From Candidatus Accumulibacter aalborgensis (GTDB lineage: Bacteria; Pseudomonadota; Gammaproteobacteria; Burkholderiales; Rhodocyclaceae), in assembly GCF_900089955.1 (NCBI RefSeq), contig NZ_FLQX01000170.1:1-39844 (forward strand): 39,844 nucleotides of DNA, read 5' to 3'. Shown piece after piece: positions 1 to 39,844 of this stretch; within the stretch, counting starts at the first letter, position 1; the number at the start of each line of letters is the position of its first letter. Under the pieces are notes generated by a model. That model worked only from the letters and a program-made list of their open reading frames with translations. It made no database searches and was not told where the DNA came from. The position numbers were made by a program, and so were the translations under genes.

Positions 1-371
1 CACCAAGCCTTGCTGCCCATCAAAACCGTCTGGGTCTATCCTCTCGACCGTCACTTCAGACGGGTCCTCTGCGCATGAACACGTCGTTCCACCACCCATC
101 CCACTGCATACACGCCCGCGCTTATTGAGAAGTTACTTCAACGTAACTTAACGTATTGATTTGTAACGATTCACGACTCATGGCGAATTCGTAAAATATC
201 GATACAATCAATTTGTTAGATTCTTAAGTCCGACAGGCTCCTAGAGGCGCAGCCACTCATCCAGTAAAGCGCCCGTAGCGAAGCGAAATACGGCAATATT
301 TCGTTCTACTAGGGAATCGCGGTCTGTCCCTCATCGCGGAGCTTTGCCGGGGTTTTCGCGGCGACGCGGCA
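1..371. other. Non-coding, AT-richer flank
   Basis: No convincing gene is visible. A reading frame open at the left edge runs to a TGA at 76-78 on the plus strand (25 codons) and could be the tail of a gene lying outside the window, but it has no recognisable motif. Positions 125-235 are clearly AT-richer than the rest of the window and contain a small inverted repeat (AGTTAC...GTAACT). One short palindrome at 273-293 is listed separately. No clear T-tailed hairpin was found for the minus-strand genes that end at 372. Confidence 0.5.
273..293. repeat. Short palindromic element with GCGAAGCG core
   Basis: CCGTA (273-277) and TACGG (289-293) form a perfect inverted repeat around a loop carrying GCGAAGCG. 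The same core occurs in the loop of the palindrome at 10375-10401, and a close variant (CGCGAAGCG) in the hairpin at 18147-18161. This resembles REP-type intergenic elements, but a family assignment needs a genome-wide comparison. Confidence 0.35.
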
Positions 372-1562
372 TCATGTCAAGCTAGCGCAATCGACCACCT
401 GGAATTCAGCGCGCCTGTCGATGGCGTCCTGAGCGTCGTCGCTGCCGGAACCGATGACGTTTTCTTTGAATCCCCGGCCGAACGCGCGGGTCTTCTGCGG
501 CGCCTGCGGGAAATCCTTGTACATGGTCTTCTGCACGGCCAGAGCGCGTTGCAGTGACAACTGATCGTTGTAACGCTCACCGCCTGAGCGGCTGCTGTGA
601 CCAACGATGTTAAGGCATACACCGGCCGATGCCACCCGTTTGGCGATCTGTCGCAGCCACAGCGAATACTGGGTGCGCAGCGAAGGGTCATTGACGAAAT
701 CGGTTGAATTTACCGAAAACAAAAAACGCGTGCTGAGATTCTTGGTCTGCAGACCGACGTCAACCAGTTTCGCGAAAGCATCCTCGGATTCCCTTGCATG
801 ACCAAGCTTGCGATAGGACTGGTATAGCGCCGAGTAGGTTTTCATCGTCTTGCCGTCCGCGCGAGATTCGGCGTTCTGGTAGAGGGTTAGCGCGCGCTTG
901 AGATCGCCGCCATCGAAGTTCTTGTCGGCCTCGGACAATTCGGCTGATGTCAGCAGGGAGTCCATGTACCTGCGGTCGGCGACGTCGCCGGCGCGCGACT
1001 GGCTCGTGGCAACATAGCCTTCATCCCGCTTGTCCTTGAGATACATCGGGCTGTCCCGATAGGACGCAATGGGCTCATAGTTCAGCTTTTCCTTTGCCAG
1101 CCAAACTTCGGCGTTGGCAATGACGATGCCGGACTTGAGGTCCACCACAGAAGACAACAGGCGATAATATTTGTTGCCCGAGCCACGGTCGAGCCGGAGG
1201 GTGCCATTGACGACGTACTGGGCCACAGCAAGGCTCGTCGGCGTGATCGATTCGATGGCGAAATCGGGGAATCCATCCCTGACCTCCTTCAGCAACAACT
1301 GCTCGATCGCGCGGCTCGTTTCATTTACTTCAGCCGTATTGGCATCGATGAACGGATCGACCACGAAAGACTGCTTGCTCATGCGACTGGTCAGGGGCTG
1401 GAGGCTCCTGAATTGACCGAACAGATCGACCGTCAAATTCCTGACAGCGACATCCAGCGGGAGCGGTGTCTTGGCCACTGGCGCCGGCGCCGGCGCATTG
1501 GCACAACCGCCGAGCAGTACGATAATCGCGAAAAGTCGCGTTGACAGGTGCATCAGTCTCAT
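372..1562 (-). CDS. OmpA-domain outer-membrane lipoprotein, partner of the caspase gene
   Basis: This is a predicted lipoprotein of 396 residues. The start at 1562 is chosen because a purine-rich GGGGGGAAAG lies just upstream and the protein then begins with a short signal peptide ending in a lipobox (LLGGC, Cys at about residue 20). An ATG 14 codons further out lacks these. Residues of about 35-170 look like a CsgG/LpoB/FlgO-type domain (inference from pattern). The middle holds a TPR-like helical stretch (DGGDLKRALTLYQNAESRA and following). The last 110 residues are an OmpA-family peptidoglycan-binding domain (NIVGHSSRSG, QLSLQRALAV, DRRAEFQV). It lies 45 bp downstream of the caspase gene on the same strand and is probably cotranscribed. 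The layout suggests a protein anchored in the outer membrane and bound to the wall. Its specific role is unknown. Confidence 0.8.
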   Translation of the reverse strand: MRLMHLSTRLFAIIVLLGGCANAPAPAPVAKTPLPLDVAVRNLTVDLFGQFRSLQPLTSRMSKQSFVVDPFIDANTAEVNETSRAIEQLLLKEVRDGFPDFAIESITPTSLAVAQYVVNGTLRLDRGSGNKYYRLLSSVVDLKSGIVIANAEVWLAKEKLNYEPIASYRDSPMYLKDKRDEGYVATSQSRAGDVADRRYMDSLLTSAELSEADKNFDGGDLKRALTLYQNAESRADGKTMKTYSALYQSYRKLGHARESEDAFAKLVDVGLQTKNLSTRFLFSVNSTDFVNDPSLRTQYSLWLRQIAKRVASAGVCLNIVGHSSRSGGERYNDQLSLQRALAVQKTMYKDFPQAPQKTRAFGRGFKENVIGSGSDDAQDAIDRRAEFQVVDCASLT

Positions 1563-1607
1563 GGTTACTTTCCCCCCGGGTAAAATAGTGATCGATGCCT
1601 TCATCGC

Positions 1608-2846
1608 TCAGCGGCATTTCTGCCTATAGAAATTGGTCTGAACATCCGTCAGCGGCTCGACCCCCATCGACATGATTAGGATCAACTCACTGCAATTGCA
1701 CGACGGGCAGCCAGTCGGAGGCGGCACGATGTTTGGGCGCACTGCAGCTTCGACCGGCAGGGCGGCCTGCTGGACGGGACGGGTGGTGGGTGGTTTCAGC
1801 GCTTGCAGGCGGGAATTGGCAAGCGCCACGAAACGCCCCTTGGGATACTGATCAAGATAGGCCTGATAATCGCTGGCCGACTGGCTGGTCTTGATGCTTT
1901 CCCACAACGTCAATTCGACCGATGCGGCATTGTTCGCGGGCGGCGATGGCGCAAGAGCCGCATCGGTGCCGCTCGTGCATCCACCAAAACAGAAGTCGCC
2001 GTCGATGCTCCCTTCCATCCACGGCTCCTGCTCGCCCCTGGACTCCAATTTCACACCGGACACGACCCGCTTCAGGATCTGTTCGATGGGCTGCCCCGGA
2101 ACGTCCATGTAGGTCAGCAAATACTGGGTATATAAGCCGTTCTTGCCCGAGCCATCCGAGGCTACATTGCCGGGACGAGTAGCAAAGGAAATGAGGGTTC
2201 CCGATGGCGCATCGACCTTGGCTAACCCACCCGCTGTCGAGCGAAAACTACGGCCAAAAGGATTGTTACGACAGGCATCGAGAAATACCAGATTGAGCCT
2301 GGTCTTCGCATCTTCCATAATATTCAGCACTTGGCTCACGTTGATGCTCTGAATCGGAACGTCTTCTTCCCCGACGATTTCCGCATCCACCACGGGCAGG
2401 TAGTTACTGCCCTTCAATTGCAATCCGTGGCCGGCATAGAAAAACAGGGCAACGGAGCCAGGCTTCAACCGCGAACGAAATTCGCGCAGCGTGGAGCCGA
2501 CCTGTTTGCTCGTGAGGTTCTCTCTTTCGATGACCGTAAACCCCAGTTTGCGCAGCTTGGCGGAGATATCCCGGGCATCATTGACAGGGTTTGGCAGCGG
2601 AATGGTGCGGTAGCTGCTGTTACCGATGACCAAGGCAACTTGCACACTTCCGTTGGCGGAATCCTCACTGGAAAACGCAACAGCATCCTGGAAACCAGCA
2701 TGCATCGCGCCCACGATCAACAGAACAGCAAGCGCCCGCAGCGATCCGATCGACGCAGTGGCCAACCCCCTCCCCCAGCACGAACGACAATAAGCCAACA
2801 CGAATAATGCAATTTTTTTACCTAGTATGCGCGACATTGTCTCCAT
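1608..2846 (-). CDS. Exported caspase-fold (peptidase C14) protein
   Basis: This is a bacterial caspase/metacaspase-like cysteine peptidase, 412 residues from the ATG at 2846. A second ATG at 2837 has a GGAG three bases upstream and is equally possible; the reading frame is open further, but only to a TTG. A hydrophobic segment near residues 37-55 should act as signal or anchor. The p20-type fold starts at VQVALVIGNSSY. The catalytic histidine is in FFYAGHG (about residue 140) and the catalytic cysteine in FLDACRNNPFG (about residue 192), so both active-site residues are intact. A short repeat with the pattern LWESIKTSQSASDYQAYLDQ follows, as is common behind bacterial caspase domains. The C-terminus has a Cys-rich patch (CPSCNC). 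Cleavage specificity cannot be predicted. The coupled lipoprotein gene suggests the pair works at the cell envelope. Confidence 0.85.
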   Translation of the reverse strand: METMSRILGKKIALFVLAYCRSCWGRGLATASIGSLRALAVLLIVGAMHAGFQDAVAFSSEDSANGSVQVALVIGNSSYRTIPLPNPVNDARDISAKLRKLGFTVIERENLTSKQVGSTLREFRSRLKPGSVALFFYAGHGLQLKGSNYLPVVDAEIVGEEDVPIQSINVSQVLNIMEDAKTRLNLVFLDACRNNPFGRSFRSTAGGLAKVDAPSGTLISFATRPGNVASDGSGKNGLYTQYLLTYMDVPGQPIEQILKRVVSGVKLESRGEQEPWMEGSIDGDFCFGGCTSGTDAALAPSPPANNAASVELTLWESIKTSQSASDYQAYLDQYPKGRFVALANSRLQALKPPTTRPVQQAALPVEAAVRPNIVPPPTGCPSCNCSELILIMSMGVEPLTDVQTNFYRQKCR

Positions 2847-3082
2847 CGTCAATGAATGGTCTTTTCCAAGTGGTATGAGCCTGAGGCAAATACTTCGGCG
2901 CGCCAAACGCAAGCGCGAAGTGCTGTAGAGGTATCCCTAGCACACCAGCGGCTACAGGGCGCCGCAAATCCACTACGATTTCATGTTTCGCGGTGCCTGA
3001 ATATTATCGAATTGCTTTAATGGATAAATCACGACATTAACCAGGCAGCGCTCGCCGCGTACTGTAATCTTTGACACCGGCA

Positions 3083-3250
3083 TGCCACAGCCGGGATGAG
3101 GGGGAGCGAGGTGAGTTGCAAACCCTTGCGGGCGGCAGCGATGACGGTGCCGAGCAGAGCAAAGGCTCGGGAGCCGTCCGTGAAACGGATGCCGTGGCTG
3201 ATGTAGCGCGTAATGACCCAGTGCCCGTTCGGCAGCGTTGTTGAAAGCGG
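3083..3250 (-). pseudogene. Remnant of an IS66-like transposase C-terminus
   Basis: On the minus strand, NNAAERA is readable at about 3222-3245. In another frame it is followed by HWVITRYISHGIRFTDGSRA, then FALLGTVIAAARKG and an LPLIPAVA tail. This matches the end of an IS66-family transposase, where NNxAERALRHWVI is continuous. The frame break implies a loss of about 8 bp, and roughly 20 residues are missing before the tail. No terminal repeats or other part of the element are visible. It abuts the PIN remnant directly. Confidence 0.55.
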
Positions 3251-3471
3251 CTAACGGGGCCAGGCTCGTATCTTGTGCCCGGTGGCCGCGTTATTGATGT
3301 GGGTGAAGTTTCAGGTCACCACGAAGTCCATTCCGTTCGACGCCGCTACTGCAACGTGCATGGCGTCTTCCGCGTACGCCGCTGCGATCGCCCTCACCAA
3401 CCAGGAACGCGGCTGGCCACCGTCGTTTCAATGCACACCCGCCGCTTCATGGGGTTCTTTGGGGTTGCCAT
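3251..3471 (-). pseudogene. Decayed PIN-domain (VapC-like) toxin gene
   Basis: Reading the minus strand from an ATG at 3471 gives MATPKNPMKRRVCIETTVAS, which resembles the first strand of PIN-domain proteins (RVYIETSxxS). It then hits a stop at 3394-3396. The frame changes, and from 3391 the C-terminal half is readable: AEDAMHVAVAASNGMDFVVT, a stop at 3311-3313 where the family has Trp (TWNFxHI), then NFTHINNAATGHKIRA. The central 60-80 residues are gone. So the gene has an internal deletion, a frameshift and a nonsense codon and is not functional. No intact antitoxin gene is seen next to it. Confidence 0.6.
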
Positions 3472-3545
3472 CAAGTGTGCCGAGAAGGGCGGCTGGTCGA
3501 CATTTACTCCCGAAGGCTGCGTTCTTCCAAGCGTTCAGTCTCGCC

Positions 3546-4991
3546 TCAGCCCGCCGGCAGCCGCTCGTCGAGCCAGCGCTGCAGCACCGACCCAGTTGGC
3601 CAGTTGCGCAACAGCCTGGCGCGATCACGGCGCCAGGCGCGCGCATGCGCTGCCGCCGAGCGATGCTGGACAACGCCATCGAGGTCGATGACCACCACCC
3701 GACCGTGCTCCCACAGCAGATTGGTCGCCTTCAGATCGCCATGGCTGATGCGGTTGCGGTGCAGCGCCGCAAAGAGATCGAGAATCGCCGTCGCCTCTTC
3801 GTCGGGCGGCACACGGTCGGCCGACAGATGTCTCAACAGATTCGGTCCGGGACAAAACTCGCTGACCAGCCACGCCCGTCGGCGCAGTGGCCCGCAACGC
3901 TCTTCGATCAAGGCCAGCGGTGCCGGCGTGGCGATGCCGAGAAAGCGTAGCCGGTGCCCTTCACGCCACGAATGCCAGCCCCGGCTAGGCCGCCACAAGC
4001 GGCTCAGTGCGTGCCGCAGACTCTTGAGGTTGTAGCGCTTGATGAGCAGCGCGCGACCATCGATGACGACCCTGGCGACCGTCGTGGTGCCGCCGTCCTT
4101 CAGTATCGTACCGGCGCTGATGGCCCTGTCCACACTCTCCCGCGACCTCAGCACCTCCGCCAGCGCTTCGACTTCCCGACGGACCACCGCACGGAATCGG
4201 GTGGCGCTCTGGTCGACCGCGAACAGCGTGCACTCACGAAGCGTCTTGACGAGAAAATCTTTCAGCCGCCATGCTCGGACGCGCCTGATCTGCTCGCTCA
4301 GCGCCGGCAGATCAGGCAGGGAATCGCTGGCTCCGGCCGCGTAAGCCGGCAGCAGGGCCGCCACCTGACCGTCCCATGCGGCGGGCAACTGCGCCAGCAG
4401 AATGGCCAGGTTGGCGCTGGCGGGCGTCAGCGGCAGCCGCTGGCCAGGACAGACGACGCGCACCGCGTCGCCGTCGATGAGCAACCAGGTGTCTTCATGG
4501 CGCAGGAAGTTGCCCAGATGCAGGTCTTGCTGGACCAGCCCGGCGGCGTGCAGGCGGCCGAGCAAGGTCAGCGCCGGTGCCAACAGCGCCAGCGCCTGCC
4601 CATCGCCAGGAGCGGGGCCAGCGAGTCGCTCCCACGATTCGGCGAGACTTTCGGCCGGATCGAGGAAATCCGTCATCAGCGCGTAGCCGCCGCCGGCGAG
4701 CGCCGTTGCGGCCAGCAGCGCTGGCGTCGGCACGCCGGCCCCAGCGAGCGCTGCGAGACCGGTGCGTTCCTGCTGCCAGTGCCGTTCGCCGCGCTGCCCG
4801 ATGAACAGCTTGGCCAGTACCTTGCTGCCGTTCAGCTCCGCCTCGCCGACCAGCCGCTTCCCCGGCAGGACGCGCAGCAGGCGAAGCATGAGCAGTTCGC
4901 CGCCATCGGCCAACAGCACGCGAAACGGCAGCCGCGGCTGGCGGCCAGCCGCGCGCAGGGCGCTGGCGTCGGTGAGTGGGAGGTGCGTCAT
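3546..4991 (-). CDS. Tandem-kinase LPS core protein (InaA/WaaP superfamily)
   Basis: This 481-residue protein has two kinase-like lobes and resembles the PA5006-type gene of the Pseudomonas LPS core cluster. The ATG at 4991 is preferred; the frame is open further only to a TTG. In the first lobe the likely phosphotransfer residues are K61 (VLAKLF), D156 (QQDLHLGNF) and D173 (LIDGD). In the second they are K318 (LLIKRY), D419 (HGDLKATNLL) and D436 (VIDLDG). Both lobes therefore look catalytically intact, and a helical linker joins them. It is the last gene of the acyltransferase-waaG-waaP operon, 72 bp after the previous stop. It probably phosphorylates inner-core heptose or helps assemble the core. 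The substrate is not established. Confidence 0.75.
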   Translation of the reverse strand: MTHLPLTDASALRAAGRQPRLPFRVLLADGGELLMLRLLRVLPGKRLVGEAELNGSKVLAKLFIGQRGERHWQQERTGLAALAGAGVPTPALLAATALAGGGYALMTDFLDPAESLAESWERLAGPAPGDGQALALLAPALTLLGRLHAAGLVQQDLHLGNFLRHEDTWLLIDGDAVRVVCPGQRLPLTPASANLAILLAQLPAAWDGQVAALLPAYAAGASDSLPDLPALSEQIRRVRAWRLKDFLVKTLRECTLFAVDQSATRFRAVVRREVEALAEVLRSRESVDRAISAGTILKDGGTTTVARVVIDGRALLIKRYNLKSLRHALSRLWRPSRGWHSWREGHRLRFLGIATPAPLALIEERCGPLRRRAWLVSEFCPGPNLLRHLSADRVPPDEEATAILDLFAALHRNRISHGDLKATNLLWEHGRVVVIDLDGVVQHRSAAAHARAWRRDRARLLRNWPTGSVLQRWLDERLPAG

Positions 4992-5063
4992 CGGCAAGCG
5001 AGCGTCGCCCTAGCAGATCTCCCGGCGCTCCCAGCTCCACCCGGTCGGCCTGGCGAAATCCGC

Positions 5064-5831
5064 CTATTCCCGGCCATCAAAAAAGCCGATGATCTTGCCG
5101 ATCCGCTTGCGGTCTTCGCGAGTCACCCGCTGATGCCGCGCATAGGCGAGATAGAAGCGCAGGCGCTGGCTGCGCGAGAACAGATGTTTGGCAGACTTGT
5201 CGAGGCAGGCGAGATCCTTGACCATCCGATAGTCGAGAACGGCGCCGCGGTAGAAGGTGCCGCTCGGACAATCGATCAGATAGACCGTCGGTGAGGGGCC
5301 GCCATCGACCAGCAGGTTGCGCCACTTAAGGTCATTGTGCGCGAAACCGGCTTCGTGCAGTGTGCGCGCGATGTCGGCGATCTGCTGGGTGACCTGCGCG
5401 ACCCAGCGGCGATCGTGCAGACGCGGATCGTTGGCGCGGGCCAACTGCGCCAGATCCTCGGTATCGGGGATTTCTTCGGTCGCCAGAGCGCCACGCATGA
5501 AGCCCCCGAAACGGCGCTCCAGGCCGTAAGCGACCAGCGTCGCCGTCGGTATCCCCCAGGCGCGAAAAGCGAGCAGATTGCGCCATTCGGAGCGCACGCG
5601 CGGCTGACCCAACCAGCGCCGCAAGCCAAACCAGCGGCGGCTGGGATTCTTTCCGTTACCACTGTAGCGCTTGACGTAGTAGCGCTTGCCAGCGGCGCTG
5701 ACGCGGATGACCAGGCACAGCGAATCTTCGGAGATCCATTCGCCGTCGAGGGCAAAGACGCGATCGATGTCGGCGAACAGCGCTGCCGCTTCGCTCGACG
5801 CGTATTGTGGACTCAACCACCAGCAGTTCAT
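5064..5831 (-). CDS. WaaP-like LPS core heptose kinase (WapP type)
   Basis: This 255-residue protein belongs to the lipopolysaccharide kinase (Kdo/WaaP) family. It has a nucleotide-binding lysine at K54 (RYYVKRYSG), the catalytic-loop aspartate at D167 in AHNDLKWRNLL, and the metal-binding aspartate at D187 in YLIDCPSG. Its start overlaps the stop of the upstream waaP gene by four bases (ATGA), indicating translational coupling. In Pseudomonas, waaP is followed by similar kinase genes that decorate the inner-core heptoses. The same order here supports a role as second core kinase acting on the cytoplasmic face of the inner membrane. The exact phosphorylation site is inferred, not shown. Confidence 0.8.
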   Translation of the reverse strand: MNCWWLSPQYASSEAAALFADIDRVFALDGEWISEDSLCLVIRVSAAGKRYYVKRYSGNGKNPSRRWFGLRRWLGQPRVRSEWRNLLAFRAWGIPTATLVAYGLERRFGGFMRGALATEEIPDTEDLAQLARANDPRLHDRRWVAQVTQQIADIARTLHEAGFAHNDLKWRNLLVDGGPSPTVYLIDCPSGTFYRGAVLDYRMVKDLACLDKSAKHLFSRSQRLRFYLAYARHQRVTREDRKRIGKIIGFFDGRE

Positions 5832-6652
5832 GTCATCTCACCGTCGGCAAGCTTGCGCACGAAACGGGTTTGCAGGCGCCGCGCCTCGCTCGCCAGATGC
5901 GCCAGCAAGGCCGCCTCCTGACGCAGGACAAGGCGCAGCGGAAGAGCAAAATAGGCCGCCAGGAAGCGCAGCCAGTCGCGGCTCGTCAGGCCGATGTCGA
6001 GGGCCGAAAAATACAGGGAGGCCAGGTCCTTGTCACGCCAGCGGCGCGGGGTCTTGGCCCTGACCTGGGCCCGATGAAGGTCGATCAGTGACACCCTGAG
6101 CCGATCGGGTGTCGGCGGTGGGTCGAGATGCAGCAGGAAATGGCAGAGGTAGAAGTCGCGATGGTTGACCCCACCGGCGTGCATGGCTCTGGCCATTTCG
6201 GCGACGCGCCCAATCAGGGCGCGCTTCAGAGCGGGCGCCGGCCGATGCGTCGACCAAAGGCCACAATAGTCTTCAAGACTGGCCGTGGGCGCGAGTTCTT
6301 CGCTGACGATGAACGAGCGCCGACGCGCCGGATTGCCGCCGCGCACGCCGAAGGCCACGGCGCGCAGGGTATCGACACCGAGTTCGCCGAGCCGCTCGAT
6401 GGCACGCCATTCGTTCTCCGCTCCGAGCACCGGCAGGCGCAGCGAGACAAGGTTCTTGACGATCTCGGCGCCGCCTACGCCGCGATGGATCTTGACGAAG
6501 TAGCCGCGCCCGGCGACTTCGGTGCGCAGGGTCCGGCGCCCCTCCAACTCGCGGAAGACCTCGCCATCGAGCGCCTCGACGGCGACAAAGGGGTCCTTCC
6601 CCGACCACAGCGAGCGAAAAGGTTCGTCAAGAACCAGGAATCGGTGGCTCAT
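5828..6652 (-). CDS. waaP: Lipopolysaccharide core heptose(I) kinase WaaP/RfaP
   Basis: The protein has 274 residues, the usual size for WaaP. It transfers phosphate from ATP to heptose I of the LPS inner core, strengthening the outer membrane through divalent-cation bridges. Visible kinase residues are K54 in GYFVKIHRG, D166 in the family signature NHRDFYLCHFLLH, and D191 in SLIDLHRAQ. It starts 7 bp after the glycosyltransferase stop and overlaps the next kinase gene by four bases, so it sits in the middle of a tight operon. The family assignment is firm because the HRDFYxCHFLL motif is specific to WaaP. Confidence 0.9.
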   Translation of the reverse strand: MSHRFLVLDEPFRSLWSGKDPFVAVEALDGEVFRELEGRRTLRTEVAGRGYFVKIHRGVGGAEIVKNLVSLRLPVLGAENEWRAIERLGELGVDTLRAVAFGVRGGNPARRRSFIVSEELAPTASLEDYCGLWSTHRPAPALKRALIGRVAEMARAMHAGGVNHRDFYLCHFLLHLDPPPTPDRLRVSLIDLHRAQVRAKTPRRWRDKDLASLYFSALDIGLTSRDWLRFLAAYFALPLRLVLRQEAALLAHLASEARRLQTRFVRKLADGEMT

Positions 6653-6659
6653 CGGCGGA

Positions 6660-7781
6660 TCATCGGCCGTTGCCCAGGATCACGTCGGCGGCTCGTTCGG
6701 CGTTGCTGTAGATGTCGGCCTGCTCGGCATAGGCCAGGCCATTGGCGGCCCAGCGCCTGCGCGCCGGCTCATCGTTCAGCATCTGTGCCAGCACCTGGTC
6801 GAGACACGCCTGCTCGAAAGGCTCGGCCAGGACCCTACCGGCGTCGGCGTCGCTGATGTAAGCCGCGTAGCCACAGACGGCGGTGGTCAACACCGGCAAG
6901 CCGGCGACCAGCGCTTCGAGCAGGACCGTCCCGGTATTCTCGTTGTACGCCGGATGCAGCAAGAGATCAGCGCCAAGCAGAAAACGCAGGATGTCGCTTC
7001 GCCCGCGCAGAATGTCGACGCGATCGGCCAGCCCGAGGGCTCGCGCCTGCGCGCGGAAAAGCTTGGGGTCATCGTCACCGATGGCGAACAGACGACAGCG
7101 GCAGCCCAGTTCCGGCGGTAGAGCGGCGAGCGCCTTCAGGCTGCGATCCAGCCCTTTGGTCTTGAATCCGGAGCCGATCTGAAGCAGAAGCAGATCGCCT
7201 CCGGCCAGCCCGAAGTCGGCGCGGACAGCCGCCCGAAGCTCGGCCGCGTCAGCCGGCGCACGCCGGTCGAGCGCAATTCCGGGCGGCAGCAAGTGGAAGC
7301 GCTCGTCCGCTGTGCCGTAGTACTTCTGGAACAGTGGCTGCTGCAACGGTGAAATCATCAGGATCTCGGTTCGGCTGTCCGGCGCGAAGACCGCGCGCTC
7401 GTAGGCCGCAAAATGGCGGTAGCGCCCGGTCATCCGATAGAGCCGGTTGCGCTGCGTGCGTGCCTTGTCCTCAAAGCAGGGGTCAGCGGCAAAATAGATA
7501 TCGAGGGCTGGCATCTTGTTGAAACCGACGACGCGGTCGGCAGGACGTCTGGCCAGGTCGTTGCCGACCCAGGCAGTGAACCTCGCATAGCGGCGCTGAT
7601 TGGTCAGTCCGCTAACCGGCACCAGCAGAACTTCAAAACCCTCGGGAACTTCGCCGCGCCACTCGATGGTGTAGACCCTGACCACGTGCCCGCGCGCCTG
7701 GCAGGCCAGCGCCAGGCGCAGGAAATCGCGCTGCAGGCCGCCGAAGGGAAAATACTTGTAGAGACAGAAAGCAAGCTGCAT
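6660..7781 (-). CDS. waaG: LPS core glycosyltransferase (WaaG/RfaG-like)
   Basis: A GT4-family glycosyltransferase of about 373 residues. The start at 7781 is preferred because GGAAGGT lies just upstream and the protein then opens with MQLAFCLYKYFPFGGLQRDF, the typical WaaG N-terminus. An ATG nine codons earlier is less likely. The C-terminal nucleotide-sugar site shows the EX7E pattern (NENTGTVLLEALVAGLPVL). WaaG adds the first hexose of the outer core to heptose II. Here it lies between a lipid A acyltransferase gene and waaP, as in other proteobacterial LPS clusters. The sugar donor cannot be fixed from sequence. Confidence 0.88.
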   Translation of the reverse strand: MQLAFCLYKYFPFGGLQRDFLRLALACQARGHVVRVYTIEWRGEVPEGFEVLLVPVSGLTNQRRYARFTAWVGNDLARRPADRVVGFNKMPALDIYFAADPCFEDKARTQRNRLYRMTGRYRHFAAYERAVFAPDSRTEILMISPLQQPLFQKYYGTADERFHLLPPGIALDRRAPADAAELRAAVRADFGLAGGDLLLLQIGSGFKTKGLDRSLKALAALPPELGCRCRLFAIGDDDPKLFRAQARALGLADRVDILRGRSDILRFLLGADLLLHPAYNENTGTVLLEALVAGLPVLTTAVCGYAAYISDADAGRVLAEPFEQACLDQVLAQMLNDEPARRRWAANGLAYAEQADIYSNAERAADVILGNGR

Positions 7782-7851
7782 CAATACCTTCCGCCGCTCG
7801 GGACGCAAACGACGCAGAGAACGCCCGGTGACCGCTGCCGCGCCAGAGATC

Positions 7852-8739
7852 TCATGCCTGCCTGACCTGTCCTGCGACCGGTGCTTGTTCGCTGCCCTGG
7901 CTGCCTTGGCTACCCCTGCGCCGCTTGTAACGGTTGTAGCCCCAGAGGTACTGCTCCGGGCACTGGCGAACGAGATGCTCGATCTCGTGGTTTATCTGCT
8001 GAGCGCGCTGCTCGATCGTACCGCTGATCGCTTGCGTCGGTTGCTGCAGGTGAAAATGGTAGCCTGCACCAGCCGGCAGCCGTTCGCCCCAGATCATGAT
8101 CACGCTGGCGCCCGTGTCGACCAGTCGTGCGGCAAGTGTCATCGTGTAAGCCGGCCGGCCGAAGAAGTCGAGCCAGCGACCGTCGCCCGCCCTGGGCGCC
8201 TGGTCGGGCAGCATGCCGACTGCTTCTCCCCGCTTGAGTGCCTTGAGCAAGCTGCGCACCCCCGACACATCGGCCGCCGCCAGGTGAAGCTGCTCCCGGG
8301 CGCGACCGACTTCGATCATTTCCTGCAGCCAGCGCCGCTTCGGCGGGCGGTAGAGGACGGTGATCGGCGCCTGCGTCGACAGATACTGCGCGGTGACTTC
8401 GAAGCAACCCAGATGCGGCGTCAGGTAAAGGATTCCCTTGCCCTTGCGGGTAGCGGCTTCGACCAACTCCCAACCGGATACCTTGACGACGCGAGCCGCC
8501 GACTCGGTCAGTGGCCGCAGCCAGATGCGCGGCAGTTCGAGCATGCCCTTGCCGGCTTCGCCGATCGCCGCTGCCCGCAGACGCGTGGCATCGGCCTCAC
8601 CGAGGGCATGAACCATGTTGGCGCGCATGTTTCGGCGGTAGGTCGGCGACAGCAACCAGGCCAGCCAGCCGAGCAAGGCACCGACAAGGTGCAGCCAAGA
8701 CAGCGGTAAACGACTGCAAAGACGAGCAAGGGTAATCAC
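7852..8739 (-). CDS. Lipid A late acyltransferase (LpxL/HtrB family)
   Basis: A 295-residue membrane-bound acyltransferase that adds a secondary fatty acid to lipid A. The HX4E catalytic motif is present as HLGCFE (H109, E114), and there is one N-terminal hydrophobic segment (residues of about 12-31) typical of LpxL/LpxM. The start codon is GTG at 8739 with no clear ribosome binding site. The C-terminus ends in a basic stretch (RYKRRR) and a low-complexity GSQGSQGS tail. It is the first gene of the LPS operon and is divergent from metK, with about 210 bp between them. Whether it is LpxL or LpxM is not decidable here. Confidence 0.87.
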   Translation of the reverse strand: MITLARLCSRLPLSWLHLVGALLGWLAWLLSPTYRRNMRANMVHALGEADATRLRAAAIGEAGKGMLELPRIWLRPLTESAARVVKVSGWELVEAATRKGKGILYLTPHLGCFEVTAQYLSTQAPITVLYRPPKRRWLQEMIEVGRAREQLHLAAADVSGVRSLLKALKRGEAVGMLPDQAPRAGDGRWLDFFGRPAYTMTLAARLVDTGASVIMIWGERLPAGAGYHFHLQQPTQAISGTIEQRAQQINHEIEHLVRQCPEQYLWGYNRYKRRRGSQGSQGSEQAPVAGQVRQA

Positions 8740-8772
8740 AGACGAGTCCAGTGGCGGCAGTGGCGAGAAGGT

Positions 8773-8802
8773 TTGACCATTGGGCAGCAGAAAAACTATA
8801 AT
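8773..8802 (+). promoter_or_regulatory. Sigma-70 promoter of metK
   Basis: TTGACC (8773-8778) and a perfect TATAAT (8797-8802) are separated by 18 bp. Transcription would start near 8809, giving a leader of about 140 nt before the GTG start of metK. The predicted start lies exactly at the first stem of the structured leader, which supports both assignments. Confidence 0.75.
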
Positions 8803-8809
8803 TATCGCT

Positions 8810-8882
8810 CCGCCGAGTTAATCAGGACAACTTGCAGGGCGGGCAGCGCCGCATTCAGCGGCCACTAAATACTGCTAAAGCG
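8810..8882 (+). promoter_or_regulatory. Candidate SAM-II-type riboswitch aptamer in the metK leader
   Basis: Possible pairing and conserved-looking bases fit a SAM-II-like pseudoknot with a long loop. CCGCC (8810-8814) pairs with GGCGG (8838-8842). The loop carries UUAAUC and ends in CUUGCAG. GCAG (8834-8837) can pair with CUGC (8872-8875). The 3' part reads ACUAAAUACUGCUAAAGCG, like the AUAAAU...GCUAAA core of SAM-II. A small hairpin, GCCGC (8848-8852) with GCGGC (8858-8862), would sit in the connecting loop. The gene downstream makes SAM, which fits feedback control. This was matched by eye from memory of the family and has not been tested with a covariance model. Confidence 0.5.
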
Positions 8883-8894
8883 TCGTCTGCTCGT

Positions 8895-8934
8895 ACCCCG
8901 GAGCCGGCAACGCCGCTGTTTCGGGGTTTTTTTT
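8895..8934 (+). terminator. Attenuator-type terminator in front of metK
   Basis: ACCCCG (8895-8900) pairs with CGGGGT (8922-8927), with an inner stem CGGC/GCCG, and eight T follow directly (8927-8934). The terminator ends just before the ribosome binding site GGAG (8935-8938). CAGCGGC at 8856-8862 is fully complementary to GCCGCTG at 8912-8918 inside the hairpin, giving a possible antiterminator. In read-through RNA, GTCTGCTC (8885-8892) can also pair with GAGCAGAC (8936-8943) and cover the ribosome binding site. Confidence 0.7.
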
Positions 8935-8948
8935 GGAGCAGACCCAGC

Positions 8949-10115
8949 GTGAGCAAAGAATTCCTTTTCACTTCGGAATCGGTTTCCGAAGGCCATCCGG
9001 ACAAAGTCGCCGATCAGATTTCGGACGCCATCCTCGACGCCATCATTGCCGACGACCCGCCGGCCCGGGTGGCCTGCGAAACGCTGGTATCGACGGGTCT
9101 GGTCGTCATTTCGGGTGAAATCACCACCAAAGCGCACATCAACTATCGCGAGATCGCGCAGGACGCCGTGCGTCGTATCGGCTACAACGACTCCGAGATC
9201 GGCTTCGACTACAAAAGCTGCGCCATTCTGACAGCAATCAACCGTCAGTCGCCGGATATCGCGCAAGGGGTCAACGAGGGCCAGGGTCTCGACCTCGACC
9301 AGGGCGCCGGCGACCAGGGGCTGATGTTCGGCTATGCCTGCAACGAAACGGCGTCGCTGATGCCGCTGCCGATCCACTACGCACACCGGGTCATGCAACG
9401 CCAGGCCGAGGTTCGCCGCGATGGCCGCCTGCCGTGGCTGCGCCCCGATGCCAAGAGCCAGCTCACCGTCAGATATGCGGACGGCAAACCGGTGTCGATC
9501 GACACGATCGTCGTGTCCACGCAGCACGACCCCGATGTCTCGCACGCCCAGATCTCGGAAGCGGTCATCGAAGAGATCATCAAGCCGGTTCTGCCCAAGG
9601 AACTGCTCACCGCCGCCACGCGCTATCTGGTCAACCCTACCGGCCGCTTCGTGGTCGGTGGCCCGCACGGCGACTGCGGTCTGACCGGTCGCAAGATCAT
9701 CGTGGACACCTACGGCGGCGCGGCCCGGCACGGCGGCGGCGCTTTCTCGGGCAAGGACCCGTCGAAGGTCGACCGCTCGGCCGCCTATGCGGCGCGTTAC
9801 GTGGCCAAGAACATCGTCGCCGCCGGTCTGGCCGAGCGCTGTGAAGTCCAGGTGGCCTACGCCATCGGCGTCGCCAGACCGGTGTCGCTGATGGTCAACA
9901 CCTTCGGCACCGGCAAGGTCAGCGACGAGGTCATCGTCGATCTGATCGGCAGACACTTCGACCTGCGTCCCAAAGGCATCATCCATTCGCTCGATCTGCT
10001 GCGCCCGATCTACCGGAAGACCGCCGCCTACGGCCACTTCGGCCGCGAAGAACCCGAGTTCACCTGGGAAGCGATCGACAAGGCAGCGACGCTGCGCGCT
10101 GAAGCGGGCCTTTAG
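8949..10115 (+). CDS. metK: S-adenosylmethionine synthetase
   Basis: MetK makes S-adenosylmethionine from methionine and ATP in the cytoplasm. From the GTG at 8949 the protein has 388 residues, the normal length, and begins [22 protein letters not shown] in family style. The reading frame is open further upstream, but that part runs through the terminator and leader and is not coding. Signatures include GEITT, the GYACNET-type motif ([17 protein letters not shown]) and the glycine-rich loop [22 protein letters not shown]. The ribosome binding site GGAG is 10 bp upstream. The gene stands alone, with its own promoter, a structured leader and a strong terminator behind it. Confidence 0.97.
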
Positions 10116-10134
10116 GCTCCTCCGACGATCGCTG

Positions 10135-10160
10135 AAAAGGGGCCAGAAGGCCCCTTTTTT
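10135..10160 (+). terminator. Rho-independent terminator of metK
   Basis: AAAAGGGGCC (10135-10144) pairs with GGCCCCTTTT (10149-10158) around the loop AGAA, with six T at 10155-10160. It begins 20 bp after the metK stop. The A-run on the opposite side could give weak termination for the minus-strand operon too. Confidence 0.9.
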
Positions 10161-10163
10161 CAC

Positions 10164-10416
10164 ATCTGTCTCGCTGGCGCCGGTATAGACTGGCTGCTCT
10201 GCATCCCTCGCGCATCAGCCACGAAGCTCCCATGCTCAAGCGAAATGGAAGTTTCCCGACCTCAACGAGATCTGGTCTGGGCTGCCGGATCCGTCGCGCT
10301 GAGTAACACCCGCGGGCTGCCGCTTCAGCAAAAGCTTGAGAACTGCTGGCAGCGGTATTGCGCCACCTGCATGCGGTGCAATGCGCTTCGCTTATTGCAC
10401 CCTACCCGCTTCTCTC
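10164..10416. other. Intergenic region between metK and the DUF4178 operon
   Basis: No gene with coding signs is seen on either strand over about 250 bp. The only structure is the palindrome at 10375-10401, listed separately. Confidence 0.5.
10375..10401. repeat. Palindromic REP-like element
   Basis: GGTGCAAT (10375-10382) and ATTGCACC (10394-10401) form a perfect 8-bp inverted repeat around GCGCTTCGCTT. The loop contains the complement of the GCGAAGCG core found at 273-293. It lies 16 bp past the end of the minus-strand operon. Elements of this look are common between genes in proteobacteria. Confidence 0.5.
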
Positions 10417-10563
10417 CTATTTGTGAGCCCCGCGGCCGGCGGTGCCCGCAACGCGCGCGGTCTGCGCAGCAGCGGTTCGATCGAAGAGACTCCAGCCCTG
10501 GTACTGGGCATGGCTGAAGAGCGCCAGCGCCAGCAAGCCGACGATCCAGTTGGCCTTGATCAT
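10417..10563 (-). CDS. Small 48-residue membrane or exported protein, end of DUF4178 operon
   Basis: A short frame begins at an ATG four bases after the DUF4178 stop and runs 48 codons to TAG. It starts MIKANWIVGLLALALFSHA, a hydrophobic helix or signal peptide of about 15 residues ending in an AXA-like site, and continues with a short Ala/Arg/Gly-rich tail. It matches no family I recognise. The tight spacing, the hydrophobic N-terminus and the lack of other signals here favour a real gene that is easily missed by size cut-offs. A chance frame cannot be excluded. Confidence 0.45.
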   Translation of the reverse strand: MIKANWIVGLLALALFSHAQYQGWSLFDRTAAAQTARVAGTAGRGAHK

Positions 10564-10566
10564 CGC

Positions 10567-12471
10567 TCAGTCTTCCTTGCCGCCGAGATCGCTCTCGTTC
10601 CAGCGCCGCGCTTCGAAGGCATTGCGCCGCCAACGCGAGAGTAGCGGGAAGATGGCCAGAAAGATCAGCAAGAGCACGAAGTTTGACCACGCCGTCGGAT
10701 TGCGCACGACCTCCAGCGTGTCGACCACCGCCGCCGCATTGTCTGTGCCGAGTTCGTACTCGATGACCAGATAGTAGGTACCCGCCGGTATGCCCTTGAA
10801 AACCATCTCGTCTGACGGCGACCCTTCAGACCAGCTCTCGCCCTCGTCCACCCCTTTGTAGTGGCTGATTTCCTGCTCGCCCTGGTAGGACTCGCCGCTG
10901 TCCTTCTCGACCAGCGTGCTGGTCAGCGACAGCCAGTTGTTGCTGACGTCAGTGCTGTGGCGCACCAGCAGGGAACGCGCGCGGCTCTTGAGGACGAACT
11001 CCTGGCTGGTCACCGTCGCCTCGTCGTTCTGCGGTGAAAGTACCAACTGCTGCCTGAGCAACCCTTGTGCAGCGAAGAACAAGGCAAAGGCCAACTGCAC
11101 GACGGTCGCCGCCAGCGCCAGCTTCCAGAACAGGCGGCAGGCATTGGTGTGCGTTGCGGCCAAGGAGTTCGGCTGGTTGGCATAGACGCCGACGCGCTTG
11201 AGCGGTGGCGTCTTGACCACGAAGGCGGCGCCGAGATCAGCCGGCTCCAGATACTCGGCTTGCGACCAGCTTGCTTCCTTTACCGTCACTTCGCGCGACA
11301 GCATCAGCGGCGGGCAGATGTAGTCGTCCACCGCACAGAGCTCACCGACCGCGACTCGCCAGTAGAATTCGCCGACGACATAGGTCACCTCTGCCTTGCC
11401 GCTGTTGAAGCGCTTGAACTCCAGCCCGTCACGCTTGAACTTGGCCTGCCCGCGGCTGACCGCCGGCGGGTTGGCCAGCGTGCGGGCGAAGTTCCAGTGA
11501 CCCTGATCCTCGATCAGCCACGCGAAACCGTCCTGCGCGTTGAACAGCAGGTATTCCGCCCACGGGTAATCGTTACCGTCGGAGGTCATGCTGCGGCGCA
11601 TGAAGCCGATCACCTCCCAGTCGACGCCGTGCAGCGTCCCGCGGCTACCGAGTGGCAGCCACGGGGCTTCGCGTAGCGCCTGGGCAGCCCTGGCCAGCAA
11701 GCTGACGTTCTCATTGCTGACCCCGATGATCGACCCACAGGTGTCGCAGGCCACGCTTTCAATGGCGGCGGAATGAATCTGCAGGGGGGCGGCACAGTGC
11801 GGACAATTGAAGGCGCGCACGCCGACCTGCGGCGCTCCGTCGGCAGCGGGGGCGGAGAGTTCCTTGAGTTTTTCAAGCTTCAGTTCGGCAAAATTCGTCG
11901 GCTGGCCAACGAAGACCAGAGGCGGCGTTTCGCTGTAGTCGATGGTTGCAAAGCGGTCGTTGCTGCGCAGGTCGGCAGTGTTGACGTCGTACCCCGCGGC
12001 GACCCGGAACGGCAATTCGCCCTGTCCGGAGATACAGCGGGCCGTCTCGAGGTCGGTGACCGTAAAGCGGCGCCCGTCGAGAGTGAGCGACATCTCTGGC
12101 GCGAGTGCCTCAAACGCCGGCAAGGGGTCGCTCACCGTCACCTGCGCGCTGACCACATACTCGCCAGCAGCGTCGCCAAGCCATGCGCTACGGCCATTAT
12201 CGAACAGGATGTACCACTCGTTCCAGAAGCCGGCGTCATATTTCATCTGTATGCGGCCAACGATGACGAAGTGGCGACCACCGAAAGTGCCCTCGCTACC
12301 GATCTGCAGCCGCGAACTGTCTTCGAGCAGATCGGCCATCCGTCCAAGGTTCTGCAGGTCCTCGCCGCTGCGCAGCAGCGTACTACGGCAGAACTCGCAG
12401 ACGACGTAGATCGACAGCGCCGAGCGGAAGGCGGCCGGCGCACCACAGGACGGGCAGGTGGCCCTCTTCAC
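10567..12471 (-). CDS. Membrane protein with two zinc ribbons and two DUF4178 domains
   Basis: A 634-residue protein from a GTG start at 12471. It is built of two similar halves. Each half has a four-Cys zinc ribbon (C6/C9/C25/C28 in CPSCGAP...CEFC, and a second FNCPHCAAP...CDTCG near residue 220) followed by a DUF4178-type beta domain ending in a conserved aromatic pattern (EWYILFDNGRSAWL; EYLLFNAQDGFAWL). The C-terminal third has a transmembrane helix near residues 445-470 and another near 600-620, with an outside beta-rich segment between. It follows the SPFH gene by 68 bp. The function of DUF4178 is not established. The operon suggests a membrane-associated complex with the SPFH and DUF350 proteins. 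Confidence 0.8.
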   Translation of the reverse strand: MKRATCPSCGAPAAFRSALSIYVVCEFCRSTLLRSGEDLQNLGRMADLLEDSSRLQIGSEGTFGGRHFVIVGRIQMKYDAGFWNEWYILFDNGRSAWLGDAAGEYVVSAQVTVSDPLPAFEALAPEMSLTLDGRRFTVTDLETARCISGQGELPFRVAAGYDVNTADLRSNDRFATIDYSETPPLVFVGQPTNFAELKLEKLKELSAPAADGAPQVGVRAFNCPHCAAPLQIHSAAIESVACDTCGSIIGVSNENVSLLARAAQALREAPWLPLGSRGTLHGVDWEVIGFMRRSMTSDGNDYPWAEYLLFNAQDGFAWLIEDQGHWNFARTLANPPAVSRGQAKFKRDGLEFKRFNSGKAEVTYVVGEFYWRVAVGELCAVDDYICPPLMLSREVTVKEASWSQAEYLEPADLGAAFVVKTPPLKRVGVYANQPNSLAATHTNACRLFWKLALAATVVQLAFALFFAAQGLLRQQLVLSPQNDEATVTSQEFVLKSRARSLLVRHSTDVSNNWLSLTSTLVEKDSGESYQGEQEISHYKGVDEGESWSEGSPSDEMVFKGIPAGTYYLVIEYELGTDNAAAVVDTLEVVRNPTAWSNFVLLLIFLAIFPLLSRWRRNAFEARRWNESDLGGKED

Positions 12472-12539
12472 GACGAGATTGGCGATGCAGGTGGCGACCG
12501 ATTGGCCAGCGCCGTCGCCGATTCACCGGCCACGCCGAC

Positions 12540-13574
12540 TTAACCCAGTTTGCCCAGCAACTCGGCCTTCTTGGCGTCGAACTCGGCCTGCGACAGGATG
12601 CCTTTGGCCACCAGGCCGTGCAGCTTTTCCAGCGTCGCCACGACCTCGTCGGCGCTGACCGCCGACGCCATCGGCGCAGCCGTCGGTGCCGGCGTCGGAA
12701 CCGTTCCCGCCTGCATGGCCTGCGCCATGGCGGCGGTCATCGTCTGGCCGATGCCGAGGCCGGCGCCCAGGCCGGCGCCGATCCCGGCAATGCCGCCCTC
12801 GTTCTGCGCCGCCAGCGGGATGCTGTTGGCCACCTGGTACTGCGTGTAGCGCCCCAGGTCGCCGATCATGTTCATGCCAATGCGCGAATCGAGAATCTTC
12901 TGCAGTTCCTCGGGCAGCGAAACGTTCTGCACGACGAAACTGTCGAGCGCCAGACCGTAGCGCACGAAGACCGGCTCGAGCTTGCCTTTCAATGCCCGGC
13001 TCAACTCGTCCTGATTGGCAGCCATGTCGATGAATGGCACGCCGGATTCGCCGAACAGGTCGGTCATCGAACTGATCACCAGGTTACGCAACTGCCCATC
13101 GAGGTCGGCGACCGTGTACTGCGCGCGCGTCCCGGAGATCTCGCTGTGGAACTTGCGCGCATCGGTCAGCTTGTACGAGTAGATGCCGAAGGCACGCATG
13201 CGCACCATGCCAAAATCCTTGTCACGGAGGGTGATCGGATTCGGCGTTCCCCACTTGCAGTCGAGCTGCAGACGCGTCGAGAAGAAGTAGACATCGGACT
13301 TGAAAGGCGACTCGAAGAGTTTGTCCCAGTTCTTCAGATAGGTGAGCACCGGCAGTGTCCGCGTGGTCAGCGTGTACAGGCCGGGGCCGAAAACGTCGGC
13401 GATCTGACCCTCGTTCACGAAGACCGCCATCTGCGATTCGCGTACCGTCAGTTGGGCGCCGTACTGGATCTCGAAGTCCTGCATCGGATAGCGCACGGCA
13501 AGAACGCCATCGCCCTCTTCGGTCCATTGAATGACATCGATGAACTGTTTTCTGATGAAGTCCATGAGCGCCAT
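12540..13574 (-). CDS. SPFH/band-7 protein with C-terminal SHOCT domain (YdjI-like)
   Basis: A 344-residue protein. The ATG at 13574 is chosen because AGGAG lies six bases upstream; the ATG two codons earlier touches the ribosome binding site. Residues of about 25-245 form an SPFH-type domain of the virion-core/YdjI group, with the pattern VRESQMAVFVNEGQIADVFGPG. A glycine-rich linker follows (GIGAGLGAGLGIGQT), then an Ala/Pro-rich stretch. The last 35 residues are a SHOCT domain (LEKLHGLVAKGILSQAEFDAKK), a short oligomerisation module. There is no signal peptide or membrane helix. Such proteins probably form cytosolic or membrane-associated assemblies. It sits between DUF350 and DUF4178 genes, a combination that recurs in bacterial genomes. 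Confidence 0.82.
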   Translation of the reverse strand: MALMDFIRKQFIDVIQWTEEGDGVLAVRYPMQDFEIQYGAQLTVRESQMAVFVNEGQIADVFGPGLYTLTTRTLPVLTYLKNWDKLFESPFKSDVYFFSTRLQLDCKWGTPNPITLRDKDFGMVRMRAFGIYSYKLTDARKFHSEISGTRAQYTVADLDGQLRNLVISSMTDLFGESGVPFIDMAANQDELSRALKGKLEPVFVRYGLALDSFVVQNVSLPEELQKILDSRIGMNMIGDLGRYTQYQVANSIPLAAQNEGGIAGIGAGLGAGLGIGQTMTAAMAQAMQAGTVPTPAPTAAPMASAVSADEVVATLEKLHGLVAKGILSQAEFDAKKAELLGKLG

Positions 13575-13597
13575 GATCATCTCCTGAAGTCAAGCTT

Positions 13598-13622
13598 ACT
13601 ATGAAAGTCTCGCGCGAGCGGG
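13598..13622 (-). repeat. Dispersed repeat copy 1, upstream of the SPFH gene
   Basis: In the sense of the downstream gene this reads CGCGCGAGACTTTCATAGTA, matching the core GCGCGACTTTCATCGTCAG with a two-base insertion. It lies about 25 bp before the ATG at 13574. Other copies are at 14091-14108, 15827-15843 and 26024-26046. Confidence 0.45.
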
Positions 13623-13663
13623 CCAGCGCCGTCGGGCAGCGACGGCAAAGAAACGGGGGGCGG

Positions 13664-14068
13664 TCAGTAGGTCATGCAGGCCGCGTTGATCAGGCCGACA
13701 CTGACCGAAATGACGGCCAGCAGGATGGCCGGCGCCGTCTTGTCGGCAGGGATATCCTGATCGAGTTGCGGCAGAACGAAGCGGGTCGCCAGGTAGGTCA
13801 GGATCTGGATGACACCGGCGATCGCCCCCCAGGATGCCAGATCGATCAGCGAATCACTATGCGCGATGACGTTGGCTACCGGCATGGCAAAGCCGATCAA
13901 CGCACCTGACAGGCTGACCGCTGCTGCGCCATTGCCGGCACGGATCAAGGCCATCTCGTGATACGGGGTGACATTGACATAGACCAGCAGGAACAGCGCC
14001 AGCAAGACGATCGCCACGGCGAAATAGGCCAGAAAGGCGGGCAGCGTGGTCAACAGGTGCACGGGCAT
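13664..14068 (-). CDS. DUF350 integral membrane protein (YjfL-like)
   Basis: A 134-residue protein with four hydrophobic helices (starting near residues 10, 48, 78 and 110), the typical size and topology of the DUF350/UPF0719 family. A conserved charged residue group (YHEMALIRAGNGAAAVSLSG) connects helices one and two. The start has a strong ribosome binding site (AGGAGG, six bases upstream). It is 48 bp downstream of coaX and followed at about 90 bp by the SPFH gene on the same strand. DUF350 has no established biochemical activity. Its operon partners point to a membrane-stress or membrane-organisation role, which is inference. Confidence 0.82.
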   Translation of the reverse strand: MPVHLLTTLPAFLAYFAVAIVLLALFLLVYVNVTPYHEMALIRAGNGAAAVSLSGALIGFAMPVANVIAHSDSLIDLASWGAIAGVIQILTYLATRFVLPQLDQDIPADKTAPAILLAVISVSVGLINAACMTY

Positions 14069-14090
14069 CGGGATCCTCCTGTCGGCGAGC

Positions 14091-14108
14091 CTGACGATGA
14101 AAGTCGCG
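14091..14108 (-). repeat. Dispersed repeat copy 2, upstream of the DUF350 gene
   Basis: On the minus strand this reads CGCGACTTTCATCGTCAG, a full match to the core repeat. It fills part of the 48-bp gap between coaX and the DUF350 gene. With its flank (CTGACG...CGTCAG) this copy is also a 6-bp inverted repeat. Confidence 0.5.
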
Positions 14109-14116
14109 TCAGCGGT

Positions 14117-14836
14117 TCATGGGGAGGCTGCAAAGCGTACCAGCCCGTTGAGTATCAGATTGTCCACCAACTGGAACGGGATCTTCAAGTGGGCAGCCAG
14201 GCGCTCGGCAGCGCCGCCGGTCAACAGGCAGCGCGCGCCGGGCTCGGCGGCAATGGCCGAGAACATGCGCTCTATGGCGCCAAGCTGGCCCTGCAGGCAG
14301 CCGCTGACGATGGCATCCATGGTGTTGCGCGGTTCGGCGCAGAAAACACCCTCGGCGAGCGGCAACTGCGCCGTGTTGCGGGCCAGCGCAGCACGCATCA
14401 GGTCGAAACCGGGAAGGATCAGCCCACCGCGAAAGACACCGTTGGCATCGAGCAGGTCCACGGTGGTCGCCGTTCCGGCGCAGACCACCAGGCAGGCGCC
14501 GGCGAACAGCGCGCGCGCGCCGATCAGCGCCGCCCAGCGGTCGGCACCCAGTTGCCCCACACGCTCGTAGGTACTGCGCACGCCGCAAGCCGCGGTGCTG
14601 CCGTGCAAGAACGAGATTCTGGTGTGGCGCTGCGCGAGGAGCGACGATAGGCTCTCGGCGACCTCGCTGCCGGCGACGTTGCAGATCACGACGCCGGCAT
14701 CGGCCGGCCATTCGTCGGCGGCTTCGCCCAACAAGGCGACATCGGCGGTGGCCAGCACGCCGGTGGCCAGCCATCGCGTCCCGTCATGGAGACCCCATTT
14801 GATGCGGCTATTGCCAGCGTCGATGGCGATGATCAT
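14117..14836 (-). CDS. coaX: Type III pantothenate kinase
   Basis: CoaX phosphorylates pantothenate in the first committed step of coenzyme A synthesis and belongs to the acetate-kinase/Hsp70-like fold. The protein has 239 residues. Family motifs are the N-terminal phosphate loop IAIDAGNSRIKWG, the GADRWAALIGA motif and the adenosine-side motif CAGTATTVDLLD, followed by GGLILPG. The ATG overlaps the birA stop by four bases (ATGA), so the two are translationally coupled, as in many betaproteobacteria. Confidence 0.95.
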   Translation of the reverse strand: MIIAIDAGNSRIKWGLHDGTRWLATGVLATADVALLGEAADEWPADAGVVICNVAGSEVAESLSSLLAQRHTRISFLHGSTAACGVRSTYERVGQLGADRWAALIGARALFAGACLVVCAGTATTVDLLDANGVFRGGLILPGFDLMRAALARNTAQLPLAEGVFCAEPRNTMDAIVSGCLQGQLGAIERMFSAIAAEPGARCLLTGGAAERLAAHLKIPFQLVDNLILNGLVRFAASP

Positions 14837-15639
14837 ACGGCTCTCAGCGACACGTCGCCCGAGAAGCAGCGTTCGATCCCGCTGTCGGTACGCAGCAGCA
14901 GTGCGCCGTCGACATCCGCCCCGAGACAGATTCCTTCGCGGTCGACGAGGCCGCCATTGAGCAGGCGCACGTGACGATTCTGCCAGACATGATGCGCCTG
15001 CCAGTCGCTGTGCAGGGCAGCGAAACCGCCGGCGGCAAAACGGTCGAGAACGGCAGCCAGGTCGATCAGCAGTTGCGCCAGCAGTTGATGGCGATCCGGC
15101 ACGGGCGACAGCGCCTGCGCCAGAGCCGCCGGCGGATGAAGCAATTCCTCGGCGCTGGCGGCCGGCAACTGCAGGTTCAGGCCGACGCCAATCACCGCCA
15201 GCATGCCGCGCGGGGCCGCCTCGAGTTCAATCAGGATGCCGCCGAGCTTGCCGCCGTCGAGCAGGATGTCATTCGGCCACTTCAGTCCGACGCCACGCAC
15301 GCCACTGACTTCAAGTGCCCGTGCCACGCCGACGCCCACGGCCAGCGAGAGGCCGGCCAGTTGCGCCACCGAACACTCGAAGCGCCAGAGCAGAGAGAAG
15401 GTCAAACTGCCTTCAGCGGTGGACAGCCAGCTCCGCCCCCGGCGACCCCGGCCGGCCGTCTGGCGGTCGGCGACCAACAGCAAACCCGACGGCGCCGCTT
15501 GTCGGGCGCGTTCGAGCAAGCGGCTACTGGTCGAGTCGCACTCGGGCAGCGCCTCGACCGTGAACCGGTCCCTGAGGGGACCGAGCAGTAACTCCAGTTG
15601 GGCAGCATCGATGCGGCACGTGCCGAGAGAGGGGTCCAT
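14833..15639 (-). CDS. birA: Biotin-[acetyl-CoA-carboxylase] ligase, short form
   Basis: BirA activates biotin to biotinyl-AMP and attaches it to the biotin carrier protein of acetyl-CoA carboxylase. From the ATG at 15639 it has 268 residues; an ATG at 15696 would add 19 mostly acidic residues, and neither has a clear ribosome binding site. The catalytic loop GRGRRGRSW is present, as are KWPNDILLDGGKLGGILIE and a C-terminal SH3-like segment (DREGICLGADVDGALLL). No N-terminal helix-turn-helix is visible, so it is probably a group I ligase without biotin-operon repression. It is the first gene of the minus-strand unit and divergent from the DUF2235-GST gene. Confidence 0.94.
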   Translation of the reverse strand: MDPSLGTCRIDAAQLELLLGPLRDRFTVEALPECDSTSSRLLERARQAAPSGLLLVADRQTAGRGRRGRSWLSTAEGSLTFSLLWRFECSVAQLAGLSLAVGVGVARALEVSGVRGVGLKWPNDILLDGGKLGGILIELEAAPRGMLAVIGVGLNLQLPAASAEELLHPPAALAQALSPVPDRHQLLAQLLIDLAAVLDRFAAGGFAALHSDWQAHHVWQNRHVRLLNGGLVDREGICLGADVDGALLLRTDSGIERCFSGDVSLRAV

Positions 15640-15826
15640 GGTTTCGTCATCAAGATCAACGTCGTCATTATCGCCGATTATCGCGGCGAGGAGCATTGAC
15701 CCGTGCCGTCAGACATTGACCGCGGGTTGCGCCGACAAAAAGCGGCGACAAGCGGAGTATGCTTGCGGATTCGGGTCCGCTGCGCGCCTGTATCGACCTT
15801 TTCACGAGCATCGGGCGGCAACGCTT

Positions 15827-15843
15827 GCGCGACTTTCATGGTA
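15827..15843 (+). repeat. Dispersed repeat copy 3, upstream of the DUF2235-GST gene
   Basis: GCGCGACTTTCATGGTA matches the core repeat except for the G in place of C after CAT. It ends 13 bp before the ATG at 15857, next to the GAGGAG ribosome binding site. Confidence 0.45.
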
Positions 15844-15856
15844 ACGAGGAGAAACG

Positions 15857-18106
15857 ATGACGAAACAGATAGTTGTTTGCCTGGATGGCACGTGGAACGA
15901 TCCCATCGAGCAGACCAATGTGTACCGATTGTTCCAGATGCTCCCTGGCGAAGAGCAGCAGGTCGAGGAAAACGGACCGCTCCGTTCGCATCTCGCCAAA
16001 AGCAGCGAAGAACTCGCCGCCTTTTATCTGGCCAGCGTCGGCAACGGTGGCCGAACACAGGGGCTACTAGGCGGCACGCAGGGAATCGGATTGCACGACA
16101 GCATGATCGACGCCTATCTGTTGATCTCGCAGGTGTATCAGCGCGGCGACAAGATCTGGCTGTTTGGTTTCTCGCGCGGCGCGTGGGCCGCCCGTAGCCT
16201 GGGCGCATTCATTGCCCACTCAGGCCTGATCGCGGCCAGCGAAGCCGACGACGACGGCGCGGCCGATCACGCCGAAAATGTCTGGCTGATCTACAAGGAC
16301 GATCGAGGCAAGAAGCGCGGCGCACGCTTCTGGAAGCAACACGACGAAACGCCAATACGCATGATCGGCGTCTGGGATACCGTCGGCCAACTGGGAGTAC
16401 CGCTATTCAACGGCCTGCGCCTGGTCGACCGAGCCGAACTCCGCTTCCTGAAATTTCGCAACCGCGAACTCGGTCCACGCATAGAGCATGGTCGCCAGGC
16501 ACTGGCCATCGACGAGGAGCGCGCCGACTTCACGCCGACGCCATGGGTAAAGCGCGAGGGGATCAAACAGGTCTGGTTCGCGGGCGCGCATGCCGATATC
16601 GGCGGCGGCTACGCAAGCCACGGGCTCTCTGACATCGCGCTCGAATGGATGATGCAAGAGGTCAACGACCTTGATGCCGGCTTGCGGCTTTCGTCCAGCC
16701 AACTCAGCGAAGCGTTGGCTCCCGACGGCCTGCAGGACCGACACGACGAAACGCGTGGGCCGGTTTGGCGGACACGCCCGAGCAAGGAACGCAAGATCTC
16801 CGACGACGCAGAACTGCATCCAAGCGTTCTGCTGCGACTGGAGGAACGAGCCGATTACCGGCCGAAGGCACTGGAAGACATTCCGGCCTGCGCTGGTTTC
16901 TACGCGGACGATGAGCCTCGCCCCGAGGAACAACTGCAGAACGAGCGGGAAGCCCTGCCATTCCGCAAGCTGCCGGTCGATGGCTCGACGCGCTTCCCGG
17001 CCTATGCCCACAAGTGGTGGAACGCCTCCGGCATCGAAGTGGACGCAGGCGAAAAATATCGCATCGAGGCCAGCGGCGCATGGATCGACAAAGGAATCCC
17101 CGCGGGCGCTGATGGTTATGAATCGAAAGCGTGGCGCCTTCTCCTGGCCGAAGGCAGCCGCCGCATGGAAGAACGCCCCTGGTTTTCATTGGTCGCCGCC
17201 ATCCACCCCCGGCCCGACCTCGAGGCAAACAACCCTGACGCCGAGAACATGCTCACCGGGCTCATCGAAAGCACCATCCACGGGGTCGCGCGCATCGACG
17301 ACGAGAGCAGCCTGATGGCAACTCCGAATGGCTACGAAATCCAGATCAACGAACCCGGTTTTCTGTATTTTTTTGCCAACGACTCGTCGTTTGACTACGG
17401 TAACAACAACGGCTTCCTGACCGTCGAAGTCACCCGGCTCCCCTGGTCGGCAGAAGCCGACCAAAAACCAGCGCAGGCGACTCAGTGGGTCGCTGGCAGC
17501 CTGGCCGTGAAGCTCTACTTCACTCCTGGAACGTGCTCGCTGGCAGCACATATCGCACTGCGCGAAGCGGGCCTCGACTTCGACCTCGTCCGTGTCGATA
17601 TCCGCCAGCGCCGGCTTGCCGACGGCAGCGACTTTACCGCCATCAACGCCAAGGGCTACGTTCCGGTGCTCGAAATCGACGACGGCGCTTACCTCACCGA
17701 AGTCCCGGCCATCGTGCAGTACATCGCCGACCGCATACCGGAAAGCGGCCTGGCGCCGCGACCCTATACGCTCGAACGCTACCAGTTGCAGGAGTGGCTC
17801 GGGTTCATCAGCACCGAACTGCACAAGGCCTTCGTCCCGCTGTTCAAACCGGACACTCCGGAGGAATACAGGCGGCGCGTCAAGGAAGACATTGTCGCTC
17901 GACTAAGCTACGTTGCTGCTCGTCTTGAAGACAGGAAATACTTGCTGGGCGACCAGTTCACCGTCGCCGACGGCTACCTGTTTACCGTCCTCGGCTGGGC
18001 CGGGTCGGTAGAGATCGACATTGGCCGCTGGCCGACGCTGCTCGCTTTCCAGCAACGCATCGGCCAGCGCCAGAGTGTTCGCGACGCCCTGGCGGCGGAA
18101 GGCTGA
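15857..18106 (+). CDS. DUF2235 alpha/beta hydrolase fused to a glutathione S-transferase
   Basis: A 749-residue protein with three parts. Residues 1 to about 350 are a DUF2235 (Tle1-type phospholipase-like) alpha/beta hydrolase: the opening VVCLDGTWND, the nucleophile S106 in GFSRGAW, and AHADIGGGY. Residues of about 375-535 resemble a PA-IL/LecA-like carbohydrate-binding domain (AYAHKWWNASGIEVDAGEKY ... FLYFFANDSSFDYGNNNGF). Residues 551-749 are a complete GST (KLYFTPGTCSLAAHIALREA, YVPVLEIDDG, TVADGYLFTVLGW). The GST begins at an in-frame GTG (17507) that could be an independent start, but no ribosome binding site precedes it and no stop separates the parts. The ribosome binding site of the whole gene is GAGGAG. 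Tle1-like enzymes are often type VI secretion effectors, but no such genes are nearby. Confidence 0.8.
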   Translation: MTKQIVVCLDGTWNDPIEQTNVYRLFQMLPGEEQQVEENGPLRSHLAKSSEELAAFYLASVGNGGRTQGLLGGTQGIGLHDSMIDAYLLISQVYQRGDKIWLFGFSRGAWAARSLGAFIAHSGLIAASEADDDGAADHAENVWLIYKDDRGKKRGARFWKQHDETPIRMIGVWDTVGQLGVPLFNGLRLVDRAELRFLKFRNRELGPRIEHGRQALAIDEERADFTPTPWVKREGIKQVWFAGAHADIGGGYASHGLSDIALEWMMQEVNDLDAGLRLSSSQLSEALAPDGLQDRHDETRGPVWRTRPSKERKISDDAELHPSVLLRLEERADYRPKALEDIPACAGFYADDEPRPEEQLQNEREALPFRKLPVDGSTRFPAYAHKWWNASGIEVDAGEKYRIEASGAWIDKGIPAGADGYESKAWRLLLAEGSRRMEERPWFSLVAAIHPRPDLEANNPDAENMLTGLIESTIHGVARIDDESSLMATPNGYEIQINEPGFLYFFANDSSFDYGNNNGFLTVEVTRLPWSAEADQKPAQATQWVAGSLAVKLYFTPGTCSLAAHIALREAGLDFDLVRVDIRQRRLADGSDFTAINAKGYVPVLEIDDGAYLTEVPAIVQYIADRIPESGLAPRPYTLERYQLQEWLGFISTELHKAFVPLFKPDTPEEYRRRVKEDIVARLSYVAARLEDRKYLLGDQFTVADGYLFTVLGWAGSVEIDIGRWPTLLAFQQRIGQRQSVRDALAAEG

Positions 18107-18146
18107 CCAGATCGCGGTTCACTGGTCGGAGTCTCTGTAGCGACCG

Positions 18147-18161
18147 GCCCGCGAAGCGGGC
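18147..18161. repeat. Short hairpin between convergent genes
   Basis: GCCCGC-GAA-GCGGGC is a perfect 6-bp stem with a GAA loop. It lies between the DUF2235-GST gene and the acyltransferase gene that converges on it. No T-run follows on either strand, so intrinsic termination is uncertain. Its CGCGAAGCG centre is close to the core of the palindromes at 273 and 10375. Confidence 0.4.
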
Positions 18162-18229
18162 TGAGCAACAAGCGGACAGACCACCAGAGTCCCGGGGGAT
18201 TGGCGGCGCAGTGATCTCCGCAAACGCGG

Positions 18230-19396
18230 TCACGGGAGCACTGCGTTCGCTGACCCCTGGGGCGAACCGGCACGGCCTTGCTGTCGAGCGGGTCTGCCGA
18301 TCTTCAGCCACTGCCGGCACTTGGCGAGAACGGGCTTTTCAACCAGCTTGTGGATCAGAATTCCGCAGCCAACCGACACCAGCATGATCACGGTGAGCAG
18401 CACAAGGGCTGTGGTCTGTGTCTTCTCGCCGGCTAATCCCCAGTTGAGCGAGCGGACCCCTTTGAAAGCGTGTTTCTGAAAATAGAAATGCACTAGGTAG
18501 ATCGAATACGAGGCGTCGCCGATCAGCAGCAAGAAGCGCTGCCGCTTCCAGAACCCTTCCAGCTTCGCCGACACTGAACCCAGGAGCAACAGCGCGCTGC
18601 CTGTACCGAAACCCAGGGCCAGGGGCAAGCTGTCCCAGACGTCCACCTTCGCATCGCCGAGCGAAACGTACCACCAGGCGGTGGACAGGAAAATGACCGT
18701 GCCAGCGACAAGACTGGCGATGCCGATCCGGTCGCGGCGCTCCTGGTTCAGCTTGTTGCGCAGCGCCATCCCGGCGGCCGACGTGAGCAGGCCCAGCATG
18801 AACAGGAGATTGGGCAGTTGGAGGCCAATGGTGTCGGCAAAGTGGTAGACGTAGTTGAGAGCCACCAAGCCGAACCACGCGGTGAACGCGCCAAGGCCGA
18901 GTTTCCGGTTGACGATAAAGGCGACAAAAATGCCGTAGAAGACCATCTCGTAAGCCAGAGACCAGCTTACCGCGATAATCAGGGGCTTGCTGGAAATGAA
19001 GAACAGTGCATTGCTCAAGAACTCCCCGATCTCCAGGCGCTTGGCCAATACTTGCCACACACCCACGGCAATCAGGACGATCCAGTATAAAGGATAGATA
19101 CGCACCAGCCGCTTGAGGAAGTAGGCCGGAACCCGGCGGTAGTTGCCGACATCGTCGAGGTGAGCGTGGGCAATGATCAGGCCGCTGATCACAAAGAACA
19201 TATGCACCCCTGAAAAGCCGAAATTGGTCAGGGCGAGAAGCGGTTTGACACCGTACCAGTTGCCGATCAACGCCGCGCCGTGGTAGATGGCGACCAGCAG
19301 ACATGCCAGGCCTCGGCAAACCTGCGCTGTATAGAGCGTCGCCTCAGGTTTTTCGCTGATCGGAGACGCTGTCGTACTCATGGTATTCAAAGTCAT
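18230..19396 (-). CDS. Acyltransferase-3 family membrane protein (OafA/YrhL-like)
   Basis: A multi-pass protein of 388 residues from the ATG at 19396. The frame is open further only to a TTG, and an ATG five codons later is possible. Family features are the N-terminal RGLACLLVAIYH with the catalytic-type histidine, the SGVHMFFVISGLIIAHAH block, and FLKRLVRIYPLYW. About ten hydrophobic helices follow. Such enzymes O-acetylate or O-succinylate polysaccharides, LPS or other envelope glycans using acyl-CoA. The neighbours do not define the substrate. It stands alone and is convergent with the DUF2235-GST gene. Confidence 0.85.
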   Translation of the reverse strand: MTLNTMSTTASPISEKPEATLYTAQVCRGLACLLVAIYHGAALIGNWYGVKPLLALTNFGFSGVHMFFVISGLIIAHAHLDDVGNYRRVPAYFLKRLVRIYPLYWIVLIAVGVWQVLAKRLEIGEFLSNALFFISSKPLIIAVSWSLAYEMVFYGIFVAFIVNRKLGLGAFTAWFGLVALNYVYHFADTIGLQLPNLLFMLGLLTSAAGMALRNKLNQERRDRIGIASLVAGTVIFLSTAWWYVSLGDAKVDVWDSLPLALGFGTGSALLLLGSVSAKLEGFWKRQRFLLLIGDASYSIYLVHFYFQKHAFKGVRSLNWGLAGEKTQTTALVLLTVIMLVSVGCGILIHKLVEKPVLAKCRQWLKIGRPARQQGRAGSPQGSANAVLP

Positions 19397-19438
19397 AACC
19401 GTTTGAAAATCGTCTCCGGCCAACGCCAAGCATGGCTA

Positions 19439-20875
19439 TCATCGCAGCGAGGAGGCTTCCCGATCTTCGCCCACGCTGCTGCCTGTGCCGTCGAGGCCAA
19501 GCTCCTGAATCTTGCGCGTGATGGTGTTGCGACCGATACCCAGCGCTTGCGCGGCTTCAATTCTGCGCCCGCCGGTATGCGCCAGCGCCCGATTGATCAG
19601 CACACGCTCGAAGGCATGGGTGAGTTTCGCGTGCACCTGGCCCGCATCGCTGACCAGCAAGCGGTCGACTTCCTGGGCAAATGCGCTTTCCCAGTCGTCG
19701 GTCTGCGCCAACGACGCCGCTTCGCGCAGTTCAGGCGGCAGATCGGCCAGTTCTACGAGTTGCCCCGGCGCCATTACCGTCAGCCAGTGACAGAGGTTCT
19801 CGAGCTGCCGTACATTGCCCGGAAACTCGACCAATCCCAGATGCTTGAGCGCCGCGTCGGAAAAGCGCTTGCCTTCAACGCCAAGTTCATTGGCGCTTTT
19901 CTGCAGAAAGTGGCGCGCCAGGATCGGAATGTCCTCGCGCCGCTCGCCAAGGCTGGGCAGGCGCACGCGGATGACGTTCAGGCGATGGAAGAGATCCTCG
20001 CGAAAGAGCCCCTGGCGGACGCGCTCTTCGAGATTCTGGTGCGTGGCAGCAATGATGCGTACCTTGGTCTTCAACGGCGAGTGGCCGCCGACCCGGTAGT
20101 AATGGCCATCGGAGAGCACTCGTAGCAGCCGCGTCTGCAGTTCTGCCGGCATGTCGCCAATTTCATCGAGGAAGAGAGTGCCCCCTTCGGCCTGTTCGAA
20201 ACGGCCTTGGCGCTGCGCTGCGGCGCCGGTAAACGCGCCGCGCTCGTGGCCGAAGAGTTCGGATTCGAGCAGATCGCGGGGAATTGCAGCCGTGTTGATG
20301 GCGATGAAAGGCTTGTCGGCGCGCGAGCTGTGGCGATGCACGGCGCGCGCCACAAGCTCCTTGCCGGAACCCGACTCGCCGGTGATCAGGACGGTGGCAT
20401 TCGATTGACTGAGCCTGCCGATGGCCCGAAAAACCTCCTGCATCGCCGGGGCCTGCCCGAGGATCTCCGGCGTCAGACCTACTTCGTTCGGCGCACCGCT
20501 TTGGTGCAGACTTTCACCGATGGCTCGACGGATCAGTTCCAGCGCCTGATCTACGTCGAAGGGTTTCGGCAGATATTCGAAAGCTCCGCCCTGAAATGCC
20601 GACACGGCGCTCTCGAGGTCGGAGTAGGCAGTCATGATGATCACCGGCAGTGTCGGGAAGCGTTCCTTGAACACCTGCAGCAGTTCGAGCCCCGATTGAC
20701 CCGGCATCCGAATGTCGGAGACCAGAATCTGCGGCGCTTCGCCGCCGCCGTCGAGTTGCGCCAGGGCTTCGGTTGCCGAGGCAAAACTCTGAAACGGGAT
20801 TTTCTCGCGGGACAGGGTCTTCTCGAGAACCCAACGGATTGATTTATCGTCGTCAACGATCCAGACAGGTTTCAT
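19439..20875 (-). CDS. ntrC: Nitrogen regulation response regulator NtrC
   Basis: A sigma-54-dependent activator of 478 residues. The start at 20875 is preferred because GAGGAA lies just upstream; an ATG seven codons earlier is less likely. The receiver domain has the phospho-acceptor D54 (LVSDIRMPG) and the conserved lysine in YLPKPFD. The AAA+ domain shows Walker A GESGSGKE, the sigma-54 contact loop GAFTGA and Walker B GTLFLDEIGD. The C-terminus ends in a Fis-type helix-turn-helix (RIEAAQALGIGRNTITRKIQ). It is downstream of ntrB and should activate the glnA promoter found at 24186-24310. Confidence 0.95.
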   Translation of the reverse strand: MKPVWIVDDDKSIRWVLEKTLSREKIPFQSFASATEALAQLDGGGEAPQILVSDIRMPGQSGLELLQVFKERFPTLPVIIMTAYSDLESAVSAFQGGAFEYLPKPFDVDQALELIRRAIGESLHQSGAPNEVGLTPEILGQAPAMQEVFRAIGRLSQSNATVLITGESGSGKELVARAVHRHSSRADKPFIAINTAAIPRDLLESELFGHERGAFTGAAAQRQGRFEQAEGGTLFLDEIGDMPAELQTRLLRVLSDGHYYRVGGHSPLKTKVRIIAATHQNLEERVRQGLFREDLFHRLNVIRVRLPSLGERREDIPILARHFLQKSANELGVEGKRFSDAALKHLGLVEFPGNVRQLENLCHWLTVMAPGQLVELADLPPELREAASLAQTDDWESAFAQEVDRLLVSDAGQVHAKLTHAFERVLINRALAHTGGRRIEAAQALGIGRNTITRKIQELGLDGTGSSVGEDREASSLR

Positions 20876-20935
20876 CGATTCCTCAGGAAGCATCATGGTT
20901 GTCGTCCTTTGGAAGCAAGAAACCAGCCAGCTTGT

Positions 20936-22009
20936 TCAAGCGAGCGGCAAGCGGATCGTGAAGCTGGTGTGGCCCGGCCTGCTTTCGCAATCGATCGTCC
21001 CCTGGTGCTGCTGAACAAAACTCTGGGCCAAGGTCAGACCAAGACCGCTGCCGCCCTGGCGCCCGGAAACCAGCGCATAGAACATGCGTTCGCGGATGTC
21101 CTCGGCAATTCCCGGTCCGTCGTCGACCACCTGCACTTCAAGCGCCAAACGATGGCGCCGCTTGAACAAGGTCATCTGGCGGGCAACCCGCGTGCGCAGA
21201 GTGATCTGACCCTGACCGGCGACACTGCCGTCAGGCTGCCCTTCGATCGCCTGTGCAGCGTTCCTGGCGATGTTGAGGAATACCTGAATGAGCTGTTCCC
21301 GATCACCCACCAGGTCCGGCAGGCTGGTATCGTAGTCGCGTGCGACGCTCAGAATGGTTGGAAACTCTGCGGTCAGCAGACTGCGCACACGCTCCAGAAT
21401 CTCGTGGATATTCACCGGACCCGGCTGCATCGGGCGATGCGGCGACAGCAGGCGCCGCATCAGATCCTGCAGACGGTCCGCTTCCTTGATGATCACCTGG
21501 GTGTACTCGCGCAAACCAGGGTTGTTGAGCTCGTGCTCAAGCAACTGCGCCGCACCGCGGATACCACCTAGCGGATTCTTGATCTCGTGCACCAGGTTTC
21601 GTATCAGCTCGCGATTGGCCTGTTGCTGCTCGACCAGGCGCTCTTCCCTCGTGGCTCTGAGTTGTTGGTCAATGGGCCATAACTCGACGAGCAGGCGGGC
21701 CTCAGGAAGCTCCGTTGGGTTGACCGTGCAATTGAGCTTGAGGAGTTCGCCACCGGCCACACGCAACTCGATGCTCTGCCCGGTGTAGGCCCAGCCGTGA
21801 TGCAGCGCGCTGTCCAGCGCCGCCAGCAGTTTCGGCGGACACTCAACGACGCCATTGAGCGGGCATCCCGAAAAGACCTTGCTGCTGATCGCCAGCAGGT
21901 TCTCGGCGGCCGGATTGATGTAGCGGATGACCAGGGTTTCATCAAGCAGAAGCACCGCTGACGACAACAGGTCAAGCCCGCGAAAGGGGTTCGCCGCTGT
22001 CTCAGTCAT
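20936..22009 (-). CDS. ntrB: Nitrogen sensor histidine kinase NtrB
   Basis: A cytoplasmic kinase/phosphatase that controls NtrC, 357 residues from the ATG at 22009. The same frame stays open about 180 codons further upstream, but that part reads the DUF4124 gene out of frame and is not coding. A PAS domain occupies residues of about 10-110 (SAVLLLDETLVIRYINPAAE). The phospho-acceptor is H141 in NLVHEIKNPLGGIRGAAQLL. The ATP-binding domain has N-box NIARNAAQAIEG, G1 VVDDGPGI and G2 GGSGLGLTLAQ. No membrane helices are seen. Signals usually arrive through PII proteins, not encoded here. It is followed by ntrC with 60 bp between. Confidence 0.95.
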   Translation of the reverse strand: MTETAANPFRGLDLLSSAVLLLDETLVIRYINPAAENLLAISSKVFSGCPLNGVVECPPKLLAALDSALHHGWAYTGQSIELRVAGGELLKLNCTVNPTELPEARLLVELWPIDQQLRATREERLVEQQQANRELIRNLVHEIKNPLGGIRGAAQLLEHELNNPGLREYTQVIIKEADRLQDLMRRLLSPHRPMQPGPVNIHEILERVRSLLTAEFPTILSVARDYDTSLPDLVGDREQLIQVFLNIARNAAQAIEGQPDGSVAGQGQITLRTRVARQMTLFKRRHRLALEVQVVDDGPGIAEDIRERMFYALVSGRQGGSGLGLTLAQSFVQQHQGTIDCESRPGHTSFTIRLPLA

Positions 22010-22026
22010 CAGTTTCCCGCCCCGGA

Positions 22027-22518
22027 TCAGCGCAAATTTCCGATCTCCTTCTTGATCGCATCGATATTGCGCTGGTGCAAAGCCACCTTGTCCTTGTACG
22101 GCTGGATGCGCTCCTGCACTTTGCCGCCACTGATCGCACCGCCCTGCACGCGCTCGCTCGGCAAAACGGTCGCTTCCTGCTCGGCGAGATCCCTTTTGGC
22201 CTGCTCGGCACTCGCCTGCTCGGCAGCCAGCTCGCCTTCGAGAATCCGCCGGCGATCGGTGTCGCGCGATTTCTGCGTCTGGTCGTCCACCTTGGGAAAA
22301 CTGCCGGGCGTCGGTGCCTGTGTCGAGGCCTTGGGCGCAGGCTTGGCAGCCGGCGCCAGGTTGACCGGGTCGAGAATGATTTTCCGGCAGTTCTTGGTCG
22401 GCACGTTCGAGTAAGTGACACGCCCGTCGACGTCGCATCTGTAGATATCCTGCGAATGTGCCGGGACTGCCAGCAGCGACAGCAGTGCGAACGAAATACA
22501 CAGGTCTTGCCGTTTCAT
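22027..22518 (-). CDS. DUF4124 periplasmic coiled-coil protein
   Basis: A 163-residue protein from the ATG at 22518; the open frame extends further but this start gives a good signal peptide (MKRQDLCISFALLSLLAVPA). Residues of about 24-50 hold the DUF4124 pattern (IYRCDVDGRVTYSNVPTKNC). A Pro/Ala linker follows, and then a long charged coiled coil (RRRILEGELAAEQASAEQAK). Its role is unknown. It lies between glnA and ntrB on the same strand, 17 bp before ntrB, so it is probably cotranscribed with ntrBC. DUF4124 genes next to glnA-ntrBC are a recurring betaproteobacterial arrangement. Confidence 0.82.
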   Translation of the reverse strand: MKRQDLCISFALLSLLAVPAHSQDIYRCDVDGRVTYSNVPTKNCRKIILDPVNLAPAAKPAPKASTQAPTPGSFPKVDDQTQKSRDTDRRRILEGELAAEQASAEQAKRDLAEQEATVLPSERVQGGAISGGKVQERIQPYKDKVALHQRNIDAIKKEIGNLR

Positions 22519-22655
22519 CGTCGTCCCATTTCCTTTTTGCCACTCCCCTGCCCATGGACTGGCGGCCATCACCCGGCCACCGAATCCCTGATCAGACCGC
22601 AGTGTATTGGATGACTGAAACGAATACAAACGCGACAGCCACACGATCGGTGGAC

Positions 22656-22681
22656 AAAAAAAGGACGGGCAAGCCCGTCCT
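22656..22681 (-). terminator. Rho-independent terminator of glnA
   Basis: Read on the minus strand, AGGACGGGC pairs with GCCCGTCCT across a two-base loop and is followed by seven T (22656-22662). It begins about 20 bp after the glnA stop, and separates glnA from the DUF4124-ntrBC unit. Confidence 0.92.
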
Positions 22682-22699
22682 CTTGTTGGCGCCGCCTGA

Positions 22700-24118
22700 T
22701 CAGCAGCTGTAGTAGAGCTCGAACTCGACCGGGTGGGTGGTCATGCGGACCTTGTTCACCTCGTCCATCTTCAGTTCGATGAAGGCGTCGATCCAGTCGT
22801 CGGAGAAGACCCCGCCGCGGGTCAGGAACTCGCGGTCCTTGTCGATCGCCTCAAGCGCTTCTTCGAGGCTGGCACAGACCGTCGGAATCTTGGCGTCCTC
22901 TTCCGGCGGCAAATCATAGAGATTCTTGTCGGCCGGATCGCCGGGATGAATCTTGTTCTGAATACCATCGAGGCCGGCCATCAGCAGCGCCGCGAAGCAC
23001 AGATAGGGGTTGGCGATCGGATCGGGAAAACGCGTTTCGATGCGCCGTGCCTTGTCGGAAGCGACGTGCGGCACGCGGATCGAGGCCGAACGGTTCTTGG
23101 CCGAATATGCCAGTTTGACCGGCGCCTCGTAGTGTGGCACCAGGCGCTTGTACGAATTGGTGCCTGGATTGGTGATCGCGTTCAGGGCCTTGGCGTGCTT
23201 GATGATGCCGCCGATGTAGAACAGCGCCATCTCCGAGAGACCGGCATAGCCGTTGCCGGCAAACAGGTTCTTGCCATCCTTCCAGATCGACTGGTGGACG
23301 TGCATGCCAGAACCGTTGTCGCCGACGATCGGCTTCGGCATGAAGGTCGCGGTCTTGCCGTACTGATGCGCGACGTTATGAACCACGTACTTGAGAATCT
23401 GCGTCCAGTCGGCACGCTTGACCAGCGTACTGAACAGAGTGCCGATCTCGCACTGACCAGCGGTCGCCACTTCGTGGTGATGCACTTCAACCGGAACGCC
23501 GACCGACTCGAGCGTCAGCACCATCGCTGAGCGAATGTCGTGCAGGCTATCAACCGGCGGCACCGGGAAATAGCCGCCCTTGATCCCTGGACGGTGACCC
23601 GTCCCACCTGGCTGGCCGTCCGATTTTTCGCCGCTCGTCCAGGCCGCTTCCTGCGAGTAGATCTTCAGGTTGCAGCCCGACATGTCGACGCTCCAGGACA
23701 CCGAATCGAAAATGAAGAATTCGGGCTCGGGTCCGAAGTAGGCGGTGTCACCAACGCCGCAGGACTTCAGGTAGGCTTCGGCACGTTTGGCAATCGAGCG
23801 TGGATCGCGGTCGTAACCGCGTCCGTCGGCCGGATCGACGACGTCACAGGTAATCACCACCGTCGTTTCATCGAAGAAGGGGTCGATGTAGGCAGTGCTC
23901 GGATCGGGCATGAGCTGCATGTCCGAAGCTTGAATCCCCTTCCAGCCAGCGATCGACGAACCATCGAAAGCGTGACCGTTCTCGAACTTGTCTTCGTCAA
24001 AAGCGCTGACCGGCACGGTGACGTGCTGCTCCTTGCCGCGTGTGTCGGTAAAGCGGAAGTCGACGAACTTCGCCTCGTTTTCCTTGACCATCTTGATCAC
24101 GTCTTGCGGGCTTGCCAT
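22700..24118 (-). CDS. glnA: Glutamine synthetase type I
   Basis: GlnA makes glutamine from glutamate, ammonia and ATP and is the main ammonium-assimilating enzyme. From the ATG at 24118 (GGAG eight bases upstream) it has 472 residues; an upstream ATG in the same frame adds an implausible tail. Signatures are [11 protein letters not shown], the catalytic [15 protein letters not shown] with FMPKPI before it, and the adenylylation tyrosine in NLYDLPPEE (about Y401), so it is GSI-beta under GlnE control. Its promoter region carries a sigma-54 promoter and two NtrC sites, and ntrBC follow downstream. Confidence 0.97.
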
Positions 24119-24185
24119 TGCGGAGTCTCCAGAACAGGTGCCGGTTGGGCCGGCGACAGTAGAAAATGGGTGCGCGGGGCAACTA

Positions 24186-24200
24186 GCAGAAAGCATGCCA
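24186..24200 (-). promoter_or_regulatory. Sigma-54 promoter of glnA
   Basis: On the minus strand TGGCATGCTTTCTGCT has the invariant GG (-24) and GC (-12) with ten bases between. It differs from the consensus TGGCACG-N4-TTGCA mainly at the -12 part. It lies about 70 bp upstream of the glnA ATG, and the NtrC sites are further upstream. Confidence 0.65.
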
Positions 24201-24265
24201 GTTCGTACCCTGCTGGAGTTTCATTGTGCCACAAGCGCCTTGAGCATTCCTGCGCTTTTTGCAAG

Positions 24266-24280
24266 GCACCTTTCTGGTGC
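24266..24280. promoter_or_regulatory. NtrC binding site, proximal
   Basis: GCACC-TTTCT-GGTGC is a perfect palindrome of the NtrC type (GCAC-N7-GTGC). It lies about 70-90 bp upstream of the sigma-54 promoter. Confidence 0.7.
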
Positions 24281-24295
24281 GAACAAGAGCCTTGC

Positions 24296-24310
24296 GCACT
24301 AACACGGTGC
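24296..24310. promoter_or_regulatory. NtrC binding site, distal
   Basis: GCAC-TAACACG-GTGC matches the NtrC pattern GCAC-N7-GTGC. Its centre is 30 bp, about three helical turns, from that of the proximal site, as expected for cooperative dimers on one face of the DNA. Confidence 0.65.
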
Positions 24311-24401
24311 ATTCAAACCGAAGCGGCCACGCGCCGCGAACGAAGCAAGTGATTTATACTCTCAGTTCTGACTCCTTCAAGACAGGCTACTCGACGCGCA
24401 C

Positions 24402-24851
24402 ATGGGAAAACTGACCGATTTGCTCAAGCTCGCTCAAGACCGCGCGCAGAAACTTGGCCTGCCTTATGCAGGTGCCCTGACGCCGCAGGAGGCGTATGTG
24501 GTGTGGCAACTGGCACCGGGTGCCCAGCTCATCGACGTGCGTACGCGCGCCGAATGGGATTGGGTCGGGCGCATCCCCGGTGCCGTCGAGATCGAGTGGC
24601 TGAGCTACCCGGAGAACAGGCCCAACAGCTATTTCCTGGCCCAGTTGAAGAAACAGGTCGATCCCGAAGCTTTGCTGATGTTCATCTGCCGCAGCGGCGC
24701 GCGCTCGCACAACGCGGCTGCGCTGGCCAGCGAAGCCGGGCACCCGGCATGCTACAACGTGCTTGAAGGCTTCGAGGGCGACAAGGATGCCAACGGTCAG
24801 CGCAGCAGGATTGGCGGCTGGCGTCATGCCGGCCTGCCGTGGCATAGCTGA
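24402..24851 (+). CDS. Rhodanese-domain sulfurtransferase
   Basis: A single-domain rhodanese of 149 residues without signal peptide. The N-terminal motif LIDVRTRAEWDWVGRIPGA and the active-site loop CRSGARS (C96) are intact, so sulfur transfer is plausible. The C-terminus has GFEGDKDANGQRSRIGGWRHAGLPW, typical of a proteobacterial subgroup. It diverges from glnA, and nadA follows 68 bp downstream. A link to iron-sulfur supply for NadA is a possibility suggested only by adjacency. Confidence 0.88.
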   Translation: MGKLTDLLKLAQDRAQKLGLPYAGALTPQEAYVVWQLAPGAQLIDVRTRAEWDWVGRIPGAVEIEWLSYPENRPNSYFLAQLKKQVDPEALLMFICRSGARSHNAAALASEAGHPACYNVLEGFEGDKDANGQRSRIGGWRHAGLPWHS

Positions 24852-24919
24852 ACCTCCTGCCTGAACCTCTTGCCGCAAGCCGGGCCAGGCTCCTTTGACC
24901 TCGCTTCGAGTACCCGACC

Positions 24920-26017
24920 ATGCAAACCGCGACCATCAGCTTCGACCACTTCAACCAGTTGCAGGACGATGCGTGCCATCAGCGCATCCGCGCTGCCCGC
25001 GAGCGGCTTGGCAACCAGGCCGTTCTGCTCTGCCACCACTACCAGCGTGCCGACGTTTACCAGTACGCCGACCTTACCGGTGACTCGCTGAAACTCTCGC
25101 GCCTCGCCTCGCAGACCGAAGCGCAGTACATTGTCTTCTGCGGCGTGCATTTCATGGCCGAAGTCGCCGACATCATGTCGCAAGCGGAACAGATGGCCAT
25201 CCTGCCGGACCTCGCCGCCGGCTGCTCGATGGCCGACATGGCCAATCTGGCCAAGGTCGAGCGCTGCTGGCGCGAACTCGGCGAGGTACTCGACGTCGAT
25301 CAGCAGGTCACCCCGGTGACCTACATCAACTCGGCCGCCGATCTCAAGGCCTTCTGCGGTGCACGCGGCGGCATCGTGTGCACCTCGTCGAACGCCGGAA
25401 CGATCGCTGGCTGGGCCTTCGAGCGCCGGGAAAAGATTCTCTTCTTTCCCGACCAGCATCTCGGCCGCTGGACCGGCTATCGGATGGGAATTCCACTCGA
25501 CGAAATGATGGTCTGGGACCCCGACCTCGAAATGGGTGGCCTCACTGCCGAGCAAATCAGGCGCGCGAAACTCCTGCTCTGGAAAGGCCACTGCTCGGTG
25601 CACCAGATGTTTCAGCCGGCGCACATCCTGCGCTTCCGCAACCAGTATCCGGACGGCCTGGTCATCGCCCACCCGGAATGCAGCTTCGAAGTGTGCAAGC
25701 AATCGGATTTTGTCGGCTCGACCGAACACATCGTCAGAACGATCAAGGAAGCCAGCCCGAACACCCGCTGGCTGGTCGGCACCGAACTCAATCTGGTGAA
25801 CCGCCTGGCCGAAGAACTCCGGCACGAAGGCAAGATCGTCCAGTTCATGGCGCCGACGGTCTGCATGTGCTCGACGATGCAGCGCATCGACCCGCAACAT
25901 CTGGCGTGGACGCTCGAGAATCTGGCTGATGGCAAGGTAGTGAACCAGATCACCGTCCCGGCGCACGAGAGGGATCTCGCCAAGCTGGCGCTGGACAGGA
26001 TGCTCGCCGTCTCGTGA
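24920..26017 (+). CDS. nadA: Quinolinate synthase A
   Basis: NadA condenses iminoaspartate with dihydroxyacetone phosphate to quinolinate in NAD biosynthesis, using a [4Fe-4S] cluster. The protein has 365 residues. The three expected cluster ligands are C102 (LAAGCSMAD), C225 (GHCSVHQMF) and C315 or C317 (PTVCMCSTM). Other motifs are HHYQRADVYQYAD, SSNAGTIAGWAF, FFPDQHLG and HPEC. No nadB or nadC is in the window. hslO follows after a 32-bp gap that contains a dispersed repeat. Confidence 0.96.
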   Translation: MQTATISFDHFNQLQDDACHQRIRAARERLGNQAVLLCHHYQRADVYQYADLTGDSLKLSRLASQTEAQYIVFCGVHFMAEVADIMSQAEQMAILPDLAAGCSMADMANLAKVERCWRELGEVLDVDQQVTPVTYINSAADLKAFCGARGGIVCTSSNAGTIAGWAFERREKILFFPDQHLGRWTGYRMGIPLDEMMVWDPDLEMGGLTAEQIRRAKLLLWKGHCSVHQMFQPAHILRFRNQYPDGLVIAHPECSFEVCKQSDFVGSTEHIVRTIKEASPNTRWLVGTELNLVNRLAEELRHEGKIVQFMAPTVCMCSTMQRIDPQHLAWTLENLADGKVVNQITVPAHERDLAKLALDRMLAVS

Positions 26018-26023
26018 TCCGAA

Positions 26024-26046
26024 GCTGACGATGAAAGTCGCGCGAG
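26024..26046 (+). repeat. Dispersed repeat copy 4, upstream of hslO
   Basis: GCTGACGATGAAAGTCGCGC with the following GAG is the reverse complement of the core GCGCGACTTTCATCGTCAG. It is thus inverted relative to the downstream gene, unlike the other three copies. It ends three bases before the hslO ATG. Confidence 0.5.
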
Positions 26047-26049
26047 CAC

Positions 26050-26928
26050 ATGACTAACGACGCCAACGACTACGTATGCGGTTTTCTGCTCGACGATCTC
26101 GACATCTGTGGCGCCCTTGTTCGTCTGGGGCCGGTGTGGAGGAAGATGCTCGAAAATCGCAATTACCCGGCCCCCGTTGTCCAACTGCTCGGCGAAATGA
26201 GCGCCGTCACCGTTCTCCTGGGTGGCCGTCTGAAACAACCCGGACGCCTGACCATCCAGTTGCGTGGCAGTGGCCCGGTTTCACTGCTGATCATCGACTG
26301 CAACGAGCAATTGCAGATCCGCGGCATGGCCAGTTTCAGCGCGCCGCTGGCAGGCGGGTCAACACCGGAACTGCTGGGTAACGGGCAACTGCTGCTGTCG
26401 CTCGATATGCCGTCGATGCGCGAGCCCTACCAGAGCATCGTGCCGCTGGCCGGCGACAGCATCGCCGAGATCTTCGAACGGCATCTCGAACAGTCGGATC
26501 AGTCTGCCTCGCGCTTCTTTCTTGCCGCCTCGGCAGACGGCGCTGCCGGCCTTCTGCTCCAGAAACTGCCCTCCGCCGACGAGCGCGACGCTGACGGCTG
26601 GACGCGCGTCGCGGCGCTCGCCGCGACGGTCAAAGCCAGGGAACTGCTGTCTCTGCCCGCCGACGAACTGCTGCTGCGCCTCTTCCACGAAGAAACCGTT
26701 CGTCTTTTTCCTGCCCGAACAGTGGTCCACAACTGCCCGGAGGACTGGGAGAAAGTCCGTTCGATGCTGCGCTCGCTCGGCCGCGCCGAAGTCTATGCCG
26801 CCTTGCACGAGCAGGGAGAGGTCGTCATCAAGGACGACATCTGCAACCGCGAGTACCGTTTCGACGCGCCGGCAATCGACCAACTCTTCGGTACGACGCT
26901 GTCGCCCGCGCCGCCGACCGTCCATTGA
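26050..26928 (+). CDS. hslO: Hsp33-family chaperone with an incomplete zinc centre
   Basis: Hsp33 is a redox-activated holdase that binds unfolding proteins under oxidative stress. The 292-residue protein matches over its whole length (GLLLQKLP, LRLFHEETVRLF, EKVRSMLRSLGRAEV). The C-terminal redox switch normally has four cysteines as CxC and CxxC. Here only C229 (HNCPEDW, with E231 at the second position) and C265 (DDICNREY, with D262 at the first) remain. Each pair has therefore lost one cysteine. Zinc could still be held by Cys and acidic residues, but disulfide switching as known from E. coli is unlikely. The start codon lies directly after a dispersed repeat. Confidence 0.9.
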   Translation: MTNDANDYVCGFLLDDLDICGALVRLGPVWRKMLENRNYPAPVVQLLGEMSAVTVLLGGRLKQPGRLTIQLRGSGPVSLLIIDCNEQLQIRGMASFSAPLAGGSTPELLGNGQLLLSLDMPSMREPYQSIVPLAGDSIAEIFERHLEQSDQSASRFFLAASADGAAGLLLQKLPSADERDADGWTRVAALAATVKARELLSLPADELLLRLFHEETVRLFPARTVVHNCPEDWEKVRSMLRSLGRAEVYAALHEQGEVVIKDDICNREYRFDAPAIDQLFGTTLSPAPPTVH

Positions 26929-26977
26929 GCGCTGCCGACCATCGCGACCCAAGAGAGGCCGGTCGTGCCACGCCGGA

Positions 26978-27535
26978 CTACCAGGAACGGACCCTGCCGG
27001 TGTCGAGATGAACGAACTCGTCTCGCGGATAGAAACCGACACCGCCAGCCTGTAATGACAGGGCGGCATCGCGGAGTTCGTCCAAAGGCACGCCGGCCAG
27101 GCGGATATCGATCGCTCGTCCCGACATATGCAGGCTCTGCCGAGCAACCCCTCTACCCCCGGCGCGGCGCAGTTTCGAGTTGGTGGCGGCACAGCGGTAG
27201 CCTGAGATGACCTCGAAAGGCTGCTCACACGCCAACTCCTGCCGGGTCTGGAAAAGCAGGTCGAACAGTTGCGGGTCGATGGTGCCCACTTCACCGGAGT
27301 AATGGTCACGCAGGAAATAGTTCAGCGTGTTCAGCGCATCGGGAACATAGTGTTCGCCGACCGCAAAAACGACGGAAATCGTCTCGCCGGTGTGCAGGTG
27401 ATCGAATTCAAGGCGCCGTGCCTGCGGCAAGGAAGCCAGAGCGGGCCTGGCAAACGGCATGACTGCCCCGGCGACGACCCAGCGGGTCGCGTGACCAAGA
27501 AAGATCCGACGCGGGTTCTTTTCCGACTTGAACAT
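26978..27535 (-). CDS. YcbK-like (DUF882/M15A) murein peptidase
   Basis: A 185-residue exported protein. The N-terminus carries a twin-arginine-like signal (RRIFLGHATRWVVAGAVMPFARPALA). The M15A/DUF882 zinc-site residues are visible in SLHMSGRAIDIR (His and Asp) and FVHLDTGRVRSW (His). An EVISGYRCAATNSKLR motif precedes them. Members of this family are thought to trim or bind peptidoglycan. It lies 23 bp downstream of the L,D-transpeptidase gene on the same strand, as ycbK follows ycbB in E. coli, supporting a joint role in murein remodelling. Confidence 0.88.
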   Translation of the reverse strand: MFKSEKNPRRIFLGHATRWVVAGAVMPFARPALASLPQARRLEFDHLHTGETISVVFAVGEHYVPDALNTLNYFLRDHYSGEVGTIDPQLFDLLFQTRQELACEQPFEVISGYRCAATNSKLRRAGGRGVARQSLHMSGRAIDIRLAGVPLDELRDAALSLQAGGVGFYPRDEFVHLDTGRVRSW

Positions 27536-27558
27536 GAGCGACCTGCCTGATTCCTGTG

Positions 27559-29205
27559 CTAATCGGCTGATTTTACGTCAATCGCGATCGGAGGGGAAGC
27601 CTCAGCCGCGGCCCGGACGGCGATCGAACGTTCGCGCAAGGCATCGCGCAGGGCCTTGTCGCGGTCATAAAGGTCGGGGAAGAAGTGAACGCGACCGTCC
27701 CTGACGGCGGCGGTGCTGTAGGCGATGACCACCGGCAAGGCTTCCTTCAGGCGGACCGTCGTCGACTTTCCTTTGCGCATCGCCTGAACGATGCGCTCCC
27801 TGCTCCATTCCGGTTCGTCGGCAAGGACAAACCTCGCCAGCTCCAGCGGCGCTTCGACCCGGATACAGCCGTGACTGAAGTCACGCCGATCGCGTTTGAA
27901 GAGCTGCGGGGTCGGCGTGTGATGCAGGTAGATGTGCTCACTGTTGGGGAAGACGAACTTGATGTCGCCGAGCGCATTCCCTGCCCCCGGTCGCTGGCGG
28001 ATACGCATCTGGCCACGCTCCAGGGCATCGAGACTTCCCTCCGGCAAGCCGGCAATGACCCGCCCATCGCCGGTCACCAGTTCGAAGCCCTGACGGTCGA
28101 AATAGCCGGGGTCACGGCGCAGTCTGGGTAAGGTTTCCCCGCGCGTGATCGAAGGTGGGATATTCCAGTAGGGGCTGAACTCGACGAAGCGCATTTCGGC
28201 GTCAAAAAGCGGCGTGCGCGTCTTGCGCGCGTCGCCGACAATGACCCGCATGGCGAGCCCAGGTTCGATCCGCTGCGCGCCAAGGTCGTAGGTGTACAGC
28301 ATGAACTCCGGCACGTTGACCACGACGGCGCGCCGCGCTGGCAGCGGCGTCCAGCGCAGCCGTTCTAGCGCTAGTTCGATCTGCCCGGCGCGCGCCTCCG
28401 GCGACACCTTGAGTTGCGCGAAGGCTTCCTTGCCGATGACCCCATCGACCATCAGCCCGTGTCGTTGCTGGAACGACTTGATGCCCTCGACGAGATTCCC
28501 TTCGTAGCGTTCGGGGCGTGGCGGCGGTGCGCTGCCGGGTGCCAGGTCACCGAGCAGGATCAGGCGCTGCGCGAGTTGCGCACTACCGGCGTAGGCCTGG
28601 CCGGGCGTCAGCCGGCCGGCCGGGAGCTGCGGCAGCTCCCGCTGCCAGGCCGGATTGCCGGCCAGCTCACGGTAGTCGGCCAACGACTTCCGCAAGCGAC
28701 CGTACTGTGGCCAACGTGGCGCCGCGCTGCGCGCCAGGTCGGCCAGGCGGTCATCGGCAAGCGCTGATGACAGCAGGGAATCCGGGTCGAAGTCGCCGGC
28801 AGCGTTCGGCGTGTATTTTGCACCAAGCGCTCGCGGATCAACGCGCCCGGCGTGCAGATCGGCGAGATAGCGCCGTATGGACGTATTCAGTGCGTCATCG
28901 AGGCGCGCGATCGTCTCTTCCGTCCATGTCGACCCGCCGCCGGCGCCGTCGATTCTTTGCCGCCACTGTTCGACGCCATAATCCCGCGCTTCCAGTCCGT
29001 CGGCCGCAGCACCGGAGAGCACAGCAAAGGCCTGGCGAGCGGCAGCCGTTGGTCCCTGTTCGTCGAACCAGGGCCGCGCACCGGCAGCCGAGGGCAAGCA
29101 GCAGGCGCCAACCAGCCCGATGGCCAGACAGAGAGCGGGAAAATTCCGGCGCCGGTAGCGTCGGGTAGCGGGAGCAAGGGAAACGCGCGGCGATGTGCTA
29201 GGCAT
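27559..29205 (-). CDS. L,D-transpeptidase YcbB/LdtD type
   Basis: A periplasmic enzyme of 548 residues that forms 3-3 crosslinks in peptidoglycan. A basic N-terminus with a hydrophobic signal segment (residues of about 25-43) is followed by a scaffold domain. Next come a PG_binding_1 domain (GIKSFQQRHGLMVDGVIGKEAFAQL), and then the YkuD catalytic domain with SHGCIRVEAP and catalytic C447 (HHTPTPQLF before it). The length fits the YcbB group. It heads a two-gene unit with the YcbK-like gene and is divergent from the HD-GYP gene. Confidence 0.9.
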   Translation of the reverse strand: MPSTSPRVSLAPATRRYRRRNFPALCLAIGLVGACCLPSAAGARPWFDEQGPTAAARQAFAVLSGAAADGLEARDYGVEQWRQRIDGAGGGSTWTEETIARLDDALNTSIRRYLADLHAGRVDPRALGAKYTPNAAGDFDPDSLLSSALADDRLADLARSAAPRWPQYGRLRKSLADYRELAGNPAWQRELPQLPAGRLTPGQAYAGSAQLAQRLILLGDLAPGSAPPPRPERYEGNLVEGIKSFQQRHGLMVDGVIGKEAFAQLKVSPEARAGQIELALERLRWTPLPARRAVVVNVPEFMLYTYDLGAQRIEPGLAMRVIVGDARKTRTPLFDAEMRFVEFSPYWNIPPSITRGETLPRLRRDPGYFDRQGFELVTGDGRVIAGLPEGSLDALERGQMRIRQRPGAGNALGDIKFVFPNSEHIYLHHTPTPQLFKRDRRDFSHGCIRVEAPLELARFVLADEPEWSRERIVQAMRKGKSTTVRLKEALPVVIAYSTAAVRDGRVHFFPDLYDRDKALRDALRERSIAVRAAAEASPPIAIDVKSAD

Positions 29206-29479
29206 GGAGATTCATGGGATGTTTTGCGGGCATTATCCGCGAAACCCCCGCTGCTCGCACTGCGATCTGGTGCTCGGGGGCTCGGCCAGCGGAGAAGTGA
29301 TCGATATCATCCCTGCAGTACGTGTTTTGCAAGAATAGAATGGCCCTCCCTGCGGGCTCAGAGCGAACGGATTGAGCGAAAGCCTGCCATAACTAAAGTT
29401 CAAACGGCCCATGTCGCCGGTAAAGACGCGAGGCAGGCAGCGTTATGGCACGCTTGCTCTGCTATTAACGAGAAAAATC

Positions 29480-30598
29480 ATGATTGTTCTTCCCGCGCAA
29501 GACGGCCTGCAGACCATCCTCATTGTTGACGATACGCCAGAGAATCTGACGGTATTGGGTGAACTGCTACAACCGACATATCGAGTGCAGGCGGCCGTTT
29601 CCGGTCAGCGCGCCTTGCAGATTGCCGCGGCCGAGCCAAGGCCCGATCTCATCCTGCTCGACGTGATGATGCCGGAAATGGACGGCTATGTGGTCCTGGA
29701 GAAGCTGCGCGAAGATGCGCGCACGCGGGATATCCCGGTCATCTTCGTCACCGCGATGAACACCACCGAGGACGAGCGGATCGGCTTGCATCGCGGCGCA
29801 GTGGACTACATCGCCAAGCCGATCCGCCCGGCCATCGTGCTGGCGCGAGTACATACCCAACTGGAATTGAAGCAGGCGCGCGACCTGCTGCGCAGCCAGA
29901 ATGTCGTCCTGGAGGCGGAGATAGAGCGCCGCCTGAACGAGAACCTGCTGATCCAGGAGGTGAGTATTCACGCCCTGGCGCATCTTGCCGAGATTCGCGA
30001 TCTGGAGACCGGCAACCATTTGCGACGCACCCAGAAATACGTGTGGACATTGGCCAGGAAACTGCAATCGCACCCCCGGTTTGCCGACGTCCTGAGCGAC
30101 CGTGATGTCGAATTGCTCGCCCGCTCAGCTCCACTCCACGACATCGGCAAGGTCGGCATCCCCGATTACATCCTGCTCAAGCCGGGCAAGCTGACGGCCG
30201 AGGAATGGGAGATCATGAAGACCCACAGCCGACTCGGCTACGAGGCTATCGAACAGGCCGAGCGTGATGCCGACAAACAGGTGGAATTCCTCGCCCTGGC
30301 CAAGGAAATCACGCGCTGGCATCACGAAAAATGGGACGGCAGCGGTTATCCCGATGGCCTCGCCGGCGATGCGATTCCCGTTTCCGCACGCTTGATGGCG
30401 CTGGCGGACGTTTTCGACGCCTTGACCTGCCGACGCGTGTACAAGCCGCCGATGCCGTTCGCGCAGGCCAGCGCGATCATCGTCGCGGATCGCGGCCGCC
30501 AGTTCGATCCGGACGTGGTCGATGCCTTCCTGTCCATCTTCGATCAGTTTCAGGCGATCGCCGAGCATTACCGGGACAGCGGCGAGTCTGCCGGCTGA
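29480..30598 (+). CDS. HD-GYP response regulator, probable c-di-GMP phosphodiesterase
   Basis: A 372-residue two-domain regulator. The start at 29480 is preferred; the frame is open 23 codons further but the receiver domain begins right after this ATG. The receiver has the acidic pair in ILIVDDTPEN and the phospho-acceptor D61 (LILLDVMMP). The HD-GYP domain follows: HLRRTQKYV, the HD pair H220-D221 in HDIGKVGIPD, and HHEKWDGSGYPDGL with the histidines at about 281-282. All metal-binding residues appear present, so it should hydrolyse cyclic di-GMP. It is RpfG-like. The hybrid kinase gene starts 12 bp downstream and is its likely partner. Confidence 0.92.
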   Translation: MIVLPAQDGLQTILIVDDTPENLTVLGELLQPTYRVQAAVSGQRALQIAAAEPRPDLILLDVMMPEMDGYVVLEKLREDARTRDIPVIFVTAMNTTEDERIGLHRGAVDYIAKPIRPAIVLARVHTQLELKQARDLLRSQNVVLEAEIERRLNENLLIQEVSIHALAHLAEIRDLETGNHLRRTQKYVWTLARKLQSHPRFADVLSDRDVELLARSAPLHDIGKVGIPDYILLKPGKLTAEEWEIMKTHSRLGYEAIEQAERDADKQVEFLALAKEITRWHHEKWDGSGYPDGLAGDAIPVSARLMALADVFDALTCRRVYKPPMPFAQASAIIVADRGRQFDPDVVDAFLSIFDQFQAIAEHYRDSGESAG

Positions 30599-30610
30599 GC
30601 CACCCTGCCG

Positions 30611-33600
30611 ATGAAACCCAAGCGCCACGCGGAGCTCGCTGATCCCGCTGCAGGCAGCGCACCCAACAGGCCGGTGATCTTGCTTTTCTTACTGCTCGCC
30701 ACCCTGATCGTCGCGTCGGCGCTGGGCGCGATCGCCTACACCGTCCGCCAGCAGAAAGCGAAGGAAGTTGAACGGCTGCAGGCCATCGCCGAACTGAAGG
30801 TCAGCCAGATTTCGGCCTGGCTCCAGGAACGCCATGGGGATGCGCAGTTTGCCCATACCAGTCGCCTCTATGCCGAACTGTATTGGCGCTGGCGCGACAC
30901 CGGCGACACGCCGAGCCGCGAGCGCTTGCGGGAGCGACTGGAAAAGTACCGCGATGCCTATCGCTATCAGACCGTTTTTCTGCTCGACGACCGGGGCGAG
31001 GTCGTCCTGGCGGCAGATGGCGCGTCACCCCCTTTGTCGCACGAACTGCGTGCCACCGCCCGGCGGGCGATCGCCGAAGGACGAGTGCTGCATACCGACC
31101 TGTATCGCGGTGAAGAGGCACCCTCAGGAATCCGTCTGGACTTCGTCGCACCCCTGCCGCCGGTAGCCGGCCGCCCCGGCCTGGCCATGGTCCTGCGAGT
31201 CGACCCAACGACCGTCCTCTACCCCATGATCCAGTCGTGGCCGTATCCCAGCGCCAGCGGAGAAACCGTGATCTTCCGCGACGACGGCGATCAGGTACTT
31301 TTTCTCAACGATCTGCGCCACCGACCCGACGCGGCGCTCAAGCTGCGCATTCCGGTAGCGGAAACAAGACTTCTCGCCGCGCAGATACTCCGCGATGAAG
31401 CGAAGTTGGGTAGTGACGTCGAGGGTGACGACTATCGGCCAACCCCGGTCATCGGAGTGGCGAAAACGATACCGGCGACGGGCTGGTTCCTGGTCGTCAA
31501 ACTGGATCAGGACGAGTTGTACGCACCGGCCAAACGCGATGCGATCTGGATCGCCCTGGCCAGCGCGATGGCACTGTTCGCCGTCGCCGTGGCCGCTTTT
31601 TTCGTTCGCCAGCGAGGCGAACTGCGCCTCGCGCTGGCCCAGCGCCGGCAGCAGGTGGAGAAATTGCAGACCCTGCAACAACTGGCCAACGAACGCACCC
31701 GGCTGCGCACCCTGATCCAGACCATTCCTGATCTGGTCTGGCTGAAAGACCCGGAAGGCGTTTATCTCACCTGCAACCAAATCTTCGAGCGCTTGTTTGG
31801 GGCGCAGGAGGCCGACATTGTCGGCAAGACCGACCACGACTTCGTCGCTGCCGAACTGGCTGACTTCTTCCGCCAGAAGGACTGGGAAGCCATCGCCGCC
31901 GGAAGGCCGAGCGTCAACGAGGAATGGGTCACCTTCGCAGACGACGGCCACCGCGTGCTCCTGGAGACCATCAAGACGCCCATGCGCGATGCCGGGGGAA
32001 ACCTGGTCGGGGTGCTGGGCATCGGCCGCGATATCACCGCGCGGCACGAGCAGATCGCCTTGCAAGACCAGTTTTCCAGGATCACCGCCATCGTGCCGGG
32101 AATGATCTATTCGTTCCGGCTGCGGGCGGATGGCAGTGCCTGCATGCCCTACGCCAGTCCAGCGATTGCGGACACGCTCGGGCTACGCCCCGAAGACGTG
32201 CTGGACGACGCTTCGCCGCTCTTTGCCCTCGCCCATCCGGACGATCTGGCCCACATCCGGGCCACCATTGCTGAATCCGCTCACCGCATGACGCAATGGC
32301 ATGAAGAGTTCCGCATAGGGCATCCGATCAAGGGTGAAGTCTGGCTCGAGGGACGCTCGGCGCCGCTTGCCGAACCCGGCGGCAGCATCCTTTGGCATGG
32401 CTATATCCAGGACATCACCGAGCGCAAGCAGGCCGAGAAGCACTTGCGCAAGCTCTCCCTGGCCATCGAGCAAAGCCCCGAGAGCGTCGTCATCACCGAC
32501 CTGGATGCGCGCATCGAATACGTCAATGAAGCCGTCCTCCGCTCCACCGGCTACGACCGCGAAGAGGTGCTGGGGAAAAACCCCCGCTTCCTGCAATCCG
32601 GCCGCACGCCGCCGGAGACTTTCGCGGCGCTGTGGGCTGCTTTGAGCCAGGGCCAGGTGTGGAAGGGGCAGTTGTACAACCGGCGCAAAGATGGCAGCGA
32701 ATACATCGAATTCGCGATCATCACCCCGTTACGCCAACCGGACGGGCGCATCACCCACTACGTGGCGGTGAAAGAAGACATTACCGAGAAGAAACGCATT
32801 GGCAGAGAACTGGACGACCACCGCCAGCACCTGGAAGAACGGGTCGTTCAACGCACCGCCGAGCTCGCCGCCGCCAAGGACGTGGCCGAAGCGGCCAACC
32901 GGGCCAAGAGCACCTTTCTGGCCAATATGAGCCACGAAATCCGGACACCGATGAACGCCATCATCGGCTTGACGCATCTGCTCCAGCGTACCGCCGCCGA
33001 CCGCCGGCAAATGGAGCAGTTGGGCAAGATATCGGGCGCGGCGCAGCATCTGTTAGCGGTGATCAATGACATCCTCGACCTCTCTAAAGTCGAAGCGGGC
33101 AAGCTCGCCCTGGACCCGGTCGAGTTCAAGCTGGATCAGGTGCTGGATCAGGTTTCCGCCCAGCTCGGCGACAAGGCAGAGGCCAAGGGGCTGGAACTGG
33201 TGTATGACCTCGACCCCGCGCTCGCGCGGACGCTTCACGGCGACCCCCTGCGCCTTCGTCAGGTGTTGATCAACTTCGCCGGCAACGCGGTGAAGTTCAG
33301 CGAAAGGGGGGCCATCGTCATCCGCGCCCGCGTGATCGAAGACCACGCGACCGACCTGCTGGCGCACTTTGAAGTCCAGGACAGCGGCATTGGCATCGCG
33401 CCGGAGGTTCAGGCGCGCGTCTTCGATGCGTTCGAGCAGGCCGACGGTTCGACCACCCGCCGCTACGGCGGCACCGGACTGGGTTTGGCCATCAACCGGC
33501 AGTTGGCGCAGATGATGGGTGGCAAGGTCGGTGTGGAGAGCCAACCCGGAGTGGGCAGTACCTTCTGGTTCAGCGCGCGCCTCGGCAAGACCCCCCCAGA

Positions 33601-34711
33601 CCCCTCGTCGCAGCGGCCCACGGTCAAGCTGCAAGGATGCAGGACGCTGGTGGTGGACGATCTTGCCGAGGCCCGCAGCGCTCTGGCGGCGATGTTGCGT
33701 GACCTGGGCCTGCGGGTCGAAACCGCCGACTCCGGAGCAGCAGCGCTGGCGGCAATCACGGCAGCCGACCAGGCGGCTGATCCGTTCGAGGTGGTCCTGC
33801 TCGACTGGCGTATGCCGGACCTCGATGGCGTGGCGACAGCGGCGCGCCTGCGAAGGCTGGCTTTACACACCCCTCCGGCGCACCTGCTGGTCACCGCCGG
33901 CGAGCACCAACTGACCGACGAAGAGGCGCAACGCGGCGGGTTCCTGGCCGTGCTGGCCAAGCCGGTGACGCCTTCCGCTGTGTACGAAACCCTGCTCGGC
34001 GTCTTTCAGGAACCGGCCTGGCCGGCCCGCTTGAATCCATCCGCTTCCGGCGCCGAGCGGACTCTGGCCCACGGCTATCAAAGCGCTCGCTTGCTCCTGG
34101 TTGAGGACAACGCCATCAACCAGGAGGTGGCGCTGGCTCTGTTGCGCGCGGTGGGACTCTCGGTCGATCTGGCGGAGGACGGAGCGCAGGCGGTCGCGCG
34201 GGCGCGGCAGACCGACTACGACCTGATCCTGATGGACGTGCAGATGCCGGTGTTGGGTGGCCTCGACGCCACCCGCGCCATCCGTCGCCTGCCGGGCCGA
34301 CAGACGACGCCGATCCTGGCCATGACCGCAAACGTCTTCGCTGAGGACCGGGCACAATGCCTGGAAGCGGGAATGAACGACCATGTAGCCAAGCCGGTAG
34401 ACCCGGAGGCCCTTTTCGCCACCGTGCTGAAGTGGCTAGCGAAGCGCGCCGACGGCGGCGACATGGCGGTGGACTGGGCGCAGCTGCGGGGCATCGTGGC
34501 GCGCCTTGATGCCCTGTTGGCCAATGACGACATGCGAGCGAATGATATCTTCCGCGATGCCGCGCCGATGCTGCGCGCCGCTCTTGGCCCCCGGATCGGC
34601 ATGATCGAGCGGCAGATCAGCGCCTTCGAGTACGAACGGGCGCTGATCCTGTTGCGCGCGGCCGTAGCCGGGCAGCCGGAGTTGCGTGGTGTGCCACAGA
34701 CTGCCGCCTAA
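30611..34711 (+). CDS. Hybrid sensor histidine kinase: dCACHE-like, three PAS, two receivers
   Basis: A 1366-residue inner-membrane kinase. A first transmembrane helix lies at about residues 18-40 and a second at 310-333, enclosing a dCACHE-like periplasmic sensor. Three PAS domains follow: near 375-490 (IPDLVWLKDPEGVYLTCNQI), 495-615 and 620-735 (ITDLDARIEYVNEAVLRSTG). The dimerisation domain has H775 (FLANMSHEIRTPMNAI), with a full ATP-binding domain behind it (NAVKF, DSGIGI, GGTGLGLAI). Receiver 1 has D1065 (LLDWRMPD) and receiver 2 has D1209 (ILMDVQMP). The last 100 residues are helical but lack a clear HPt histidine motif. The gene is 12 bp behind the HD-GYP regulator and probably controls it. 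The signal is unknown. Confidence 0.92.
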   Translation: MKPKRHAELADPAAGSAPNRPVILLFLLLATLIVASALGAIAYTVRQQKAKEVERLQAIAELKVSQISAWLQERHGDAQFAHTSRLYAELYWRWRDTGDTPSRERLRERLEKYRDAYRYQTVFLLDDRGEVVLAADGASPPLSHELRATARRAIAEGRVLHTDLYRGEEAPSGIRLDFVAPLPPVAGRPGLAMVLRVDPTTVLYPMIQSWPYPSASGETVIFRDDGDQVLFLNDLRHRPDAALKLRIPVAETRLLAAQILRDEAKLGSDVEGDDYRPTPVIGVAKTIPATGWFLVVKLDQDELYAPAKRDAIWIALASAMALFAVAVAAFFVRQRGELRLALAQRRQQVEKLQTLQQLANERTRLRTLIQTIPDLVWLKDPEGVYLTCNQIFERLFGAQEADIVGKTDHDFVAAELADFFRQKDWEAIAAGRPSVNEEWVTFADDGHRVLLETIKTPMRDAGGNLVGVLGIGRDITARHEQIALQDQFSRITAIVPGMIYSFRLRADGSACMPYASPAIADTLGLRPEDVLDDASPLFALAHPDDLAHIRATIAESAHRMTQWHEEFRIGHPIKGEVWLEGRSAPLAEPGGSILWHGYIQDITERKQAEKHLRKLSLAIEQSPESVVITDLDARIEYVNEAVLRSTGYDREEVLGKNPRFLQSGRTPPETFAALWAALSQGQVWKGQLYNRRKDGSEYIEFAIITPLRQPDGRITHYVAVKEDITEKKRIGRELDDHRQHLEERVVQRTAELAAAKDVAEAANRAKSTFLANMSHEIRTPMNAIIGLTHLLQRTAADRRQMEQLGKISGAAQHLLAVINDILDLSKVEAGKLALDPVEFKLDQVLDQVSAQLGDKAEAKGLELVYDLDPALARTLHGDPLRLRQVLINFAGNAVKFSERGAIVIRARVIEDHATDLLAHFEVQDSGIGIAPEVQARVFDAFEQADGSTTRRYGGTGLGLAINRQLAQMMGGKVGVESQPGVGSTFWFSARLGKTPPDPSSQRPTVKLQGCRTLVVDDLAEARSALAAMLRDLGLRVETADSGAAALAAITAADQAADPFEVVLLDWRMPDLDGVATAARLRRLALHTPPAHLLVTAGEHQLTDEEAQRGGFLAVLAKPVTPSAVYETLLGVFQEPAWPARLNPSASGAERTLAHGYQSARLLLVEDNAINQEVALALLRAVGLSVDLAEDGAQAVARARQTDYDLILMDVQMPVLGGLDATRAIRRLPGRQTTPILAMTANVFAEDRAQCLEAGMNDHVAKPVDPEALFATVLKWLAKRADGGDMAVDWAQLRGIVARLDALLANDDMRANDIFRDAAPMLRAALGPRIGMIERQISAFEYERALILLRAAVAGQPELRGVPQTAA

Positions 34712-34768
34712 GCTGACCCGCCAAAAAGTGATCACCGTTTGACCGGGATCAGTGCGCTGGAAAATCAG

Positions 34769-36178
34769 TCAGAGCACCTTGCCAGGGTTCATCAGTCCCT
34801 GCGGATCAAGAACCCGCTTGATCGCCCGCATCATCTCGATCTCGACCGGGCTCTTGTAGCGCAGCAACTCTTCGCGCTTCAACTGGCCGATACCGTGCTC
34901 GGCACTGATGCTGCCGCTCAACTCGTGCACCAGGTCATGGACGATGCGGTTCACCTTCGGCTGCGCGGCCAGGAAGGCGGCATTTTCACCAGCGGCCGAT
35001 GTCGACTGGTTGTAGTGCAGATTGCCGTCGCCGAGGTGGCCAAAGGTGACGATGCGAATTTCCGGGAAAGCCGTGGCCAGTGCCCGGTCGGCGCGCTCGA
35101 CGAATTCCGGCAGGCGCGAAATCGGTAGCGAGACATCGTGCTTGATGCTCAGCCCTTCGATCTTCTGCGCCTCGCCGATGTTTTCGCGCAAGGCCCACAG
35201 GCGCTTCGCCTGCTCGCCACTATGCGCCAGCACCGCGTCCTTGATCGAACCGCAGTCAAGAGACTCGGCGAGAAGCAAGCCAAGCTCGTCGCGCAGCGCG
35301 CCATCGTTGCCGCCGCCGCAAATCTCGATCAGCAAATGCCACGGGCTTGCCGACACGGCCGGGTGCGCACCAGGGATGTGCCTGCGCACCAGGCCGAGGG
35401 CAACGTCGGAAACCAGTTCGCAGGCCGTCAGCGCCGGCCCGAAGCGGGCCTGCAGTTCGCCGAGCAGGCGAACCGCCACCGCCGGCGATTCGATCGCCAA
35501 CCAGGCGGTCGCCACCGCCAGCGGCAAGGGGAAGAGCTTCAGTACCGCGGCGGTGATGATGCCCAGCGTTCCTTCGGCGCCGATGAAGAGGTGCTTCAGG
35601 TCATAGCCGGTGTTGTCCTTGCGCAGGCCGCGCAGGCCATCCCAGATCTCGCCGCTGGGCAGCACCACTTCCAGGCCGAGAGTCAGTTCGCGCGCGTTGC
35701 CATAGCGCAGGACCTGCACGCCGCCGGCATTGGTCGACAGATTGCCGCCGATCTGGCAACTGCCCTCGGCAGCGAGCGAGAGCGGCAACAGGCGTCCGGC
35801 TTCGGCGGCGGCTTCCTGCAGCGTCTGCAGCACACAGCCAGCCTCAGCGGTCATCGTGTTGTTTGCCGGATCAATGGCCCGCAAACGGTTCATCCGCGAC
35901 AGGCTGACCACCACCGCCCGACCTCCAGCATCCGGCGTGGCCGCGCCACACAGGCTGGTATTGCCCCCCTGCGGCACCATCGGCACGCCGGCCTGAGCAC
36001 AGGCGCGGACCACGGCGGCGACTGCCGCCGTGGTCCGCGGACGGACGACGCAGATCGCCGCGCCGCGATAGCGCCCGCGCCAATCGGTGAGGTGGGCAGA
36101 CATCGCGGCGGCCGAAGTCAACACCTGCTCGGTGCCGACGATGTCGGCGAACATTCTGATCAGATTCGCGTTTTTCAC
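34769..36178 (-). CDS. FAD-linked oxidase (GlcD / D-2-hydroxyacid dehydrogenase type)
   Basis: A 469-residue flavoprotein from a GTG start at 36178 with GAAGG seven bases upstream. The FAD-binding_4 domain shows VPQGGNTSLCG, GCQIGGNLSTNAGG-type pattern (SCQIGGNLSTNAGGVQVLRY) and GAEGTLGIITAAVLKL. The C-terminal FAD-oxidase domain has HLGDGNLHYN and the terminal SAEHGIGQLKREEL ... DPQGLMNPGK. This places it with D-lactate, glycolate or D-2-hydroxyglutarate dehydrogenases. The substrate cannot be set from motifs alone; the length and the absence of glcE/glcF neighbours favour a single-subunit D-2-hydroxyacid dehydrogenase. It diverges from glk. Confidence 0.88.
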   Translation of the reverse strand: MKNANLIRMFADIVGTEQVLTSAAAMSAHLTDWRGRYRGAAICVVRPRTTAAVAAVVRACAQAGVPMVPQGGNTSLCGAATPDAGGRAVVVSLSRMNRLRAIDPANNTMTAEAGCVLQTLQEAAAEAGRLLPLSLAAEGSCQIGGNLSTNAGGVQVLRYGNARELTLGLEVVLPSGEIWDGLRGLRKDNTGYDLKHLFIGAEGTLGIITAAVLKLFPLPLAVATAWLAIESPAVAVRLLGELQARFGPALTACELVSDVALGLVRRHIPGAHPAVSASPWHLLIEICGGGNDGALRDELGLLLAESLDCGSIKDAVLAHSGEQAKRLWALRENIGEAQKIEGLSIKHDVSLPISRLPEFVERADRALATAFPEIRIVTFGHLGDGNLHYNQSTSAAGENAAFLAAQPKVNRIVHDLVHELSGSISAEHGIGQLKREELLRYKSPVEIEMMRAIKRVLDPQGLMNPGKVL

Positions 36179-36349
36179 TGATAGCCTTCAGGCAAGACAA
36201 TGATCGAACGACGGCGAAGCGCCGCCGGTACCCGATCGTAGCGCAATCCTGAGCGCATAGCGCCGCATGATGGCAGGGTCTTTGATAAATCCGGCAATTG
36301 GTGCGAAGATTCAGGTCGTCATCACTTCTTGGCTGCCGCCGGGCTTTTC

Positions 36350-37351
36350 ATGAACCAGCAACCGACCGAACGCCACCGCCGCAACGTGAGCGCACCCGAA
36401 CTGCTCGTCGCCGACATTGGCGGCACCCACGCGCGCTTTGCGCTGCTCGACGAGCGGGGCGCACCGCAGTGGGCGCGCATCCTCACGGTAGCCGACTTTG
36501 CCGGCCCGGTCGAAGCCATCGAGGCCTATCTCGGTGAGGTCGGCAGCCCGACATTGCGCGCCGCGGCGCTCGCCCTCGCCGCTCCCGTGCACGAGCAAGT
36601 CATCCGCATGACCAACGGCGCCTGGATCTTCGCGCGCGCCGAGATCAGATCGCGGCTGGGGCTGACCCGGCTGCTCCTGCTCAATGACTTCACCGCTCTC
36701 GCCCTGTCGCTGCCGCTGCTCGCCGCCGAAGACCTGCATCAGGTCGGGGGCGGCAAACCGGTGGCGCTGGCCGCCAAAGCGGTGCTCGGCCCCGGCACCG
36801 GCCTCGGCGTCTCCGGGGTGCTCTTCAATCGCGGCCACTGGCTGGCGCTGACCAGCGAAGGCGGGCACTGTTCGCTGGCGGCGACGGATAGACGCGAGGC
36901 GGAGATTCTCGCCCTCGCCTGGCGTGAACTCGGTCACGTTTCTGCCGAGCGCCTGCTTTCCGGCAGCGGATTGCCGCTGCTGCATCGTCTGGTAGCCGAG
37001 GTCGACGGCCGCCGCTGCGAACCCTGGTCCACGGCCGAGATCGTTGCCCGTGCCGTGTCCGGCGAAGACCTACAGTGCCGGGTCGTGATCGACACCTTCT
37101 GCGCGCTGCTCGGCGGAGTGGCAGGAAATCTTGCCCTGACCCTCGGCGCCCAGGGTGGCGTCTATGTTGGCGGTGGTATCATTCCACGCCTCGGCGAAGT
37201 GTTCGATCGGTCCGCCTTTCGCGCCCGTTTCGAGGCCAAGGGGCGCTTCGCTTCCTACTTGGCGGCAATCCCGACCTATGTCGTGCTTTCTCCTACCCCG
37301 GCGCTGCTTGGCTCTGCCCACGCATTGACCGAGAACGAGCCATCCCCATGA
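36350..37351 (+). CDS. glk: Glucokinase
   Basis: Glk phosphorylates glucose with ATP. From the ATG at 36350 it has 333 residues; an ATG at 36329 and a GTG at 36386 are alternatives, with no strong ribosome binding site for any. The phosphate loop is LLVADIGGTHARFALLD, the catalytic loop is LLNDFTALALSLPLL, and the glucose-binding motif is EGGHCSLAATD. GTGLGVSGVL and VYVGGGIIPRLG follow. glgP begins 22 bp downstream on the same strand, so the pair probably forms an operon for glucose and glycogen use. Confidence 0.94.
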   Translation: MNQQPTERHRRNVSAPELLVADIGGTHARFALLDERGAPQWARILTVADFAGPVEAIEAYLGEVGSPTLRAAALALAAPVHEQVIRMTNGAWIFARAEIRSRLGLTRLLLLNDFTALALSLPLLAAEDLHQVGGGKPVALAAKAVLGPGTGLGVSGVLFNRGHWLALTSEGGHCSLAATDRREAEILALAWRELGHVSAERLLSGSGLPLLHRLVAEVDGRRCEPWSTAEIVARAVSGEDLQCRVVIDTFCALLGGVAGNLALTLGAQGGVYVGGGIIPRLGEVFDRSAFRARFEAKGRFASYLAAIPTYVVLSPTPALLGSAHALTENEPSP

Positions 37352-37373
37352 ACCTTACTGGAGTACCTGCCTG

Positions 37374-39827
37374 ATGCCCGATTTCGCCCAACCCCAGCCA
37401 GGAAGCGAACAACTGCGCTCCCGGATCGACCGGAAACTGCTCTGCTCGGTGGCCTCGGAACCTTCTGTCGCCGGCAAGATGGAGTTGTACCTGGCGCTTT
37501 CGCAGGTGGCGCGCGAGCAACTGGCAACGCGCTGGGTCAATACCCAACACGCTGACCGGGAGAGCAAGGCGCGGCGGGTCTACTACCTGTCGATGGAGTT
37601 CCTGATCGGCCGCGCGATGAACAATGCCTTGTCGGCCCTCGATCTGCGCGATTCGGCAGCAGCGGTATTCACCGCGCCAGGCCCATCGCTCGGTGAGGTG
37701 ATGGAATGCGAACCCGACGCAGCGCTTGGCAACGGTGGCCTGGGCCGGTTGGCGGCCTGCTTCCTCGATTCGATGGCTACGCTGGGACTTCCCTCCTGGG
37801 GCTACGGCGTGCGCTACGAGTACGGAATGTTCGCGCAATCGATTCTCAACGGCCAACAGGTCGAGAAGCCGGAAGCCTGGCTGCAGGATCGTTCGCCGTG
37901 GGAGTTTCCGCGGCCCGGCAAGCACCACACCGTGCGCTTCGGTGGCACCTGCGAGCACCACGATGAATGGGCGGAATGGCATGCCGCCGATTCGGTCGAA
38001 GCCAAGGCTTTCGACTACGTGATTCCCGGCCATGGCACCGAGCGGGTCAGCACCTTGCGACTGTGGAAAGCTGCCGCACCGGCCGAGATCGACCTCGGCG
38101 CCTTCAACACCGGCGACTACCAGCGCGCCGCCGAGTTCAAGAACCGCTTCGAGAACATTTCCTGGGTTCTCTACCCGAACGACAGCACCGCCGCGGGTCG
38201 CGAGCTGCGCCTGCGCCAGGAGTATTTCTTCGTCAGCGCTTCGCTGCAGGACATCCTGGAGCGCCATCTCATCGAGCATGGCACGTTCACTAACCTGGCC
38301 GAGAAGATCGCCATACACCTCAACGACACGCACCCGGCGATCGGCGTCGCCGAGTTGATGCGTCTCCTGATCGATGACCACGGCATGAGCTGGGCAGCGG
38401 CATGGGACCAATGTCGGCGGATCTTCTCCTACACCAATCACACGCTGATGCCGGAGGCGCTGGAAACCTGGAAGGTCAGCCTGATCAACCGTGTGCTGCC
38501 GCGCCACCTGTTGATCATCTATCGCATCAACCAGGAGTTCCTCGACGAAGTGGTCCGCCTCTACCCTGGAGATATCGAGCTCATGCGGCGCGTGTCGCTG
38601 ATCGACGATGGCGGTGGCCACGACCGCGACAAGCGCGTCCGCATGGCACACCTGTGCATCGTTGGCAGTCACCGGGTCAATGGCGTATCGCAATTGCATT
38701 CGGATCTGATGGTCCAGACGATTTTTGCCGACTTCGCCCGCCTTTACCCGGAACGTTTCCACAACAAGACCAACGGCGTCACCCCAAGGCGCTGGCTGGC
38801 ACAAGCCAATCCCGCCCTGTCCACCCTGCTCGACGAACGTCTCGGCGGCAAGGACTGGCGCCTGAATCTGGACCGTCTGCAGGATTTGCGGGCCAGCGCC
38901 GACGATGCCGGTTTCCGCAACGCCTTCGCAACGGCAAAACGGGACAACAAACTACGCTTGGCCAACTACGTTGCCCGTGAAGTCGGCATCGTCCTCAACC
39001 CGGACAGCCTGTTCGACGTCCAGGTCAAACGAATCCATGAGTACAAGCGACAGTTGCTCAACGTGCTGCACGTCATCACGCGCTACAACGCACTGCTAGA
39101 CGGATCGGCCGTTGGTCTGGCGCCGCGCAGCGTGCTCTTCGCGGGCAAGGCAGCGTCGTCGTATCACATGGCCAAGCAGGTGATCCGGCTGATCCACGAC
39201 GTCGCCGCAGTCGTGAACAACGATCCGCGAACGCGCGATATGCTGCAGGTCGTCTTCATTCCCAACTACGGCGTTTCCGTCGCCGAACTGATCATGCCGG
39301 CCGCCAATCTCTCGGAGCAGATTTCGACCGCCGGCACCGAGGCCTCAGGCACCGGCAACATGAAACTGTCGCTCAACGGCGCGCTGACCATCGGCACCGA
39401 GGATGGCGCCAACATCGAGATTCGCGACAACGTCGGCGCCGAAAACATCTTCATCTTCGGCAATAACACCGCGCAGGTGAACGCGATCAGGGAGGCGGGG
39501 CATCGGCCGATGGATTTCTACCGCGACGATCCAGCCCTCAAGGAAGCGCTCGACCGCATCGACAGCGGCTTCTTTTCGCCGAGCGACCGCCCTCGCTATC
39601 ACGACATCTTCAACAGCCTGCTCCACTATGGGGACCACTACCTGCTGCTGGCTGACTACGCCGACTATGTGGCCACCCAGAAGCGCGTCGACGCGCTTTA
39701 CCTGAGCCCTGACGAGTGGCAGCGCAAAGCGATCATCAACGTCGCCGGGATGGGTCCCTTCTCGGCTGACCGGACGATCAGTGACTACGCCAACGACACC
39801 TGGAACCTGGGCACCTACCTAAAGTAA
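37374..39827 (+). CDS. glgP: Glycogen/maltodextrin phosphorylase
   Basis: A GT35 phosphorylase of 817 residues that releases glucose-1-phosphate from glycogen using pyridoxal phosphate. The N-terminal pattern RVYYLSMEFLIGRAMNNAL, the GNGGLGRLAACFLDSMATL block, and the cofactor motif EASGTGNMKLSLNGALTIGT with the PLP lysine at K664 are all intact. HEYKRQLLN and GKAASSYHMAKQVI follow family patterns. The length is normal for bacterial GlgP. It is coupled to glk upstream. In polyphosphate- and glycogen-accumulating relatives this enzyme drives anaerobic glycogen use, but that role is inference here. Confidence 0.96.
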   Translation: MPDFAQPQPGSEQLRSRIDRKLLCSVASEPSVAGKMELYLALSQVAREQLATRWVNTQHADRESKARRVYYLSMEFLIGRAMNNALSALDLRDSAAAVFTAPGPSLGEVMECEPDAALGNGGLGRLAACFLDSMATLGLPSWGYGVRYEYGMFAQSILNGQQVEKPEAWLQDRSPWEFPRPGKHHTVRFGGTCEHHDEWAEWHAADSVEAKAFDYVIPGHGTERVSTLRLWKAAAPAEIDLGAFNTGDYQRAAEFKNRFENISWVLYPNDSTAAGRELRLRQEYFFVSASLQDILERHLIEHGTFTNLAEKIAIHLNDTHPAIGVAELMRLLIDDHGMSWAAAWDQCRRIFSYTNHTLMPEALETWKVSLINRVLPRHLLIIYRINQEFLDEVVRLYPGDIELMRRVSLIDDGGGHDRDKRVRMAHLCIVGSHRVNGVSQLHSDLMVQTIFADFARLYPERFHNKTNGVTPRRWLAQANPALSTLLDERLGGKDWRLNLDRLQDLRASADDAGFRNAFATAKRDNKLRLANYVAREVGIVLNPDSLFDVQVKRIHEYKRQLLNVLHVITRYNALLDGSAVGLAPRSVLFAGKAASSYHMAKQVIRLIHDVAAVVNNDPRTRDMLQVVFIPNYGVSVAELIMPAANLSEQISTAGTEASGTGNMKLSLNGALTIGTEDGANIEIRDNVGAENIFIFGNNTAQVNAIREAGHRPMDFYRDDPALKEALDRIDSGFFSPSDRPRYHDIFNSLLHYGDHYLLLADYADYVATQKRVDALYLSPDEWQRKAIINVAGMGPFSADRTISDYANDTWNLGTYLK

Positions 39828-39839
39828 GGACGTCTCAAA

Positions 39840-39844
39840 TGCTT
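39840..39844 (+). CDS. Possible start of a next gene, cut by the window edge
   Basis: An ATG at 39840 is preceded by AAGGACG (39828 onward) with suitable spacing, on the same strand as glgP and 12 bp behind its stop. Only the first five bases are inside the window, so no product can be given. Confidence 0.3.

Follow-up and report, generated by a model that had tools for sequence, protein, structure and literature searches.

SAM-II riboswitches were noted in beta-proteobacteria by Barrick and Breaker 2007 (PMC2258182), and tandem SAM-II arrays as well as SAM-II/SAM-V pairs are known (PMC9481103). In the crystal structure of SAM-V, as described in PMC6061858, U47 pairs with the adenine of SAM, the triple U20:A48.U9 lies around the sulfonium, U19:A49.U10 forms the next triple and the aminoacyl end is held by A50. 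U47 receives a hydrogen bond from an N-H of U8, A18 pairs with A50, and a hairpin P3 is present in SAM-V and absent from SAM-II (PMC6061858). The SAM/SAH riboswitch (RF01727) is a small pseudoknot found consistently before metK in Rhodobacterales (PMC2864571), and the metXZ element of Leyn et al. 2014 is a betaproteobacterial pseudoknot with a terminator before metX or metZ (PMC4239095). According to the latter study, no regulator of metK is known for beta-proteobacteria (PMC4239095). A comparison of the long 5' UTRs of Burkholderia cenocepacia with Rfam names a SAH riboswitch and, in the text available, nothing for metK (PMC4603805). In the literature consulted, mostly open-access texts, we found no description of a betaproteobacterial metK leader such as the one analyzed here.

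This leader lies in a window of 39,844 nucleotides (the whole stretch of DNA that was analyzed) from Candidatus Accumulibacter aalborgensis. Most probably it is an OFF riboswitch that senses SAM through a diverged aptamer of the SAM-II/SAM-V group. Like the SAM/SAH riboswitch it is a small pseudoknot before metK, but the window gives no Rfam match to that family and the core of the metK leader is that of SAM-II/SAM-V. With the metXZ element it shares the betaproteobacterial host, the pseudoknot and the terminator; however, that element was reported before metX and metZ and not before metK (PMC4239095). Compared by description rather than by letters, the metXZ element is probably the SAM-II copy that we see before metX and metZ.

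Architecture and conservation of the metK leader

The features of the locus, all on the + strand, are as follows.

8773..8802, + strand: sigma-70-type promoter, -35 box TTGACC (8773-8778), -10 box TATAAT (8797-8802), 18-nt spacer
8809-8814 with 8838-8843, + strand: helix P1, fully paired in the window
8815..8819, + strand: third strand GAGUU
8826-8828 with 8882-8884, + strand: helix P2a, GAC with GUC
8834-8837 with 8872-8875, + strand: pseudoknot helix P2
8848-8852 with 8858-8862, + strand: hairpin P3 inside the pseudoknot, placed as P3 of SAM-V
8874..8879, + strand: GCUAAA
8880-8892 with 8901-8913, + strand: predicted antiterminator, 11 of 13 positions paired
8885-8892 with 8936-8943, + strand: predicted RBS-masking stem, 8 of 8 pairs
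8896..8934, + strand: intrinsic terminator, stem 8896-8926, U8 at 8927-8934
8935..8941, + strand: Shine-Dalgarno (SD) sequence GGAGCAG, from sequence
8949..10115, + strand: metK, GTG start codon, SAM synthetase

All three S-AdoMet synthetase Pfam domains of the metK product score above cut-off; the gene makes SAM, as a sequence-only reading of this DNA had stated. That reading had also proposed a near-consensus promoter with a start at about 8809. The promoter boxes match 11 of 12 consensus positions; the -10 box TATAATTAT is kept in 28/28 metK leaders of the genus and both boxes (TTGAC-17..20-TATAAT) in 27/28. From the promoter position, transcription is expected to start at about 8809, which is the first base of P1, giving a leader of 140 nt (8809-8948). 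A blastn search of plasmid sequences with 8760-8960 returned no match.

The aptamer core was present in the metK leader of all 28 genus genomes searched, our own genome included. In other genera, 15 of 31 fetched first-copy metK leaders (L034-L064) carry the core. The covariance model likewise matched neither the 16 core-less leaders nor two metK loci that are second copies (L065, L066). G042 (metK match at a contig end) was left out of the leader set and G029 had no metK match. We aligned 31 leaders, 16 from the 28 genus members and 15 from other genera. With P1, P2 and P2a arranged as a pseudoknot 98.0% of cells are paired, compared to 28.4-61.0% with slid partners, and five pairs vary on both sides. 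The covariation score was reached in 0/500 shuffles and the number of further pair types in 8/500.

A larger alignment of 102 matches (99 distinct rows) gave a similar picture: 95.4% of cells in P1, P2 and P2a are paired versus 27.5-55.1% with slid partners, and 10 of 13 pairs vary on both sides (155 cells), with 0/500 shuffles reaching this on all five measures. All six pairs of P1 vary on both sides, a count that leans towards the model since the alignment was fitted to a model with P1 and without P2 or P2a. In P2 two of four pairs do so (32 and 8 of 99 rows). P2a varies little: two of its three pairs change on both sides, in a handful of rows. The compensatory changes expected of related metK leaders are thus clearly found, and on this comparative evidence we regard the pseudoknot as real and conserved. 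Every pair of P1, P2 and P2a is formed in the window. The SAM-II-like pseudoknot had been placed at 8810-8882; its fold stands and its limits shift, with the aptamer ending at 8884 rather than 8882 because P2a uses 8882-8884.

The hairpin suspected within the aptamer loop is present as P3. Lying between P1 and the 3' strand of P2 as in SAM-V, it folds better than mononucleotide shuffles (p<0.05) in 25/28 genus leaders. Its length is variable, some genera are without P3 and several leave no room for a hairpin. Folding of the whole leader is only modestly above chance (z -2.45, with 2/200 shuffles equally good); the strong evidence is the covariation.

Relation to SAM-II and SAM-V

Comparison of the window with Rfam returned no match at gathering, and a search of 8700-9000 up to E 10 returned no SAM, SAH or SAM/SAH family and no SAM-V, for which we take the library to include a model. 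On this ground we rejected an identity as SAH, SAM/SAH or Rfam SAM-V riboswitch. Rows for NsiR1, asX2, Hrs1 and ZFAT-AS1_1 were likewise discarded, as they score far below gathering; three of them overlap the terminator. Among 13 sister metK loci, RF00521 (SAM-II) aligned below threshold in one, where the whole SAM_alpha model is covered (L052, 21.4 bits; gathering 36), and 20 further metK loci of other genera also yielded one such alignment (L163, 22.8 bits). These two low counts speak against the reading as a SAM switch. In the reverse direction R1, a covariance model derived solely from metK leaders, detects the SAM-II copy in 26/26 RF00521 loci given to it (worst E 0.047); these are the 30 loci fetched minus L194, L213, L216 and L218, whose core could not be placed by a simple motif search. 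The proposed covariance-model scan therefore came out negative for Rfam as it stands, but positive in that the L052 leader aligns with the whole of SAM_alpha below threshold and R1 finds SAM-II.

The genome itself also contains a near-canonical SAM-II copy with a terminator before metH (G000:C116:27613-27688, - strand; L001/L097). It scores 35.7 bits with RF00521, close to the gathering score of 36, and 28.8 bits with R1. Of the other RF00521 rows in this genome, L002 has an E of 0.049 and L003-L005 (E 2.5-5.7) were set aside as chance level.

The metK leader has the SAM-II pseudoknot of P1, P2 and P2a, at the spacing of the SAM_alpha alignment of L052, together with the CUUGC and GCUAAA core, which is invariant in 102/102 rows except for the C of CUUGC (101/102). 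As with SAM-II, met genes lie downstream, and the metK-only model finds both. The differences are a score below the Rfam threshold of 36 bits (21.4 and 22.8 in the best sister metK leaders) or no detection at all, a third strand reading GAGUU in the window and in most metK copies where SAM-II has GAUUU, a P2a of GAC/GUC next to AA and GC, the extra P3 hairpin in this genus, and the position before metK. Because of the Rfam threshold and the GAUUU letter we did not file the leader as plain SAM-II. With SAM-V it shares the letters of core and pocket and the location of the P3 hairpin; it differs in lacking an Rfam SAM-V match, in its host range, and in having a terminator and a predicted antiterminator, whereas SAM-V is described as translational (PMC6061858). 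The aptamer is best called SAM-II/SAM-V type, as a putative diverged variant of the group.

Distribution, downstream genes and the predicted ligand pocket

Of 399 genomes drawn from the order, R1 matched 247 at E <= 0.01, a number that mixes the variant with true SAM-II as R1 also catches SAM-II copies. Across the phylum 25/299 genomes matched at E <= 1e-4; 17 of them belong to the order and the remaining 8 to a single further family of the same class. The downstream gene was checked for 115 matches, namely 114 from the order search by R1 and the metH copy of the own genome; loci L084, L091, L094 and L095 and further R1 matches in the order were left out of this check. metK follows in 74 (72 identified by blastp, and two, L088 and L120, by tblastn). 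In 28 the gene encodes a small protein that starts with MYDC or MFDC, and in 13 there are other genes, including metZ (L173, L174), metH (L097) and RelA/SpoT-like genes (L141, L144). A search of named genomes with an exact pattern gave at least 117 stretches. Among the matches listed, metK lies within 300 nt downstream in 93 and MYDC in 13; four stretches end too early, and seven have no assigned gene. The organisms include Cupriavidus, Achromobacter, Bordetella, Polynucleobacter, Dechloromonas, Thauera, Limnobacter, Chromobacterium and Vogesella. Judged by these matches, the element is widespread before metK in many betaproteobacteria and is missed by Rfam.

The MYDC/MFDC protein has about 100 aa (e.g. 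L092, L102, L107, L196) and no evident link to SAM; its presence behind 28 of the 115 matches counts against a SAM switch. It gave no Pfam match (three tried) and no NCBIfam match (two tried). A MATE-transporter-like frame follows its gene in 26 loci (one representative identified). We further observed the variant before a RelA/SpoT-like protein (L141, L144; L141 identified), before one gene common to three loci (L090, L100, L108) and, outside the order in family f55 of the same class (L346-L353), before a protein of about 106 aa (two tried) that resembles MetW or methyltransferases weakly and below cut-off. At L203 and L209 a SAM-II copy above the Rfam threshold stands before metK in place of the variant, as if exchanged. 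The L079 locus has, about 1.3 kb beyond the variant, a SAH riboswitch (2835-2953; RF01057, 42.9 bits) that follows metK and precedes the next gene. SAM_alpha copies were also found in tandem with the variant: in at least 14 places one lies 16-273 nt upstream of it in the same orientation. Where the gene behind these tandems was identified it is MYDC (ten places), and L085 has another gene.

We compared the SAM-contacting letters of SAM-V with the alignment. The equivalents of U9, U10, U19, U20, U47 and A48-A50, which by alignment correspond to U8818, U8819, U8832, U8833, U8876 and A8877-A8879 of the window, are invariant in 102/102 rows; part of this invariance is due to selection, because the rows were found with the model. 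Where SAM-V has A18, 101/102 rows have C, in agreement with the SAM_alpha consensus. At the position of U8, 59/66 metK rows carry G (G8817 in the window) and 7 carry U; among 24 MYDC rows, 13 have U, 10 have G and one has a gap.

This U-to-G change beside the adenine-binding U raises the question of whether the same fold may serve another ligand of the SAM cycle, such as SAH, decarboxylated SAM or methylthioadenosine. Consistent with such a change are the contrast between G in 59/66 metK rows and GATTTG in 26/26 listed SAM-II copies, the SAM_alpha copies directly upstream of the variant, and the existence of changed-ligand variants, as SAM-I variants bind spermidine (PMC10853860). However, the spermidine variants have changes in the letters that touch SAM or surround the sulfonium (PMC10853860), and here these letters are invariant. 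In the L079 genome, moreover, SAH is already sensed by its own riboswitch behind metK, for the next gene. U8 of SAM-V only donates its N-H to U47. Since G also offers an N-H donor and the MYDC copies use either letter, SAM is expected to stay the ligand, and we consider another ligand unlikely. It is similarly doubtful that the variant represents an aptamer class of its own, built on the SAM-II scaffold, in which U-to-G gives another ligand or affinity. If it did, the SAM_alpha-plus-variant tandems would read two signals, and the signal governing metK would differ from that for metX, metZ and metH in the same cells.

Competing structures between aptamer and start codon

Returning to the SAM-sensing reading, we investigated the pairings between aptamer and gene. 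Both the terminator with eight U, formerly read at 8895-8934, and the stem covering the ribosome binding site were recovered. The antiterminator is different: the pairing suggested previously, 8856-8862 with 8912-8918, was rejected. A run of 7 pairs exists in the window alone of 28 genus leaders (one other has 6, the rest 4-5), and own partners are no better than permuted ones (1841/5000). The conserved pairing is instead 8880-8892 with 8901-8913. Across 44 mutually divergent leaders, this antiterminator has a mean of -15.1 with own partners compared to -13.0 with permuted ones (0/5000 permutations as good). The part behind GCGUC taken alone is less clear (-8.5 versus -7.8; 70/5000). The largest difference was found for the SD mask (-13.4 versus -9.0; 0/5000). 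Shuffling single leaders gave a weak signal, with p<0.05 for the antiterminator in 37/103 and for the SD mask in 52/103 leaders; the p values for the window are 0.075 and 0.040, respectively.

The antiterminator overlaps P2a at 8882-8884, the terminator at 8901-8913 and the SD mask at 8885-8892; these three structures have no paired bases in common among themselves. As the antiterminator excludes all three, ligand should push all three to OFF. The comparison of related leaders supports the predicted pseudoknot, antiterminator pairing and SD mask, as well as the exclusion of the other three structures by the antiterminator. In the proposed mechanism, 8880-8892 would pair with 8901-8913 soon after synthesis when ligand is missing; the antiterminator would block the terminator and keep the anti-SD strand off the SD, so that metK would be transcribed and translated. 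With SAM bound, the pseudoknot would hold GUC 8882-8884, the antiterminator could not form and the terminator would form, and in read-through RNA the freed strand 8885-8892 would mask the SD. We infer SAM as the ligand, the OFF direction and the operation of both steps in the cell. When growth of the RNA from 8876 was computed without the aptamer, the antiterminator gave the best fold at the 3' ends tried between 8914 and 8923, and from 8926 on the terminator took over. Once complete, the terminator exceeds the antiterminator in stability (-21.6 versus -16.1), and ligand-free read-through must therefore depend on timing.

Termination signals are distributed unevenly. GGGG followed by at least four T occurs in 24/28 genus leaders, and a run of five T, counted without requiring a hairpin, in 18 of 21 distinct genus leaders versus 23 of 82 distinct leaders of other genera. 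From the latter number, translation control looks general and termination regional. Together with the strongest covariation being that of the SD mask, it would also suit a switch in which SAM is sensed, the terminator is incidental or constitutive and control lies in the SD mask. In the genus, however, the T runs are the rule and the antiterminator directly excludes the terminator, which makes a purely translational switch quite improbable here. The idea of dual control is supported by the related sequences, and the best reading is that both transcription and translation are controlled in this leader and mainly translation in many other genera.

Biosynthetic operons are known to have attenuators that operate through a leader peptide or through an RNA-binding protein, and the metK leader could in principle be such an attenuator rather than a ligand switch. 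However, 8809-8948 contains neither ATG nor GTG (two TTG occur), so there is no obvious leader peptide, and the invariant core is that of SAM-II/SAM-V. We regard an attenuator of this type as very improbable.

In summary, if many of these lineages have a SAM switch in front of metK, the regulator gap left by Leyn et al. would be filled, and the SAM-II/SAM-V group would extend beyond what Rfam detects. Within a leader of 140 nt, a single antiterminator would simultaneously exclude an aptamer helix, a terminator and an SD mask.
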